From: Pseudomonas rubra
GTDB lineage: Bacteria > Pseudomonadota > Gammaproteobacteria > Pseudomonadales > Pseudomonadaceae
DNA length: 64,000 bases
NCBI RefSeq assembly: GCF_028656935.1
Contig: NZ_JAMDGZ010000015.1
Span: forward strand, 124,001 to 188,000
Reading direction: 5' to 3'
Position 1 is the stretch's first letter; each line of letters opens with the position of its first letter. The notes beneath the pieces were generated by a model, which was given only the letters and a program-made list of their open reading frames with translations, was not told the DNA's origin and searched no databases. Of this stretch, positions 1 to 64,000 are shown piece after piece. The translations under genes were made by a program, and so were the position numbers.

Positions 1-251
1 GCCTGCGCGGTGCGCAGCCGCTCCTCTTCGACCAGGGCCTGGATACCCTGGCGCAATTGCGGCTGGGTAATGCGAATAAACCGCCAGGGCTGCATCAGGC
101 CGACGCTGGGGGCCTGATGCGCAGCCTCAAGCAGGCGGGCGAGCAACTCAGGGGCGACTTCGCCACCACTGAAGTGGCGCATATCACGGCGCTCGCCGAT
201 GGCGCGGTAAACCGCAGCGCGCTCGGCTGCGCTAAAAGCATGTTCGTTCAT
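1..251 (-). CDS. bluB: 5,6-dimethylbenzimidazole synthase BluB, 3' part outside window
   Basis: Only the first 83 residues are in the window; the gene runs off the left edge. The protein converts reduced FMN to 5,6-dimethylbenzimidazole, the lower ligand of cobalamin. The visible N-terminus has the BluB nitroreductase-fold signatures: an AIGERRDMRHF flavin-contact segment near residues 17-27 and APSVGLMQPWRF near residues 47-58. The ATG overlaps the cobB stop by 4 nt (ATGA), so it is translationally coupled to cobB and lies in the riboswitch-controlled cob transcript. Identification is strong although the gene is partial. Confidence 0.9.
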   Translation of the reverse strand, partial: MNEHAFSAAERAAVYRAIGERRDMRHFSGGEVAPELLARLLEAAHQAPSVGLMQPWRFIRITQPQLRQGIQALVEEERLRTAQ

Positions 252-1543
252 GGACACAACAGCGCCGCCGACGCCTGGGGGTTGGAAGCAAAGTAGAAAT
301 GCACGTAGGAAGCGGTCAGCCGGCCGCGGCGGTACACCGCCTCGGCGCCCCGGCCACCGTTGGGGCTCTGGCCACGGGCAATCGGTTCAAGCTCGGTGCT
401 GGTCAGCGAATGATGGTAGGTGTGCCCGCGCAGGGTGCCTTCCGGCAGCTCTACTGCTTGCAGGGCCAGGGCGGCCAGGCGCTTCTGCATCACCGCCTCG
501 CCAGCCAGCAGGCCAAGCAGCTCGGCGCGCTCGCCGGCCACATCGGTCAGGGCATCGAGCAGGTAGAGCATGCCGCCGCATTCGGCGAGCAACGGTTTAC
601 CGGCGTGATGGTGGGCGCGAATGGCGTCGAGCATCGGTGTGTTGGCAGCCAGCGCCTGGTGATGCAGCTCCGGGTAACCACCGGGCAGGTACAGGCTGTC
701 GGCTGGCGGCAAGCTTGCGTCATGCAGCGGTGAGAAGAACGCCAGCTGCGCACCCATGCCGCGCAACAGGTCGAGGTTGGCACCATAGGTAAAGGCAAAG
801 GCCTCGTCACGGGCAACCGCGATGCGCACGCCTTGCAGCAAAGGCTCGATGGCAACTTCACTCGGCGCTGCGAAACTCACCGCCGGCGGCAAGGCCGCAT
901 CGCAGCTGGCGCCCAGGGCAGCTGCAGCCGCATCCAGGCGCGCATCGAGGTCGTTCAGCTCGCTGGCCTGGACCAGCCCCAGGTGGCGGCTCGGCAGCTC
1001 GATGCCGGTTTCACGCGACAACCCACCGTACCAGCGCAGCCCTTGGGTCAGGCTGCCTTCAAGCAACTGGGCATGGCGCAAGGTACCGACACGGTTGGCC
1101 AGCACCCCGGCAAACGGCAGGTCCGGCTGATAACGCGCCAGGCCCAGGGCCAGCGCACCGAAAGTCTGAGCCATGGCCGTGCCATCGATCACCGCCAGCA
1201 CCGGTACGCCAAAATGCCGGGCCAGGTCGGCGCTCGATGGCGTGCCATCGAACAAGCCCATGACCCCTTCAATCAGGATCAGGTCGGCCTCGGCCGCCGC
1301 TTCCCACAACAGCCGACGGCTCTCCTGCTCGCCGACCATCCACAGATCAAGCTGATACACCGGCGCGCCGCTGGCGCGCTCGAGGATCATCGGGTCGAGA
1401 AAGTCCGGGCCGCACTTGAATACCCGGACCTTGCGGCCCTGGTTGCGATGCAGGCGCGCCAGCGCGGCAGTCACCGTGGTCTTGCCCTGGCCGGACGCCG
1501 GTGCTGCGATCAGCACCGCCGGGCAATGGCGCGCATCACTCAT
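248..1543 (-). CDS. cobB: Cobyrinic acid a,c-diamide synthase
   Basis: This 431-aa enzyme amidates the a and c carboxylates of (hydrogeno)cobyrinic acid using glutamine and ATP. The N-terminal dethiobiotin-synthetase-like domain has a P-loop, APASGQGKTTVTAAL, at residues 14-28. The C-terminal class I glutamine amidotransferase domain has its nucleophile in LAECGGMLYLL (Cys near residue 322) and a late YVHFYF segment. The length is normal for the CobB/CbiA family. It overlaps cobO upstream (1540-1543) and bluB downstream by ATGA junctions, which indicates one operon. P. putida-type Pseudomonas use the aerobic pathway, so hydrogenobyrinate is the likely substrate; that is inference. Confidence 0.95.
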   Translation of the reverse strand: MSDARHCPAVLIAAPASGQGKTTVTAALARLHRNQGRKVRVFKCGPDFLDPMILERASGAPVYQLDLWMVGEQESRRLLWEAAAEADLILIEGVMGLFDGTPSSADLARHFGVPVLAVIDGTAMAQTFGALALGLARYQPDLPFAGVLANRVGTLRHAQLLEGSLTQGLRWYGGLSRETGIELPSRHLGLVQASELNDLDARLDAAAAALGASCDAALPPAVSFAAPSEVAIEPLLQGVRIAVARDEAFAFTYGANLDLLRGMGAQLAFFSPLHDASLPPADSLYLPGGYPELHHQALAANTPMLDAIRAHHHAGKPLLAECGGMLYLLDALTDVAGERAELLGLLAGEAVMQKRLAALALQAVELPEGTLRGHTYHHSLTSTELEPIARGQSPNGGRGAEAVYRRGRLTASYVHFYFASNPQASAALLCP

Positions 1544-2151
1544 AGTTCGACGCCCTTCTGGGCGCGAATGCCGGCCTGGAAGGCGTGCTTGATCATACCC
1601 ATTTCAGTGACGGTGTCGGCCAGTTCGATCATTTCATCCTTGGCCGCACGACCGGTGACAATCACATGCTGCATCGGCGGGCGGGCCTGCAGGTCGCTGA
1701 GCACCTGGTCCAGATCGAGGTAGCCATGTTTGAGGGCGATGTTCAGCTCATCGAGCAGCACAAAGGCGATCGACGGGTCCTGGAGCATCTGCCGCGACAC
1801 CGCCCAGGCGGCTTCGGCAGCGGCAATGTCGCGCTGGCGGTCCTGGGTTTCCCAGGTAAAGCCCTCGCCCATCACGTGGTAACGCACCTGCTCGGGGAAG
1901 CGCCGGAAGAACAGCTCTTCGCCGGTGCTGTTGCGGCCCTTGATGAACTGCACCACACCGCACTGCATGCCGTGGCCCATGGCCCGGGCGAGCATGCCGA
2001 AGGCCGAGCTGCTCTTGCCCTTGCCGTTGCCGGTGAGCACCAGCAGCAAACCGCACTCATTAGGGGAATTGGCAATGCGCTCGTCGATCACGGCCTTCTT
2101 GCGCTGCATGCGCGCCAGGTGGCGTTCGTCGCGCTCGGTGGATTCAGTCAT
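1540..2151 (-). CDS. cobO: Cob(I)yrinic acid a,c-diamide adenosyltransferase
   Basis: The 203-aa CobO/BtuR-family enzyme transfers the adenosyl group of ATP to the corrinoid cobalt. The modified P-loop GNGKGKSSSAFG is at residues 41-52, and LLDELN, the family's Walker B-like segment, is near residues 120-125. I chose the ATG at 2151 (MTESTERDE) because the in-frame extension upstream is not family-like. It is the first gene of cobO-cobB-bluB and follows a cobalamin riboswitch. Its stop overlaps the cobB start by 4 nt. Confidence 0.94.
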   Translation of the reverse strand: MTESTERDERHLARMQRKKAVIDERIANSPNECGLLLVLTGNGKGKSSSAFGMLARAMGHGMQCGVVQFIKGRNSTGEELFFRRFPEQVRYHVMGEGFTWETQDRQRDIAAAEAAWAVSRQMLQDPSIAFVLLDELNIALKHGYLDLDQVLSDLQARPPMQHVIVTGRAAKDEMIELADTVTEMGMIKHAFQAGIRAQKGVEL

Positions 2152-2329
2152 GAGGTTCTCCGCAAACCACTGTCGGCCGACCCGCACGAGCATGGCAGCC
2201 CATGGCTGCGCAAAGGATGCGAAGGAAACGGCGTGACAGATGAATGGATATGGCAGACGGAAAACGCGCAGGGCTGCGGCACAGGCCGGAGGATCCGCGC
2301 ATCACCCTCCGTGATGCCGTTGACTGTTG

Positions 2330-2522
2330 CAGGCCGGTCTCCGGGCTTGTGAGCGGGGCCATGAACACCCGGGACCGCGCGCCTTCCCGGGTTGCAATCC
2401 CAGTGGCCCTGCGCGGCCTTGACTCACCTACCGTTGCGGGGGCAGCGCCGGATTCGCGCGCCCTGCGCGCCCACCGGCTTCCCTGTTTCACCCTGCCAGG
2501 CCATAGCCTGCAGAGCACCTGA
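2330..2522 (-). promoter_or_regulatory. Cobalamin (B12) riboswitch upstream of cobO
   Basis: Read on the minus strand, the block holds the conserved cobalamin-aptamer landmarks in order: ACAGGGAAGCCGGTG, then GAATCCGGCGCTGCCCCCGCA, then ACGGTAGGTGAG, and a B12 box of the GCCACTG type followed by a GGGAAGGC segment. About 180 nt separate it from the cobO start. AdoCbl binding is expected to shut off cobO-cobB-bluB. The remaining leader (2152-2330) should hold the expression platform; I did not identify the switching hairpin. Confidence 0.93.
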
Positions 2523-2685
2523 AACAAGTCGCGAAGGTTAGAGGGTTGCACCCGGAGCGTCAATGAAAGGCGCCGAACTGGCCTGGATCAATGGCGCCTT
2601 TGTCATCTTGTGCAACACTGACTTCAGTGATATCAAATAGCCACAACCTCGGCTGTACTCGATCACAACTACAAGGGAGAGCAGC

Positions 2686-3264
2686 ATGCAAGGCCTGAAC
2701 ATCAATAACCCGCGCCTGGAATTCCTGCGCCCGGCCCTGGAACGCTGGGTAGATTGCATCGACCGCTTCAACCAGACGCTCGGCGATGGCGAGGCGCCCT
2801 ACTGGCACGGCGCCCAGGCTAATCTCGGCCTACTCTGCGCCGCAGCCTGGCAAGCAGAGTTGGTGACCCTGCAACAGCATCAAAGCCGCAAGCAGCGCGA
2901 AGACGGTGACCGTGAGGGCCGCTGCGACCTGTACATTGCCAGCCGCGAAGAAGCCGCCTACCTGCAAGCCAGCCAGCGCTGGCCGAAAATTGCCAAGCTC
3001 GACCTCAACAATGCCCTGGCCGAGACTGTGTATGCCGCCCGGCAGATCGCCGCGCCGAGCCAGCTCAAGGTTGCCGCATTGTTCGCCAGCCCCTGGAAAG
3101 CCGGCCAGCACGCCAGCCCCGAAGAGCTCCAGGACCTGGTTGACGACCTGCAAAAGCACAACGCCTGTGCCATCGCCTGGTACTTCCCCTACGCCTATCG
3201 CAAACTGCACAACGAAGCCGGCCAGTATTACCCTGGCATCGCCCTGCTGCTCAAGCAGGCCTGA
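2686..3264 (+). CDS. Conserved hypothetical protein, 192 aa
   Basis: I do not recognise the family. The protein is soluble, without signal peptide or membrane segments, rich in Ala, Leu and Gln, and has several Trp residues in its second half (PWKAGQ, IAWYFPYAYRK). It has a good Shine-Dalgarno (GGGAGAG) before its ATG. It is transcribed divergently from cobO, sharing the riboswitch leader interval, and converges with the methyltransferase at 3276 (11-nt gap). The base composition matches the core chromosome. Its position beside the cob operon does not prove a role in cobalamin metabolism. Confidence 0.8.
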   Translation: MQGLNINNPRLEFLRPALERWVDCIDRFNQTLGDGEAPYWHGAQANLGLLCAAAWQAELVTLQQHQSRKQREDGDREGRCDLYIASREEAAYLQASQRWPKIAKLDLNNALAETVYAARQIAAPSQLKVAALFASPWKAGQHASPEELQDLVDDLQKHNACAIAWYFPYAYRKLHNEAGQYYPGIALLLKQA

Positions 3265-3275
3265 AGCAGGCGAGA

Positions 3276-3923
3276 TCAGCGCTTACGGCACAGGGTCAAG
3301 CCATCGCCAATCGGCAACATCGACAGATCCACCCGCAGGTCATCCTTGAGCGCACGGTTCAGCGCCTGGATCGCGCGGGTGTCTTCACTGTCCGGATTCT
3401 TCTCCAGCACCCGCCCACTCCACAAGGTGTTGTCGAACAACACCAGCCCGCCTACCCGCAGCAAACGCAGCGCCTCTTCCAGATAGTGCGGATAGTTGGC
3501 CTTGTCGGCATCGATGAAGATCAGGTCATAGCGCTCTGCCGGCAGTGTCGCCAAGGTCTGTAACGCCGGCGCCAGGCGCAGTTCGATACGCGCGGCAACC
3601 CCGGCCTCTTGCCAATAGCGCCAGGCCACAGCGTTGTAGCTGCCTTCAAGGTCACAGCAGAGCAGCTGCCCATGCTCCATGGCCTGGGCCATGCACAGGG
3701 CACTGTAGCCGGTGAAGGTACCCACCTCGATCACCCGTTGCGCGCCGATCAGGCGCACCAGCAGCGCCAGCAGTTGCCCCTGCTCCGGCGCCACCTGCCA
3801 GCGCGCGTCGGGCAATGCCTGGGTCTCAAAGCGCAAACGGGCGAGCAAAGGTGTCTCGCGCAGCGACACGCTTTGCAGGTAGTGGTAGAGCGGATCGTCG
3901 AGGTAGAGTGTCTGAGCGGTCAT
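3276..3923 (-). CDS. Class I SAM-dependent O-methyltransferase (caffeoyl-CoA OMT-like)
   Basis: The 215-aa protein belongs to the small cation-dependent O-methyltransferase family. SAM motif I is VIEVGTFTGYSALCMA near residues 65-80. The metal/substrate region is DLIFIDADKANYPHYLEEAL near residues 132-151, followed by GGLVLFDNTLWSGRV. The length is typical for bacterial members. The acceptor is unknown; catechol-like substrates are usual for the family. It converges with the hypothetical gene at 2686 and lies 17 nt downstream of the NlpC/P60 gene at 3941, so it may share that transcript. Confidence 0.88.
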   Translation of the reverse strand: MTAQTLYLDDPLYHYLQSVSLRETPLLARLRFETQALPDARWQVAPEQGQLLALLVRLIGAQRVIEVGTFTGYSALCMAQAMEHGQLLCCDLEGSYNAVAWRYWQEAGVAARIELRLAPALQTLATLPAERYDLIFIDADKANYPHYLEEALRLLRVGGLVLFDNTLWSGRVLEKNPDSEDTRAIQALNRALKDDLRVDLSMLPIGDGLTLCRKR

Positions 3924-3940
3924 CGTCTACCTCGAAAGGT

Positions 3941-4474
3941 TCAGGGGTTGCGCGCCAGATGCGCCGGCTGCAGCACGCGCTTGGCGTTCAGGTAGGTTTT
4001 TTGCCAGTAGCTGTTGGACAGGGAGTCCAGGCGCACCGTTCCGCCGGTGGCTGGGGCATGAACGAAGCGCCCTTCACCGACATAGATGCCGGCATGGCTG
4101 ACCTGCGAACCGCCATTGGTGGCAAAGAACACCAGATCACCGGACTGCAGCTCGTTGCGCTCGATGCTGGGGGCGCGGATGCCGATCATTTCACGGGTCG
4201 AGCGCGGCAGCGAGATGCCGGCAGCATCGCGATACACATAGCCAATCAGGCCACTGCAATCAAAACCCGAGTCCGGGGTGTTGCCGCCCCAGCGGTACGG
4301 CGTACCCACCAGGCCCAGGGCGCGAAACAGCACGTCTTCGGCAACCGGGGAGAAATACACTTGCGGGGCCATGATCGCAGGCTCAACCACTTTACGCGGG
4401 GCCGGGGCATGACTTGAGCAGGCACCGAGCAGTGCCGCGAGGGAAAGTACAGCGAGGCGCGCCATCATCGCCAT
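3941..4474 (-). CDS. NlpC/P60 family lipoprotein (first of tandem pair)
   Basis: This 177-aa predicted outer-membrane lipoprotein peptidase has a type II signal peptide ending LLGAC, with Cys19 as lipidation site. The C-terminal NlpC/P60 domain carries the catalytic Cys in GFDCSGLIGYVYRD and the His in VSHAGIYVGEGRFVHAP. Family members cleave D-Glu-mDAP type peptide bonds in murein. A paralogue sits immediately upstream (4609-5244) with the same layout, so the pair likely arose by duplication. Specific substrate not deducible. Confidence 0.9.
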   Translation of the reverse strand: MAMMARLAVLSLAALLGACSSHAPAPRKVVEPAIMAPQVYFSPVAEDVLFRALGLVGTPYRWGGNTPDSGFDCSGLIGYVYRDAAGISLPRSTREMIGIRAPSIERNELQSGDLVFFATNGGSQVSHAGIYVGEGRFVHAPATGGTVRLDSLSNSYWQKTYLNAKRVLQPAHLARNP

Positions 4475-4557
4475 GGTCAGAACATCCTGTCTGAAGCCGC
4501 TCCGGCCTAGAGCCGAAAATAGTTGAGAATTTAGATTAGACGCTTTCTGTAAACACG

Positions 4558-4590
4558 CACGGCGACGAGCTTTTCAGCTACGTCGCCGTG
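4558..4590 (-). terminator. Strong hairpin between the two NlpC/P60 genes
   Basis: CACGGCGACG (4558-4567) pairs perfectly with CGTCGCCGTG (4581-4590), and the loop itself contains an AGCT/AGCT stem. It lies 18 nt past the stop of the upstream gene (4609-5244) on the minus strand. No U-run follows, so it may be a weak terminator or an mRNA-stabilising stem. Confidence 0.5.
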
Positions 4591-4608
4591 GTCGAACCTG
4601 TCGCAGGA

Positions 4609-5244
4609 TCAGTTGCGCGAGAGGGTGGTCGCGGCCGGAGCCATGGCCAGTGCACGCTTGGCTTCGATGAAGGTCTTGCTCCAGTAGCGATCACCGAGCT
4701 TGTCGATGCGCACACCACCGCTGCGGCGGCTGCTGGAGTGGATGAACTGGTCGTCGCCCAGGTAGATCCCGGCGTGACTGACGCGGCCACGACCATTGGT
4801 GCTGAAGAACAGCAAGTCGCCTGGCTTGAGGTTGTTGCGAGAAACCAGCGGCGCCTTGACGTTGATCATTTCGCGGGTCGAGCGCGGCAGGTTGAGGCCG
4901 GCTTCCTCACGGAACAGGTAGCCGATAAAGCCGCTGCAATCAAAGCCGGTGTTCTCAGAAGTACCACCGAAACGGTAACGGGTACCGATCAGCGACATGC
5001 CGCGTTCGAGAATGTTGTCAGCCAGGGCTGGCAGTTGGTAAGGCTTGCTGCTGGCGAAATCTTGCAACTCTGCTTCGGCGGCCAGTTCTTCCTCGAACGT
5101 CGCCTGGACGGAGGACTTGGTCAAAGCCTGAGCGGAAACCTGTTGCGGCTGAACCTGCTGCTGCGATACGGGACCGGTGGTCGCGCAGCCAAAAAGCAGG
5201 GTCACGAGTGCGAGGGGCACGAGGGGTGCGAAGCGATTTAGCAT
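4609..5244 (-). CDS. NlpC/P60 family lipoprotein (second of tandem pair)
   Basis: This 211-aa protein starts MLNRFAPLVPLALV and has a lipobox ending LLFGC (Cys20). A Gln-rich linker of about 55 residues follows, longer than in the neighbour. The NlpC/P60 domain then shows Cys in GFDCSGFIGYLFREE and His in VSHAGIYLGDDQFIHSS. It is probably a murein endopeptidase in the cell envelope. An in-frame GTG at 5250 would add two residues; I prefer the ATG at 5244. Paralogous to 3941-4474. Confidence 0.9.
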   Translation of the reverse strand: MLNRFAPLVPLALVTLLFGCATTGPVSQQQVQPQQVSAQALTKSSVQATFEEELAAEAELQDFASSKPYQLPALADNILERGMSLIGTRYRFGGTSENTGFDCSGFIGYLFREEAGLNLPRSTREMINVKAPLVSRNNLKPGDLLFFSTNGRGRVSHAGIYLGDDQFIHSSSRRSGGVRIDKLGDRYWSKTFIEAKRALAMAPAATTLSRN

Positions 5245-5359
5245 GGGCACGACCGTGTCTGGGATTTAAAGAAGCCGAGACTATGCCTTCTATCGCATCG
5301 ATTTGCAAATTCAATCGAAAATAATGTGACTTTTATGTGCCGAGGCTCTAGACCTTGTT

Positions 5360-6064
5360 TTACCAGCCCAACGTCTCTTTCAAAAACGGGATGGTGAGCT
5401 TGCGCTGAGCCTGCAAGGAGGCCTGATCGAGGCGCTCGAGCAGGTCGAACAGTGCACTCATGCTGCGGGTACCGCGGGTCAGGATGAAGTGCCCAACCTC
5501 GTCGGTCAGGTGCAGGCCACGGCGCGAAGCACGCAATTGCAGGGCGCGCAGCTTGTCTTCGTCAGACAGCGCGCGCATCTGGAAGATCAGCGCCAGGGTC
5601 AAACGCGACTTGAGGTCGGCAAGCTTGATCGGCAGCTCACGGGGCGAGCTGGAGGCCGCGAGCAACAGGCGTCGGCCGCTGTCACGCAAACGGTTGAAGA
5701 GGTGAAACATGGCCTCCTCCCACTCAGGCTTACCGGCAATCACATGCAGGTCGTCGAGGCAGACCAGTTCGTACTGCTCAAGGTTGTCGAGCAGTTCGAT
5801 GCCACGGTCGAGCAATTGCGCCAGGGGCAGATACACCGCTGGCTCGCCCATTTGTTCAAAGCGCAGGCAGGCAGCTTGCAGCAGGTGGGTACGGCCCACG
5901 CCTTGCTTGCCCCACAGGTAGATCAGGCTTTCGGTCCAGCCGGCGTCGGCTTCGCAGAGTCGCTCGACGTAGCCCAAAGCGGCGGCGTTGGCACCCGGAT
6001 AGTAGTTGATGAAGGTGGCGTCATCACGCAGACGCACACCCAGGGGCAACTGGATCGGTTTCAT
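5360..6064 (-). CDS. hda: DnaA regulatory inactivator Hda
   Basis: The 234-aa AAA+ protein is homologous to the central part of DnaA and, with the beta clamp, stimulates ATP-DnaA hydrolysis to prevent re-initiation. The ATP-binding loop is GKQGVGRTHLLQA near residues 54-66, with Arg where classical Walker A has Lys, as in other Hda proteins. Walker B is LVCLDDLHVI. An IQLPLGVRL segment at residues 3-11 is the clamp-binding motif (QLPLGV). I chose MKPIQLPL at 6064 because it places this motif at the extreme N-terminus as in known Hda; the upstream extension is not family-like. Confidence 0.94.
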   Translation of the reverse strand: MKPIQLPLGVRLRDDATFINYYPGANAAALGYVERLCEADAGWTESLIYLWGKQGVGRTHLLQAACLRFEQMGEPAVYLPLAQLLDRGIELLDNLEQYELVCLDDLHVIAGKPEWEEAMFHLFNRLRDSGRRLLLAASSSPRELPIKLADLKSRLTLALIFQMRALSDEDKLRALQLRASRRGLHLTDEVGHFILTRGTRSMSALFDLLERLDQASLQAQRKLTIPFLKETLGW

Positions 6065-6195
6065 GCTGGCTGGGCAGTCCCGAAGAACCGCAAGGGGCCT
6101 TTTGTGAAAAGTCGGCAAAGTTTATACCCGTGACGTCGGCCGCACAATGCGTTAGCAAAATCAAAGGCTTGCACGGCACGCGGGGTGGACATGGG

Positions 6196-6678
6196 TCAAT
6201 CCTCCAGCAGTTCCTCTGCACTCAGGCGAAACAGCTCCAAGGGTTGTATCGTTGCGCCCTCGACCGAGCCCAGCTTCTCCAGCACCTTGTTGACCGCGTC
6301 CATTTCGGCACTGCGTCCGGCAACCCGCTCAAAGGTGCGGCGCGGCACGGCAGTGCTCCAGCCATGCTCGAAGGTTTCGTAAGCCAGGGTCAGCGCCGCA
6401 GTGAAGTAATGTTGGCCGGCCACGGGCAACTTCACAGCTTTGTCGCCCTGATCATAGGCGACGAAGTGGTTGGGTAACGAAGCGATCCCCAGGCGCTTGA
6501 GCACCACCCAGGAGAACGCCGAGGGTACGAACATCGTGAGCTTCTCGGCCTCCAGCCGCGAGTAGCCCTGCTGCTGCAGCGCCGCCGCCACATCGTCTTC
6601 GTCGAGATCATCGGCCAGCAGCGGCAATGCATCCATCACGCCTGCCAGTGCGCAGGCGTGCTCCGTTTCATGTTCCAT
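6196..6678 (-). CDS. Conserved hypothetical protein, 160 aa
   Basis: Family not recognised. The protein is acidic at its N-terminus (LLADDLDEDDVAAALQQQGY) and C-terminus, alpha-helical in character, with no signal peptide or membrane segment. The ATG at 6678 is preferred to a GTG one codon earlier. It follows the permease gene at 6695 by 16 nt on the same strand and precedes hda, so it may be the last gene of a short transcript with the permease. Codon use is like the core chromosome. Confidence 0.8.
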   Translation of the reverse strand: MEHETEHACALAGVMDALPLLADDLDEDDVAAALQQQGYSRLEAEKLTMFVPSAFSWVVLKRLGIASLPNHFVAYDQGDKAVKLPVAGQHYFTAALTLAYETFEHGWSTAVPRRTFERVAGRSAEMDAVNKVLEKLGSVEGATIQPLELFRLSAEELLED

Positions 6679-6694
6679 CACGCAGGGTGTCCTA

Positions 6695-7768
6695 TTACAA
6701 ATCAGGGTCTATCTCGCCAGCATACATGTCCGACTCTTTATACAGGTCGTGAATGTGCCGCAGCAGCACCATGATCACCGCCGCCACCGGCAAGGCCAGC
6801 AACACCCCGGTAAAGCCGAACATTTCGCCACCGGCGAGGATGGCGAAAATAACCGCCACCGGGTGCAAGCCAATGCGGTCACCCACCAGCAAGGGCGTCA
6901 GCACCATGCCTTCCAGGGCCTGACCGATCATGAACACTGCGGCAATACCAAGCAGCGGGTACGGATCGCCACCAAACTGAAACAACCCGGCGATCATCGC
7001 CGCGCCGATGCCAATGATGAAGCCCATGTACGGCACGATCGCCGCCAGGCCAGCCAGCAGGCCGATCAACAGGCCCAGCTCCAGCCCCACCAGCATCAGC
7101 CCCGAGGCATAGATGATGCCCAATGCCAGCATCACCAGCAGTTGGCCGCGAACGAAAGCGCCCAGCACCTCGTGACACTCGCCGGCCAACGCCACTACCC
7201 GCGCCTCGCGCTGACGCGGCAACAGGCTGCGGATCTTGGCCATCATCAGGTCCCAGTCACGCAGCAGGTAGAAGCTCACCACCGGGATCAGCACCAGGTT
7301 GGCCAACCAACCGATCAGGGCCAAGCCCGAGGCGGTGGCCTGGGACAGGATCACCCCGACGATATCGGTGGTCTGGCCCATGTGCTCGCTGATAGCGGCC
7401 TTGATCTTGTCGAACTTCCAGAAACCTTCGGCCAGCCCCAGGCGCGCCTGCACCCAGGGCAGGGCCTGATGCTGCAGCCAGTCGAGCATCTGCGGCGCCA
7501 GCTCGTAGAGGCGCACCAGCTGCCTGGCCAGCATCGGCACCAGCACCAGTAACAGCAAGGTCAGCAGCAGGGTGAACAAGGCAAACACCACCACCACGCC
7601 CCAGGTGCGCGACAAGCCGGCGCGCTCCAGGCGGTCAACCAGCGGGTCGGCCAGGTAGGCCAGCAGGATGCCGACCAGAAAAGGTGAAAGAATCGGGTGT
7701 AGCCAATAGAGCAAGGCGGCGCACAGCAGCCCCCCGCCCAGCCAAACCCAGCGACGTGTATCGGTCAT
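6695..7768 (-). CDS. AI-2E family transporter / PerM-like permease
   Basis: The 357-aa integral membrane protein has about eight hydrophobic segments: two near residues 8-40, one near 58-85, then a long loop and a cluster from about 150 to 335. It includes the family's PYMGFIIGIGAAMIAGL and GQALEGMVLTPLLVGDRIGLHP-type segments. The family (COG0628) includes TqsA and YdiK; substrates are mostly unproven, so no export function is claimed. It sits 25 nt downstream of the DUF2066 gene in the same direction and next to hda, an arrangement seen widely in Pseudomonas. Confidence 0.9.
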   Translation of the reverse strand: MTDTRRWVWLGGGLLCAALLYWLHPILSPFLVGILLAYLADPLVDRLERAGLSRTWGVVVVFALFTLLLTLLLLVLVPMLARQLVRLYELAPQMLDWLQHQALPWVQARLGLAEGFWKFDKIKAAISEHMGQTTDIVGVILSQATASGLALIGWLANLVLIPVVSFYLLRDWDLMMAKIRSLLPRQREARVVALAGECHEVLGAFVRGQLLVMLALGIIYASGLMLVGLELGLLIGLLAGLAAIVPYMGFIIGIGAAMIAGLFQFGGDPYPLLGIAAVFMIGQALEGMVLTPLLVGDRIGLHPVAVIFAILAGGEMFGFTGVLLALPVAAVIMVLLRHIHDLYKESDMYAGEIDPDL

Positions 7769-7793
7769 GAACGGCTCCCGGCCAGGTCAGGGT

Positions 7794-8843
7794 TTACCAA
7801 CGAAAACGCAGCCCGTTGAAAGGTTGCGCGGCTGCGGCCTGGGTTGCCCCGGGGTTGGCCGGATCGGCGGCGACAGGTGCTGCCGGCGCCTCGGCAGGCA
7901 TCTCCTGCAACTTGGCCAGACCCAGTTGCGCGCGTAATTGATCGCTGTTGCCAGTGACCTGGTAGGTCAGGGTATCGCCCTGCGCCTCCTTGAGCCGCGC
8001 GCCATAGGGCTCGAGGACTCGACCCAGTTCGGCATAGCGCTCCAGGGTCATGCCCTGAACCTGTACTTGCATTTCGCTACTGGCACCAGGACGCGCGACG
8101 AAACGCGGCGCCAGGCGATTGCTGACTGCAAGCATCACGGCATCGGCCAGGGCAGCCTGATCTGCACCTTCGGCAGTGCCCTGCTCGCGCTGCTCGCCCA
8201 GCCACAGGCGCCACTTGCCCTGCCATTTGCCGTCGGTTTCACTGGCGTGCACCGCCAGCAAGGCGTCAGCGCCATAGCGTTCGGAGGCCTCACGCAGTGG
8301 CGCCGGATCGCTGCCTTCAAGGTACTTGCCGGTAGCCACCAGTTGTTCCTGCAGATCGGCCAGTGGCAAGCGCAGCGGCAGGCCACGGTGCTGGGCAGCG
8401 CGACGCAACGGCTCGGCGCTGCCCTGGCCGTCGCCGACCAGGTTCGAGCCTTCGAGGCTGTCGTTCAACCACCAGCCAAGGATCGATGGCCGGTTGTTGC
8501 CCCACAACGCCAGGCCCGCCTGACGCAAAGCACGTTCGGTGCTGCCCGGATCGAAGTCGACCAGTACGGTTTCCGGCGGACCGGCCTCGAAGCCGAACTG
8601 GCTGATGATCTGTTGCGGATCTTTACGCAGGGCAGCCAAGCCTGGGCTTTGTGCGGCCTTGGCATCGCCGGTCAGGCGCAAAACCAGGGTTTCGAGGGCT
8701 TTTTCGGTGGCTTGGGTACGGGCTTCGGCGCCCTGGCCGTTAACCGACTCGCGCACCTGATACAGACCGGAGAGGGTTTCAGCCTGGGCCGAGAGGCCGA
8801 ACAGGGCCAGACAGCCGGCGGCCAGGTAGTTACGCAAACGCAT
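7794..8843 (-). CDS. DUF2066 domain-containing exported protein
   Basis: This 349-aa protein has a Sec signal peptide (MRLRNYLAAGCLALFGLSAQA, cleavage after AQA) and a DUF2066-type body. The C-terminus has a short Ala/Pro-rich linker before the last residues FNGLRFRW; an aromatic C-terminal residue is compatible with envelope localisation, but this is weak evidence. Function unknown. It lies between the divergent purM and the permease gene, in the order purN-purM / DUF2066 / permease / hda that is common in gammaproteobacteria. Confidence 0.88.
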   Translation of the reverse strand: MRLRNYLAAGCLALFGLSAQAETLSGLYQVRESVNGQGAEARTQATEKALETLVLRLTGDAKAAQSPGLAALRKDPQQIISQFGFEAGPPETVLVDFDPGSTERALRQAGLALWGNNRPSILGWWLNDSLEGSNLVGDGQGSAEPLRRAAQHRGLPLRLPLADLQEQLVATGKYLEGSDPAPLREASERYGADALLAVHASETDGKWQGKWRLWLGEQREQGTAEGADQAALADAVMLAVSNRLAPRFVARPGASSEMQVQVQGMTLERYAELGRVLEPYGARLKEAQGDTLTYQVTGNSDQLRAQLGLAKLQEMPAEAPAAPVAADPANPGATQAAAAQPFNGLRFRW

Positions 8844-9187
8844 GAAGGATTCCTGTCCTGGTGATAAAGAAGCGAAGGCAGCTAATCGGACGCAGCTCAG
8901 ACCGCAGCACTCGGTAAAACATTCAACTGCGGACAGTAAATTCTGCCCATCGCCTTTGCTATACCTTATACAGCCTGCGCCGTGGCAACCAGTCGCACAC
9001 TGTTAAAGCGTATTTTTCGCAAGATTAAGGCTCTGCCCGTCGGCCTGAGGATGGCCGCTACCGGGCAACCCTGATAAAATCGCGCGCCTTCGCAGACCGG
9101 CGACGGTCGGGCAGCCGGATTATCTCCGCCTTGCCTGGCAGGTCACGGTCGATTCCCCTGAATCCCTCCCCCCTAAAGGCCTGGATC
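8844..9187. promoter_or_regulatory. purM: Divergent promoter region of the DUF2066 gene and purM
   Basis: The 344 nt between the two start codons hold no gene that I can see. A CTATACCTTATACAG segment around 8958-8972 is an AT-rich near-palindrome and a possible -10 region. An imperfect stem (GGCTCTGCCCGTCGGCCTGAG to CTACCGGGCAACCC) lies near 9030-9073, and GACCGGCGACGGTC at about 9096-9109 forms an inverted repeat. No PurR-type operator could be assigned. Confidence 0.4.
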
Positions 9188-10246
9188 ATGAGCAAGCAAC
9201 CCTCCCTGAGCTACAAGGACGCCGGTGTAGACATCGACGCCGGTGAAGCATTGGTCGAACGCATCAAAGGCGTCGCCAAGCGCACGGCGCGCCCGGAAGT
9301 CATGGGCGGCCTGGGCGGTTTCGGCGCCCTCTGCGAGATCCCGGCCGGCTACAAACAGCCGGTTCTGGTCTCCGGCACCGATGGCGTCGGCACCAAGCTG
9401 CGCCTGGCGCTGAACCTGAACAAGCACGACAGCATCGGCCAGGACCTGGTCGCCATGTGCGTCAACGACCTGGTGGTCTGCGGTGCCGAGCCGCTGTTCT
9501 TCCTCGACTACTATGCCACTGGCAAACTCAACGTCGACATCGCCGCCACCGTGGTCACCGGTATCGGTGCCGGCTGCGAGCTGGCTGGCTGCTCCCTGGT
9601 CGGCGGTGAAACCGCTGAAATGCCAGGCATGTACGAAGGCGAAGACTACGACCTGGCCGGTTTCTGTGTCGGCGTGGTGGAAAAGGCTGACATCATCGAC
9701 GGCTCCAAGGTTGCCACCGGCGACGCGCTGATCGCCCTGCCGTCCTCCGGCCCGCACTCCAATGGCTACTCGCTGATCCGCAAGATCATCGAAGTCGCCG
9801 GCGCCGACATCGAAAACATCCAGCTCGACGGCAAGCCGCTGACCGAGCTGCTGATGGCCCCGACCCGCATCTACGTCAAGTCGCTGCTCAAGCTGATCAA
9901 GGACACCGGCGCGGTCAAGGCCATGGCCCACATCACCGGCGGCGGCCTGCTCGACAACATCCCGCGCGTCCTGCCAAAAGGCGCCCAGGCTGTGGTCGAT
10001 GTCGCCAGCTGGCAGCGCCCAGCGGTATTCGACTGGCTGCAGCAGCAAGGCAACGTCGACGAGCACGAAATGCACCGCGTGCTGAACTGCGGCGTAGGCA
10101 TGGTCATCTGCGTTGCCCAGGATCAGGTCAAAAACGCCTTGAACGTCCTGCGTGAAGCCGGCGAGCAGCCTTGGGTCATCGGCCAGATCGGCGTTGCTGC
10201 CGAAGGCGCTGCCCAGGTCGAGCTGAAGAACGTCAAGGCACACTGA
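9188..10246 (+). CDS. purM: Phosphoribosylformylglycinamidine cyclo-ligase
   Basis: PurM (352 aa) catalyses the fifth step of purine synthesis, ATP-dependent closure of FGAM to aminoimidazole ribonucleotide. The ATP-binding glycine-rich segment [15 protein letters not shown] is near residues 60-74, and [20 protein letters not shown] and [16 protein letters not shown] are family signatures. The ATG at 9188 ([17 protein letters not shown]) matches the family N-terminus; the longer open frame upstream is not used. Its TGA overlaps the purN ATG by one base, so purM and purN are coupled. Confidence 0.97.
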
Positions 10247-10899
10247 TGCCGAGCAAGACCTGTGATGTCGTGGTGCTGTTGTCCGGCACCGGCAGTAACC
10301 TGCAAGCGTTGATCGACAGCACCCGCACCGGCGACAGCCCGGTGCGGATCTGCGCGGTCATCTCCAACCGCGCCGATGCCTATGGCCTGCAGCGCGCCAA
10401 AGATGCCGGTATCGCCACCGCCGTGCTCGACCACAAAGCCTTCGACGGCCGCGAGGCATTCGACACGGCGCTGGTCGAGCTGATCGACGGCTACCAGCCG
10501 CAACTGGTGGTACTGGCCGGCTTCATGCGCATCCTCAGTGCCGGCTTCGTTCGCCACTACCAAGGCCGCCTGCTGAATATCCACCCTTCCCTGCTGCCCA
10601 AGTACAAAGGCCTGCACACCCATCAACGGGCGCTGGAAGCCGGCGATGCCGAGCATGGCTGCAGCGTGCACTTCGTCACCGAGGAACTCGATGGCGGGCC
10701 GCTGGTCGTACAGGCAGTAATACCGGTAGAGTTGGATGACACGCCAGAACGTCTGGCACAGCGGGTTCACAGCCAGGAACACCTGATCTATCCGCTGGCG
10801 GTGCGCTGGTTTGCCGAGGGCCGTTTGCGCCTGGGCGAGCACGGTGCTCTACTGGATGGCCAGCCTCTGGCGGCCAGCGGCCACTTGATTCGACCCTAG
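10246..10899 (+). CDS. purN: Phosphoribosylglycinamide formyltransferase
   Basis: The 217-aa enzyme transfers a formyl group from 10-formyl-THF to GAR. The N-terminal VVLLSGTGSNLQALID binds the phosphate. Catalytic Asn and His are in LLNIHPSLLPKYKG (near residues 104-118), and Asp is in the VTEELDGGPL segment near residue 145. The start codon overlaps the purM stop (TGATG). The DUF3108 gene follows after 8 nt and is probably co-transcribed. Confidence 0.97.
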   Translation: MPSKTCDVVVLLSGTGSNLQALIDSTRTGDSPVRICAVISNRADAYGLQRAKDAGIATAVLDHKAFDGREAFDTALVELIDGYQPQLVVLAGFMRILSAGFVRHYQGRLLNIHPSLLPKYKGLHTHQRALEAGDAEHGCSVHFVTEELDGGPLVVQAVIPVELDDTPERLAQRVHSQEHLIYPLAVRWFAEGRLRLGEHGALLDGQPLAASGHLIRP

Positions 10900-10907
10900 G
10901 AGAAATT

Positions 10908-11618
10908 ATGCGTCGCGCCCTGCTCTTCGCTCTTGCCGTGCTCGCGTTACCGTTGCAGGCAGCCGATCTGAAGCCTTTCTCGGCCAGCTACACCGCCGAC
11001 TGGAAGCAGCTGCCCATGAGCGGCACTGCCGAGCGCAGCCTGGAAAAGAACGCCAACGGTACCTGGGACCTCAATTTCAAGGCGTCGATGATGATCGCCA
11101 GCCTGACTGAGCAAAGTACCCTGAAGCTGGACAAGGACACCCTGCTGCCCCAGACCTACCACTTCGAACGTGGCGGCTTGGGCAAGGCCAAGAAGGTCGA
11201 TCTGGATTTCGACTGGACCAGCAAGAAGATCACCGGCACCGACCGCGGCGACGCGATCAACCTGCCGCTCAACCGCGGCGTGCTGGACAAGTCCACCTAT
11301 CAACTGGCCCTGCAGCACGACGTGGCAGCGGGCAAGAAGAGCGTGAGCTACCAGGTGGTCGATGGCGACGAGATCGATACCTACGACTTCCGCGTCTTGG
11401 GCCTCGAAAAAGTCACCACCAAGACCGGCCAGGTCGATGCCATAAAGGTTGAGCGCGTACGCGACCCGAGCCAGAGCAAGCGCATCACCGAGCTGTGGTT
11501 CGCCAAAGACTGGGACTACCTGCTGGTGCAACTGCGTCAGGTCGAGACCGACGGCAAGGAGTACGTGATCGTGCTGCAGGAAGGCACGGTCGACGGCAAG
11601 GCGGTCAAGGGCAACTGA
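10908..11618 (+). CDS. DUF3108 domain-containing exported protein
   Basis: This 236-aa protein has a Sec signal peptide (MRRALLFALAVLALPLQAAD) and a beta-rich body typical of DUF3108 (FSASYTADWKQLPMSGTAER, LWFAKDWDYLLVQLRQVE). Function is not established; it is expected in the periplasm or cell envelope. It has its own Shine-Dalgarno (AGGAGA) and is the last gene of purM-purN-DUF3108, followed by an intrinsic terminator. Confidence 0.9.
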   Translation: MRRALLFALAVLALPLQAADLKPFSASYTADWKQLPMSGTAERSLEKNANGTWDLNFKASMMIASLTEQSTLKLDKDTLLPQTYHFERGGLGKAKKVDLDFDWTSKKITGTDRGDAINLPLNRGVLDKSTYQLALQHDVAAGKKSVSYQVVDGDEIDTYDFRVLGLEKVTTKTGQVDAIKVERVRDPSQSKRITELWFAKDWDYLLVQLRQVETDGKEYVIVLQEGTVDGKAVKGN

Positions 11619-11642
11619 TTGCCTGACTGCTGGTTATCCCCC

Positions 11643-11671
11643 AAACCCCGCCTTGTGCGGGGTTTCTTTTT
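11643..11671 (+). terminator. Rho-independent terminator of purM-purN-DUF3108
   Basis: AAACCCCGC (11643-11651) pairs perfectly with GCGGGGTTT (11657-11665) around a 5-nt loop and is followed by CTTTTTA, 25 nt past the DUF3108 stop. Confidence 0.92.
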
Positions 11672-11680
11672 ATACCCAGG

Positions 11681-11750
11681 TAGGAGCGGGCTTGCCCCGC
11701 GAAAGCGAGCTGTCTGTCCCATCGCATCGCGGGGCAAGCCCGCTCCTACT
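11681..11750. repeat. REP pair (inverted)
   Basis: TAGGAGCGGGCTTGCCCCGC (11681-11700) and its inverted copy GCGGGGCAAGCCCGCTCCTA (11730-11749) flank a 29-nt spacer. This is the P. putida-type REP palindrome in its usual divergent pair, placed just after a terminator. Other full or partial copies in the window are at 13492, 18452, 25452, 27354 and 58720. Confidence 0.92.
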
Positions 11751-11857
11751 GACATGAAAGATGTTTCATGCGTTGTTTATTTACTTAGCCTGCTAACAAA
11801 TTCTATAAAAGAGACCTGCGACACGGTGCCGCAGTTAACTGAACGTGGAGTTTGCAG

Positions 11858-12040
11858 ATGACTGTCAAAGTAACTGAGCGCGACGAAAGCAAAATGTCTC
11901 ACGAAGGCCTGGCTGCAGGCCTGCGCATCTGGGATGTGCATCAGCAGGATCAATTGGTCGGCATGTTCCACAACGAGCATGAAGCCCACAGCTACCGCAT
12001 CGAGCTGGAATACCTCGAAAACAGACAGCAGCAGCCATAG
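11858..12040 (+). CDS. Small conserved hypothetical protein, 60 aa
   Basis: The small soluble protein begins MTVKVTERDESKMSHEG, has no signal peptide, and ends LENRQQQP. A GGAG sequence 7 nt before the ATG and an intrinsic terminator 18 nt after the stop support a real gene. Family not recognised; small proteins of this kind are common in Pseudomonas. It stands alone between a REP pair and the convergent DUF2058 gene. Confidence 0.75.
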   Translation: MTVKVTERDESKMSHEGLAAGLRIWDVHQQDQLVGMFHNEHEAHSYRIELEYLENRQQQP

Positions 12041-12057
12041 CATCCTCCAGCAAAAAC

Positions 12058-12084
12058 AAACCCCGCCGAAGCGGGGTTTGTTTT
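12058..12084. terminator. Bidirectional terminator between convergent genes
   Basis: AAACCCCGC CGAA GCGGGGTTT (12058-12079) has T-runs on one side and A-runs on the other. It can terminate the 60-aa gene on the plus strand and the DUF2058 gene on the minus strand. Confidence 0.92.
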
Positions 12085-12086
12085 TG

Positions 12087-12626
12087 TTACCACATCAGAT
12101 CGTCAGGGATCACGTAGGCTGCGTACGGATCGTCGGCATCCGGCTCTTCAACCTGGGTGTTGAGCAAGACAATACGCTGCGGGTCGCGCTCCTGGATCTT
12201 CACTGCGGCCTCACGGGGGATCACTTCGTAACCGCCGCCATGGGCGACGATGGCCAGCGAACCACTGCTCAGCTTGCTGCGCATCAGGGCGTTGACCGAC
12301 AGGCGCTTGACCTTCTTGTCGTCGACGAAGTTGTAGTAGTCCTCGGTGGTCAGCTTGGGCAGGCGCGAGACCTCGATCAATTGCTTGACCTGGGCGGCGC
12401 GGGCTTTCTGCTCAGCCTTCTCCTGCTGCTGGCGGTTGAGCTCCTGGTCGCGCTTGGCTTTCTCGGCCATGGCTTCCTTGGCCAGCCGCTGCTGGGTATC
12501 GTCGACCTCGACCTGGCCTTTGTGCTCCAGGCGTTTTTGTTTCTTCTGATCTTTACTGACCTGCTTGACCTGTTTCTGGTTGACCAGACCGGCCTTGAGC
12601 AATTGGTCGCGAAGGGAAAGGCTCAT
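12087..12626 (-). CDS. DUF2058 domain-containing protein (YaiL-like)
   Basis: The 179-aa cytoplasmic protein begins MSLSLRDQLLKAGLVNQKQ, the usual DUF2058 start. A long, highly charged coiled-coil region from about residue 20 to 85 is rich in Lys, Gln and Glu. The C-terminal globular part contains FVDDKKVKRLSV and YEVIPREAAVKI. Function is unknown; the basic coiled coil suggests nucleic-acid or ribosome contact, which is inference. It lies 23 nt after mazG on the same strand. Confidence 0.88.
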   Translation of the reverse strand: MSLSLRDQLLKAGLVNQKQVKQVSKDQKKQKRLEHKGQVEVDDTQQRLAKEAMAEKAKRDQELNRQQQEKAEQKARAAQVKQLIEVSRLPKLTTEDYYNFVDDKKVKRLSVNALMRSKLSSGSLAIVAHGGGYEVIPREAAVKIQERDPQRIVLLNTQVEEPDADDPYAAYVIPDDLMW

Positions 12627-12649
12627 CGTTCACTCACTTATGCAACAGC

Positions 12650-13480
12650 TCAGCCGCAGCTGGGCAGGTTCTTTTCCTGACGTTTGGCTTCGCCCCAGAG
12701 CGCATCCATGTCTTCGAGGGTGCAATCTTCAATCGGACGGCCTATCTCGCGCAATGCCTGTTCGATAAAACGAAAGCGTCGTTCAAACTTTTTGTTGGCC
12801 CCGCGCAGGGCGTTTTCCGGGTCGACCTTCAAGTGCCGGGCCAGGTTGACTGCCGCGAACAGCAGGTCGCCAAGCTCGTCGGCCAGCGCCACGCTGTCGT
12901 CGTCGGCCATGGCCTGGAGCACTTCATCGAGCTCTTCGCGCACCTTGTCCAGCACCGGCAAGGCGTCGGGCCAGTCGAAGCCGACCCGGGCCGCGCGCTT
13001 TTGCAGTTTGGCTGCGCGCGACAGGGCCGGCAATGCGGCCGGCACATCATCGAGCAGCGACAACTGTTCAGGCTCGCCCTTCTCGGCGCGCTCCTGGGCC
13101 TTGATTTCTTCCCAGCGCTGCTTGACCTGGGTTTCATCGAGCTTGGGCGTATCCAGTGCAGCGTACAGCTCGCCGGTAGGAAACACGTGAGGGTGACGGC
13201 GGATCAGCTTGCGGGTGATGCTGTCGACCACACCGTCGAACTCGAAACGGCCTTCTTCACGCGCCAACTGGCTGTAGTAGACCACCTGGAACAGCAGGTC
13301 ACCGAGTTCACCCTGCAGGTGCTCGAAGTCGCTGCGCTCGATGGCGTCGGCCACTTCGTAGGCTTCTTCGAGGGTGTAGGGGACGATAGTCGCGTAGGTC
13401 TGCTTGAGGTCCCACGGGCAGCCGTGCTGCGGGTCGCGCAGGCGGGCCATGAGGTGGAGCAGGTCGTCTAGGGTATACAT
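12650..13480 (-). CDS. mazG: Nucleoside triphosphate pyrophosphohydrolase MazG
   Basis: The 276-aa tandem MazG protein hydrolyses (d)NTPs to NMP and PPi. The two MazG domains show the metal-binding EEAYEVADAIE / ELGDLLFQVVYYS set at the N-terminus and a second ELDEVLQAM / DELGDLLFAAVNLARHL set near residues 170-210. I chose MYTLDDLLHLMARLRD at 13480, the usual start; the upstream extension is encoded by REP sequence. Its position beside relA matches the known mazG-relA neighbourhood in which MazG moderates (p)ppGpp responses. Confidence 0.95.
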   Translation of the reverse strand: MYTLDDLLHLMARLRDPQHGCPWDLKQTYATIVPYTLEEAYEVADAIERSDFEHLQGELGDLLFQVVYYSQLAREEGRFEFDGVVDSITRKLIRRHPHVFPTGELYAALDTPKLDETQVKQRWEEIKAQERAEKGEPEQLSLLDDVPAALPALSRAAKLQKRAARVGFDWPDALPVLDKVREELDEVLQAMADDDSVALADELGDLLFAAVNLARHLKVDPENALRGANKKFERRFRFIEQALREIGRPIEDCTLEDMDALWGEAKRQEKNLPSCG

Positions 13481-13491
13481 GTCGGGTTCCT

Positions 13492-13555
13492 TATCGCGGG
13501 GCAAGCCCGCTCCCACAGAGCCTGATACCTGTGGGAGCGGGCTTGCCCCGCGATG
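13492..13555. repeat. REP pair between relA and mazG
   Basis: TCGCGGGGCAAGCCCGCTCC (13493-13512) and its inverted copy ending near 13554 enclose a short spacer, with a CCCACAG/CTGTGGG extension of the stem. It sits 6 nt from the relA stop and 11 nt from the mazG start and could form a stem in the mRNA between them. Confidence 0.9.
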
Positions 13556-13561
13556 ACGATG

Positions 13562-15802
13562 TCAAGGCGTACGGTTGCGCCGCGTCTCGATGATGTTCGG
13601 CAGTTGCGAAATCCGCCCCAGCAAGCGCCCAAGGGCATCCAGGCCAGGAATTTCGATGGTCAGCGACATCAGTGCGGTGTTGTCTTCCTTGTTCGAGCGG
13701 GTGTTGACCGCCAGCACGTTGATCCGCTCGTTGAGCAGGACCTGGGAAACGTCACGCAGCAAGCCTGGACGGTCGTAGGCACGGATGATGATGTCCACCG
13801 GGTAGGTTTGCACCGGCACCGGCCCCCAACTGACCTGGATGATCCGCTCCGGCTCGCGCCCGGCCAGTTGCAGCACCGAGGCGCAGTCCTGGCGGTGGAT
13901 GGTCACGCCGCGGCCCTGGGTGATGTAGCCGACGATCGCATCGCCCGGCAGCGGCTGGCAGCAACCGGCCATCTGCGTGAGCAGGTTGCCGACGCCCTGG
14001 ATCTGGATGTCGCCACGCTTGCCCGGTTTGTAGCCGGTTGCCTTGCGCGGCACCAGCTCGACATGGTCACTGCGCTCCGGCTCCACCAACTGCTGGGCGG
14101 CGTTGACCAGGTGCGCCAGGCGCAAGTCGCCGGCACCCAGTGAGGCAAACATGTCCTCGGCGGTGCGCAGGTTGGCTTTTTCCGCCAGGCGCTCAAAGTC
14201 GACCTGCGGCAGGCCCAGGCGGTTGAGCTCGCGCTCGAGCAGGGTCTTGCCAGCGGCGACGTTCTGGTCGCGGGCCTGCAGTTTGAACCAGTGGACGATC
14301 TTCGCCCGCGCCCGCGAGGTGGTGACATAGCCAAGGTTGGAGTTCAGCCAGTCGCGGCTGGGGTTGCCGTGCTTGCTGGTGATGATCTCGACCTGCTCGC
14401 CGGTCTGCAGGCTGTAGTTGAGCGGCACGATACGGCCGTTGATCTTCGCCCCGCGGCAGTTGTGGCCGATCTCGGTGTGTACCCGGTAGGCGAAGTCCAG
14501 CGGCGTGGCGCCCTTGGGCAGGTCGATGGCGTGGCCATCGGGGGTGAACACATAGACCCGGTCCGGCTCGATGTCGACCCGCAGTTGCTCGGCCAGGCCA
14601 CCAATGTCGCCGAGCTCTTCGTGCCACTCCAGCACCTGGCGCAACCAGGAGATTTTCTCTTCGTAATGGTTGGAGCTGGGTTTGACGTCGGTGCCCTTGT
14701 AACGCCAGTGCGCGCAAACGCCGAGTTCGGCCTCCTCGTGCATGGCGTGGGTACGGATCTGCACTTCGAGGACCTTGCCCTCGGGACCGATCACCGCCGT
14801 GTGCAACGAGCGGTAGCCGTTCTCCTTGGGGTTGGCGATGTAGTCGTCGAATTCTTTGGGAATGTGCCGCCACAGCGTATGGACAATGCCCAGTGCGGTG
14901 TAGCAGTCGCGCATCTCCGGGACCAGCACGCGCACGGCGCGTACGTCGTAGATCTGGCTGAATTCCAGACCCTTGCGCTGCATTTTGCGCCAGATCGAGT
15001 AGATGTGCTTGGCCCGGCCGCTGATGTCGGCGTTGACCCCGGTGGCCAGCAGCTCGTTCTGCAGCTGGTTCATCACGTCGCCGATAAAGCGTTCGCGGTC
15101 CAGCCGGCGCTCGTGCAGGAGCTTGGCGATCTGCTTGTACTGATCGGGCTCCAGGTAGCGAAAGGACAAGTCCTCCAGCTCCCACTTGATATGACCGATG
15201 CCCAGGCGATGGGCCAGCGGCGCATAGATGTCGAAGACTTCACGGGCAACGCGGTTGCGTTTTTCGTCGTCGGCGCCCTTGACCGCCCGGATCGCGCAGG
15301 TCCGTTCGGCCAGCTTGATCAAGGCCACACGGACGTCGTCGACCATGGCTACAAGCATCTTGCGCAGGTTCTCGACCTGCGCCTGCGAGCCCAGCACCAA
15401 CGACTGGCGCGGGCTGAGGCTGGCGCTGATGGCGGCCATGCGCAGCACGCCGTCGATCAGCTTGGAAACTACCGGACCAAAACGCTGGCCGACCTCGGCC
15501 AGAGTCACCTTGCCTTCACGTACGGCACGGTAGATGACCGCCGCGACCAACGAGTCCTGGTCGAGCTTGAGGTCGGCAAGGATTTCGGCGATTTCCAGGC
15601 CGGCCTGAAAACTCGACGTCCCATCGGCCCAGGAATGCTTGGCCAGGTTGCCCTTCTTCTCGACGTCCTGGGCGAACTCGCAAGCGGCCTTGAGGGCCTC
15701 CCGGTCCAGCGCCAGGTCGACGCTCACCACATGATCCAGCCATGCTTCGAGATTGATACTGCCGTCGGTGTTGACCGGCTGGTGCACTCTCACCTGTACC
15801 AT
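13562..15802 (-). CDS. relA: GTP pyrophosphokinase RelA
   Basis: RelA (746 aa) makes (p)ppGpp from ATP and GDP/GTP on stalled ribosomes. The N-terminal hydrolase-type domain is degenerate: the HD-family motif is replaced by YRAVREG near residue 92, as in RelA and unlike SpoT. The synthetase domain has the signature YRSLHTAVIGPEGKVLEVQI around residues 328-347. A TGS domain follows (VYVFTPDGHAIDLPKGATPL, near residues 405-424), then a linker and a C-terminal ACT domain (DRPGLLRDVSQVLLNERINV). Downstream is mazG, separated by a REP pair. Confidence 0.97.
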   Translation of the reverse strand: MVQVRVHQPVNTDGSINLEAWLDHVVSVDLALDREALKAACEFAQDVEKKGNLAKHSWADGTSSFQAGLEIAEILADLKLDQDSLVAAVIYRAVREGKVTLAEVGQRFGPVVSKLIDGVLRMAAISASLSPRQSLVLGSQAQVENLRKMLVAMVDDVRVALIKLAERTCAIRAVKGADDEKRNRVAREVFDIYAPLAHRLGIGHIKWELEDLSFRYLEPDQYKQIAKLLHERRLDRERFIGDVMNQLQNELLATGVNADISGRAKHIYSIWRKMQRKGLEFSQIYDVRAVRVLVPEMRDCYTALGIVHTLWRHIPKEFDDYIANPKENGYRSLHTAVIGPEGKVLEVQIRTHAMHEEAELGVCAHWRYKGTDVKPSSNHYEEKISWLRQVLEWHEELGDIGGLAEQLRVDIEPDRVYVFTPDGHAIDLPKGATPLDFAYRVHTEIGHNCRGAKINGRIVPLNYSLQTGEQVEIITSKHGNPSRDWLNSNLGYVTTSRARAKIVHWFKLQARDQNVAAGKTLLERELNRLGLPQVDFERLAEKANLRTAEDMFASLGAGDLRLAHLVNAAQQLVEPERSDHVELVPRKATGYKPGKRGDIQIQGVGNLLTQMAGCCQPLPGDAIVGYITQGRGVTIHRQDCASVLQLAGREPERIIQVSWGPVPVQTYPVDIIIRAYDRPGLLRDVSQVLLNERINVLAVNTRSNKEDNTALMSLTIEIPGLDALGRLLGRISQLPNIIETRRNRTP

Positions 15803-15901
15803 CTTTGTTTACCTTTCCCTACAGCGCATTCGCGATGCGCTTGAAATCACTGGTGCTGCCCCTGCCGGACCCAAGGTGCAGCGCCGAACGCGTCAGCCAG
15901 G

Positions 15902-17260
15902 CTAACCCGCTTCGAATAACGCCATGGCTTCGACATGCGCCGTTTGAGGAAACATGTCGAGAATCCCGGCACTTTTTAACCGGTAACCCTGCCTGACCAG
16001 TTCGACGGTGTCACGGGCCAGGGTCGCCGGATTGCACGATACATAAACAAGACGTTTCGCTCCGAGGTCTGCGATTTTTCGCACAACCTCAAATGCACCA
16101 TCACGCGGTGGGTCCAAGAGTACCGCAGAAAAGCCTCCTGCGGCCCAGCCCGACGCCGCCAAAGGCTGCGATAAATCGGCCTGAAAAAACTGCGTGTTAT
16201 GCAAATTGTTGCTACGGGCATTGGCGGCCGCCCGCTCGACCATCGCCTGCACCCCTTCGACCGCCACCACCTCCCGGGCCTGCCGGGCCAGCGGCAGGGC
16301 AAAGTTGCCCAGGCCGCAGAACAGATCAAGTACACGCTCATCGGCCTGGGGTGCCAGCCAGGCCAGGGCCTGCTCGATCATCGCGGTGTTGACCTGGGCG
16401 TTGACCTGGACGAAGTCGCCAGGCCGGTAGGCCAGTTCCAGGTTCCAGGGTTGCAGGACAAAACCGAGGCTCTGACCGGCAACCACCGGTAAAGGTTCAC
16501 CCTCACCTTGCAACCACAGCTGTACACCTGCTTCGCTGCAGAACGCTTCGAGGCGTGCCAGGTCGCCATCACCCAAAGGTGCGGTATGGCGCAACAACAG
16601 TGCCAACGCGGTACCGCTGAACAATTCGACGTGGCCCACCACCTGCGGTTTGCTCAGGCTGCGCAACAGGGTCGGCAGGTGACGCATGATCGACTGCAAG
16701 GGTTGTACCAGCACCGGGCAATCGTCGATGGCGACGATGTCCTGACTGGCTTCGGCGCGAAAGCCGACTTCAAGATTTTTTGCCTTGTTGTCCCAGCGCA
16801 CCGCCACCCGCGCCCGGCGCCGGTAGCCGAACTCCGGCCCGGTCAGCGGCGCGGCCCAATGCTCGGGCTGAACGCCCGCGACCCGCTGCAACTGCTCGGC
16901 CAGCAAGCGTTGCTTGAGCGCCAGTTGCTCGGCATGGGGCAGGTGCTGCAGGTTGCAGCCGCCACAGCGGTCGAAGTGCTTGCAGGGGGCGTCGCGGCGC
17001 GCCGGGTTGGCCTTGAACACCCGTTCCAGGCGGGCCTCGACCACCTTGCCGTGGGTATTGAGTACCCGCGCTTCGACGTCTTCCTCGGCCAGTGCACCAC
17101 TGACGAACCAGGTACGCCCGTCGAGAAAGGCAATGCCGCGGCCGTCACCGGCCAGGCGCTCGATGCTCAGGCGCTGTTTCTTGCCGGTGGGGATCTGTGG
17201 CGCACGGGTGCCACCGGCCGGCTGAAAGCGCAGGCCGCTGTTACGTTTATTCTTGGACAT
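15902..17260 (-). CDS. rlmD: 23S rRNA (uracil-1939-C5)-methyltransferase
   Basis: The 452-aa RlmD/RumA enzyme has an N-terminal TRAM domain ([20 protein letters not shown]), the Fe-S cluster cysteines in [16 protein letters not shown] (near residues 83-98) with a further Cys, SAM motif [16 protein letters not shown], and the catalytic nucleophile in [12 protein letters not shown] near residue 405. MSKNKRNSG at 17260 is the start that fits the family. Its ATG overlaps the cysM stop by one base (cysM is upstream on the same strand), so the two genes are translationally coupled. Confidence 0.95.
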
Positions 17261-18162
17261 CAGTTCACTGAATCGAAAATGCCGGTCGACAGATAACGGT
17301 CGCCACGGTCGCAAATGATCGCCACCATCACGGCGTTTTCCAGCTCGTGGGACAGGCGCAGCATCGCCGCCACTGCACCACCGGAGGACACGCCACAGAA
17401 AATGCCCTCTTCGCGGGCCAGCCGGCGCGTGGTTTCTTCGGCTTCGCTCTGGGCCATGTCGACCACACGGTCAACACGCTCGGACTGGTAGATCTTCGGC
17501 AGGTATTCTTGCGGCCAGCGGCGAATACCGGGGATGGCCGAGCCTTCCATGGGTTGCAGGCCAATGATCTGAATCGCCGGGTTCTGCTCCTTGAGGTAGC
17601 GCGAGCAGCCCATGATGGTGCCGGTGGTACCCATGGAGCTGACGAAGTGGGTAATGCTGCCCTGGGTCTGGCGCCAGATTTCCGGGCCGGTGCTCACATA
17701 GTGAGCTTCGGGGTTGTCGCCATTGCCAAACTGATCAAGCACCAGGCCGCGACCTTCGGCCTGCAGTCGGTCGGCCAGGTCGCGGGCGCCTTCCATGCCC
17801 TCCTCCTTGCTGACCAGGATCAACTCGGCGCCATAGGCAGTCATCGCTGCCTTGCGCTCGGCGCTGGAGTTGTCGGGCATGATCAGGATCATCTTGTAAC
17901 CCTTGATCGCCGCCGCCATGGCCAACGCGATACCGGTATTGCCCGAGGTCGCCTCGATCAGGGTATCGCCCGGCTTGATCTGCCCACGCAGTTCGGCGCG
18001 GGTGATCATCGACAGCGCCGGCCGGTCCTTGACCGAGCCTGCCGGGTTGTTGCCTTCGAGCTTGAGCAGGAGGGTATTGCTGGTGTCACCGGCAATGCGC
18101 TGCAGGCGGACCAGAGGCGTGTTGCCGACGCAATCGGCGATGGTTGGGTACTGCAAGGTCAT
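17260..18162 (-). CDS. cysM: Cysteine synthase B
   Basis: The 300-aa PLP enzyme joins O-acetylserine (or O-phosphoserine) with sulfide or thiosulfate. The PLP lysine is in [16 protein letters not shown] near residue 42, and the phosphate loop is [15 protein letters not shown] near residues 70-84. [16 protein letters not shown] and [14 protein letters not shown] are CysM-type segments. [17 protein letters not shown] at 18162 is the family start. It is the first gene of cysM-rlmD, possibly extending to relA. Confidence 0.95.
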
Positions 18163-18242
18163 GGCGTATTCGCAATCCAGACTGCGGGGGCGCCTATCAT
18201 ACCGGCAAACGGGATTTGCCCATATCACGCAATGTGTGGGGG

Positions 18243-18261
18243 TTATAGCTGGGAGCTATAA
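18243..18261. promoter_or_regulatory. cysM: Perfect inverted repeat upstream of cysM
   Basis: TTATAGCT GGG AGCTATAA is a perfect 8-bp palindrome, 81 nt upstream of the cysM start. It could be an operator, or a terminator stem for the kinase gene that is transcribed towards it; no U-run follows. Role unproven. Confidence 0.4.
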
Positions 18262-18298
18262 GCAGGGATTGGGGGTGGATGTTCCGGCCCTATCGTGG

Positions 18299-18451
18299 CA
18301 TAGGTATCTACACATCTCTAGCGAGTCAGCCTATTGGCTCTTGATAGGCGTGCTTATCCAGTTGATGTGGCGAGGCTGGATAAGCACACATGCCCAGACC
18401 AACCCTGAGCCCTCTTCATAGATCAGGATTAGAGATGTGTAGATACCAATG
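18299..18451. mobile_element. 153-bp MITE-like element with 22-bp terminal inverted repeats
   Basis: The terminal sequences at 18299-18320 and 18430-18451 are inverted copies matching at 21 of 22 positions (shared core GGTATCTACACATCTCTA). The element is flanked by a direct repeat CCTATCGTGG (18289-18298 and 18452-18461), which looks like a 10-bp target duplication inside a REP sequence. Inside are two further hairpins: GCCTAT/ATAGGC (18329-18349) and GTGCTTATCCAG/CTGGATAAGCAC (18350-18361 and 18376-18387). There is no coding capacity. It supplies the last codons and the stop of the kinase gene at 18416. Confidence 0.75.
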
Positions 18452-19825
18452 CCTATCGTGGGGCAAGCCCGCGCCTACAGTAGGTGTGCATGCACTCAGG
18501 ACCATATTCAGCCGCAGGCCCTGGCCGGTGTTTTGCGCCCACAACCGACCGCCCTGGCGGACGATGGCATTGCGGGCAATGCTCAAGCCCAGGCCAAAAC
18601 CACCGTCTCCCGGCCGCGACCCGTCAAGGCGGGTGAAGGGGGCAAAGATTCGCTCAAGCTCAGCTTCAGCCACCCCGCCGCCCTGGTCTTCCAGCCAGAT
18701 CAACCAGTCATCGCCCTGACGCCGCCCATCCAGGCGGATCACGCCACCGGCTGGCGAATGACGGATGGCATTGCGCAAGATGTTCTCCAGGGCCTGGGCC
18801 AGGCTGTTGAGGTTGCCCTGCACCCAGCACGAGGCGTCGAGCACGCAGTGCAACTGCGCAGGCTGCCAGGCACTTTCATAGCAGGCATCTTCGGCCAGCA
18901 TCTCCCACAGCGCCTGAACCTGGATCGGTTCCTTGCTCAAGGGCGCCCGCTCGGTGTCGAGCCAGGCCAATTGCAGTGCGTCCTCGACCAGGCGTTGCAT
19001 GCAATCGATCTCCCGGCCCAGGCGTTCGCGCAACTGTTCGGCATCAGCTTCACTGTCGCACGCCACGCGCAAACGGCTCAGGGGCGTGCGCAGCTCATGG
19101 GAGAGGTCACGCAACAACTGTTGCTGCAGGGCCACGGTGCCCTGCAGACGTTCGGCCATGTCATCGAAGGCGCGGCCCAGCTCACCCAGTTCATCCTGGC
19201 GGCTGGTGGTGCTGCTGGCCACCCGTGCCGAGAGCCGATCGGCGCGCCAGGCATTGGCCTGTTCGCGCAACTGGATCAGCGGCACGATCAGCATGCGGTA
19301 GAGACCGATACACAGCAGCAAGGTAAACAGCCCCGGGATAATGCCATTGGTCACTACCCGCCACAGCACCTTGTACTGCCCCGGCGCCAGGCGTTGCGGC
19401 AGTTCCATGACCAGGGTTCCCAGGTGCGGCTGCTGCGGGAACGGCAGGCGCATCCACGGCATGCCGATCGAACGCGGGCTCACCGGCCAGTCAATGCCGC
19501 GCAAAAAGGTCAGGCGCCGACTTTGTGCTTCGTTCAGCGGCGTGCCGCTCAAGGACTGCAGGTCCGGGCCGACCACCCCGACCCAGCCGGACTCCTTCTG
19601 CCGCACCGCACTCAACCAGGCGTCGATACCGGCCTGGCCGCCTTGCAGCCAGGCCTGCTCGGCCTCACCGGCATAGGCTTGCAACGTGCTTTTGGCCTGC
19701 TCGGAGAGGAAAGCGTTCTGCGTGTCCATGTGCCGGCCCCAGGTCCAGCTCAGGCCGATCATCAACAGGCAGAAGCCCACCAGCAGGATGGCCAGCTTCC
19801 AGAACAACGAATGACGATTGGGCAT
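18416..19825 (-). CDS. Sensor histidine kinase of a two-component pair
   Basis: The 469-aa membrane kinase has TM1 near residues 9-28, a periplasmic loop of about 140 residues and TM2 near 170-192. HAMP (PLIQLREQANAWRADRLSAR) follows, then HisKA with the phospho-His in LRDLSHELRTPLSRL (near residue 250), and HATPase motifs NILRNAIRHSP, EDQGGGV and GGFGLGLSIA. Position next to gacS and the paired OmpR-type regulator match the PirS-like kinase found there in other Pseudomonas, but the signal is unknown. About 25 C-terminal residues after LNMVLSA are encoded by REP and MITE-like sequence, so the native stop was lost. Confidence 0.9.
   Translation of the reverse strand: MPNRHSLFWKLAILLVGFCLLMIGLSWTWGRHMDTQNAFLSEQAKSTLQAYAGEAEQAWLQGGQAGIDAWLSAVRQKESGWVGVVGPDLQSLSGTPLNEAQSRRLTFLRGIDWPVSPRSIGMPWMRLPFPQQPHLGTLVMELPQRLAPGQYKVLWRVVTNGIIPGLFTLLLCIGLYRMLIVPLIQLREQANAWRADRLSARVASSTTSRQDELGELGRAFDDMAERLQGTVALQQQLLRDLSHELRTPLSRLRVACDSEADAEQLRERLGREIDCMQRLVEDALQLAWLDTERAPLSKEPIQVQALWEMLAEDACYESAWQPAQLHCVLDASCWVQGNLNSLAQALENILRNAIRHSPAGGVIRLDGRRQGDDWLIWLEDQGGGVAEAELERIFAPFTRLDGSRPGDGGFGLGLSIARNAIVRQGGRLWAQNTGQGLRLNMVLSACTPTVGAGLPHDRHWYLHISNPDL
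18452..18484. repeat. REP copy at the 3' end of the kinase gene
   Basis: CCTATCGTGGGGCAAGCCCGCGCCTACAG is a diverged half-REP. It abuts the MITE-like element and is read in frame as the C-terminal codons of the histidine kinase. Confidence 0.8.
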
Positions 19826-19827
19826 TT

Positions 19828-20544
19828 TCAGCTGACCTCAGCGCTGCTGAGCACATAACCCTTGCCCCAGACTGTTCGCACTTCGCGCTCCAGGTAGCCG
19901 ATGGCCTTGAGCTTGCGGCGAATCTGGCTGACATGCATGTCCAGGCTGCGGTCATGACGGGCATAACCACGCTGCAACACCTGTTGGTAGAGGAAGGCCT
20001 TGCTCAGCACCTCTTCATCGCTGCGCTGCAGGGTATCGAGCAGGCGGTACTCGCTGAGGGTCAGGCCCGCCCGCTGCTCGGCGTAATACACATCATTGAC
20101 CTCTTCATCGAAGCGCAACTGACTGGGTAATACCGGATTGGGTTGCTGATGGCGCCGCTCCAGCGCCACCCGGCGCAGGATCGCTTCGATACGCACCTGC
20201 AACTCGACCATGCTGAACGGCTTGGGCAGGTAGTCATCGGCGCCGCGCTGGAAGCCGGTAATGCGGTCGGCCTCGGCGCCCAGGGCCGACATCAGGATCA
20301 CCGGCGTCGAACTACTCTGGCGCAACTGCGCGAGCACCTCCAGGCCGCCCAGGCCAGGCAGCAGGATGTCCATCAGCACCACATCAAAGCAGCTGCTTTG
20401 CGCGACCTGCAGGCCGTCGCGGCCATTCTGGCACCAGGTGACCTTGCAGCCGCCGCGCTGCAGTTCTTCACGCAGATAGGCACCGAGGACCGGATCGTCC
20501 TCGATGGCGAGGATGTTGGAGGTATGAATGGATACGGGAGTCAT
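19828..20544 (-). CDS. OmpR-family response regulator
   Basis: The 238-aa protein has an N-terminal receiver domain (ILAIEDDPVLGAYL; phospho-Asp in VVLMDILLPGLGG near residue 59; Lys in YLPKPFSMVEL near residue 109). The C-terminal winged-helix DNA-binding domain has LTLSEYRLLDTL, HVSQIRRKLKAIG and TVWGKGYVLS. It is the first gene of a two-gene operon; the kinase ATG lies 2 nt after its stop. Divergent from gacS. Likely PirR-like from position, target genes not deducible. Confidence 0.92.
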   Translation of the reverse strand: MTPVSIHTSNILAIEDDPVLGAYLREELQRGGCKVTWCQNGRDGLQVAQSSCFDVVLMDILLPGLGGLEVLAQLRQSSSTPVILMSALGAEADRITGFQRGADDYLPKPFSMVELQVRIEAILRRVALERRHQQPNPVLPSQLRFDEEVNDVYYAEQRAGLTLSEYRLLDTLQRSDEEVLSKAFLYQQVLQRGYARHDRSLDMHVSQIRRKLKAIGYLEREVRTVWGKGYVLSSAEVS

Positions 20545-20758
20545 TGGCCGATGCTAGCAATTCTCAATCACGCGATTATTGGACATTCACCGAATACAGG
20601 CAACCAGCGCTCGACCAAAGCCTGGCGTTAACCGGGGTAATCGACAAAAGCAGATACAAATGAGTGCATTACGCGAGTAGGCGCGGTACTTTTCCGACTT
20701 GGTCCGTCAGCAGGAGCTGACGGGGGCTTACAGCGCTTACCAAGCACAGGAGAGTGGC

Positions 20759-23512
20759 GTGCTGAATAGATTGGGGATCAGAAGCCGCGTGCTGTTGCTC
20801 GCCTTGTTGCCTGCCGGCCTTATGGCGCTGGTGCTGGGCGGCTATTTCACCTGGCTGCAGCAGAACGAGCTGCAGACCCAACTGCTGCAACGCGGCAAGA
20901 TGATTGCCGAGCAACTGGCACCGCTGGTGGCGCCAGCCCTGGCGCGGCACGACCCGGCGCAACTGGAGCGCATCGCCGCCCAGGCCCTGGAACAATCCGA
21001 CGTACGCGCGGTGGCTTTCCTTGGGCCCGATCGCAATGCCCTGGCCCATGCAGGCCCGAGCATGCTCAACCAGGCGCCCACCGGCGGCGGCACGCAATTG
21101 CTCCAGCGCACCGGCAATGACGCCACCCGTTACCTGTTGCCGGTGTTCGGCCGCCACCGCGACCTGGCCGGCGAGCTGATCCCCGGCGAAGCCGACCGCC
21201 TGCTCGGCTGGGTGGAAATCGAGCTGTCCCACGACGGCACCCTGCTGCGCGGCTACCGCAGCCTGTTCACCAGCCTGCTGCTGATCCTGCTGGGCCTGGC
21301 CGCCACCGCCCTGTTGGCGATGCGCATGAGCCGTGCGATCAACGGCCCGATCGGCCAGATCAAATATGCGGTCAACCAGTTGAAAGACGGCAACCTCGAG
21401 GAACGCCTGCCAGCCATGGGCAGCTACGAGCTCGATGAACTGGCTGCGGGTATCAACCGCATGGCCGAAACCCTGCACAACGCCCATGAAGAGCTGCAGC
21501 ACAGCATTGACCAGGCCACCGAAGACGTGCGCCAGAACCTGGAAACCATCGAGATTCAGAACATCGAACTGGACATGGCACGCAAGGAGGCCCTGGAGGC
21601 CAGCCGGATCAAGTCCGAGTTCCTCGCCAACATGAGCCATGAGATCCGTACCCCGCTCAATGGCATCCTCGGCTTCACCCATCTATTGCAGAAGAGCGAG
21701 CTGACCCCGCGCCAGCTCGACTACCTGGGCACCATCGAAAAATCCGCCGGCAGCCTGCTGGGGATCATTAACGAGATTCTCGACTTCTCCAAGATCGAGG
21801 CCGGCAAACTGGTGCTCGACAGCATTCCGTTCAACCTGCGCGACCTGATCCAGGACACCCTGACCATCCTCGCCCCGGCCGCCCACGCCAAACAGCTGGA
21901 GCTGGTCAGCCTGGTGTATCGCGACACGCCGCTGTCGCTGGTCGGCGACCCGCTGCGGCTCAAGCAGATTCTCACCAACCTGGTGAGCAATGCCATCAAG
22001 TTCACCCGTGAAGGCACCATCGTCGCCCGGGCCATGCTTGAAGAAGAGCGCGAAGACAGCGTGCAGTTGCGCATCAGTGTCCAGGACACTGGCATCGGCC
22101 TGTCCACCCAGGACGTACGCGCGCTGTTCCAGGCCTTCAGCCAGGCTGACAACTCGCTGTCGCGCCAACCTGGCGGCACAGGCCTGGGCCTGGTGATTTC
22201 CAAGCGCCTGATCGAACAGATGGGCGGCGAGATCGGCGTTGACAGCACGCCGGGCGAAGGCTCGCAGTTCTGGATCAGCCTGAGCCTGCCCAAGGCCCGT
22301 GACGACGCCGAAGACCTGCCTTTGCCACCCTTGGTCGGGCGTCGGGTGGCAATTGTCGACAGCCATGAACTGGCGCGTCAGGCACTGGAACATCAACTCG
22401 AGGACTGCGGCCTGAGCGTCAGCTTGTTCAGCACCCTGGACCAGTTGCTGCATGCGGTCGAAGCCGCCATCCTGGCCGGACAACCCTTCGAACTGGCGGT
22501 GCTCGGAATCAGCCTCGACGACCTCTCGCCTGAACGCCTGGGCCAGTACATCCAGCAACTGGAGCGCCTCGCCTGTCAGCCGCTGGTCCTCTGCCCGACC
22601 ACCGAACAGGCGCTGTACCACCCTTACCTGCCCAATGCCCATAGCCAGTTGCAGGCCAAGCCTGCCTGCACCCGCAAGCTGCGCCGGGCGCTGGTCGAGA
22701 TGATCCAGCCGCGACGCCCGGGCAGCGACAGCAAACCGGTGTCCGACCAACCCTTACCCAAAGTGCTGTGTGTCGATGACAACCCGGCCAACCTGCTGCT
22801 GGTACAAACCCTGTTGGAAGACCTGGGTGCCGAAGTGCTGGCGGTCGACAGCGGCTATGCGGCGGTTCAAGCGGTGCAGGACGAGCGCTTTGACCTGGTG
22901 CTGATGGACGTGCAGATGCCCGGCATGGACGGACGCGAATGCACCGAGCAGATTCGCCGCTGGGAAACCAGCCAGAGTGGCGCCGCCTTGCCGATCGTTG
23001 CGCTGACCGCCCACGCCATGGCCAATGAGAAGCGCGCCCTACTGCACAGTGGCATGGACGACTACCTGACCAAACCGATCAGCGAACGCCAACTGGCCCA
23101 GGTGGTACTCAAGTGGACTGGCCTGGCCCTCGGCGCACCACGCCCGGAACGGCCGCAGGAGCGCACGCCCGAGAACATTGAACTCAAGGTGCTGGACCCG
23201 GAAGAAGGCCTGCGCCTGGCCGCTGGCAAACCGGACTTGGCCGCCGACATGCTGGCCATGCTGCTGGCCTCGCTGGAGTCCGACCGCGAGGCAATCCGGG
23301 TCGCCCGCGAGGCCGCCGACCGCAATGGCATGATCGAGCGCGTGCACCGCCTAAATGGCGCCTCGCGCTACTGCGGTGTGCCGCAATTGCGCGCCGCCTG
23401 CCAACGCAGTGAAACCCTGCTCAAGCAGGATGACCCACAGGCGCCGCAAGCCCTGGACGAACTGGACCGGGCCATCACCCGGCTGACGGCCCAGGCGCGC
23501 ATGAGCGCCTGA
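20759..23512 (+). CDS. gacS: Hybrid sensor kinase GacS
   Basis: GacS (917 aa) is the tripartite kinase that activates GacA and so the Rsm small RNAs controlling secondary metabolism, biofilm and exoproducts. The N-terminus [20 protein letters not shown] leads into TM1; TM2 is near residues 170-190, then HAMP. HisKA has [16 protein letters not shown], and HATPase has LVSNAIKF and [13 protein letters not shown] receiver domain starts at [14 protein letters not shown] with [13 protein letters not shown], and the C-terminal Hpt has [14 protein letters not shown] chose the GTG at 20759 because it fits the family N-terminus and follows CAGGAGAG; an in-frame extension upstream is unlikely. Confidence 0.96.
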
Positions 23513-23526
23513 GCCCTGGCTGACCT

Positions 23527-23556
23527 GGGGCAAGGCTGAATCCTTGCCCCTTGGTT
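23527..23556 (+). terminator. gacS: Terminator-like hairpin after gacS
   Basis: GGGGCAAGG CTGAAT CCTTGCCCC (23527-23550) lies 14 nt after the gacS stop and is followed by TTGGTT, a weak U-tract. Confidence 0.7.
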
Positions 23557-23588
23557 AAACTTTCAGGCAAAGCCTTCAGGAAGATCCT

Positions 23589-24578
23589 ATGCGCGTATTG
23601 TTTTTCAGCAGCCAGACCTACGACCAGGACAGCTTCACCCACGCCACTGCTGCGCCAGGGCTTGAGCTGCACTTCCAGCCCGCGCGCCTGACTGAAGACA
23701 CCGCAGCACTGGCCGCTGGCCATGAAGTGGTCTGCGCCTTCATCAACGATGATCTCGGCGCTAGCGTGCTGCAACGCCTGGCCGCCGCCGGCACGCGCCT
23801 GATCGCCCTGCGCTCGGCCGGCTACAACCATGTCGACTTGGCCGTTGCCAAACGCCTGGGCCTGGCCGTGGTGCGGGTGCCCGCTTACTCGCCCCACGCC
23901 GTGGCCGAACATGCGGTGGCGCTGATCCTGGCGCTCAACCGACGCCTGCACCGGGCCTACAACCGCACCCGTGAAGGCGACTTCACCCTGCACGGGCTGA
24001 CCGGCTTCGACCTGCACGGCAAGACCGTCGGCGTGGTCGGCACCGGGCAGATCGGCGCGGCGTTCGCCCGGATCATGGCCGGCTTCGGTTGTCAGTTGCT
24101 GGCCTATGACCCCTACCCCAACCCTGAATTGCTGGCCTTGGGCGCACGCTACCTGAGCCTGCCGGAGCTGCTGCGCCAGGCCCAGGTCATCAGCCTGCAT
24201 TGCCCACTGAACGACACTACCCGTCACCTGATCAATGCCCGCAGCCTGGCCGACCTTACCCCCGGGGCGATGCTGATCAACACCAGCCGTGGCGCCCTGG
24301 TCGACACCCCGGCGCTGATCGAGGCCCTGAAAAGCGGCCAACTCGGCTACCTGGGGCTGGATGTCTACGAGGAGGAAGCCCAGCTGTTCTTCGAGGACCG
24401 CTCCGACCAGCCCTTGCAGGACGACGTGCTGGCGCGGCTGCTGACCTTCCCCAACGTCATCGTCACCGCCCACCAGGCTTTTCTCACCCGCGAAGCACTG
24501 GCCGCCATTGCCGCCACCACGCTGGACAACATTACCCGCTGGGCGGCAGGCAATGCGCAGAACTTGGTCGAGGGTTGA
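23589..24578 (+). CDS. ldhA: D-lactate dehydrogenase (fermentative type)
   Basis: The 329-aa D-2-hydroxyacid dehydrogenase interconverts pyruvate and D-lactate with NADH. The Rossmann glycine motif is [16 protein letters not shown] near residues 147-162. Catalytic Arg is in [11 protein letters not shown], Glu in [16 protein letters not shown] and His in [15 protein letters not shown] near residue 296; these are LdhA-type rather than PdxB or SerA segments. It has its own Shine-Dalgarno (AGGAAG). It follows gacS in the same direction but after a terminator-like hairpin. Confidence 0.93.
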
Positions 24579-24609
24579 TGCTAGGATACGCGGCAGATTT
24601 GGAGGACCC

Positions 24610-25047
24610 ATGGTCGAACACGATTTCCGCTACACCCTGTTTAACCCGCAACACACCCTGATCGAGTGCCGCGCCCTGGTACCGGGCCGCTATCAAGTGA
24701 CCGGCAACGGTGGTTCGATCCAGAAGAGCGACGTTCTGCTGGTGACCCTCAAGGGCAGCAAGGATTTGTCCATGCGCCTGACGGTGGAATCCGTGCGCCA
24801 CCTGATCAACCCGACCGGCCAATGGGTCGCGGTGGCCAGCGGCCCGGTATTCGGCGAACTGGCGATCCACACCTGGGAGGTCAACTGCGACAGCTGCCAG
24901 GCGAACCTGAATTTCGAGTTCGCGGTCGACGCCAAGCTGGGCAAGAAGGCCCAACAGCCGGCCGCCAGCGTACGCATCGCCGAACTTGGCTGGATCAGCC
25001 GCGGCGACAAACACCTGTGCCCGAAATGCAAGGAGACGGCCCAGTGA
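24610..25047 (+). CDS. Conserved hypothetical protein with paired Cys motifs, 145 aa
   Basis: The protein begins MVEHDFRYTLFNPQHTLIEC. In its C-terminal half it carries CDSCQANLNFEF (near residue 97) and at the very end HLCPKCKETAQ; together these four cysteines look like a zinc ribbon or redox pair. No signal peptide or membrane segment. Preceded by GGAGG. Its TGA overlaps the GTG start of the META-domain lipoprotein gene, so the two are co-translated. Specific function unknown. Confidence 0.82.
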   Translation: MVEHDFRYTLFNPQHTLIECRALVPGRYQVTGNGGSIQKSDVLLVTLKGSKDLSMRLTVESVRHLINPTGQWVAVASGPVFGELAIHTWEVNCDSCQANLNFEFAVDAKLGKKAQQPAASVRIAELGWISRGDKHLCPKCKETAQ

Positions 25048-25448
25048 AAACACTGTTGCTCTCAGCCCTGATTGGCACGACGCTACTCGGTTGCGCCGCC
25101 GAGCCGATGAAGCTGGAACAGGAACGCAGCTATCTGCTGGAATGGATTGGCGAGCGGCCGCTGATGGACTACAGCCACCTGACCCTGACCCTGGCCAGCG
25201 ACGGTCGCGCCTATGGCAATGCTGGCTGTAACCACTGGTTCGCGCCCTATCAGCTCGAAGGCGACAAGCTGACCTTCGGTAAGGTCGGCAGCACCCGCAA
25301 GCTGTGCGCACCGGCACTCATGGAGCAGGAAAAACGCTTCCTCCAGGCCCTGGAAACCGTGCAGCGCTGGGACATCTCGCCAATCGAGCAGGTGCGCTTC
25401 TGGCCGGCCGAGGGCAAGCCGCTGCGTTTCTGGCCTGAAGAAGGCTGA
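25044..25448 (+). CDS. META-domain lipoprotein (HslJ-like)
   Basis: This 134-aa lipoprotein starts at GTG 25044 (MKTLLLSALIGTTLLGCAAEP, lipobox LLGC, Cys17). The META domain is recognisable by RAYGNAGCNHWFAPYQLEGDKLTFGKVGSTRKLCA and its two further cysteines. Family members affect heat-shock or antibiotic tolerance in E. coli (HslJ) but the biochemical role is not known. The GTG overlaps the stop of the upstream gene (GTGA). Its 3' half is overlapped antisense by the run-on tail of the TlpA-like gene at 25250-25894. Confidence 0.88.
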   Translation: MKTLLLSALIGTTLLGCAAEPMKLEQERSYLLEWIGERPLMDYSHLTLTLASDGRAYGNAGCNHWFAPYQLEGDKLTFGKVGSTRKLCAPALMEQEKRFLQALETVQRWDISPIEQVRFWPAEGKPLRFWPEEG

Positions 25449-25894
25449 AATGCATCGCGGGGCAAGCCCTCAAGCGTCTGCTCCCCCATCAGTTGCTCAC
25501 GTACCTTGCCCTTGTCATCGATGATGTAGGTCACCGGCAAGGCTTCGCTGCGCGGCAGCTCGTAACGCTCGGCCGGGTCGCTGGCCAGTACCGTGAAGCC
25601 AATGCCCAGCGCTTCACTGGCCTTTTTCAGCTCCTCGCCCTGCAAGCCGTCGAAGTTCACCCCCAGCACCTGCACGCCCTGCCCCTGCCACTGCTTGGCA
25701 GCCGCGTTGAGTTCAGGAATTTCTACACGGCACGGGCCGCACCATTCCGCCCAGTAGTTGAGCACCAGCCAGTGCCCTTCAATCTGCTCGGCTTTCACTG
25801 CCTGACCGTGCTGGTCCAGGCCGTAATCTGCACCGCAACCGCCAAGCAACAGGCTCGCGGTGATGGCCAGTGCTGCTGCCAAACGCCTTGTCAT
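25250..25894 (-). CDS. TlpA-like thioredoxin lipoprotein with aberrant C-terminal run-on
   Basis: The first ~148 residues are a normal thiol-disulfide reductase: lipobox SLLLGGC (Cys20), thioredoxin active site YWAEWCGPCRVEIPELN (CGPC near residues 52-55), and cis-Pro in SEALPVTYIIDDKGKV. After EQTLEGL, near residue 143, the frame enters a REP sequence and then runs about 65 residues antisense through the META-domain gene (tail of basic and Ser-rich residues, ending SLSPSS). Family members normally stop about 10 residues after this point. The original stop and intergenic spacer were probably deleted at a REP. The catalytic domain looks intact. Confidence 0.82.
   Translation of the reverse strand: MTRRLAAALAITASLLLGGCGADYGLDQHGQAVKAEQIEGHWLVLNYWAEWCGPCRVEIPELNAAAKQWQGQGVQVLGVNFDGLQGEELKKASEALGIGFTVLASDPAERYELPRSEALPVTYIIDDKGKVREQLMGEQTLEGLPRDAFQPSSGQKRSGLPSAGQKRTCSIGEMSQRCTVSRAWRKRFSCSMSAGAHSLRVLPTLPKVSLSPSS
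25452..25471. repeat. REP remnant at a fused gene end
   Basis: GCATCGCGGGGCAAGCCCTC is a REP half-copy. On the minus strand it is read in frame as LPRDAF inside the TlpA-like protein, marking where the normal end of that gene was lost. Confidence 0.75.
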
Positions 25895-25980
25895 GGGTCA
25901 ATCCTTCTCGAAGATTCAAGCAAAATGCGAAGTCGCTGCGGTTAGAATAGCCGCCACACCCTGCTGGATGCGACCCGAAC

Positions 25981-27345
<1,365 letters not shown>

Positions 27346-27353
27346 GTAAATTC

Positions 27354-27395
27354 ATCGCGGGGCAAGCCCACCACCGGATTTCATTGCCCCGCGAT
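27354..27395. terminator. REP-derived hairpin between convergent genes
   Basis: ATCGCGGGGCAAG (from 27354) and its complement TTGCCCCGCGAT (ending 27395) form a strong stem between the DUF2069 gene and the convergent glycosylase gene. It likely serves both as a terminator. Confidence 0.7.
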
Positions 27396-27401
27396 AAATA
27401 C

Positions 27402-28073
27402 TCAATGATTGACGGTATGCGCCAGCATCACCGACAGCTGGCACAGCGGCCGCCCACTCTCGGCATGCCACTGGTTGAACGCGTCCTGCACCAGCGCCAA
27501 GTCGCGCTGGCTGGTCGGTGGCTTGTCGATGATGTCCTGGGCGATCAGGGCCGCAGCCATATCATCGGTAGGGATGAAGGTGTCCTTGCCGCACATGCGC
27601 AAGAAGCGCGGCGCCGACAGCCCACCCAACTGGTTGCCGTGCTTGGCCAGGTACTTCCACAGGCCGACGATATCGGTTACCGGCCAGTCGGCGATGAATG
27701 CACCGAAACTACCGTGGGCCTTCTCCACATCGAGGATCATCTGCGCATTGCGCGGCACGCTCTTGAGCTTGCCCAGGTGGCGGATGATCCGCGTGTCCTG
27801 CATCAGCCGCTCCAGGTGCTCAGCGCCCATCAGTACGACCTTTTGCGGGTCGAAGCCGAAGAACACCTGCTCGAAAGCCGGCCATTTGGCGTCCACCAGG
27901 CTGTGTTTCAAACCGGCGCGAAACACCCGCAGGGCCAGGGTCGACAAGTAGCGGTCGGCACTGGTTGCGCGCAGTTGCTCGGGGCTTTTGGCCTGGGGCA
28001 GGAAGGCTTCCAGGGCCGCGGCCGAGCCAAAGCGGTTCAGGCAGTACTCATGCAGCCATTGGTAGTCACGCAT
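27402..28073 (-). CDS. DNA-3-methyladenine glycosylase I family protein
   Basis: The 223-aa HhH-fold base-excision repair protein resembles Tag: WPAFEQVFFGFDPQKV, LMQDTRIIRHLGKLKSVPRNAQMI, SFGAFIADWP, LGGLSAPRFLRMCGKDTFIPTDD. It is longer than E. coli Tag and several Tag zinc ligands are not obvious, so it may be a divergent alkyl-base glycosylase. Its ATG lies 5 nt after the stop of the ttcA 3' fragment. It was evidently the second gene of a ttcA operon and is now cut off from the native ttcA promoter by the island. Confidence 0.85.
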   Translation of the reverse strand: MRDYQWLHEYCLNRFGSAAALEAFLPQAKSPEQLRATSADRYLSTLALRVFRAGLKHSLVDAKWPAFEQVFFGFDPQKVVLMGAEHLERLMQDTRIIRHLGKLKSVPRNAQMILDVEKAHGSFGAFIADWPVTDIVGLWKYLAKHGNQLGGLSAPRFLRMCGKDTFIPTDDMAAALIAQDIIDKPPTSQRDLALVQDAFNQWHAESGRPLCQLSVMLAHTVNH

Positions 28074-28078
28074 GGCCG

Positions 28079-28780
28079 TCAGATGTTCAGCACGTCGACA
28101 AAACGCGGGGTGGCCGTCTCGTCGATCTTCAGGTTGGTGAAATCGAACAGGTTGCGGTCAGCCAGTTGCGACGGCACCACGTTCTGCAGGCCGCGGAAGA
28201 TGCTCTCGGTACGCCCAGGGGTCTTGCGCTCCCACTCCACCAGCATGTCCTTGACCACCTGGCGCTGCAGGTTTTCCTGGGAGCCGCAGAGGTTGCACGG
28301 GATGATCGGGAATTCGCGCATGTCCGAGTAGGCCTGGATGTCCTTCTCGCTGCAGTAGGCCAGCGGACGGATCACCACGTTGCGCCCGTCATCGGCCCGC
28401 AGCTTGGGCGGCATGGCCTTGAGGGTGCCGTTGAAGAACATATTGAGGAAGAAGGTCTCGACGATGTCGTCGCGGTGGTGCCCCAGGGCCATCTTGGTCG
28501 CGCCGATTTCGTCGGCGAAGGTGTACAGGGTGCCGCGACGCAGGCGCGAGCACAGCGAGCAGGTGGTCTTGCCTTCGGGGATCAGTTCCTTGACCACCGA
28601 ATAGGTGTCCTTCTCGACGATGTGGTACTCGACGCCGAGGGTTTCCAGGTAGGCCGGCAGCACGTGCTCGGGGAAGCCTGGTTGCTTCTGGTCCATATTC
28701 ACCGCGACGATGTCGAACTTGATCGGCGCCACTTTCTGCAGGTGCAGCAGAACATCGAGCATGGTGTAGCTGTCTTTGCC
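28079..28780 (-). pseudogene. ttcA: Host ttcA, 3' fragment (split by island)
   Basis: This is the C-terminal 233 codons of tRNA-cytidine(32) 2-sulfurtransferase, from [14 protein letters not shown] to FVDVLNI. It retains the Fe-S cysteines in [14 protein letters not shown] and [13 protein letters not shown] but lacks the N-terminal 43 residues with the first half of the PP-loop. The missing part is at 57085-57213. Joining the pieces restores [11 protein letters not shown] without gain or loss of a base, so the gene is interrupted rather than degraded. An internal ATG at 28762 could give a 227-aa product without the ATP-binding loop, presumably inactive. Confidence 0.93.
28775..28780. other. 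Left attachment-site core (att)
   Basis: TTTGCC here, complement of the GGCAAA codons for Gly-Lys in the PP-loop, is repeated at 57085-57090. Host sequence GTGTAGCTGTC lies to the left and island sequence TTATAGCTTAAG to the right. The direct repeat is only 6 bp, so the exact crossover within it cannot be fixed. Confidence 0.75.
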
Positions 28781-28947
28781 TTATAGCTTAAGAAAACATA
28801 ACTGGACAGCACCAGCATAAGCACAACCTATTGATTTTAAATGAATTAAATAGAAAGCTGGCTTTACAGAAAAAGGTGGAAAAGTAAATTTTGCGTATTC
28901 CTGAGCTCTGAAAACCCTCATACCTCCCGAAAAATCACCTTGAACCT
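28781..28947. other. AT-rich terminal segment of the island
   Basis: These 167 nt between the left att core and the ttcA2 stop are AT-rich and without a gene. They contain TTATAGCTTAAGAAAAC at the very end and several A/T runs, and probably hold recombinase-binding sites and the ttcA2 3' untranslated region. No classical terminator was found. Confidence 0.6.
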
Positions 28948-29841
28948 TTACAAAATCCGAACGACATCAATTCGACCTTCAACACTGGATGATGAAACCT
29001 CGGCTGCTTCGAATTCGTAGGGCGGTCGGGCATCCGACCTATCAATGGATAGATCTATAAAATCGAAGAGGCTGCGATCAGCTAACTGGGAAGGACTTAC
29101 GCTTTGTAAGCTGTGAAAGATGTTTTCTACGCAGCCAGGATTTACCGAATCCCACTCCGCAATCATCGACTTGATTTTTTTCCTCTGCAAATTCTCTTGC
29201 GATCCGCAGAGATTACACGGAATGATTGGATATGCGCTATCGGCAGCGACCTTTGCTATATCTTTCTCGCGACAGTAGGCGAGTGGCCGGATGACTATAT
29301 TCCTCTTGTCATCGCTAAGAAGCTTAGGAGGCATCCCTTTCAATTGCGCTTGGAAAAACATGTTCAGAAACAAAGTTTCAACCATGTCATCCATATGATG
29401 ACCGAGTGCCAATTTAGTAGCCCCAATTTCCTCAGCAAAACTATAAAGCGTGCCCCTTCTGAGTCTAGAGCAAAGAGAACAAGTAGTCTTACCTTCTGGG
29501 ATCTTACTCTTGACAACGGAATAAGTATCCTTGTCAATTATATAATAATCAATCCCTTTAGCCTCGAAAAACTCAGGCAATATATGCTCCGGAAAGCCAG
29601 GTTGCTTCTGATCAAGATTAACCGCCACAACACTGAATTTTATTTGCGCAACTCTCTGCAAGTGCAGCAAAGCGTCAAGCATAACGAATGAATCTTTGCC
29701 ACCACTTACGCAGGCCATAACTTTGTCGCCATCTTCGATCATTGCATAATCTACAACAGCCTTGCCCACATTGCCGCGCAGCTTTTTACGACGAAGTTCC
29801 GCAGCTTTATTAATCTGAGATACCTGTTCGCCCATCATCAT
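28948..29841 (-). CDS. ttcA: Island-encoded complete tRNA 2-thiocytidine synthase TtcA
   Basis: This 297-aa protein thiolates C32 of certain tRNAs. It is complete: the PP-loop [16 protein letters not shown] is near residues 50-65, and the Fe-S cysteines are in [14 protein letters not shown] and [13 protein letters not shown]. By eye it shares roughly two thirds of residues with the host protein over the common region, but codons are much AT-richer and the C-terminus is different and longer (ending VVRIL). ATG at 29841 follows GGAAG; two further ATGs follow directly. It lies 167 nt from the attachment core, in the host gene's orientation, so it probably replaces the function lost by insertion. 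Confidence 0.92.
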
Positions 29842-30265
29842 AAACACTAGCTTCCAATTAAATATTTACAAGCCCAGCTTACTATAAAAACCTCGCCCAC
29901 CTTGCAACATCCCGCACCACTTGCGAAGGATTGAGATAGTTAGACACTACCAAAATCGGACGCATAAACAATTCGAAGCAAAGCACAACATTGAGGTCAC
30001 GTATTTAATATACGACATACACTCTTAAGTAAATCTATAAGTCAGTATCATCTGCCGAGTTTGACGCCAGCTATATCATAACAAGATTATGCCTGCGTTT
30101 TATAGAAGCTCCTGACCAACGATTGCATTTAGCTTGACCGAGTCGCAACAGAGGAGGATCACAGCACGGAACTCTGCGAGTCACGCGGAGAGGCCGCAGC
30201 AGCCTCAGAATCACATGTGGTGTCAGGCAGGCTCAGTCATTGAGGCTGGATTCAGACGTTGGAGA
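29842..30265. other. AT-rich intergenic region upstream of island ttcA
   Basis: No gene was found in these 424 nt. The half nearest ttcA is strongly AT-rich (for example TATTTAATATACGACATACAC near 30002-30022 and ATATCATAACAAGATTATGC near 30072) and must contain the ttcA2 promoter on the minus strand; no single -35/-10 pair stood out. GC rises after about 30130. Confidence 0.5.
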
Positions 30266-30750
30266 TTAAGCCTTCAGCGCAGCCTCGATCGCGACAAAGT
30301 CGATCTTCGTCATGCCATCAATGGCCTCGAACGAACGCGTTGCTGCCGCTCGATCAGGGCTGGGTATTGCAGCCGTCAGGATATGTAGGGAGATCTACCA
30401 CGAAACACCCACTCGTCCCTGTGCCAGCCATACGCGCTCACCTGGCCCCATTATTAATGATCGCGCTCACAAGTGGTCCGTCTCAGCCTGATCATCGGTC
30501 GCGACCTGGAACGAAAAAGGCTCTTTGTACTGGAACACCGGGTCGTCGTTCAGGCCAAGGCAGGACATGCGCTACCCTGATCTCGACCGCGAACACATCG
30601 CCCAGCTTGCCGGCTGGATGGTCGCCGGGAGCGTGGTGGACTGAATCTCGAACTGAGAAAGGAATCAGCCACCGAATAGAACGGCAACGAGATCGTGAAT
30701 GTGTAAGCGTCTGGGGAATACACCTGTCCCAAAACCCGGTCTTGGTGCGC
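30266..30750 (-). pseudogene. Decayed VOC/PhnB-like glyoxalase-fold gene
   Basis: Family segments are recognisable in different frames on the minus strand: DAYTFTISLPFYS, then FSFQVATDDQAETDHLWSAI, then AYGWHRDEWV, and finally a C-terminal DRAAATRSFEAIDGM leading into TKIDFVAIEAALKA before a TAA at 30266-30268. These are the order and wording of the PhnB-like VOC family that binds small substrates. At least two frameshifts separate the pieces, and the N-terminus is not clear. Non-functional remnant in the island cargo. Confidence 0.65.
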
Positions 30751-30858
30751 TCACCGTAACCGTCCGCCCAACACACCTTCCCGATCCCAGCAATTAGGGC
30801 AATGATGCCAAATCAATCCAAAGTGGGCACCTGAAATGCCCATACCGGCACAGTCACA

Positions 30859-31836
30859 TTAGTTTTGGCTAAGGTCAGTTATCCCACCATGCGTCTCGAG
30901 GCGTGTTTGCCTGCGATAAAAGGCGTGAATAGCCCATACCACCCCTACGAATAGCAACCCTGTCCCAAGCGCTTCCATAGGAGAGGGCCAGCGTTGGTTG
31001 ATGAGCAGGCCCATCGTAGTTGCATAGATGGTTCCGCTGGCGATCAATTGCCCGCTGAGAGCCAGAGGTAGACGTCGAGTTGCAATTGACCATGCCCAGG
31101 CACCCGCAAGGGTAGCCCCTAACCCCTGAATCAACCCACAGACTAATAGCGCCTGAGTACCTGCTAACCCGCTCGGATGGCTAGCGAAGTGGGACAGGTT
31201 CAAGTGCAGACCAACGGGTATGAACGCCAGCATCTCGACGCTGCACATGAAGATCAGCATGGCTGACCACAACATGGGGGACATGCTTGGGCGCTGAGCC
31301 AAAGCACTTTCATTTAACAATCCAAAGCTCGTCCAAAATCCAATTGCCATTAACGATGCGAGCAGCCCCAGCAGTATCGAATGGGTCGGGAGCACCACCT
31401 TTGCGGCGCTAAAATCAAACACGCTCAAGTTGACCAAACTTATGCCCAATGCCGCCACCAGCAGCGGCCCTGCAATGGCGCGCCAGGGCACGCTGGAGCT
31501 TCGCATGTTGCCGGCAATCGCTAGAACAATCGGTACTGACCCCATCATTACCGGAGGGATCACCGGCCCAGCTGCCAAGACCGCAGTGGTGATCAGGAAG
31601 AAGTAGCCGATGTATCCCAAGAAGCCCAGCAGTGCGGCACAGGCCCAGTCGCTCAGTCGCAATTGCCGAACTTCGCTGCGGTAAACAAACAGCACAAGCA
31701 GGCTACCTAAACCGGCAAAGGCATAGCTCACCACAGCCAGATCAAAAAGGCTGTAATCGCCGACCAACCCCGGAAAGATGTAGAGCAGCGACCATGAAAA
31801 AGTGGCGGCAATGGCCGCCAATAGGCCGAGGGTCAT
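30859..31836 (-). CDS. EamA/DMT-family transporter
   Basis: The 325-aa inner-membrane protein has about ten hydrophobic segments in two EamA repeats (for example MTLGLLAAIAATFSWSLLYI, PPVMMGSVPIVLAIAGN, GLIQGLGATLAGAWAWS, ALGTGLLFVGVVWAIHAF). It is likely a metabolite exporter. I chose the ATG at 31836, which overlaps the tetR stop (ATGA), over a longer upstream frame. The upstream TetR regulator of the same operon suggests ligand-induced export; the substrate is unknown. Confidence 0.85.
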   Translation of the reverse strand: MTLGLLAAIAATFSWSLLYIFPGLVGDYSLFDLAVVSYAFAGLGSLLVLFVYRSEVRQLRLSDWACAALLGFLGYIGYFFLITTAVLAAGPVIPPVMMGSVPIVLAIAGNMRSSSVPWRAIAGPLLVAALGISLVNLSVFDFSAAKVVLPTHSILLGLLASLMAIGFWTSFGLLNESALAQRPSMSPMLWSAMLIFMCSVEMLAFIPVGLHLNLSHFASHPSGLAGTQALLVCGLIQGLGATLAGAWAWSIATRRLPLALSGQLIASGTIYATTMGLLINQRWPSPMEALGTGLLFVGVVWAIHAFYRRQTRLETHGGITDLSQN

Positions 31837-32423
31837 ACGCTCTGCTCCTGTTGGGTCTGCTTCCGGATCCAGCAATGAGCTACGTGTCGGGCAGTGTCGA
31901 ATACCCGCACGTCCTGGCCCATGGCGCCGCTGACAAAACTGCCCTCCAGTAAGATAAACAGCCCCTCAGCAACTACGTCAGGGTCACTTATACCGGCGCT
32001 CACGGCCAAGGTAGTGAGATTGTCGCGTATCCCTTGCTTGTGCCTGCTCACTGCCAAATGCACAGGGTGGCTAAACTGTGGGAATTCAGCCGCACTGTTG
32101 ACGAACAGGCACCCGCGCTCGCTATCTTGCAAAAGAAAGCATTGATACAAATCGAAAAAAGCGAGCATGCCACTGACCGGGTCAGGATGCCCTGCCAAAG
32201 TGCGCGCTACCTCTTCACGCCAGCGTCGGTCACGCTCCTCAAGGCAAGCCACTATCAGCGCATCCTTAGAGGGGAAATGGCTGTAGAGCGTCATCTTGGT
32301 AACACCCGCCATAGCGGCGATGGCCATCACACCAGTAACGTATATACCTTGTGACAGAAACAGCTTCAGCGCTGAGTCAATCAAGCGCTCACGGGTATTG
32401 TCCAATTTAAGGCACTCCGGCAT
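31833..32423 (-). CDS. TetR-family regulator
   Basis: The 196-aa regulator has an N-terminal HTH (ERLIDSALKLFLSQGIYVTG, then GVTKMTLYSHFPSKDALIVACL, near residues 10-57) and a C-terminal domain of the TetR_C type with CLFVNSAAEF near residue 107. MPECLKLDNTRERL at 32423 is the start that fits; an upstream extension is not family-like. It is the first gene of a two-gene operon with the EamA transporter and probably autorepresses it. TTACCGGTCAGTATAG at about 32448-32433 (minus strand, 10-25 nt upstream of the ATG) contains ACCGGT and is a possible operator, not proven. Confidence 0.88.
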   Translation of the reverse strand: MPECLKLDNTRERLIDSALKLFLSQGIYVTGVMAIAAMAGVTKMTLYSHFPSKDALIVACLEERDRRWREEVARTLAGHPDPVSGMLAFFDLYQCFLLQDSERGCLFVNSAAEFPQFSHPVHLAVSRHKQGIRDNLTTLAVSAGISDPDVVAEGLFILLEGSFVSGAMGQDVRVFDTARHVAHCWIRKQTQQEQSV

Positions 32424-32592
32424 GGGGACGGAGATGACTATACTGACCGGTAAGATTAATGTGCATCCAAATACGACCTGAATCATGGCCGTTACGACAC
32501 AGACCGCAGCATGCCAGTGCAGCAGTAAATCGTAGGATTTGGCCAATCAGGAAGTTCGCTACGCTAGCTAAGCGCCCCCTGCACCTGCGTGG

Positions 32593-33739
32593 TTAAACGG
32601 ACGCCCACTGATGCGGCAGTAGCTGGTCGATCTCACTCGCCCGCTGCGTCGGCAGCCGCGTCAGCACATCTTTGAGATAGGCATACGGATCATGCCCATT
32701 CATCCGTGCCGACTGGATCAAACTCATGATCGCCGCCGTCCGTTTACCGCTGCGAAGCGACCCGGCAAACAACCAGTTCGACCGCCCAAGCGCCCATGGC
32801 CGGATCAAGTTCTCGATCTGGTTGTTGTCGATGGGCACAGCACCGTCTTCCAGGTAGCGCGTCAGCGCTACCCAACGTTTGAGGCTGTAATCCAGAGCCT
32901 TGGCCGTGGCCGAACCCTCAGGCACGAGTTCACGCTGGGCCAACATCCACTCATGCAGCTTTTAAGCGATGGGCACGGCTGTTTCCTGGCGTAATCGCCA
33001 ACGGTCTTCGTCGCTCATTTCCTTGGCGTGTCGCTCGACTTCGTACAGCCCGCCAATCGAGTGAAGCGCCTGCTCCGCCAATTGGCTTTGGCTACATGCA
33101 AGTCAAAGAACTTGCGGCGTGCATGGGCCATGCAGCCGATCTCGGTGATGCCCAGCTCAAAGCTGGCCTTGTAGCCGGCAAAGTCATCACAAACGAGCTT
33201 GCCGTTCCAGGTGCCCAAGAAGTTACGCGCATGTTCGCCAGCACGACTGGGGCTGAAGTCGTAGACAACGGCCTTTAAGGCCGAGAACGGCGCAGTGCTG
33301 TAGGCCCAGACATAAGCGCGGTGGGTTTTCTTCTCGCCGGGCGCCAGCATTTGTACCGGCGTTCATCGGCGTGGACGACGCGCTGGGCCAGCACTGCTTC
33401 TCGCAACGCATCGACCAGCGGCTGAAGCTGTACGCCGGTTTGCTGGCGTGGTTCTGCCTGTGCGAGAGCGGGATGAAGTGCTTTTAACTCCGCCTCGATG
33501 GCTTCGAGGTCGGTATTGAGCAGGTCATCAAGCAAGCTACCTTGAGCCGGGCTGATCTGCTCGCTGCGCTTGGCAAACTTGTGGCGTTTGAGAATGGCGA
33601 TTTCGTGAGTGAGTTGCTCGATGATCGTCTCATCACGATGAATTTTTCTGTCCTGGGTGTCGATCTTGGATATCAACTGCGCAGCCAGTGCGCGCAGTTG
33701 TTCGGGAGTCATTTGGTCGAGATCGGGCAAGGAAGTCAT
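32593..33739 (-). pseudogene. IS66 transposase TnpC, frameshifted
   Basis: The pieces in order are the N-terminal coiled-coil region (MTSLPDLDQMTPEQLRALAA, with LKRHKFAKRSEQIS), a middle domain (THRAYVWAYSTAPFSALKAV, CDDFAGYKASFELGI, GCMAHARRKFFDLH), and the C-terminal domain (YLEDGAVPIDNNQIENLIRP, SLIQSARMNGHDPYAYL). Frameshifts lie near 33360 (after VVHADE) and 33085 (after FFDLHVAK), and an in-frame TAA is at 32962-32964 in the segment normally reading PIADKLHEWM. A recent decay, as most codons are still recognisable. Confidence 0.9.
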
Positions 33740-33799
33740 GCCGTGGATTTTACCAAAGCAGCCCGAGTGCTAAAGCTGAAAGGCGCGTTTAAAGCAATG

Positions 33800-34160
33800 T
33801 AATTGCGCCGCCCGCACCGACTCGTTGCCAGGGTAATCCAAGTACCAGCGCCTGAAGTTGTTCGGGGTCGAGTTCGACCTCCGTCCCACGATGGACGCCT
33901 GACGGTGATGTATTTATCACCCAGAGGCAGCGAGATGATCACCATCTCTTCTGATGCTCGCCTTGGTACCGCTTTTACCGGAACGAAAGCCGGCAGGGTT
34001 GCAGGTGATTGATCCCGGTAGGTCGGTAGCCACTTGCGGATCACGTTGGCATTGATGCCGTGATGGATGGCTACGCTGGAAATCGTCGCTCCGGGTTGGA
34101 GGCATTCCTGGATGACCTGGGCTTTGAATGGTTTGGGGTAAGAGCTTCGTTAGCGCATGG
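33800..34160 (-). pseudogene. IS66 OrfA (TnpA-type) remnant
   Basis: On the minus strand the sequence reads YPKPFKAQVIQECLQPGATI, SSVAIHHGINANVIRKWLPT and AFVPVKAVPRR, the HTH-bearing small protein of IS66 elements. A TAA directly after ATGCGC near 34155 and a frameshift near 33880 break it. The expected downstream tnpB is absent. Confidence 0.8.
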
Positions 34161-34383
34161 AAATCCTGGCGATAAGGGCGATCGCGTCCGCTTAAAAATA
34201 CGCGGACACGATCGTCCTTAATGCTGGGATTTTGAAGGTGTGTTCGCCGGGCGCTTACGTGAATGTATGGTGTTTGAACTTATTTCATGAAAGCGTTGCA
34301 TACCAACTAAGCTGAGTAGGCCCCTTTCAGGGGAGAGTATTTTGCGGCGGAAGCAAATTCCGCGCCCAGCAGGGAGTTGGCGG

Positions 34384-37300
34384 ATGAGAAAACGCAGTAC
34401 TTGGACATGGAGCTGGGGCGTTATTGCCACGCTTATCTTGGGTTTTGGTTTCAGTTTTCTCGGGAGTTGGCTCCTCGAGCGAACGAATGAGCAACGGGCT
34501 ACAGACGCTGTCGCTGCGGCCACTGAAAACGCGGCGGTGTCAGTCCTGAGTCGTCTGAACCTCTACCAATATGGCCTGCGTGGTATCAGAGGGGTGGTGT
34601 TGACTGCAGGTGAGCATGGCATCAGTCGGGAGGCGTTCGACCGATATAGCCTCACACGTGATTTTGCTACCGAGTTTCCCGGGGCTAGGGTGATGGGGTT
34701 TGTGAGACGTGTACCGGAGCAGGAAGAAAGTCAGTTCCTCAAGTTGGCGCGCGCCGATGGCAAAGCGGATTTTTCAGTTCGTCAGTTCTCACCACAGGCT
34801 GGTGAGCGCTACATCATTCAGTATGTTGCACCTGTCCAGGGGAATCAGGCCGCTATCGGCTTGGACATTGCGTCAGAACAATCCCGTTATGCCGCCGCCC
34901 TAAGTGCTGTGAAAAGCGGAGAAGCTCGTATCACCGCTCCCATTACGCTGGTGCAAGCCACTGGCAAACCGCAGCAGTCCTTCCTGGTGCTCATGCCGAT
35001 CTTCCGTGGCGGAGCAACCCCGGAAACTGTCACGGAGCGTGAGACGCAGACGATAGGTTGGGCCTACACGGCAATCCTGACTGGAGATGTGCTGAAAGAC
35101 CTGGGTATCGAAAACGAAACGGTGCACCTTCAACTGACTGATGTCACCACCCCCGGGAAAGCGGAGGTTTTCTACGAGAGTACCGATGACTTGAAAAGTC
35201 ATGAGGTGCTAATGACCCACAAGCTTGAGCGTGAGGTCTATGGCCGAAAGTGGCAGATAGTGCTTAGCGCACACCCCTCATTTATCGAGCGCCTGCATCA
35301 GGTCTCACCAAAGCTCATTCTTTTGTTGGGGGGCTTAGTAACCCTGCTGTTGGCGGCCTTGACTGGGGTCACGAGCCTCAGCCGCCATCGACGGCGGCTG
35401 ATTTTTGCTGAGCAAGCAAGGTTGGCCGCCATCGTCGATGGTTCGGCCGACGGCATTATCGGCAAGACTCTCGACGATATCGTGACCAACTGGAACAAAG
35501 GTGCGGAGCAACTTCTTGGCTATACCGCAGAAGAAGCCGTCGGCAAGCCCATGGCCGCACTTATCGTTCCCAAGGAGTTGGTCGCCGAAGAAGCCGACTA
35601 CCTTGCCCGTATCAAGGAGGGAGAACGGATCTCTAACTTTGATACGCAACGTATTTGTAAGGACGGTCGACAGGTTGAGGTTTCGGTCAATATATCGCCT
35701 ATTTATGATGAGACCGGACACGTGGTCGGCGTCTCAAAGACACTGAGAGACATTTCCTCGCAAAAGCTGGCAGAAGCCAGGATTCTCGAACTCAACTCTA
35801 ATCTGGAGCAGCAGGTCGCCCAACGAACGTCTGAGCTGCGACACCTCAATCTGCTGCTGGGTAGCGTTTTGCGCTCGGCTACCGAGGTCTCAATCATTGC
35901 GACTGATCTAGATGGCACTATTCGTGTGTTCAACAATGGCGCCGAGCATTTGCTGGGATATGACGCCGCAGAAGTGCTGGGAATCCGCAGCCCCATGCTG
36001 ATTCATGTCCCCGAGGAAGTCGCAGCCCGTAGTATCGAATTGACCAGTGAATATGGTCTGGCGATCGAGGGTTTTCGGGTATTCGCTCATAAGCCTGAAC
36101 TTGAGGGGGCGGAAACCCGTGAATGGACCTACGTCCATAAGGACGGCTCGCAGTTTCCGGTGACGTTATCGGTTACTGCTATGCGTGACGACGACGGAGC
36201 ATTGAGTGGTTACTTGGGCATTGCGGTGGACGTTACTGAGCGTAAGGCGGTTGAGGAAAAACTTGCAATTAGTCTTGCTACAACTCAAGTACAACGCGCA
36301 GAGCTGTTGGCGGCACGTGATCAATTGCTGATGGCTGCGGAAGTTGCCGAGTTGGGAATCTGGTCCTGGACATTGGAAGATAACTCCTTGCAATGGAATG
36401 ACAGGATGTTTGAACTCTATGATCTACCACTTTCGTTGCAAAATAATGGGTTGAATTATGAGCACTGGCGCTCCCGCGTTCACCCCGATGACTTGATGAT
36501 TGCTGCGCAAGAACTCGATGCGGCGATCGAAGGGCGGGATGTATACGATTCAATTTTTCGTATTGTTCGTCTTGATGGACAGGTACGTTCTATTCACGCG
36601 GGAGCACAAGTCGAGCGTGACCACGCGGGTGTTGTATTGCGGTTGACCGGGATTAATCGAGACATCACGACGCAGCGCGAGCTTGAGTCTCGGCTGCTTT
36701 ATGCTAAAGAACAGGCCGATGCTGCGAGCGCGGCCAAGTCTGCGTTTTTAGCAAATATGAGTCATGAAATTCGTACACCAATGAATGCAGTTCTGGGGAT
36801 GTTGCAGTTGGTGCAGAACACTGACTTGAGTGTTCGGCAGCTTGATTATGTGAGCAAGGCGCATAGTGCTGCTAAGTCGTTATTGGGCTTGCTTAACGAT
36901 ATTCTTGATTACTCCAAGATTGAGGCTGGCAAGTTACAACTGGACGTGCATCCTTTTGAACTTGAAGCACTTATGCAGGAGCTGGCCGTTGTATTGGCGG
37001 GTAACCAGGCACAGAAAGAGGTCGAGGTGATGTTCGATCTTGATTCGAACTTGCCAAATGACCTGATAGGCGACAGTTTGAGACTGCAGCAGGTGCTGAT
37101 CAATCTGGCAGGCAATGCTCTGAAGTTCACCCTGCAAGGCCAGGTCGTAGTCAGCCTCAGTCTGCTGCAATGCAGCCAAAATATAGTGAGCATACGTGTT
37201 GCCGTATCTGACACTGGAATTGGTATCAGTCCGGAACAGCTTCAGTGGATTTTTGATGGCTTCACTCAGGCCGAGGCCTCGACCACTCGGCGTTTTGGTG

Positions 37301-38925
37301 GCACCGGCTTGGGCCTGGTGATCTGCAAGCGCCTAGTAAGGATGATGGGAGGCGACCTGCAGGTAGAGAGTCAGGTGGGAACGGGCAGTCGTTTCTGGTT
37401 CGATATCGATCTGGAGATTTCTACGACCCCCTTGCCAAAGCTTGCTCACACGGCGATCGATGCCAGCACCCGAATTCTTATTGTCGACGATAACGCCATC
37501 GCCGGAGAGCTGCTATGGAGAGCTGTTCAAGCCTTGGGAGGGCAGGCAGATCACGTCAATAGTGGCGCTCAAGCCCTGGAGTGGGTACACAAGGCGCGGG
37601 CGCAGGGAGAGGCCTACGATCTGATTCTAATGGACTGGCGAATGGCTGATATGGACGGCATCAGTACTGCGCGGATGATTAAACAACAGAGTGATGGTGC
37701 GCCACCGAAAGTGATCATGATCACCGCTTATGGTCATGAAGTATTGGCTGATGCCTATCAAGCCGGAGATGCTCCTTTTGTCGGCTTCCTCATCAAGCCT
37801 GTGACCCCCAAGCAATTGGCAAGTGCAGTGCAACGTGCGCTCAACACCACTAACGACGCCCAGGCGTCTTGCGCCAAGTCGGTAATCAACAAGATCCGGC
37901 GCCTCGACGGCCTACGGTTTCTGGTAGTGGAAGACAACATGCTCAATAGGCAGGTCGCCGATGAGTTGCTGACAGCAGAGGGAGCGCAGATCACGCTAGC
38001 GGAAGGTGGACTGGAGGGCGTAAGCAAGGTACTGGCTGGTGGTGATCCGTTTGATGTCGTACTGATGGATATACAGATGCCGGACATTGATGGTTTTGAA
38101 GCAACCCGCCGAATTCGCGCAGACCGCCGTTTCGTCACACTGCCGATTGTAGCGATGACGGCGAATGCATCCAGCAGTGATCGGGAGGCCTGCCTAGCAG
38201 CAGGCATGAATGGACACATCGGTAAGCCTATAGACTTGGAGCAACTTGTTGCGACACTTCTACTTCAAGTGAAACCTACGAGCAGCGTGACAGTACCGAC
38301 TGAAGCACAGTGTGCTGTAGAAGAGACTGTTGTCGAGCCGCGTGAATCAATCATGCGCCGTTTTGGCAGCAATCTGGATTTGATTCACAGTGTTTTGCGC
38401 AACTTTGGCCCAGAAATCGAGAAGCAACTGACTGAGTTGCATGATCAGATCCAACATCAGGATTTTTTAGCGGTGACACGTACGCTTCACGCCATAAAAG
38501 GCAGTGCTGGCACCATGGGAGCCAGGGCGCTCTCATCGCTCGCGGGTCGTCTGGAGTCCATGCTTTTGCATAACACCGACGCTTCGGTGCCAACCGCCCT
38601 TGCAAGCACTACCTGTGTCGACGAGTTGAGCGAGTTGCTGCATGCTAGTGTTGAGAAACTGAATACGGAGTTTGATTCGCCCGCGCACTTGAATGTTGAT
38701 GCCCGTTCGGAGCCCATTGCAATCACACAGTGGCGAGAGTCCCTGGAGCAAATTCTGCTATTGCTTGAGGTGGGCAACCTTCAGGCGATAGAGCTGGCGG
38801 ATGCACTGGCGCCAAAAACACCACCGCCGCTGCGCGATCGATTCGACGAATTAGTCATTCTGGTGCAGTCACTTGATTTCGGCACCGCGATACCGATTGG
38901 CCGCGACCTCTTGAAAATCGCTTGA
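34384..38925 (+). CDS. Large hybrid sensor histidine kinase (CHASE-PAS-HisKA-REC-REC-Hpt)
   Basis: The 1513-aa membrane kinase has TM1 near residues 10-32, a periplasmic CHASE-type domain (about 60-290, with [12 protein letters not shown]) and TM2 near 310-330. Three PAS regions follow (about 345-465, 490-615 and 645-775). HisKA has [16 protein letters not shown] near residue 793, and HATPase has [17 protein letters not shown] and [12 protein letters not shown]. Two receivers follow ([13 protein letters not shown] with [26 protein letters not shown] with [13 protein letters not shown]), then a C-terminal Hpt ([13 protein letters not shown], near residue 1370). I chose the ATG at 34384, which follows GGGAGTTGGCGG. 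Its stop overlaps the diguanylate cyclase start (TGATG), so the pair is one phosphorelay. Confidence 0.92.
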
Positions 38926-39863
38926 TGGAGCCATTTATGGAAGCTTGGTTACCACTCACTCATGTTCGCCCTAAACTCTTAATTGTCGACGACCAGCCGG
39001 CCAATATTCGAGTATTACATGAGCTGTTTCGTGAATATTGTCATGTGTTCATGGCTACCAATGGCGAGCAAGCAATCAACCTGTGTCAGACCCAGCTACC
39101 TGACCTGATCCTACTGGACGTGGTCATGGAAGGCGTGGATGGTCACGAAGTCTGTCGACGGTTAAAGGCCGATCCGTTGACCCGTGCTATCCCTATCATT
39201 TTCATTACAGCTCAGCAGCAAGACTCTGACGAAGTGTTAGGGCTTGAGCTGGGAGCTGTTGACTTCATTAGCAAGCCTATCAATGCGGTAATTGTCAGGG
39301 CGCGTGTACGAACACATTTGACCCTCAAGTTACAGAGCGACCTGCTGCGTACCCTGGCGATGATGGACGGTCTTACAGGCGTGGCTAATCGGCGTAAGTT
39401 CGATGAGCACCTGATATCTGACTGGAGACAATGTTTCCGAGAGCAGAAACCATTGTCGCTGATTATGGTCGATGTCGATTTTTTCAAACGCTTCAATGAC
39501 CGTTATGGGCATCAGGCAGGAGATGCCTGCTTGCGAGCGGTTGCTCAGGCACTAGCAGAAGCGGTGAGGCGTCCCTATGACCTTGTGGCGCGTTATGGTG
39601 GCGAGGAGTTTGCGTGCATTCTGCCCAATACAGATCTTCCTGGAGCCATCGAAATTGCAGAAAAGATGCAAGCACGTATTCGTGGGCTGGGTATTGAGCA
39701 TGCTGCTTCCGATGTAGATCGCGTGGTGACTATCTCATTAGGTGTCGCAAGCATGACGCCGGCAGGTGATCTTGATTGGCAACAATTGATAACGATGGCA
39801 GATAAGCAACTATACGAGGCGAAGATAAAGGGAAGGGCCAGAGTTTGTTTTCTTGCTGCCTGA
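38925..39863 (+). CDS. Response regulator with GGDEF (diguanylate cyclase)
   Basis: This 312-aa PleD/WspR-like protein has a receiver domain (KLLIVDDQPANIRVL; phospho-Asp in LILLDVVMEGVDG near residue 60; Lys in DFISKPINAVIV) followed by a GGDEF domain. Catalytic motif RYGGEEFACILP is near residues 220-231, and an RxxD inhibitory site (RPYD) lies just upstream, so feedback inhibition by c-di-GMP is expected. ATG 38925 overlaps the kinase stop by one base. The preceding hybrid kinase likely phosphorylates it through its Hpt domain to turn on c-di-GMP synthesis. Confidence 0.93.
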   Translation: MEPFMEAWLPLTHVRPKLLIVDDQPANIRVLHELFREYCHVFMATNGEQAINLCQTQLPDLILLDVVMEGVDGHEVCRRLKADPLTRAIPIIFITAQQQDSDEVLGLELGAVDFISKPINAVIVRARVRTHLTLKLQSDLLRTLAMMDGLTGVANRRKFDEHLISDWRQCFREQKPLSLIMVDVDFFKRFNDRYGHQAGDACLRAVAQALAEAVRRPYDLVARYGGEEFACILPNTDLPGAIEIAEKMQARIRGLGIEHAASDVDRVVTISLGVASMTPAGDLDWQQLITMADKQLYEAKIKGRARVCFLAA

Positions 39864-40133
39864 TCCTTCACTGAATAAGTTGCGAACATCCGCTGAAGCA
39901 GTTGGGGGTGGGGCAAGTGTTTGAAGGCATCTAAAACGGAAAGCCTCCCTGGCCTTGTGCGAGACGCAAGCTTCTTGGGTCTCCACAACAGCCCCGGAAG
40001 CTTCCCCTTTGCTACCATAACCGCTTGCTCGTGCCAGGACCTCAAGGCCATGGACGATCAGCGTTTCACACTGGCGACCAGTATGTCAGAAACACCCAAT
40101 TTGCCTAGGCATTAGAACTGGCGTAGATGTTGT

Positions 40134-40613
40134 TCAGAACATGGTGTTTACGTTGGCTGATTGTTGTGGAACGGCTTGATTGACATCCCAGTGTTCAACA
40201 ATCCTGCCATCCTTGACCCGAAAGATATCGACACCGGCTGTCCCAGGATCATTAGGAGTTCGGGTCGAGTGGACGTGTAAGTAGACTAAATCACCATCCG
40301 TAGCACTTCGAACAACCGTTGTATGCGCTTGGGGATTCCTGTTGAAAAAGTCAGTGAAGTAAGAGACGAATGCTACCTTTCCATCCGGAACATGCGGGTT
40401 GTGCTGCTTGTAGTCATCGACTATGACCTTGGCAGCCTCATCGACTTGATGTCTGTTGAAAAAGGCGTCATAAAACTTCAGTACAACTAGTCGATTCTGT
40501 TCCTCCGTTATTAGGTTTCTTAGCGTATCAGGATTGGCTAAAACACAGGTGCTTTTTGCCAAAAGTATAATGGCGGCGACCACGAACAAATTGAACTTAC
40601 TTAAGGCCATCAT
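40134..40613 (-). CDS. Exported SnoaL-like / NTF2-fold protein
   Basis: The 159-aa protein has a signal peptide (MMALSKFNLFVVAAIILLAKSTCVLA) and a SnoaL-like domain: VLKFYDAFFNRHQVDEAAKV, YKQHNPHVPDGKVAFVSYF, DGDLVYLHVHSTRTPNDPG, DIFRVKDGRIVEHWDVNQ. SnoaL-like folds include cyclases and isomerases; many small secreted members have no known activity. It stands alone on the minus strand downstream of the small gene at 40699. Base composition is lower in GC than core genes, consistent with island cargo. Confidence 0.85.
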   Translation of the reverse strand: MMALSKFNLFVVAAIILLAKSTCVLANPDTLRNLITEEQNRLVVLKFYDAFFNRHQVDEAAKVIVDDYKQHNPHVPDGKVAFVSYFTDFFNRNPQAHTTVVRSATDGDLVYLHVHSTRTPNDPGTAGVDIFRVKDGRIVEHWDVNQAVPQQSANVNTMF

Positions 40614-40698
40614 GTGTACTTTCCTGTGCTTAATGTTTTAGCGAAAATACTGAGTTGTTAGTGATCGGCAGCACCGCTTCGAGCTTCGGAGAGTACTA

Positions 40699-40857
40699 TC
40701 ATTCCCTCCTCAGAGTTTTGACGTTTTGTTTGTGAATGGCGAGTTTACAATATTCATCCGGAGCTAGTTTGAGTATCTCCGCAGCCGCTTTCATGGCTTC
40801 ATAGTCCTTCTGATGCAGTGCAATATGGATGTGAATTTTTTCTGTCTGACTATTCAT
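40699..40857 (-). CDS. Small hypothetical protein, 52 aa
   Basis: An open frame reads MNSQTEKIHIHIALHQKDYE and ends HKQNVKTLRRE. It is hydrophilic and predicted alpha-helical, with an alternating IHIHIA beta-like start that resembles small ribbon-helix-helix proteins, though the family is not identified. The start is at 40857. It lies between two minus-strand genes (reductase and SnoaL-like). Evidence is limited to frame, composition and spacing. Confidence 0.45.
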   Translation of the reverse strand: MNSQTEKIHIHIALHQKDYEAMKAAAEILKLAPDEYCKLAIHKQNVKTLRRE

Positions 40858-40931
40858 CGAGTTCTCTATTTTCACGTTAGGTGCGTTTCCGCTAATGGCG
40901 CGTCAAACCGAGAAATAGGCCCAGTTGGTGA

Positions 40932-41576
40932 TCAGGTCTTTAACAACTTGAAAGCATGCATCCATTCATTTCGAGAAAACCCGGGGATACACCACAGCAT
41001 GCACAGCGGTTCAATAGCGCGAGCTGCCTCAGCAGCGCCCATGTCAGCTGTTTCCCAGCCAATTTGTGCCAGAAGCCCTCTCACTTCGACCTTAGCTTTC
41101 GGTTCGTTACCGGCAATGAACATGGTTGGTGGCCCGCCGTCGAACTTGGGGTCGATGAAGTGCAAGTAGCCTACTGAATTCAGCGCCTTGACGAAGTGAA
41201 TATCTTGGAATTCTGCTTGAATCAACTCCAGCAAAGACTCATTGGGACCAGTGAAAAATGACATCACTCCATTTACCGGTGGCGCATCAGCAACTGGATT
41301 GGTGGCGTCGATAACCGTCTTACCCAACATCCTCTGTGGTCCTGAAGCGCGCAAGACAGCCATAGCTGCCGAGCCTTTGACAACGAGAATTAGTAGCGCC
41401 GCAAACTCCGCGGTCTCCGCAAAGCTGCGTATTCCGATGCCCTCCTCGCGAGACCAGTCGGCCAGCTTGGTGGGATTGGAGGTTCCCACTACCACGTCAT
41501 GCCCTTTGCTCTTGAAACCGACAGCCAGTGTCTGCGCTACGATGCCCGAACCAAGAACGCCTATCCGCATATACAT
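40932..41576 (-). CDS. NADP-dependent F420-type oxidoreductase / dinucleotide-binding protein
   Basis: The 214-aa Rossmann protein starts MYMRIGVLGSGIVAQTLAVG after a clear GGAGG. It shows the NADP-binding glycine motif GVLGSGIVAQTLA (residues 6-18), VVGTSNP, TVIDATNPVAD and VKALNSVGYLHFIDP. It belongs to the F420-dependent NADP reductase-like group, which in Pseudomonas uses NADPH with unknown partners. It is divergent from a LysR regulator (41694) with a LysR-type palindrome between them, so that regulator probably controls it. Confidence 0.85.
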   Translation of the reverse strand: MYMRIGVLGSGIVAQTLAVGFKSKGHDVVVGTSNPTKLADWSREEGIGIRSFAETAEFAALLILVVKGSAAMAVLRASGPQRMLGKTVIDATNPVADAPPVNGVMSFFTGPNESLLELIQAEFQDIHFVKALNSVGYLHFIDPKFDGGPPTMFIAGNEPKAKVEVRGLLAQIGWETADMGAAEAARAIEPLCMLWCIPGFSRNEWMHAFKLLKT

Positions 41577-41661
41577 ATTGAAGTCCTCCCAGCTAGTGTT
41601 GTTGAGTTGGTGAGAGGACTTTAGGGCTAGGCACAGATGGTTTGAAGTCACTAACGATCAA

Positions 41662-41683
41662 TTAACTAACAACTAGAAGTTAA
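41662..41683. promoter_or_regulatory. LysR-type palindrome in divergent promoter
   Basis: TTAACT N10 AGTTAA lies 10 nt before the lysR start and between the divergent reductase and lysR genes. The T-N11-A pattern is present. This is the expected place for a LysR binding site; binding is inferred. Confidence 0.55.
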
Positions 41684-41693
41684 AAATAACCAA

Positions 41694-42650
41694 ATGAAAA
41701 ATCTGCAAGGTTTGTTGGCTTTTGTCGAAACAGTCAACACAGGTAGTCTCACAGCGGCCGCTGAGCGCCTCGATGTCAGCCCGGCTGCGGTCAGTAAGAA
41801 CCTGGCCACATTGGAACGTCAGCTGGGCGTGCGTCTGCTCAATCGTAGCACCCGGCGGCTCTCAACCACCGAGGAGGGGCAGCACTTTTTGCTCCGTGCC
41901 CAAACTGCGCTTCGGCTACTGGATGAGGCCATAGCCGATGTTAGCCAATCTGCCAGCACGCCGGTCGGTCGGGTACGCATCTCAGTGGGTGTGGGTTTCG
42001 GTCGTCAATGGGTGCTGCCCGTCCTGCCGGCGCTCACTCGTATGTATCCGCAACTCCAGATTGATGTGGACCTGAATAACACAGTGGTCAATCTGGTCGC
42101 AGAGGGCTGCGATATTGGTATTCGAGGTGGCCGCTTGGAAGACTCCAGCCTGATCGTGCGCCGGGTCTGCAATCTACCGGTTGCCTTATTTGCCAGCCCA
42201 GCATATCTGCGACTGAACGGCAGTCCCAGCACCCCCGAGCAGTTGCTCCAACACAGCTGCGCAACACCAAGATTTGGTCACGCACCACCGGCAGCCTGGC
42301 GCTTTAAATCGCCCGATGGTCGGAGTTATGAGCTAATCCCTAAGCCGCAGTTGACCACCACCGACCCCGAAACCTTACTGGATTTAGCGCTGGCCGACGC
42401 GGGTATCGTCCAAGCCTCATTGCTGCAGGCCCTGCCCTATCTGAGATCAGGGCGCCTTAAGTTGCTAATGCCCGAATTGCATCAAGGAGTGGGGCTTGAG
42501 TTCGTTCTGCAATATCCGCACCGGCTCTATCTGGCCCCCCGGGTTCGGGTCGTGGTAGATGCGTTAATGCAGCATTTTAAAGAATCGTCGGACCTGCATC
42601 TCTCGGTTGAGGACTTGATAAAGGCTCTACCCTCATGCGTAGCAACTTAA
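41694..42650 (+). CDS. LysR-family transcriptional regulator
   Basis: The 318-aa regulator has its N-terminal winged HTH at residues 1-60 (LTAAAERLDVSPAAVSKNLA, TRRLSTTEEG) and a periplasmic-binding-like effector domain, of the CrgA/DsdC-like subgroup (GRVRISVGVGFGRQWVLPVL, DIGIRGGRLEDSSLIVRR). It is divergent from the NADP-dependent reductase gene and probably regulates it. The effector is unknown. Confidence 0.9.
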   Translation: MKNLQGLLAFVETVNTGSLTAAAERLDVSPAAVSKNLATLERQLGVRLLNRSTRRLSTTEEGQHFLLRAQTALRLLDEAIADVSQSASTPVGRVRISVGVGFGRQWVLPVLPALTRMYPQLQIDVDLNNTVVNLVAEGCDIGIRGGRLEDSSLIVRRVCNLPVALFASPAYLRLNGSPSTPEQLLQHSCATPRFGHAPPAAWRFKSPDGRSYELIPKPQLTTTDPETLLDLALADAGIVQASLLQALPYLRSGRLKLLMPELHQGVGLEFVLQYPHRLYLAPRVRVVVDALMQHFKESSDLHLSVEDLIKALPSCVAT

Positions 42651-42754
42651 CGAGCTCAAGCAACCATCAGCGAGCCTCACTGGCGATGGAGGCGTGGACT
42701 GCCCCCGGCATCGTAGACATCTCCAGCCTATGCTTTGAGCATAGGAGGAAGTTT

Positions 42755-42867
42755 ATGAGCACCCAACGACTCTCGCCGGAATTCAAGGCAGAAGCCGTCA
42801 GGCAAGTCATTGAGCGCGGATACTCCGTTGCGGAAACAGCCGAGCGCCTCGGCGTTTCGACCCACAG
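42755..42867 (+). pseudogene. IS3-type transposase OrfA, 5' fragment
   Basis: After a strong AGGAGGAAG, the frame reads MSTQRLSPEFKAEAVRQVIE, then AETAERLGVSTHSL, the N-terminal HTH of IS3-family OrfA. It breaks off at about 42866, where the sequence changes to a rulB fragment. No OrfB or right end is present. Confidence 0.8.
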
Positions 42868-43331
42868 CCTCCTACACCGCTCGGGCTTGTGAAAAGCTGC
42901 GCGCGCAGCGCTCCCTGTGCAAGAAGGTACGGATCAGCATTCGCACTGGCATGTTCAACCCGGACGAGCCGAAGTTCACCAAGGGCATTATCTGTGAGTT
43001 GCCCTATCCGACCGACGATACCCGACTGATAACCAAGGCCGCCTCCGCAGGGCTGGAACTGATCTTCCGGGCCGGCTTTGCATTCAGTAAGGCGGAGATC
43101 CTGTTGCTCGATCTGCGCCAGCGTGGCGAGTTCACCGATGACCTGTTCGTCGCGACACCGCAGATGGCTGCCGAGCGGGTGATGGGGGTGATGGATGCGA
43201 TCAATGCACGATGGGGGCGTGGAACGATGCGACCTGCAGGGGTGCCGGCGAAACCGGACTGGGGCATGCGGCGGGAGATGATGAGCCCGAGCTATACGAC
43301 GCGGATTGATCAGTTATGGACGGTAACGTAA
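42868..43331 (+). pseudogene. rulB: rulB/umuC, 3' fragment
   Basis: The fragment encodes about 150 C-terminal residues of a UmuC/RulB-type DNA polymerase V subunit: ACEKLRAQRSLCKKVRISIR, TGMFNPDEPKFTKGIICELP, YPTDDTRLITKAA, GLELIFRAGFAFSKAEILL, and a Lys/Arg-rich end with SPSYTTRIDQLWTVT. The N-terminal catalytic two thirds and the partner rulA are missing. It is fused to the 5' part of an IS3 transposase gene, so it is a deletion scar. The rulAB operon is usual on Pseudomonas plasmids and a known hot spot for island insertion. Confidence 0.88.
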
Positions 43332-43473
43332 GGGCTTGAGGCGGCTTACCCTGGAAGAGACAGGTGCCGGCCAAGAGCTGCCCGAGTGCGAACTGACTCG
43401 ATCTAGTTGACTCAAGCGTTCATTGCCCCAGAGCAATCAGCGAGGCGTGGACTGACTGACGGCTGTTGCGGCT

Positions 43474-43746
43474 CTATGATGAAACCTGCCTGATATCCAA
43501 CACGACCCAGACCTCATACCCTTTCTCCCGTGCTGCTTTCTCGGCCTCGAGTTGGGCAGCGAGAGTACTGATGGAGCGGGAGCGGTGCTCGAAGCGGAAT
43601 GGCGAACCACCGTTCTTACGCACGCTCAATTCAACGAGTGTGACGGTAGAGTGCTGTTTGGGTATGGGCTGCTGCGATTTCGAAGGCGCGAGGTCTAGGC
43701 CAAGCGCGCGCCGCATCTCGACTTCAGTGAGTTTTGCGTCAGTCAA
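43474..43746 (-). CDS. Hypothetical protein, 90 aa
   Basis: The small hydrophilic protein starts at TTG 43746 (MTDAKLTEVEMRRALGLDLA) after AGGGA. The middle is basic (ELSVRKNGGSPFRFEHRSRS) and the C-terminal half is a charged helix (AAQLEAEKAAREKGYEVWVV). Family not recognised; it looks like the small accessory genes of Pseudomonas plasmids and islands. Confidence 0.55.
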   Translation of the reverse strand: MTDAKLTEVEMRRALGLDLAPSKSQQPIPKQHSTVTLVELSVRKNGGSPFRFEHRSRSISTLAAQLEAEKAAREKGYEVWVVLDIRQVSS

Positions 43747-43853
43747 GCGAGATCCCTAGAGCGATTGCGGGTGACGCCATTGTACCGAGAAGTCGTGCTG
43801 ACATGGCCTGAGTTCGATGCTGGCGAGCCAATAACCTCATCTCTGCGATATGG

Positions 43854-44135
43854 CTACGAATCACCAAAGTAGTCATCGCGGGCGACTAGTCCGAATGGGC
43901 GCTCCTCGCAGGGCTGCTCATCGCTGAACAGATTCTGCGTGCGGCGCTCCTGCTTCAAAAACGCTAGTGCCGCGAAAAAGCAGCTTTCGCATAGATTGAC
44001 TCGATAGCGTTCGCCATCATGCCCTGCGCCATAGCCCCAGAGCGCCTGAAGCGTCCCGAACTGCTCGCCGTACCCCGGCACCCTCGTACTGGTAGCGCAT
44101 ACATCGCAAATGGTGTCTTTATGGCTCTCTGTCAC
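43854..44135 (-). CDS. Hypothetical protein with paired CxxC motifs, 93 aa
   Basis: Starts at GTG 44135 after GAGG. It has two CxxC pairs, ICDVCATSTRVPGYGEQFG (residues 9-12) and NLCESCFFAAL (near residues 48-51), typical of a small zinc-binding protein. No other domain recognised. Similar short Cys-pair proteins are frequent in integrative elements; function unknown. Confidence 0.65.
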   Translation of the reverse strand: MTESHKDTICDVCATSTRVPGYGEQFGTLQALWGYGAGHDGERYRVNLCESCFFAALAFLKQERRTQNLFSDEQPCEERPFGLVARDDYFGDS

Positions 44136-44301
44136 CGGGCAGACCTCATCTTCGTATTAAAGAGAGTAACCGAGGGCACTGCGCAACGGAGCGTCTTTTG
44201 CCAATTCTCCAGCCCCACTGCGTTAGCTCAAGCATGGTCTGGTGCGCCATGCCAGCGGTGGATATAGCAGGTCTTCGACAGATGCGGTTGGCGTTGGTTC
44301 G

Positions 44302-44535
44302 TCATGGTTGTCCGCTGCACGTTTCTTGCGTTGCCGGCGGCGACCACTCCATTCCCTCTTCAAGGATCGGATGGCTTTCACTAACGACGATCAACGGTTT
44401 GTTCCGATTCTCCAGCGCGAACATGGCGATGGAGCCTTCGACGTCCACCGCCGGCACCTCCCCCTGTGGGTCAAGCCTGCCAACCCAGACATATTGCCGG
44501 GTCTCCAAACATGCGAGGTAATACGAAATACCCAT
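44302..44535 (-). CDS. Hypothetical protein, 77 aa
   Basis: ATG at 44535 follows GGAGGAAAC, an excellent Shine-Dalgarno. The protein reads MGISYYLACLETRQYVWVGR, contains a hydrophobic core (KPLIVVSESHPI) and ends in a Ser/Pro-rich tail. Family not recognised. It is in the same direction as the CxxC protein at 43854 (166 nt apart). Confidence 0.6.
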   Translation of the reverse strand: MGISYYLACLETRQYVWVGRLDPQGEVPAVDVEGSIAMFALENRNKPLIVVSESHPILEEGMEWSPPATQETCSGQP

Positions 44536-44868
44536 GTTTCCTCCGAATTTGAATCAAGTCTATTACTGTGCCAATCCGGAACGGGAGGCGGTACTGCCGC
44601 AAACATCAAATGTTATCGCCAGTGCATTTTTAACCCAGGTGCCGACGCTATTTTGCCCTATCCCAGCAGTCTGAAAGCGAAATTCTACAACTCGTTTGGT
44701 GCTCGAAACTGGGTCAATGAAATTACGGCATGTGGGTGGAAAATGCACAGGCGGCAACACGCATGCTGCAACGTCCTCTCGGTCTCCCTTCGCGACGTGT
44801 GCTTCTTGTTTTTTAACCTCAATTGAGGAAGAATAACCGGAAGTCACCGTTGCGTTAGGAGTCCTCAG
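44536..44868. other. Intergenic region without a supported gene
   Basis: These 333 nt lie between the divergent 77-aa gene and the 216-aa gene. Open frames on both strands run through it but have no family-like content or ribosome site. It should carry both promoters; no clear -35/-10 pair was assigned. Confidence 0.5.
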
Positions 44869-45519
44869 ATGCAGGCTTGCCAGGTATTCAGCGATCAGGA
44901 TGAAATCGCCGCCCGTCTTGAACAGTTGAGTCTGGAGCGCGAGCCACTGCGTGAGGCTATCAATCAAGCTCACCTACAGCGGGTTCGCCTGACTCCTAAC
45001 CATCCCAGCATTTTTCCCGGCCTTGAAATGTGGGGCTGGTTGGTAGGAGCGGTGCGCGATCAGCTGCGCCCACTAGGGTGGGTCGCGCATGAACAGTCGA
45101 ACTACCCGCTTACCGTTCACTCGGCGCTCAATCTCGCGATTGCGGTCGCATCGGGGGATAGCTATGTTGGAAATCTGCTGGGGATGCCGAGCAGCCGATC
45201 CAGGAAGGGTAAAAATACAGTTGATGCTGTTGAGCGGAATTGCCAGTTCGACATGTTTGCTGACTTGCTGCCCGATCCGGAGGAGCTGCCTGAATCAGGC
45301 CCTCATGAGACCTGGATCCTGCTCCACCACACCGACACGGTGAAGAAGGAAATCCGCATCGAGCTCTCACGTCCATCGGGAATGGGTAAAGGCGGCAAGA
45401 TCAATTTCTGGTCTGAACGCATCATGCTTGGCACCCTTGCTCTTGATGATGATTTCTTTGAGGTTACCTCCCCAGGCGGTCCGGATATCGACATCGAAAT
45501 TCGCCGTAAAAGCTCGTGA
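44869..45519 (+). CDS. Unknown protein paired with XRE-ImmA/IrrE, 216 aa
   Basis: ATG at 44869 follows TTAGGAG. The protein is soluble, with a charged helical N-terminus (EIAARLEQLSLEREPLREAI) and a C-terminal half rich in beta-type segments (ETWILLHHTDTVKKEIRIEL, GGPDIDIEIRRKSS). No catalytic motif was recognised. The XRE-ImmA/IrrE gene begins 6 nt after its stop, so the two form an operon and presumably a functional pair. Partner genes of XRE-ImmA proteins are often toxins or defence effectors, but nothing in this sequence proves that. Confidence 0.7.
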   Translation: MQACQVFSDQDEIAARLEQLSLEREPLREAINQAHLQRVRLTPNHPSIFPGLEMWGWLVGAVRDQLRPLGWVAHEQSNYPLTVHSALNLAIAVASGDSYVGNLLGMPSSRSRKGKNTVDAVERNCQFDMFADLLPDPEELPESGPHETWILLHHTDTVKKEIRIELSRPSGMGKGGKINFWSERIMLGTLALDDDFFEVTSPGGPDIDIEIRRKSS

Positions 45520-45525
45520 TAGATC

Positions 45526-46680
45526 ATGTTTAATCCACAACGATTTGCGCTCGCCCGTCGCCGGCGAGGTATGAAAAAGCGTGAGCTTGCCACTCATATA
45601 GGAGTAACGGAGCGATCGGTCTCCGGCTACGAGAGTGGCACGCAGGAGCCAGAGCCTGGAACCCTGACAAAAATCGCTAAAACGCTTCGGTTCCCCGAAG
45701 CGTTTTTCTTTGGTGATGATCCTGAGGTGCCAACGCCGGATGTTGCCAGTTTCCGGTCGCTCTCAAAGATGACTGCTGGCCTTAGGGATTCAGCTCTCGG
45801 TGCAGGCGCAATTGCGCTCCTGCTGAATGACTGGATCGAGCAACGTTTCGATTTGCCAGAGCCGGATCTTCCGGACCTGGGGTCCGAACGCGCTGCACTG
45901 ACGAATTTTGAGGCGCTCGATAAGCTGGAACTATCAAGCAGTGCCCAAGCGCCAGAGGCCGCTGCGGAGATGCTGAGGGCACACTGGGGTTTAGGTGAGC
46001 AGCCGGTTAAGAACATGATTGCGCTTCTTGAGTCGAAAGGCGTTCGTGTCTACTCACTTGCAATTGATGCAAGGGAGGTCGACGCGTTCTCGATGTGGAG
46101 TGGCGGCCGCCCCTTTATGTTCTTGAATACCTTCAAGTCGGCCGAGCGTTGCCGCTTTGACGCAGCTCATGAATTAGGACATTTGGTTATGCACCAGCAT
46201 GCCCACCCACAAGGACCTGATTTAGAGCGTGAGGCGAATGCCTTTGCGTCGGCTTTTCTAATGCCACGTGCAAGCGTTCTAGCGATGGCTCCACGTTCGA
46301 TCACTATCAAAAGCCTCATCAAATACAAGAAGCTCTGGTCCGTTTCTGTGGCAGCCTTAAATTACCGACTTCATAGCCTGGGGCTTTCCACGGAGTGGGC
46401 TTACCGAACGCTGTGTATTCAGATTGCTCAAGAGGGCTATCGCACCGAAGAGCCGGAATCTATTGCTCATGAGCGGTCAGTGATCCTGGAGAAGATTTTC
46501 GCCGCGTTACGTGCAGATGGGGTTGGGAAAGCTGGCATCGCGGGAGAACTGGCAATCAGTCCTGAGGAGATCAATGAATTGACGTTCGGATTGATGTTGA
46601 ACGTGTTGAAGGGGCAGAGCGCTAACCCCTCCGACTCTGGCGGGAAATCAGGTGCCCATCTTCGTTTGGTCAAGGGGTGA
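45526..46680 (+). CDS. XRE-type HTH protein with ImmA/IrrE metallopeptidase domain
   Basis: The 384-aa protein has an N-terminal XRE HTH (RFALARRRRGMKKRELATHI, VTERSVSGYESGTQEP; residues 6-43) and a C-terminal ImmA/IrrE zinc peptidase domain with CRFDAAHELGHLVMHQHAHP (HExxH as HELGH near residue 215) and the third ligand in LEREANAFASAFLMP. Such proteins are both repressor and protease: in phage and ICE systems they cleave partner or repressor proteins upon stress. The upstream unknown gene is 6 nt away and is the likely partner. Converges with the DUF6088 gene. Confidence 0.88.
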   Translation: MFNPQRFALARRRRGMKKRELATHIGVTERSVSGYESGTQEPEPGTLTKIAKTLRFPEAFFFGDDPEVPTPDVASFRSLSKMTAGLRDSALGAGAIALLLNDWIEQRFDLPEPDLPDLGSERAALTNFEALDKLELSSSAQAPEAAAEMLRAHWGLGEQPVKNMIALLESKGVRVYSLAIDAREVDAFSMWSGGRPFMFLNTFKSAERCRFDAAHELGHLVMHQHAHPQGPDLEREANAFASAFLMPRASVLAMAPRSITIKSLIKYKKLWSVSVAALNYRLHSLGLSTEWAYRTLCIQIAQEGYRTEEPESIAHERSVILEKIFAALRADGVGKAGIAGELAISPEEINELTFGLMLNVLKGQSANPSDSGGKSGAHLRLVKG

Positions 46681-46701
46681 AGGGATGCCGCCGATGTCGC
46701 T

Positions 46702-46717
46702 TGGCCGGACTCGGCCA
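46702..46717. terminator. Hairpin between convergent genes
   Basis: TGGCCG GACT CGGCCA lies 22 nt after the XRE-ImmA stop and 27 nt from the DUF6088 stop. No U-run follows on either strand; it is a weak bidirectional terminator at best. Confidence 0.4.
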
Positions 46718-46743
46718 GCAACGGAGACCTGCCTGATAGAGCG

Positions 46744-47379
46744 TTAAGGAGCAGGCGTGTTGACGGTGTGTATGCGCGCTGACAGCTCCAACGCCATGCG
46801 CATCCATTTCGGCATTTTGCAGGCCATTAATGTGGTTAGCTCTTCAGGCCTGAGCACCTTCTTGATCGCGGCAATGCATTCCGGGGTCGAGCTGTCTTTA
46901 CCGAGATAAAATAGCGCGCTGATAGCCGTCCCTACCTCGGTCCCGGCACGCTGCATGACCATTGGTTCCGCATGTACCAACCGGACCTCAGCCTTCCCCA
47001 TAAAAAATGATCGGCTGGGTCCGCTGGTGTAATAGATCGGAATGAGCGGCATCTGGGTGCTCAGTCCAAACAACCTGACCGCATGAGCGCCATGAATCTG
47101 TAGAACATGGCGGTGCTGCCTAGCGATCAAGCTCACTACTTCCCATACATTTGGGCGAACCCGTGCAACGTATCGACTGGATTTCGGGCGCATGTAAATT
47201 CCTCGATGCACCCGTTCAAGTTCGCCTTGGCTGACCAGCCGAGCTACTGCCTTGGATATGGCACCACGCGCTCCAAGCTCCGCAAAGCGGCTGATGCAGA
47301 AGGGTTTCCCTTTGGGTAAGCGCTTGACCCGTTGCGCAATGCGGGTGGATACCGACAGAGCAAAATCAGTGCTGGACAT
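46744..47379 (-). CDS. DUF6088 / AbiEi-antitoxin-like protein
   Basis: The 211-aa protein starts MSSTDFALSVSTRIAQRVKR (47379; an in-frame ATG at 47391 is also possible). A winged-helix N-terminal region (GKPFCISRFAELGARGAISK, LVSQGELERVHRGIYMRPKS) is of the type found in AbiEi-like transcriptional antitoxins (DUF6088). No AbiEii nucleotidyltransferase toxin partner lies next to it; instead it follows the BPSL0761-type gene by 14 nt. It may be a regulator of this small block. Confidence 0.75.
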   Translation of the reverse strand: MSSTDFALSVSTRIAQRVKRLPKGKPFCISRFAELGARGAISKAVARLVSQGELERVHRGIYMRPKSSRYVARVRPNVWEVVSLIARQHRHVLQIHGAHAVRLFGLSTQMPLIPIYYTSGPSRSFFMGKAEVRLVHAEPMVMQRAGTEVGTAISALFYLGKDSSTPECIAAIKKVLRPEELTTLMACKMPKWMRMALELSARIHTVNTPAP

Positions 47380-47393
47380 TGCGGCTCTCATTT

Positions 47394-47657
47394 CTATCGC
47401 GTGAAGTCCAATGACGAGCTGAACAGCGGCTGATGGAAAGCGATCACCCGCCGTCGATATTCATCATCTGGTGCATCGCTCACCAGGCACTCTTCAAGGC
47501 GCCCCAACGAGAGGATCTGGTCGGCCGACGGATAGTGCCTAAGCAGGCTTTTCGCATAGCTGCGGATATCCTGGGGCAGTTCAGAGTCGCGAGAGAGCTC
47601 TCGCAGGAACTCTTCGGTTTTGATGACACTGCGGGTTCTTTCGCGGGGAAGGGTCAA
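47394..47657 (-). CDS. BPSL0761-family protein, 87 aa
   Basis: Begins at TTG 47657 after AGGAG. The sequence MTLPRERTRSVIKTEEFLRE followed by PQDIRSYAKSLLRHYPSADQ is the BPSL0761-family pattern (a small helical protein of unknown function often found with plasmid and island genes). It precedes the DUF6088 gene by 14 nt and follows the helicase gene by 66 nt in the same direction, so it is probably the third gene of the block. Confidence 0.75.
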   Translation of the reverse strand: MTLPRERTRSVIKTEEFLRELSRDSELPQDIRSYAKSLLRHYPSADQILSLGRLEECLVSDAPDDEYRRRVIAFHQPLFSSSLDFTR

Positions 47658-47723
47658 TGCGGTTATCTCCTGATTCAGTCAACCACGTCTGCCGACGCTT
47701 GAATTCTGGCTTCCATACAAGCA

Positions 47724-49124
47724 TCAAAAGCAAGCCAGCAACTGTTGCCGGTAGTGCTTGGAAAAGCTGACCAGATGGCTTGGCTCAGCGGCAGAGCCCC
47801 CCAGGGATAAGGTGCATGTAGCACCTGCCCCAATTACCTGCGCAATGCCACTTCCAATACTGTCATCCACGACATCGATATTGCCAGCAGCCCCAATCCA
47901 GCCAGATATTGAACCTGAAGTGGAGGCTGGCATCTCTACCTCGTTCAGCACTGCCAGGTCATCCGGTAGATCATCTGCAATTCTCTCTGCCAAGCACTGC
48001 AGTGTCGGCTCCGCTAACATGAATAGCCACGCCTGATTATCGGGCTCGCCTGTGCGCCGAAGCACTCGCCCCAGCACTTGTCGGTAATGCAGCTCAGTGC
48101 GGATGCGACTGAGGTAGCAGCACACCTGGAGTCGGGGAATGTCCGTGCCTTCGCTGATCATTCCAACTGCGATAATCCAACGGCAGGCGCTGTGTCTGAA
48201 CGCATTGATAACCTGCTGCGCAGCCGGGGTTTTGTTGGTCACGATGCGGCAACCTTCACCCAAGGTTTCCAGGGCGAAGGCAATTTGCTGGGCGTGCTCG
48301 ATGTCGGTGGCAACCACCAAGCCTGCCGCATCAGGCTTGACCAGGCGAAGCTCATCCAGCTTGCTGCACCCGAGACCGAGTAACTGATCAATCACCTCAT
48401 CATGACGCAATAGCTCTTCGTAGGTGACAGGGGACTCCCCCAATAGTTTGGCAATGCTGGGAAACATCCTGACAGTGCTCTCTGCGTCCAGTTCCTCGGT
48501 AAGTTTCACCTTCTGGTTGTCGAGCAGGACAATGCGAGGGGAGCGGCACACACCATCAGCAATGGCCTCTTTCAATCCGTAGCGGTAGTCGCAGATCAGG
48601 TACCCCTCGGGCGTCGAGTAGCGGGCCAGGGCAATAGCCCGGTCGTCCGAACGCCATGGGGTGCCGGAGAGGGCCAGGGTGAAGGTGGCCCTGTCCTGTA
48701 TCCGCTGAAGAATCTGTTGGCCCCAGGCGTTACTCAGAAGTACATCGTGGCCGGCGCAGTGGTGGATTTCGTCGAAAACCACGAACACACGGTAGTCATC
48801 GAGGAGTCGCCAGAACGCCTCATCTCGGTATTCCATGGCTTGATAGGTGAACGCCGCCCCCACTGCGCCTAGTTGGCCGTCCAAGCGTCTGCCGAGCACC
48901 GCAGCAAAGGACGAGCGAAAGCCCTCGACAACCTGGCAGGATGGCGCGAAGCAGAGCACCAGATCGATTCTGTCCTGCTCAAGCAGCCTGCTTGCCAGCT
49001 CTGCCGCCATGCGCGTCTTGCCGGCGCCCGGCGTTGCCTGGCAGAAGAAGTGTGGCGTGGCAGTAAAGTGCTCCAGTGCTGTGTCAATGCAGCGGCGTTG
49101 CCAGTTTCGCAGCAGTGTGGTCAT
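47724..49124 (-). CDS. SF2 DEAD/DEAH-box helicase, 466 aa
   Basis: Motifs are clear: Walker A FCQATPGAGKTRMAAELASR (residues 28-47), the DEIH box in FVVFDEIHHCAGHDVL near residue 118, motif III in LALSGTPWRSDDRAIAL near residue 155, and the C-terminal helicase domain with AVGMISEGTDIPRLQVCCY and motif VI YRQVLGRVLRRTGE near residue 350. It is of the Type III restriction/UvsW-like SF2 group, without an attached nuclease domain. It overlaps the winged-helix gene upstream (49121-49124), so the two proteins probably work together in defence or DNA processing; mechanism unknown. Confidence 0.9.
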   Translation of the reverse strand: MTTLLRNWQRRCIDTALEHFTATPHFFCQATPGAGKTRMAAELASRLLEQDRIDLVLCFAPSCQVVEGFRSSFAAVLGRRLDGQLGAVGAAFTYQAMEYRDEAFWRLLDDYRVFVVFDEIHHCAGHDVLLSNAWGQQILQRIQDRATFTLALSGTPWRSDDRAIALARYSTPEGYLICDYRYGLKEAIADGVCRSPRIVLLDNQKVKLTEELDAESTVRMFPSIAKLLGESPVTYEELLRHDEVIDQLLGLGCSKLDELRLVKPDAAGLVVATDIEHAQQIAFALETLGEGCRIVTNKTPAAQQVINAFRHSACRWIIAVGMISEGTDIPRLQVCCYLSRIRTELHYRQVLGRVLRRTGEPDNQAWLFMLAEPTLQCLAERIADDLPDDLAVLNEVEMPASTSGSISGWIGAAGNIDVVDDSIGSGIAQVIGAGATCTLSLGGSAAEPSHLVSFSKHYRQQLLACF

Positions 49125-49708
49125 CGTGCGGAGGCAAGCGTCTTGAGCGTCTTCTCGATGGCGCGGAGATGGCCCAGCAGGCGCGAGCTTCGGTCTCTAG
49201 CTTCCAGGTATTCGACTTCGACCTTATCCCGGAGGTGCGGCATATCTTCGAGGAGCAGCTTGTATCGCTCCGCCTCGCCCATCGATGCCAGGAAGTCCAG
49301 CCTGATTTCCTTGAGGAGCGCCTCCAGGTGCTGATCCGCATCGACTGATGGTTGCGGCACCGCCGCATTATCGAACGCTGACGGCTCCTGCTCTGGCTCA
49401 CAAGCAGTCTTATGGCTGTTCTCGAACCCGTTGTCGATCAGCTCCAATTGCAGATGTGCCGGAATCGGCTGCAAGTGGTAGACCTGTCCCCGCGAACGGC
49501 GCTCTTCATCGAGCACAACCCAACCCATGCGCAGCATTCGGCGGATCTGCTCATACACATAGCGGCGCACATCACCGATACGGAAAGTCATGCCATCCAG
49601 GCGCTTGGCATAGGCATCACGCAGTTCACGCGTCGTGAACCTTGCACGCCCTTCCTCCTGAAGCAGCTCATACAGACGCCTGTCGAAGATAAACGAGGCC
49701 GATTTCAT
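49121..49708 (-). CDS. Winged-helix DNA-binding partner of helicase, 195 aa
   Basis: The protein starts MKSASFIFDRRLYELLQEEG (49708; an upstream in-frame extension is not preferred). A winged-helix type region spans residues 15-75 (ARFTTRELRDAYAKRLDGMT, VRRYVYEQIRRMLRMGWVVL, YHLQPIPAHLQLE). The C-terminal third is a charged coiled coil (ERYKLLLEDMPHLRDKVEVE, LLGHLRAIEKTLKTLA). Overlap with the helicase gene is ATGA. The promoter region shared with the divergent XRE gene carries a palindrome over the -10 box, so this pair is likely XRE-controlled. Confidence 0.78.
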   Translation of the reverse strand: MKSASFIFDRRLYELLQEEGRARFTTRELRDAYAKRLDGMTFRIGDVRRYVYEQIRRMLRMGWVVLDEERRSRGQVYHLQPIPAHLQLELIDNGFENSHKTACEPEQEPSAFDNAAVPQPSVDADQHLEALLKEIRLDFLASMGEAERYKLLLEDMPHLRDKVEVEYLEARDRSSRLLGHLRAIEKTLKTLASAR

Positions 49709-49738
49709 TGAGGCACCAGAAGAGTAATCGCAAAAGAT

Positions 49739-49769
49739 GCGGATTATAGTCCGTGGCCTGTACATCCGC
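49739..49769 (-). promoter_or_regulatory. Promoter and operator-like palindrome of the helicase operon
   Basis: On the minus strand TTGCGG, 17 nt, TATAAT (the -10 at 49743-49748) is a good sigma-70 promoter reading into the winged-helix gene. Nested inverted repeats overlap it: CGGA/TCCG (around CGGACTATAATCCG) and GCGGAT/ATCCGC (49739-49744 and 49764-49769). They are a likely binding site for the XRE protein encoded divergently. Confidence 0.6.
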
Positions 49770-49810
49770 AAACGCACGATAGTGCCGCCTCAAGTGGAAT
49801 TGAGACGGTC

Positions 49811-50032
49811 ATGGAAAAGTTGGCGAAAGCGTTAGGGGAACGCATCCGGGCACAGAGAAAGGCCTGCCGGATTTCTCAGGATGCACTAGCGCTAGCCTGC
49901 AGCATCGACCGCAGCTACATGGGGCGGATCGAGCGTGGTGAAGTTAATATCACCATCGAGAAGCTTTATCGGATCGCAAGCGAGCTCGCCTGCGATCCGT
50001 CCTGCCTTCTGCCTCAGATGTCAGATCTGTAA
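49811..50032 (+). CDS. XRE-family regulator, 73 aa
   Basis: A stand-alone helix-turn-helix protein: LGERIRAQRKACRISQDALA, LACSIDRSYMGRIERGEVNI, YRIASELACDPSCLLP. It is the size of controller proteins of restriction-modification and toxin-antitoxin systems. It is divergent from the winged-helix-helicase operon, with operator-like palindromes between them, and most likely represses that operon and itself. Confidence 0.85.
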   Translation: MEKLAKALGERIRAQRKACRISQDALALACSIDRSYMGRIERGEVNITIEKLYRIASELACDPSCLLPQMSDL

Positions 50033-50405
50033 CCCAGCCTGATCGGGAGCGGCGCTCAAGAACGCCTGACCAAATCCGAGCCGAATTTCGCTCCCGGATA
50101 GCACCTAGGACTGCAGATAGTACGTGGAGGTCTGCGGCTTTTTCGCATTACAGAAGCACCTTCCTTTATCATCACCGGCATCGTGTAGTGGTTGACTCAC
50201 CGGTCACTGGCTCAGGGCGCTCGGCTGTCGCATACAGTGGTATCCGGCATAAACCGATGCGGCTGAGCAGAGCAGAGCTGAGTTGAGTTGCCGATGCAGA
50301 CGCTAAGCCGACAGAACGGCATGTGCCGGCCGGGATGTAACCATTACCCAAATTTTTAGCGGCTAAAAACGCCGCCTTCGCGCATCAGCGATCTGGACAG
50401 TGGTA
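50033..50405. other. Intergenic region with inverted repeats, no gene seen
   Basis: The 373 nt after the XRE gene contain no supported gene. An imperfect inverted repeat, GATCGGGAGCG (50041-50051) with CGCTCCCGGAT (50089-50099), and a perfect one, TTTTTAG CGG CTAAAAA (50353-50369), are visible. The first may serve as terminator for the XRE gene. Confidence 0.5.
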
Positions 50406-51227
50406 AACCATTAATGCAGTAGAAATTGAGTCCGCCATATCGGACCTGGCCCTAGAGCCCTTTGACGTGGCGGAATTCCCGTTCACCTTCTTGGCTGCAT
50501 TTGGCAGAAAGGACGCGGAGATCAAGCGTCTACGCGCAGGCAACAACAACGCTTCGGACGTACCCGGCGGCGTACTACTGCGCAATAACATTCATATCGC
50601 CGCCTGCGAGCCCGGCAGCGTGGGCGAAACGCTCAAAGCGCTGCGTACCAGCTTGGCCACCACAAAAGCCAAAGCCAAATTCATCCTCGCCACCGACGGA
50701 CAAACGCTGGAGGCCGAAGAGCTGATCACGGGTGAAACCATCACCTGTGACTACCCGGACTTTCCCAACCATTTCGGTTTCCTGCTGCCGCTGGCCGGCA
50801 TCTCCACCATCAAGGAGATCAAGGACAACCCCATCGACGTGCGCGCCACCACCCATTCGTAGCCAAACACCGCGAGCTGATCCACAAGATTGGCGTGACC
50901 GGTGGCAAGGTGGAAACCCGCATCGCGGCGGCTGCGAAAGATGCCACCTACCTGCTGGCTGATGTGGAGGTGGTCGCTACTTACAAGTTGCACAACCTGA
51001 ACCGCACTAGGCTGGAAAATATCTTCCACCGCCTATTCAGCGCAGCGCAACTGGACTTAACTATCGAAGACTGCTTCGGCCATCCGGTGAAACCCAGGGA
51101 GTGGTTCCTAGTGCCGCTGCATGTGATCGATGAGGCGGTTGAGCGCATTCGAGATGGGTCGATTACCGGTTTTGCATATGACCCGCAAACAGCTCGCCTA
51201 GTCAGCGAAGGCGCAATTAAAGCGTGA
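50406..51227 (+). pseudogene. Frameshifted GIY-YIG-type nuclease family gene
   Basis: Two open frames form one family-like protein. The first part reads AISDLALEPFDVAEFPFTFL, AAFGRKDAEIKRLRAGN, LRTSLATTKAKAKFILATDG, and PNHFGFLLPLAGISTIKEIK. The second part reads VAKHRELIHKIGVTGGKVET, AAKDATYLLADVEVVATYKL and FGHPVKPREWFLVPLHVIDE. The second part is like the GIY-YIG/T5orf172 nuclease family in length and order. The frame changes near 50855, just before the PFVAKHRELIH segment; the first frame ends at TAG 50860-50862. The 5' end is also unclear (no ATG in frame after the upstream stop). Confidence 0.7.
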
Positions 51228-51233
51228 TGATCA

Positions 51234-51272
51234 TATCCGGGAGAAAGCAAGTCTTCTCTCCCGGATGCCCCC
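51234..51272. terminator. Hairpin downstream of ginD and GIY-YIG remnant
   Basis: ATCCGGGAGA (near 51236) and TCTCCCGGAT (ending near 51271) form a 10-bp stem with a 14-nt loop. It lies between the end of the GIY-YIG remnant and the convergent ginD gene, so it may terminate both; no strong U-run. Confidence 0.5.
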
Positions 51273-51330
51273 TTGGATTGCACACCAAGCGTGTGCCCAA
51301 TACGGCATAGTCGAGGAGGTGTACGAATGA

Positions 51331-51741
51331 TTAGCCATTTTGTATCTCTTCAGGTCTTTTCTTGACCAAGGCATAGAGATCCAGGTTGGGAATGGCATTG
51401 GCGTTCAAAAGCATCCTCTCAATCATACGCAGTTGCTCTGCATTATTTCTTTTGAGAACCGCAACCTCAGCCTTCAAGTGCTCTATTTGCTCCACAAGCT
51501 TTACTTCAGAAGCAGTTATCTTTGTGAGCAGGGAAGGAGTTGCGCCACGAAGTTGAGCTTTTTTATTCTTATAATATGTGTTAATACCGACATAAGTGCA
51601 TAGAGTTTGCCTAGTTGTTTTTATGCCAAGCTCAAGCTCTACCTTAGCGACCAGCGCGTCCCAAGTCAGCTTACCTACCCACTTAGCTAACATAATCTCT
51701 ATTTTACGCTGTTGCTGAGCTGATATTTTTGGTACTACCAC
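51331..51741 (-). CDS. ginD: GinD-like small coiled-coil recombination protein
   Basis: I chose GTG 51741 (136 aa) because GGGGAGG lies 6 nt upstream and it follows directly from the ginC stop; the longer frame upstream is within ginC. The protein has an N-terminal HTH-like region (SAQQQRKIEIMLAKWVGKLT, GIKTTRQTLCTYVGINTYYK) and a central coiled coil (LVEQIEHLKAEVAVLKRNNA). This is like TnpC of Tn554 in size and composition, and fits the small fourth protein of GInt operons reported as needed for integration and excision. Last gene of the operon. Confidence 0.78.
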   Translation of the reverse strand: MVVPKISAQQQRKIEIMLAKWVGKLTWDALVAKVELELGIKTTRQTLCTYVGINTYYKNKKAQLRGATPSLLTKITASEVKLVEQIEHLKAEVAVLKRNNAEQLRMIERMLLNANAIPNLDLYALVKKRPEEIQNG

Positions 51742-51742
51742 A

Positions 51743-54040
51743 TCACACCTCCCCTTCAGACAGGCCGAAAGAGGATAAAAGAGAGCGCAACTCGGGATTA
51801 GTATCAGACGCTGTTCTCGCGGTCTTATCTTCAATGACACCTTTCAGGCGAGCCTCAAAATCCGGCAGGGCACACGCGACCTTTGTAATGATCATAGTAT
51901 TTAAATCAGTCAAACTGAACTCTGCATTATTATTTGAATAACGAATTACCGTTCCGACAGGCCTACTTCTCATCAAATCATTCAGCATGGATAGAATATG
52001 GGTATTTCGCGAGTGAATTAAATACCACTGCTTCATTGCTTGGGAATTTGGCAAACGTGGATCACATGCAACAGATTCTAACCTCACAGTTTGAAACGAT
52101 AAGTCTTTCTCAAGAAATTCGATAGTCTTCACATCGCCAGCAATGTGACAAGTCTCCGGACACATAAAGCACTGAGAGACGAAATCGTTCAAATAATTGC
52201 AAGGGGTCACATTCAGATTTTGAGTGCAAAGACCGGTGGAGGTAACAGATGCCGGCAGGTTGGTGGTTTGTGCAAGTTGATCTTGGGAAACGACTCGAAT
52301 ATCCCGCTTGTCGATATCTGGCGGATTCAATATCGCACTCACACGACTGGCTTTCTCGTCGTGACTCGTATGAATATAAGTATGGGTTTGATCGGGATTC
52401 TTTCTGCCCGACCAAGCAGTAATGATTTCCACTGAAATTTTACTTAGATCAGCAAAAGTGTTCGATAAGTGGCGTAGACTGTGCGGTCGTAGCCTTAGCT
52501 CTGAAGAAAATCCGTAATTCTTAAAGATTGATAGCTTGTAGCGAGGATTGCTAGTTAGCCTAACAGCAACCGAACTGCCTAGAGATGCTAATGGCACCAC
52601 CGCATAATTTGTTTTTTGAAATAATTTCCCACCACTTCCGACACTCTCGGACGCACCATAAAGCCAACTCCCCAAGAGGCAAAACATGGCATCCTTCAGT
52701 TTGATACTTGATTCTCCGCTTGAAAATGAGAGTGGAAATTCCGGCAAAATTGATTTTCTATAGAAAGCAATCCACCACTCCTGCACTTCTTCAACCGAAA
52801 CGACAGACTTATCGGAAAAAACTTTTGGCATATTGGCGTACCCGAACAAGTGGGGTAATCCTGCTAAAGCTGCACTTCTTGTTTGCGACACGGACAACTG
52901 ATCTTGAGGCAGCAACGAGTAAATCGGTTTTTTTTCGAAAAAACGACCTCTTTGACTTTTATGGATGGAAGTCAGATCAGCTCCTTCCTTAAGGACCGGA
53001 ACGCAATCATTAACCCCATAAAACCCTAATGCATAACCCAATGTGAAAAGATTAGGCCGTTTGGTTAAATCTAAATTTCTCTCTAGCTCTGGTTCCATCT
53101 CGAACCCACAGAGCAACGCCTTCAAGCTTTTGCCCGGATTCTCGTAGAATCGACAGAGAATTCTTGCTGGCTCGCATGCCTTGTAGAAAAAGTTTAGGGC
53201 TTTCTTTATCGGCTCAGCGAGCACCGCAAGTACGTGATTTTTGTGGTTCCCGTAGCCTTTGCTTCCAATCCAGTCGAGATAATAAACTGGCTCTCCATTA
53301 CTTTCAGAGTAACAATGCAGTCTTTGTTTAGGCAGAACTGGTATTTCCGCAGAAATTCGATTAGGCGATGCCAGCGAGAGTAGTGCAGAAGTCACCACTA
53401 AGGCATCATGGATTTTTATCTCTTTACCAGGGCTCAGCGAGCCATGTTCATCCACATATTCAAACACACTAGAGTAGATGTCGGCTAGCGCAAGCACTGT
53501 TTGGGTATCTGGGAGTTTCTCCAGCGTATTGTCAAACGCGGCATGTCCCGTCCTGTCTCTGTTGTCGCTGCCCTTCAGGTTGACCTTTCGCATTACCCCC
53601 TTTTCAGCGCAGAACGCGAGAAACGGCCGCAAGCGGTCAGCTGAACGCGCCCCCAAATTAAGGCTGGTGATTGTGCACTCTGATTGCTCATAGAGATCAC
53701 CATCCATGAGTGACAACAATTTCCTAACTACCGACGTCCGAGCTTTTTTTTCGTTGACGGAAAGTGGTGTGTTCGTTGTTTCTATGATCCACACTTTTAT
53801 CAGGTGGTCATAGGGGTAAGGAAGGGCGTATATGGGATGGTTGCCGGCGTTGCCTTTGCCCTTACGCCCATGTACACCACACAAGAATCTGGTTCGGCGG
53901 CCAGTATTGGGGTTCACATGATACCAGACCAAATCATCAAACTCCGCTTTCTTGCCGCCATGCCCTTCAAATTGCGCTAGCTCGGCTTCGCGATATTCGC
54001 TGATGAGCCGTTCCAATCGGCCAAGGTATTTGTTAAGCAT
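51743..54040 (-). CDS. ginC: Tyrosine recombinase, third of trio (GinC-like)
   Basis: The 765-aa protein has a C-terminal catalytic region with RPHSLRHLSNTFADLSKISV (HxxR near residues 518-522) and the nucleophile Tyr in THTYIHTSHDEKASR near residue 555. The long N-terminus has no recognised domain. A Cys/His-rich segment (SQCFMCPETCHIAGD, near residue 625) follows the catalytic part, suggesting a zinc finger. ATG 54040 overlaps the ginB stop; an earlier ATG at 54070 would add 10 residues. Position and length fit the third recombinase of GInt operons. Confidence 0.82.
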   Translation of the reverse strand: MLNKYLGRLERLISEYREAELAQFEGHGGKKAEFDDLVWYHVNPNTGRRTRFLCGVHGRKGKGNAGNHPIYALPYPYDHLIKVWIIETTNTPLSVNEKKARTSVVRKLLSLMDGDLYEQSECTITSLNLGARSADRLRPFLAFCAEKGVMRKVNLKGSDNRDRTGHAAFDNTLEKLPDTQTVLALADIYSSVFEYVDEHGSLSPGKEIKIHDALVVTSALLSLASPNRISAEIPVLPKQRLHCYSESNGEPVYYLDWIGSKGYGNHKNHVLAVLAEPIKKALNFFYKACEPARILCRFYENPGKSLKALLCGFEMEPELERNLDLTKRPNLFTLGYALGFYGVNDCVPVLKEGADLTSIHKSQRGRFFEKKPIYSLLPQDQLSVSQTRSAALAGLPHLFGYANMPKVFSDKSVVSVEEVQEWWIAFYRKSILPEFPLSFSSGESSIKLKDAMFCLLGSWLYGASESVGSGGKLFQKTNYAVVPLASLGSSVAVRLTSNPRYKLSIFKNYGFSSELRLRPHSLRHLSNTFADLSKISVEIITAWSGRKNPDQTHTYIHTSHDEKASRVSAILNPPDIDKRDIRVVSQDQLAQTTNLPASVTSTGLCTQNLNVTPCNYLNDFVSQCFMCPETCHIAGDVKTIEFLEKDLSFQTVRLESVACDPRLPNSQAMKQWYLIHSRNTHILSMLNDLMRSRPVGTVIRYSNNNAEFSLTDLNTMIITKVACALPDFEARLKGVIEDKTARTASDTNPELRSLLSSFGLSEGEV

Positions 54041-55685
54041 CGATTGTGCGCTGCCTTGCGAGCTCTTCATCGCAAACCATTATTGTCAGCCTCACCCAAA
54101 GAATCTGCCTCTCCAATTTTTCAATACTGCGGGCATAAAGAGGATTGACTAGGGAGTTGCGGTTTGCAGCAAGCTTGCCCTCTGCATCTCCCAATACCGA
54201 CCTGTGATCAGCTTCTAGTACCGGACGAAAGTTTGGGCACCCATAACACCCCAACGGCCTCCCAAGAGCTGTTGAGCAGGTAGCGCAGGAATGCTTGTTG
54301 CGTGCCCCACCAACAGGGTTGAACTTATTGTCGACAATGACCTCATCGCCTTCCGGAACTACAGTTAAGGTATGGCTAAAAGCCTTTTTCAGAAACTCAT
54401 TGCCGATATACTTTGAGTCAATCTCTCTCCTAGATACATAGTCCAAATCTATGTAATGCCTTGCAGCTGGCACGGTGACACCTGTCATCTTGGCCAATTG
54501 AACGGCGGGCAAACCATTTTGAGCGCCGCGAGTTAATACGGTGTGACGAATTCTGTTGGAAGTAGCCATACATTCGAGAGTTCGATCAGAGGTAACCGGA
54601 ACCCATCTCATGGCCTGTGCAACTGCAGTCTCCGATATGTGGTAGGCAGTAGACTTAGGCGTAAACATACCTTTGAAAAAATCCAAAGAATCAAATCGCA
54701 CTTCAAAAAAGCTAACTTCTGGAAACATGGGCATATCATTCATGAGACTCAAGAGCTCAGATTGATTCACTTGAATCTTTGCCGAGTCCATCACCAATGT
54801 AAGCCCTTCCAAGACAATTCGCTTATAGTCTATAAGAATCTTTGAGATATATTCGGAAAGATGTATTGGATAACGCTCGGGACGCTCCCTTGAAAATTGT
54901 GCCCCCTTAGACTTAGCGATGAACACTCGAAGCTGTAATGTTTGCGCCCCTACCGTGCCGATTTCGTCCACAGGAAGAATTCCTGCGTCTCGAAAACTTG
55001 CACCTGAAGGGATCAGATCAGACCATTTCAATAGCGCGATCTGAATTGGCCGCCTCACAATGGAGAGCAACAACTTGTTAGTGACCAAATTTCTGAGCCG
55101 CGCATAGAGCCTCGGCGACTGGAAAAACAAAAGATCACGACGTGCCCCCCAATCGAACTCTTGTATGTTTGTATTGATCTGCTTGGCTAACGAATCAAAC
55201 TCAATATCACTTAATGCCCCAATGGAAGGGTCAAGGGTGTTGTCTTTACCCTTATCCAAATGTGACCGTGTATACTTGTGATATTCTTCATACCGTGTAT
55301 CACCTTGCCTAGAGAGCGCTCCAAAGAACTGATTTAGTCCCTTCTTATTATTTGTCTGCAGCCCACTCCATATGGCTTTCACTCTGGCTAACGCGGGAAT
55401 GCCATCCATCATAAATGGCTTTACATTGCAAACAATACCTGACGCCGTACTCGCAGCCTTGGTTCGCACGTAGTCCACAAATACACTCAGAATTAACTTT
55501 TTATCATCATCTGGCATGTTAGACGAATGAACCCAGTCAACGCACAACCGTTTTCCTTTTCCATTATTCGGTAGTAATATCCATACATCGTCCGAGGTAT
55601 TTACCATCAGGCCAGATTTGGCCGTAATCCATGAGCCTTCATTAGTCAGAGACTTAAAAACTTCCCGCCTCTTCTCGCGAGTCAT
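54033..55685 (-). CDS. ginB: Tyrosine recombinase, second of trio (GinB-like)
   Basis: The 550-aa protein shows a divergent tyrosine-recombinase core: first Arg in VRRPIQIALLKWSDL near residue 215, box II NRIRHTVLTRGAQNGLPAVQ near residue 376 (HxxR replaced by RxRH), and the putative nucleophile Tyr in ARHYIDLDYVSRREI near residue 410. A four-Cys cluster (CATCSTALGRPLGCYGC, near residues 467-483) follows. ATG 55685 overlaps the ginA stop. The altered box II may mean it acts only with GinA and GinC. Confidence 0.85.
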   Translation of the reverse strand: MTREKRREVFKSLTNEGSWITAKSGLMVNTSDDVWILLPNNGKGKRLCVDWVHSSNMPDDDKKLILSVFVDYVRTKAASTASGIVCNVKPFMMDGIPALARVKAIWSGLQTNNKKGLNQFFGALSRQGDTRYEEYHKYTRSHLDKGKDNTLDPSIGALSDIEFDSLAKQINTNIQEFDWGARRDLLFFQSPRLYARLRNLVTNKLLLSIVRRPIQIALLKWSDLIPSGASFRDAGILPVDEIGTVGAQTLQLRVFIAKSKGAQFSRERPERYPIHLSEYISKILIDYKRIVLEGLTLVMDSAKIQVNQSELLSLMNDMPMFPEVSFFEVRFDSLDFFKGMFTPKSTAYHISETAVAQAMRWVPVTSDRTLECMATSNRIRHTVLTRGAQNGLPAVQLAKMTGVTVPAARHYIDLDYVSRREIDSKYIGNEFLKKAFSHTLTVVPEGDEVIVDNKFNPVGGARNKHSCATCSTALGRPLGCYGCPNFRPVLEADHRSVLGDAEGKLAANRNSLVNPLYARSIEKLERQILWVRLTIMVCDEELARQRTIDA

Positions 55686-56929
55686 TTTTGCTGATCCACT
55701 CTTTTTTGATGCACCATTGATATCTCTCTCGCCTTCAGCGCAATTCGCTTTTCATTATATCGCCTGTTCTGAGTGGTATTTTGCGACCAGCCCATGGCAT
55801 ATTTTCTAGCATCCTCAAGCAAAGCCGGATTGACCCCAAGCGACTCCCCTTTCTTATCAAAAATTTCATTCCATTTGTGGCGCAACACATGAGGATGGAC
55901 ATGAAAGCCCAGCGATCTAGAGAGCTTTTGAAATATTGCATTTATTGCCTTTAAAGAAAGAGGCTGACCTGCAGTGCCTTTAGAGTCATTTTCGCTGACA
56001 AACACGAAGTCATGGAATTGCGCACGAGGAAAGACAGTACGAACGTTGTCAATATAAAACTTAACCTTCTCCAAAAAACCTGGATCAACCGAGGCGAAGT
56101 GTGCTTTTGTCTTTTGATTGGGTTTTTCAGAGCGCGGATCTGTTGGATCATTTGCAGATCGATAAATAGCTAGCTGATCGTTAGTGCCATGAAATAGACA
56201 GTCAGAAATCTTCAATTTTGCCAGCGCACCTCTTCTGATGCCGCTTAGGACTAGCAAATTGGCGATCAAGTAATTCCTCACCCTAGATGCTTTAAAGGGA
56301 TTATTAGGAGATGACGGCATCACCATCTCTAAAAACTTTACGAAAACGTCATCCGGGATCACCGATTCCTCAGGATCGCCGACATGTTGCCCTCCATTCT
56401 TGCCAAGGGCATCTTCATCTAACCTAATTTTTGAAATAAGCCTATTAAATTTATTTTTTGTTTTTTCGTCAGCATCTTGCACTTCGTGAAACTCATCGAA
56501 CAGCCATAAAAGAAATTGTCGAAGTCGTCTGATGCGACCTTGCAAGGTTTCGCTAGCGACCTTTGTCATCCTTTTCTGATTGGCAACAATGATGTTCCTT
56601 AGATGTTTATCATTTATATCTAGAAATTTTATATTTATACCTTCATCACCAGAACCCTTACTTAAGCAGCATCTGTCATAGAACTGCATGTACTCCATCT
56701 GGGATATAAAGATGCCCGATGCAACTCGTTCGGGTAGGTCAATATTTTTTTCCGAAAAGTACTGCAGCACGAACAGCAGTTCATTTGCGTACCTAAATCT
56801 CGTATTGGCCGATTTAGCAGATAAAGCGCCATTGAGATAGCAGGAAACATACGGATCAATAGGGCAATCCGCTTCGTCCACTATCGACACGAAGGGCAAC
56901 GAATTGAATTGGTATCGTTTGACTTTCAT
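55682..56929 (-). CDS. ginA: Tyrosine recombinase, first of trio (GinA-like)
   Basis: The 415-aa protein has the catalytic residues in standard order: Arg in LSGIRRGALAKLKISD near residue 231, HPHVLRHKWNEIF (box II HxxR) near residue 348 and Tyr in NTTQNRRYNEKRIALKA near residue 391. An N-terminal core-binding-like domain precedes. ATG 56929 (MKVKRYQF) is preferred; a TTG at 56938 in frame is possible and neither has a clear Shine-Dalgarno. It is the first gene of the overlapping ginA-ginB-ginC-ginD operon and the closest to the attachment site. Confidence 0.86.
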   Translation of the reverse strand: MKVKRYQFNSLPFVSIVDEADCPIDPYVSCYLNGALSAKSANTRFRYANELLFVLQYFSEKNIDLPERVASGIFISQMEYMQFYDRCCLSKGSGDEGINIKFLDINDKHLRNIIVANQKRMTKVASETLQGRIRRLRQFLLWLFDEFHEVQDADEKTKNKFNRLISKIRLDEDALGKNGGQHVGDPEESVIPDDVFVKFLEMVMPSSPNNPFKASRVRNYLIANLLVLSGIRRGALAKLKISDCLFHGTNDQLAIYRSANDPTDPRSEKPNQKTKAHFASVDPGFLEKVKFYIDNVRTVFPRAQFHDFVFVSENDSKGTAGQPLSLKAINAIFQKLSRSLGFHVHPHVLRHKWNEIFDKKGESLGVNPALLEDARKYAMGWSQNTTQNRRYNEKRIALKAREISMVHQKRVDQQK

Positions 56930-56968
56930 AATTGACAAAAAAGCTAGTCCAATAACCGATTTAGTTAC

Positions 56969-56996
56969 AAACTAGCCCACAAATGAGTTCTGTCAA
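56969..56996 (-). promoter_or_regulatory. ginA: Predicted promoter of the recombinase operon
   Basis: On the minus strand TTGACA (56991-56996), a 16-nt spacer and TAGTTT (56969-56974) form a sigma-70-like promoter reading into ginA. An inverted repeat GCTAGT/ACTAGC (56971-56976 and 56943-56948) overlaps it and may be an operator. Inferred from sequence only. Confidence 0.5.
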
Positions 56997-57078
56997 ACGA
57001 GAGGAAAGGAAAATCGACGGAAGGCGGGGCTTACAGGCAATGCCTACAGGTTTATAGGCTTTACAAATATTTTTTTGG

Positions 57079-57213
57079 TTATAATTTGCCGCCGGACAGG
57101 CAGACCATGACCTTGTCACCGTCTTCGATCATGTTGAAGTCGGTGATGGCTTCGCCGGCGAGACGACGCAGGCGTTTTTGCAGTTTGTTCTGGTTGACCG
57201 AAAGGGTGCCCAT
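57079..57213 (-). pseudogene. ttcA: Host ttcA, 5' fragment (split by island)
   Basis: The first 43 codons of host ttcA are [20 protein letters not shown] through [15 protein letters not shown]. After GGCAAA the frame reads into the island as a single Leu codon and TAA (57079-57081). It keeps the native ttcA start and promoter region (57214-57480, divergent to the Yip1 gene). The complementing 3' part is at 28079-28780. A 44-aa product would have no function; readthrough from this promoter reaches ginA about 150 nt further. Confidence 0.92.
57085..57090. other. Right attachment-site core (att)
   Basis: TTTGCC here is the same hexamer as at 28775-28780, the complement of GGCAAA in the ttcA PP-loop. 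Island sequence TTGGTTATAA is on the left and host sequence GCCGGACAGG on the right. Removing 28781-57084 joins the two sides to an uninterrupted ttcA. Confidence 0.75.
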
Positions 57214-57480
57214 AGCGCTTGGAATCCGCGAGGTGTGACAAAAGCCGAGCATTTTACCCTTAAACCGCCAGCGGGCGTAGGCCAATCCGATAAAGACTGC
57301 ATTGTGATTAAGCAGGGCCCTGACAGCGCGATTTGCTCTAAAAAGCCGGCTTTATGCGGCGAACGCCTTCCTATACTGCGACATAAGGCCACACAAAGGT
57401 GACCTCCAACCTCTGGCCCAGACTTGGGGCTGCAAGCGCTCCGTTGGGGGGCGATGGCAACAACGACAGGAGTGACCGGC

Positions 57481-58080
57481 ATGATCCATCACGTTGTTGG
57501 GCTGTTTACCCATCCCGATCAGGAATGGAAAGAAATACGCGGTGAAGAAGAAAGCATCAGCCACATGTACCTGACCCACACCCTGATTCTCGCCGCGATC
57601 CCGGCGGTTTCGGCGTTCATCGGCACCACCCAGGTCGGCTGGGTCATCGGCGATCGCGCTCCGGTCATGCTGACCCAGGAAAGCGCGCTATGGATGACCA
57701 TCATGTCCTACCTGGCCATGCTCGGCGGCGTGGCGGTCATGGGCGCATTCATCCACTGGATGGCCCGCACCTACGACGCCAACCCGAGCCTGGCACGCTG
57801 CATTGCCTTTGCCACCTATACCGCTACACCGCTGTTCGTGGGCGGCCTGGCGGCCCTGTACCCACACCTGTGGCTGGGCATGATCATCGGTACGGCAGCA
57901 GTGTGCTACACGGTGTACCTGCTGTATGTCGGCTTGCCGACCTTCATGAACATTCCGTCCGATGAGGGGTTCCTGTTCTCGAGTTCGGTACTGGCGGTAG
58001 GGCTGGTGGTGCTGGTCGCCATCATGGCCTTCACCGTAATTGTTTGGGGACTGGGCGTGGGGCCCGTCTACACCAGCTAG
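57481..58080 (+). CDS. Yip1-family membrane protein
   Basis: The 199-aa protein starts MIHHVVGLFTHPDQEWKEIR (ATG 57481, after GGAGTGACCGGC; the longer open frame is not used). It has five hydrophobic segments near residues 32-52, 65-90, 102-122, 132-152 and 170-195, matching the Yip1/YIPF domain in bacteria. Function unknown. It is divergent from ttcA and has a core-like composition, so it marks the right side of the island. Confidence 0.88.
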   Translation: MIHHVVGLFTHPDQEWKEIRGEEESISHMYLTHTLILAAIPAVSAFIGTTQVGWVIGDRAPVMLTQESALWMTIMSYLAMLGGVAVMGAFIHWMARTYDANPSLARCIAFATYTATPLFVGGLAALYPHLWLGMIIGTAAVCYTVYLLYVGLPTFMNIPSDEGFLFSSSVLAVGLVVLVAIMAFTVIVWGLGVGPVYTS

Positions 58081-58122
58081 CGCAACCTATTAGAATCGTC
58101 TGCAACATAGGCGCAACACCTT

Positions 58123-58144
58123 CAGGCCGCCGCAAGGCGGCCTG
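58123..58144. terminator. Hairpin between Yip1 and sprT genes
   Basis: CAGGCCGCC GCAA GGCGGCCTG is a strong stem-tetraloop 42 nt after the Yip1-gene stop. It lacks a U-run; probably a terminator or stabilising stem. Confidence 0.6.
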
Positions 58145-58220
58145 ATGCTGTGCGCTGACAGGTGGCTCGGCAGCCGCGCCGCGCTTGCGGCATAATTGTC
58201 GGCCAGGAGTGTTCCCCGAT

Positions 58221-58715
58221 ATGCCCGAACTGCTCAAATCCCGCGTCGAAACCTGTTACCAGCAAGCCGAAAGCTTTTTCAAACGCCCCTTCCCGCGCCC
58301 CGAAGTCAGCTTCAAGCTGCGCGGACAGAAGGCCGGCGTTGCGCACTTGCATGAGAACCTGCTGCGCTTCAACCTGCAGCTGTACCGCGAAAACAGCGAA
58401 GATTTCCTCAAACAGACCGTGCCCCACGAGGTGGCCCACCTGGTTGCCCACCAGCTGTTTGGCGAGCGCATCCAGCCCCATGGCGAGGAATGGCAGCTGA
58501 TCATGCGCGGGGTCTATGAACTGCCGCCGCACCGCTGCCACAACTACGCGGTCAAGCGCCGCACGGTGACCCGCTATATCTACCGCTGCCCCTGCGCCGG
58601 CAGCGACTTCCCGTTCTCGGCCCAACGCCACAGCCTGGTGCGCCAGGGGCGGCGGTACCTGTGCCGGCGGTGTCGCAATACCCTGGTGTATAGCGGCGAG
58701 ACCAGGATGGAATAA
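58221..58715 (+). CDS. sprT: SprT family zinc metalloprotease-like protein
   Basis: The 164-aa protein contains the HExxH motif in QTVPHEVAHLVAHQLFGERI (near residue 72) followed by the third His region EEWQLIMRGVYELPPHRCHN. A C-terminal zinc-ribbon has YRCPCAGSDFPFSAQRHSLV and RYLCRRCRNTLVY. MPELLKSRVETCYQQAE at 58221 is the usual start. SprT proteins are related to the eukaryotic DNA-protein crosslink protease; their bacterial role is not settled. Confidence 0.92.
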   Translation: MPELLKSRVETCYQQAESFFKRPFPRPEVSFKLRGQKAGVAHLHENLLRFNLQLYRENSEDFLKQTVPHEVAHLVAHQLFGERIQPHGEEWQLIMRGVYELPPHRCHNYAVKRRTVTRYIYRCPCAGSDFPFSAQRHSLVRQGRRYLCRRCRNTLVYSGETRME

Positions 58716-58719
58716 ACGC

Positions 58720-58755
58720 ATCGCGGACCTGTAGGAGCGGGCTTGCCCCGCGATG
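58720..58755. repeat. REP copy after sprT
   Basis: ATCGCGGACCTGTAGGAGCG continuing to GCTTGCCCCGCGAT forms a REP palindrome whose arms (ATCGCGG and CCGCGAT) pair across the copy. Confidence 0.85.
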
Positions 58756-58776
58756 CCCCCCCACCGCAGACACAAA

Positions 58777-58803
58777 AAAGCCCATCCGAAGATGGGCTTT
58801 TTA
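58777..58803. terminator. Bidirectional terminator between sprT and dctA
   Basis: AAAGCCCATC CGAA GATGGGCTTT is a perfect stem-loop with an A-run on the left and a T-run on the right. It can stop sprT and the convergent dctA transcripts; dctA ends 15 nt further. Confidence 0.93.
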
Positions 58804-58817
58804 ACATTACCGAGGCC

Positions 58818-60164
<1,347 letters not shown>

Positions 60165-60412
60165 TCATCCTTCCCAGGATGCGCTGGTACCTAAAGCGCG
60201 AACCCTCCTGCACTGGAGGGATTTGTTGTGTCGAGCTGCCTGGCAGAACTCTGCTGAGTCCATAGCAAGCCCAATGCCAAAATGCGCTTTTAAGGTGCAA
60301 GCCCAGAATTTACGGGGCTGCGCTGCACAATGAGGTTGCAGGTTGAGGGGATGAGGTTGGCGGATTTCCGCACGCCCCGGAAAAGAATCCGACAATGATG
60401 GCGGTAATCCGC

Positions 60413-61768
60413 CTAGGTGTTTCGCTCCACCTCAAAGCGAATGCGAAAGGCCGCGCCGCCCAATGGCGAGTCATCCAGGGTCAGGCTGGCGTCGTAGCTT
60501 TCGATGATGTCCTTGACCACCGCAAGACCAATGCCCTGCCCCGGATTCTGCCGATCCAGGCGCTCACCACGCTGGAGGATGCGCTCACGTTGGTCGGGTG
60601 GCACGCCAGGGCCATCATCCTCGATACTCAGCACCACCTGGGTTTCGCTGGTTTGCAGGCTGACGCGCACCTGATTCAGACACAGGCGATAGGCGTTCTC
60701 CAGCAGGTTGCCAAGCAACTCGAGCAAAGCGCCCTGCTCCACCGGCACCAGCGCCAGCTCCGGTACATCCACGCTGATGTGCACGTGTTTGTCGCGATAG
60801 ACCTTGGCCAAGGTACTGCACAAGCTGTCGAGCAACGGCCGCAGCTGCACCTGGTGGCGTACCAGGCCGCTCTTGCGCAGGCTGGCGCGCTGCAACTGGT
60901 AATCGATCTGCTGGCTCATGCGTTCGATCTGGCTTTGCAGCACCCGCGCCTGCTCACGGTCTTCGCGGCGCTGGGCCATGCTTTCACTGACCCCCTGGAG
61001 CACGGTCAACGGGGTCTTGAGGCTGTGGGCCAGGTCACCCAGGGAGTCACGATAGCGCCGGCGCTGCTCACGCTCGCTACGCAGCAGGCGGTTGAGCGAG
61101 TCAGTCAGGCGCAGCAGTTCACGCGGGTGTTCGCCACTCAGGCCCTCGCGGGCGCCCGACTCGACATCGTCCAGCTCGCGGCTCATCTGCCGCAACGAAC
61201 GCAGGCCCCAGGTCAGGCCGGCCCAGAGCAGCACCAGCAGTGCCAGCAACGCCGCGCCAAACCCCAGGTAGAGCTTCTCGCGCAGGCCATCGAGGGTGTG
61301 CTGGTACTCACGCACCGGCTGCAGGGCAACGATACTGAAGGCTGCGGTCTTGCCTCCGAGCAGCTTGACCTCGACGTCATAAACGAAGAACTCCTCACCG
61401 TTGCCCTGGCGAATGCGCGCGAACTCGTTGCCGCGCCCGTCATAGCGCGGGGTGTAGTTGATGTTCTCGTCTGCCGTGGCCCGTGAACGCCACACCAGGT
61501 TGCCCTGGCGGTCGTAGATATAGCCGAGCAGACGGCTATCGGGCAGGTTGAATTTCTCGTCGGGCAACAGCACCGGCATCTGCAGGTTGCCATCCTCGAT
61601 GCGCGCGGCGGAAATCAGCGTGGTGACGTCCGAGGCCAGGCGCTGCTCGATCGACTCCTGCAAGGCCAGGCTGAAGGCCTTTTGCAAGGCGGGCAGCAAA
61701 CCGAGCATGAACAACAGCGCCAGCACGGCAGCCGCCAGCATCAAACGCAGGCGTAACGAACGGATCAT
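60413..61768 (-). CDS. phoQ: Sensor histidine kinase PhoQ
   Basis: The 451-aa kinase senses low Mg2+ and cationic peptides. TM1 is near residues 7-28, a periplasmic sensor of ~130 residues follows, and TM2 is near 162-184. The HisKA phospho-His is in SLGDLAHSLKTPLTVLQG near residue 252; HATPase has LLGNLLENAYRLCLNQV, EDDGPGVPP and GIGLAVVKDIIESY. ATG at 61768 overlaps the phoP stop (ATGA). The position downstream of phoP and oprH matches the oprH-phoP-phoQ operon of Pseudomonas. Confidence 0.94.
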   Translation of the reverse strand: MIRSLRLRLMLAAAVLALLFMLGLLPALQKAFSLALQESIEQRLASDVTTLISAARIEDGNLQMPVLLPDEKFNLPDSRLLGYIYDRQGNLVWRSRATADENINYTPRYDGRGNEFARIRQGNGEEFFVYDVEVKLLGGKTAAFSIVALQPVREYQHTLDGLREKLYLGFGAALLALLVLLWAGLTWGLRSLRQMSRELDDVESGAREGLSGEHPRELLRLTDSLNRLLRSEREQRRRYRDSLGDLAHSLKTPLTVLQGVSESMAQRREDREQARVLQSQIERMSQQIDYQLQRASLRKSGLVRHQVQLRPLLDSLCSTLAKVYRDKHVHISVDVPELALVPVEQGALLELLGNLLENAYRLCLNQVRVSLQTSETQVVLSIEDDGPGVPPDQRERILQRGERLDRQNPGQGIGLAVVKDIIESYDASLTLDDSPLGGAAFRIRFEVERNT

Positions 61769-62442
61769 CGGCAACGCTCGGTAAACAGGTAACCCAGGCC
61801 ACGCACGGTATCAATCGGCTTGAAGCCGTTGTTGCCCTCAAGCTTGCGCCGCAGGCGACCGACCAGCACTTCGATGACATTCGGGTCGCGCTCGTCATCG
61901 TCCGGATACAGTTGCTCCATCAGGCGGTCCTTGGCCACCACCTGCTGATGATGACGCATCAGGTACTCGAGAATGCGGTACTCATACGCCGTAAGCGCCA
62001 AAGGCTGCTCGTCGAGGCTGGCCTGCTTGCGATTGAGGTCGAGCACCAGCGGGCCGGCGGCGATGGTCGACTGGGTAAAGCCGCTGGAGCGGCGCAACAA
62101 GGCGTTGAGGCGGGCTTCGAGCTCTTCGAACTGGAAGGGTTTGACCACATAATCGTCGGCGCCCGCGGCCAGGCCTTCGACCTTGTCCTGCCAGTTGCCA
62201 CGGGCAGTCAGGATCAGGATCGGGAAACTCTTGCCCTGGGAACGCAACTGGCGGATCAGGTCCAGCCCGCTCATGCCCGGCAGGCCCAAATCGATCACCG
62301 CCAGGTCATGGTTGAACTGCTCGGCCTGGTACAGGGCCTCCTCGGCATCCGCCACCGCTTCGACCACATGCCCGCTCTCCGTCAAGCGGCTGTACAAGTG
62401 ATGACGCAAAAGTGCCTCATCCTCGACCACCAGCAGTTTCAT
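61765..62442 (-). CDS. phoP: Response regulator PhoP
   Basis: The 225-aa OmpR-type regulator starts MKLLVVEDEALLRHHLYSRL (62442, after GGAGCAT). Phospho-Asp is in LAVIDLGLPGMSG near residue 51, Lys in DYVVKPFQFEELEARL near residue 101, and the C-terminal winged helix has LTAYEYRILEYLMRHH and TVRGLGYLFTE. It is placed between oprH and phoQ in one operon and controls it under low Mg2+. An in-frame extension upstream lies between oprH and phoP and is not used. Confidence 0.95.
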   Translation of the reverse strand: MKLLVVEDEALLRHHLYSRLTESGHVVEAVADAEEALYQAEQFNHDLAVIDLGLPGMSGLDLIRQLRSQGKSFPILILTARGNWQDKVEGLAAGADDYVVKPFQFEELEARLNALLRRSSGFTQSTIAAGPLVLDLNRKQASLDEQPLALTAYEYRILEYLMRHHQQVVAKDRLMEQLYPDDDERDPNVIEVLVGRLRRKLEGNNGFKPIDTVRGLGYLFTERCR

Positions 62443-62557
62443 ATGCTCCTCCAGACCCGCGCCGGCCTTCATTGGCCAGTCAATGTTATCGACCGATTGC
62501 AGAATAACAGCGAACCGGCCGTGCACATGCAGACCGGTCCGGACTTCGCCAGGCGAC

Positions 62558-63160
62558 TTAGAACGCGTAGTTGGCCGACAGGTAAGTCTGGGCGCTGCTG
62601 TTCAGGCGCAGGCTGCCGACTTTCGGGCCATCATGCTCGGACAGCTCGGTACTGGCGTTGCTGCGCAAGTAACGGTAGCCCAGTTCCACCGAGGCATTGT
62701 CGCTGACTTGTTGCAGCACGCCGGCCTGCAGGCCGATGGCATAGCCGGTGTCGGTGTCACGGCTGTAGCCGGAGGACTCCATGCTCATTTTGGTCAGGCC
62801 GGCGCTGGCGCCACCGAACAGCTTGGTGGTGTTGCCCAGCGGGTAGAACAGGTCGTAGCTGCCCAGCAGGTTTTCCTGACGTACTTTCAGGCCGCTGTGG
62901 TCGTTGGACACGTTGTCGTAGGTGAGGTAGTAGCGGCCTTGGTCGTTCATCTGACCGAGCCGGATGCCGTAGGTGCTGTCCTTGCGGATGATGCCGTCGG
63001 TGTTCAGGTGGTCGGTGTTGCTGCTGAGCATGCCGGACTTTTTCATCTTGTCGCTGGTCTGACCATAAGTGACACCGGCAAAGGTGGTGTCAGCGGCCTG
63101 GGCAGCGGCGCTGGCGCCAAGGAAAGCAACGGTGAGCAGCAGGGTATTGAGCTTTTTCAT
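62558..63160 (-). CDS. oprH: Outer membrane protein H1 (OprH)
   Basis: The 200-aa protein has a signal peptide (MKKLNTLLLTVAFLGASAAAQA, cleaved before ADT) and an eight-stranded beta-barrel. Family segments are TTFAGVTYGQTSDKM, GRYYLTYDNVS, LRQENLLGSYDLF-like (here VRQENLLGSYDLFYPLG), TKLFGGASAGLTKM, and the C-terminal TYLSANYAF ending with Phe. OprH stabilises LPS when Mg2+ is low. It is the first gene of oprH-phoP-phoQ; the PhoP box should be in 63161-63260, but I could not assign it. Confidence 0.93.
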   Translation of the reverse strand: MKKLNTLLLTVAFLGASAAAQAADTTFAGVTYGQTSDKMKKSGMLSSNTDHLNTDGIIRKDSTYGIRLGQMNDQGRYYLTYDNVSNDHSGLKVRQENLLGSYDLFYPLGNTTKLFGGASAGLTKMSMESSGYSRDTDTGYAIGLQAGVLQQVSDNASVELGYRYLRSNASTELSEHDGPKVGSLRLNSSAQTYLSANYAF

Positions 63161-63302
63161 GGTGTGGTACTCCAGGTGATGCACTGTGTTGGTGTGGAAG
63201 CTAGAGTACGCACGCCGCCCTGAACCGCTGCTGAACCCCTCCTGAACCTCGGCTGAACAGTTGCAGTGACACACCGGCAACCGTCACGGCACAATAGCGG
63301 CC

Positions 63303-64000
63303 ATGAACCGACTGCCCACCTGCTGTGCCCCGCTGCTGCATCACTGGCCCCTGCCGCGCCCAGTCCCCGGCGCGCTGCTGGTCAGTTGCCCGTTCGACCC
63401 CGCCCTGCTGGCCAGCGATGATTTTGCCCGCGCCGGTATCGAGCAGACCGCCAGCTTGCAACGCTCGGTGGCCAAGCGTCAGGCCGAGTACCTGGCCGGC
63501 CGGGTCTGTGCACGGGCGGCCTTGATGCGCCTCGATGGCCGCGACTATGTCCCGGGTACCGATGAAGACCGCGCGCCCATCTGGCCGGCCGGCATCTGCG
63601 GCTCAATCACCCATGGCAAAGGCTGGGCCGCCGCCGTGGTTGCGCGCAGCAGCGATTGCCTGGGCCTGGGCCTGGATCAGGAAAGCCTGCTCAGCGACGA
63701 GCGCGCCAAGCGCCTGGCCCGAGAGATTCTCACCGACGCCGAAATGCAGCGCATGGACCCCAGCCAGTTGGGCCTGAGCGTGACCCTGACCTTCTCGCTG
63801 AAAGAAAGCCTGTTCAAGGCCCTCTACCCCATCGTTAAACAGCGCTTCTATTTCGAGCACGCCGAAGTGCTGGAGTGGTCTGCCGAGGGTCACGCACGCT
63901 TGCGCCTGCTGACCGACCTGTCAGCGCAGTGGCAGCACGGCCGCGAGCTTGAGGGGCAGTTCTGCCTGCAGGATGATCAACTGTTGAGCCTGGTCAGCGT
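63303..64000 (+). CDS. 4'-phosphopantetheinyl transferase (EntD/PcpS type), 3' end outside window
   Basis: The visible 232 residues begin MNRLPTCCAPLLHHWPLPRP. Residues of the CoA- and Mg-binding core are SITHGKGWAAAVVAR, CLGLGLDQESLLSDERAKRL and TFSLKESLFKALYPIVKQRF (W/F-xxKExxxK). The enzyme attaches the phosphopantetheine arm to carrier proteins of pyoverdine and fatty-acid synthesis. The typical GIDLE is GLGLDQE here, as in Pseudomonas PcpS-type enzymes. It is divergent from oprH and runs off the right edge just before its stop. Confidence 0.92.
   Translation, partial: MNRLPTCCAPLLHHWPLPRPVPGALLVSCPFDPALLASDDFARAGIEQTASLQRSVAKRQAEYLAGRVCARAALMRLDGRDYVPGTDEDRAPIWPAGICGSITHGKGWAAAVVARSSDCLGLGLDQESLLSDERAKRLAREILTDAEMQRMDPSQLGLSVTLTFSLKESLFKALYPIVKQRFYFEHAEVLEWSAEGHARLRLLTDLSAQWQHGRELEGQFCLQDDQLLSLVS

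Follow-up and report, generated by a model that had tools for sequence, protein, structure and literature searches.

In the 64,000-nucleotide stretch of Pseudomonas rubra DNA analysed here (the window), we found that a 28,304-bp insert at positions 28781–57084 divides the host ttcA gene within its PP-loop codons, between SGGK and DS. The insert is very probably an SE-type element that targets the PP-loop DNA of sulfurtransferase genes, chiefly ttcA, and carries as a fixed part a ttcA of its own, which replaces the split gene in the thiolation of tRNA C32. In this reading, the recombinases of the element would recognise the DNA that codes for the PP-loop motif SGGKDS of sulfurtransferases, that of ttcA above all. 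Because such DNA is conserved for the sake of the active site, many hosts would offer a usable sequence, and integration would split the enzyme at just this place. A complete ttcA at the attR end, expressed from the element, would take over the thiolation of C32.

The junctions of the element were mapped to the base, the TtcA frame is open across the joined flanks, and junctions of the same type were found in 18 relatives. The 5' part of the host ttcA lies at 57085–57213 on the minus strand, where the frame reads SGGK and then ends with Leu and a stop codon within motif C, the terminal motif of the element on this side. The 3' part was located at 28079–28780, also on the minus strand, from the list of open reading frames and by a genome search. 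A 6-bp core, GGCAAA, forms the terminal bases of the 5' part (attL, 57085–57090, minus strand) and recurs, as Gly-Lys codons, in the opening bases of the 3' part (attR, 28775–28780, minus strand). When the two halves were joined in a script, they gave an open TtcA of 274 aa with 98.9% identity to another Pseudomonas TtcA; the halves are thus undecayed, and judged by this frame the insertion into the host ttcA looks recent. Between 56938 and 57213, transcription of the host ttcA would now proceed codirectionally toward the intA operon. Since H2O2 is reported to raise ttcA expression in P. aeruginosa (PMC6082896), the activity of the element might track oxidative stress, coupled to it through transcription of the host ttcA.

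The last gene before attR is a second ttcA, the candidate replacement gene, at 28948–29847 on the minus strand. Its open reading frame encodes 299 aa when counted from a GTG, with ATG codons from 29841. The sequence-only reading had described this gene as full length with the PP-loop and cysteines preserved, as diverged and AT-rich, and as lying 167 nt from the crossover in the orientation of the broken gene, and all of this was borne out. The protein scored 438 bits against the NCBIfam TtcA equivalog (cut-off 272) and retains SGGKDS, CSLCS and PCNLC. It is 69% identical to the host TtcA over the 3' half and 66% identical over the joined protein, and the gene has a GC content of 44.4%, compared with 60.6% for the two halves of the host ttcA. 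The stop codon and the element edge at 28781 were both located, the former 167 nt inside the latter, and the orientation is that of the broken host gene. A search of the genome itself at E 0.001 returned three ttcA matches, namely the island copy and the two host halves; the island ttcA is the only intact copy found in its own genome. Counts of promoters and terminators by the island ttcA fell inside the shuffle range, not above chance.

Loss of ttcA is reported to sensitise P. aeruginosa to H2O2 (PMC6082896), so an element without a copy would cost its host. The proposal of a target-replacement strategy, made from the sequence alone, stood in so far as an intact, constrained homologue is present in every one of the 16 readable elements, but its corollary, that excision makes loss of the island neutral, was not supported. 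Published SEs (PMC9345347, PMC10214605) are described as circularizing by a copy-out-like route in which an empty site is not detectable; the host ttcA is therefore not expected to be restored routinely, and the host would then depend on the island copy. Judged by the joined frame, exact deletion would restore the host ttcA, and a loss of any other kind would leave no intact ttcA behind.

This dependence can be read in another way, namely that the island ttcA serves addiction or captivity rather than compensation: it makes the host dependent, and selection acts against island deletions. We regard this as quite possible, if somewhat short of probable. It is favoured by the island holding the only intact ttcA found and by the lack of a detectable empty site in the published SEs, but exact deletion would still restore the host gene, as the open joined frame indicates. 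Captivity and replacement share the same anatomy and differ in the object of selection. Under the preferred reading, replacement of the function of the split gene, the island enzyme would be expressed and active, rescue would be the reason for its retention, and the element would move by copy-out as the published SEs do.

The recombination genes lie next to each other at the attL end, all on the minus strand. The gene intA (55682–56938, 418 aa) encodes a tyrosine recombinase with a match to Pfam Phage_integrase and the motif HVLRH. The product of tfp (54033–55685, 550 aa) is recombinase-fold-like, has another residue in place of the first catalytic His (NRIRH) and gave a weak, sub-cut-off match to the NCBIfam model 'site-specific integrase'. 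The large tyrosine recombinase encoded by intB (51743–54070, 775 aa) has HSLRH and TYIHT, and Pfam and NCBIfam searches gave no match for it. The small fourth core gene, srap (51331–51840, 169 aa), was recognised by its place and its conservation in 9/9 complete elements, Pfam and NCBIfam searches having given no family match. Several traits are those of SEs: intA-tfp-intB and srap are adjacent at the attL end, in equal order in all nine complete elements; by motif reading, the catalytic motif is present in IntA and IntB and altered in Tfp; and both junctions bear a 6-bp core of the form GGNAAR in 16/16 elements, with attL and attR differing in 7 of them. The element also has imperfect terminal inverted repeats, for which 13–19 bp are expected. 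Motif C at the intA-side terminus (TTATAACCAAAAAAATATT, 57066–57084, minus strand) and motif C' at the ttcA-side terminus (TTATAGCTTAAGAAAACAT, 28781–28799, plus strand) form an imperfect inverted repeat with 12 of 19 bases identical by plain count, and the termini of the other eight complete elements start with [ATG]TATRR at both sides.

The element most probably belongs to the SE type, which published descriptions set apart from GInts; our own comparison covered a pair of homologues from Photobacterium and a single element beside ssb. The gene set of both SEs and GInts consists of three genes for recombinase-fold proteins plus a small one, and the element might instead be a GInt or some other three-recombinase element, which we consider unlikely. 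According to the published description, the motif-less product is the second (Tfp) in SEs and GinC in GInts (PMC10214605). However, an element of plasmid pTROUS1 beside ssb, a typical place of a GInt, shows the arrangement of the window: the first His is changed in the second product, and the third retains HxxRH and Tyr. This arrangement therefore does not separate the two classes. The line between SE and GInt thus rests on the 6-bp core, which together with the footprint is an SE feature, and on the closer similarity to Photobacterium: the second and third products of the window matched their Photobacterium homologues with 28–31% identity (E 4e-44 to 5e-98) and matched those of the ssb element with E about 1e-12. 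An ICE or a phage-type island was set aside because of the intA-tfp-intB-srap row at the end and because the annotated frames, which are part of the cargo frames, included no relaxase or conjugation gene.

Relatives of the element were collected by searches with IntA, in which 31 of 398 genus genomes matched at E 1e-20, 13 of 398 family genomes matched at E 1e-45, named genome contigs gave 10 loci, and plasmids gave 5 records at E 1e-30; among 369 class genomes, only the window's own genome matched at E 1e-45. With duplicates merged and IntA identity of at least 53%, these made up 19 elements, that of the window and those of 18 genomes or records. The intA-side junction lies within the SGGK codons in all 19 (in G406 it was read from a contig starting inside the site). 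The ttcA-side end was readable in 16, and each of these has the island ttcA there. Comparison of the related elements, along the lines that the sequence-only reading had proposed, placed ttcA at the same end in every readable case, and relatives inserted in ttcA without a ttcA copy were sought and none was found, with 3 of the 19 elements not judgeable. In these three (G403, G600 and G614), searches found no island ttcA and no 3' half of the host gene; their contigs stop about 13–25 kb past intA and are therefore uninformative on the presence of ttcA. Among the close relatives is an element on the 506-kb P. aeruginosa plasmid pPA942-IMP45 (L074, L254), in which intA is in two pieces.

Sixteen targets could be read on both sides: 14 are host ttcA genes, and the other two belong to a Halothiobacillus MAG and to plasmid pPA942-IMP45. 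The Halothiobacillus target is divergent and TtcA-like, with a 3' half that scored 168 bits against NCBIfam TtcA, below the cut-off of 272, and the plasmid target is a DndC-like PP-loop gene whose 3' half scored 99 bits, below the cut-off of 290. Despite this non-ttcA target, the plasmid element keeps an island ttcA with 99% identity, and the Halothiobacillus element also carries ttcA. Judged from these genes, the feature common to all targets is the PP-loop coding sequence. The attR cores code for Gly-Lys in 16/16, although 6 of them were located by a pattern that itself demands GGNAAR, all at the start of the 3' part of the interrupted gene. The differences between the attL and attR cores involve GGGAAA, GGAAAA, GGGAAG and GGTAAA, and GGCAAA versus GGCAAG in three elements; an attR core unlike attL, as in the seven elements above, is expected if the element carried the core of an earlier PP-loop gene.

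The PP-loop of the island ttcA contains the attB core too (GGCAAA, 29695–29700, minus strand), but its serine codons are AGT and TCA as against TCC and AGC in the host gene. We compared these codons in 17 island-type genes (those of 16 elements and a gene of G745) and in 47 host genes. Of 163 class genomes with TtcA, the 30 best matches yielded loci, 29 of them new, and 9 of 57 loci fetched in all could not be parsed and were dropped (L116, L182, L186, L189, L194, L195, L199, L205 and L207). In the targets used, the first serine codon is TCN in 18/18 parsed left arms and the second is AGY in 14/15 right arms. The island copies have AGY followed by TCN in 15 of 16 elements, a pattern absent from 46/47 host genes; the exception is G404, with TCN/TCN both in the target and in its own ttcA. 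Of the seven serine columns that are conserved, the two beside the crossover have exchanged TCN for AGY or the reverse, and the other five are AGY in 0–2 of the 16 island copies. A switch at exactly the two crossover-side serines has 1 chance in 21 by count alone, which is weak statistically because the island copies are one clade and maybe reflect one event.

Tentatively, the island ttcA might be a recoded rescue gene, in which the same active-site residues are encoded by other codons and the element's own recombinases cannot insert. Recoded rescue is used in engineered homing drives, and the island ttcA would be a natural counterpart. A sister gene in G1080 and the gene of G745 carry AGY/TCN too, in genomes without an IntA match, so the pattern may stem from the donor lineage, and inheritance from a donor is at least as likely as the avoidance of self-insertion.

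To place the island genes by descent, we used a tree of 64 TtcAs, in which the 17 island-type genes form one clade (100/99) outside the 18-gene Pseudomonas host clade. The island-type gene of G745 (L179) falls within the clade and the gene of G1080 (L089) is its sister; neither genome has an IntA match at E 1e-10, and the two genes may be either domesticated copies or members of the donor lineage. The dN/dS ratio is 0.04–0.08 in 8 of 11 island pairs (dS is saturated in the other three) and 0.08–0.18 in four host pairs. The low ratios among the island copies indicate that these genes are maintained as enzymes. By the tree and these ratios, the island TtcAs share common descent and are under purifying selection.

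An enzyme under such constraint might be kept for another reason, such as a specificity for certain tRNAs or stresses or the protection of tRNA against nucleases, with the match to the target being secondary. A distinct clade with 66–69% identity to the host's TtcA, one member of which comes from a genome that lacks an IntA match (G745), would fit such a role. However, the gene sits at the same end in 16/16 readable elements, the motifs examined are all retained, and a separate role leaves unexplained why the carried gene is a homologue of the usual target, making this explanation quite unlikely in our view.

Nine elements are complete on single contigs; they range from 25.6 to 106 kb and differ in cargo. 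With frames of at least 70 aa from the window, G561 and G404 as queries (E 1e-8, half of the frame covered), the sense genes common to all nine were intA, tfp, intB, srap and ttcA, and the remaining common frames are antisense inside these five. Apparently, ttcA is the fifth core gene and a fixed part of the element. The idea that ttcA is ordinary cargo caught by chance near the element end, which the variability of the rest of the cargo would allow, has a negligible probability: the gene recurs at the same end in 16/16 elements, excluding chance, and its stop codon lies 163–174 nt from attR in 15 of them (240 nt in G404), even though complete elements span 25.6–106 kb.

Compared with the window, the best segments of the island TtcA are 75–99% identical and those of the three recombinase genes 46–82%; over all paired residues, the island TtcA is 68–100% identical. 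In the G404–G561 pair, srap is more conserved than ttcA. In 9 of 13 pairs, all five genes show similar levels of synonymous difference, which would be expected if they were inherited together. In the remaining four, which involve G518, G572 and G619, the ttcA end and the recombinase genes differ in divergence: in G518 and G619, ttcA is near-identical to that of the window (pS 0.01–0.03) and the recombinases are further off (pS 0.36–0.73), with a weaker difference in G572. This mismatch suggests that ttcA ends are sometimes exchanged and are not strictly bound to one recombinase lineage. The 106-kb element of G619 (L168–L173), which combines a window-like intA-side end, some common cargo and a near-identical ttcA with clearly different recombinases, appears to be a mosaic.

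The variable cargo of the window lies between ttcA and srap (29848–51330) and includes a transporter, a hybrid kinase, RmrT/RmrA and AbiEi-like genes, and a helicase-like gene with its neighbour. The pair at 44869–46680 matched PADLOC RmrT and RmrA (E 1e-63 and 8e-164, respectively), and an AbiEi-like gene at 46744–47391 adjoins it. The helicase-like gene and its 218-aa neighbour, at 47724–49777 by srap, recur in five and six, respectively, of the remaining eight complete elements and are a common, not universal, part of the element. A piece of a UmuC-type polymerase (IMS_C, DUF4113) at 42810–43331 is perhaps a relic of another insertion. Short frames lie at 32593–33739, at least one of which (33275–33739) is an IS66-type transposase remnant.

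A whole diverged replacement gene had been called rarer than a new gene end in the sequence-only reading, which is fair, but the principle is already published, in the accounts of the recA mobile element RME (PMC4405046), of SE-6283 with bcp (PMC5991714, PMC9345347) and of Tn552-II with tgl (PMC12486829). Like the element in the window, SE-6283 (Tn6283) and its bcp relatives in Vibrio are SEs with four recombination genes that break a housekeeping gene and carry a diverged homologue. The chromosomal SE-6283 relatives in bcp shown in these sources all carry bcp, compensation was proposed, and insertion of SE-6283 was observed in E. coli (PMC5991714, PMC9345347). SE-6283 differs in that the target and the carried gene are bcp, which encodes a thiol peroxidase; in addition, the locus tag of its homologue follows that of srap, whereas ttcA in the window lies at the opposite end, by attR. 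RME of Vibrio cholerae S24 resembles our element as a 32.8-kb island in a conserved gene with a complete diverged copy at one end, shown to be functional, and an integrase at the other, but it targets recA, has 9-bp inverted repeats, occurs in both orientations and restored an intact recA on excision, as described in the source, which also cites a C. difficile thymidylate synthase case (PMC4405046). Tn552-II of Staphylococcus aureus likewise carries a target-like gene, with rescue suggested and a core from an earlier site, but has Tn554-type tnpABC, a 7-bp core and a YolD-like target and belongs to Firmicutes (PMC12486829).

GInts share with the window an operon of three recombinase-type genes and a small gene, together with variable cargo, and 6 of the 11 examined sit in ssb; in contrast, their target is usually not completely inactivated, and no replacement gene is described in that source (PMC5385486). 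The Rac prophage of E. coli also uses ttcA as its attachment gene, but there four TtcA residues near the N-terminus are changed, and the account has no description of a second ttcA (PMC4632033). There is no mention of ttcA in the GInt text (PMC5385486) or in the main texts of the SE papers, and the open-licence literature searched yielded no report of an SE that is inserted in ttcA and brings a ttcA copy. The features not found described before are the ttcA target, the count that makes the carried gene a fixed fifth one, the PP-loop as the common part of different target genes, and the choice of serine codons beside the crossover. The few published mobile elements that carry a substitute are now extended to a tRNA-modification gene, and in the nine complete elements this substitute recurs with the same constancy as the four genes for recombination. 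The element family appears to target a motif of an enzyme active site, and its insertions include further genes bearing the motif, one of them on the 506-kb P. aeruginosa plasmid. It suggests a route by which a foreign gene could take the place of a core tRNA-modification gene while the function is preserved.

These observations raise a testable rule, that elements cutting inside genes carry a substitute and those inserting at gene ends do not. In 16 other elements with a related IntA, no clear downstream copy of the neighbouring gene was found. In 11 cases this neighbour is an ssb or nth-like frame, with the element located behind the frame or at its 3' end. For eight Pseudomonas elements with a more distant IntA, up to 2.2 kb of upstream sequence was compared by tblastx with a stretch of 40–60 kb. 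Six of the eight lie after an ssb frame (one frame was confirmed by Pfam, the rest by common sequence), and no ssb copy was found in any of the six within the 40–60 kb searched. The downstream matches in G170 and G337 lie only beside or inside the start of intA (in G337, 59% over 74 aa, E 7e-27), and G216 and G005 gave ambiguous results, with scattered short tblastx matches (E 3e-5 to 9e-5). The stretch at the intA start of G337 (L219–L221) matches again about 14 kb downstream, which is perhaps a second element start.

In Vibrionaceae, 10 of 197 genomes matched and eight elements were searched with tblastn, three of the searches covering about 12.8 kb and two only 4–5 kb; within these stretches, no downstream match to the neighbouring gene was found in 8/8 (within L240–L253). 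In five of the eight, the insertion site is the 3' end of an nth-like frame, as checked by Pfam for one of these frames. G1200 appears to interrupt a frame and has no copy in the 12.8 kb searched, a possible exception to the general rule. The gene-end elements without a copy and the ttcA elements with one form a contrast, not a proof. In Photobacterium (L040), an element whose IntA is 34% identical splits a gene and has its far end beyond the contig; the split gene presumably resembles comM.
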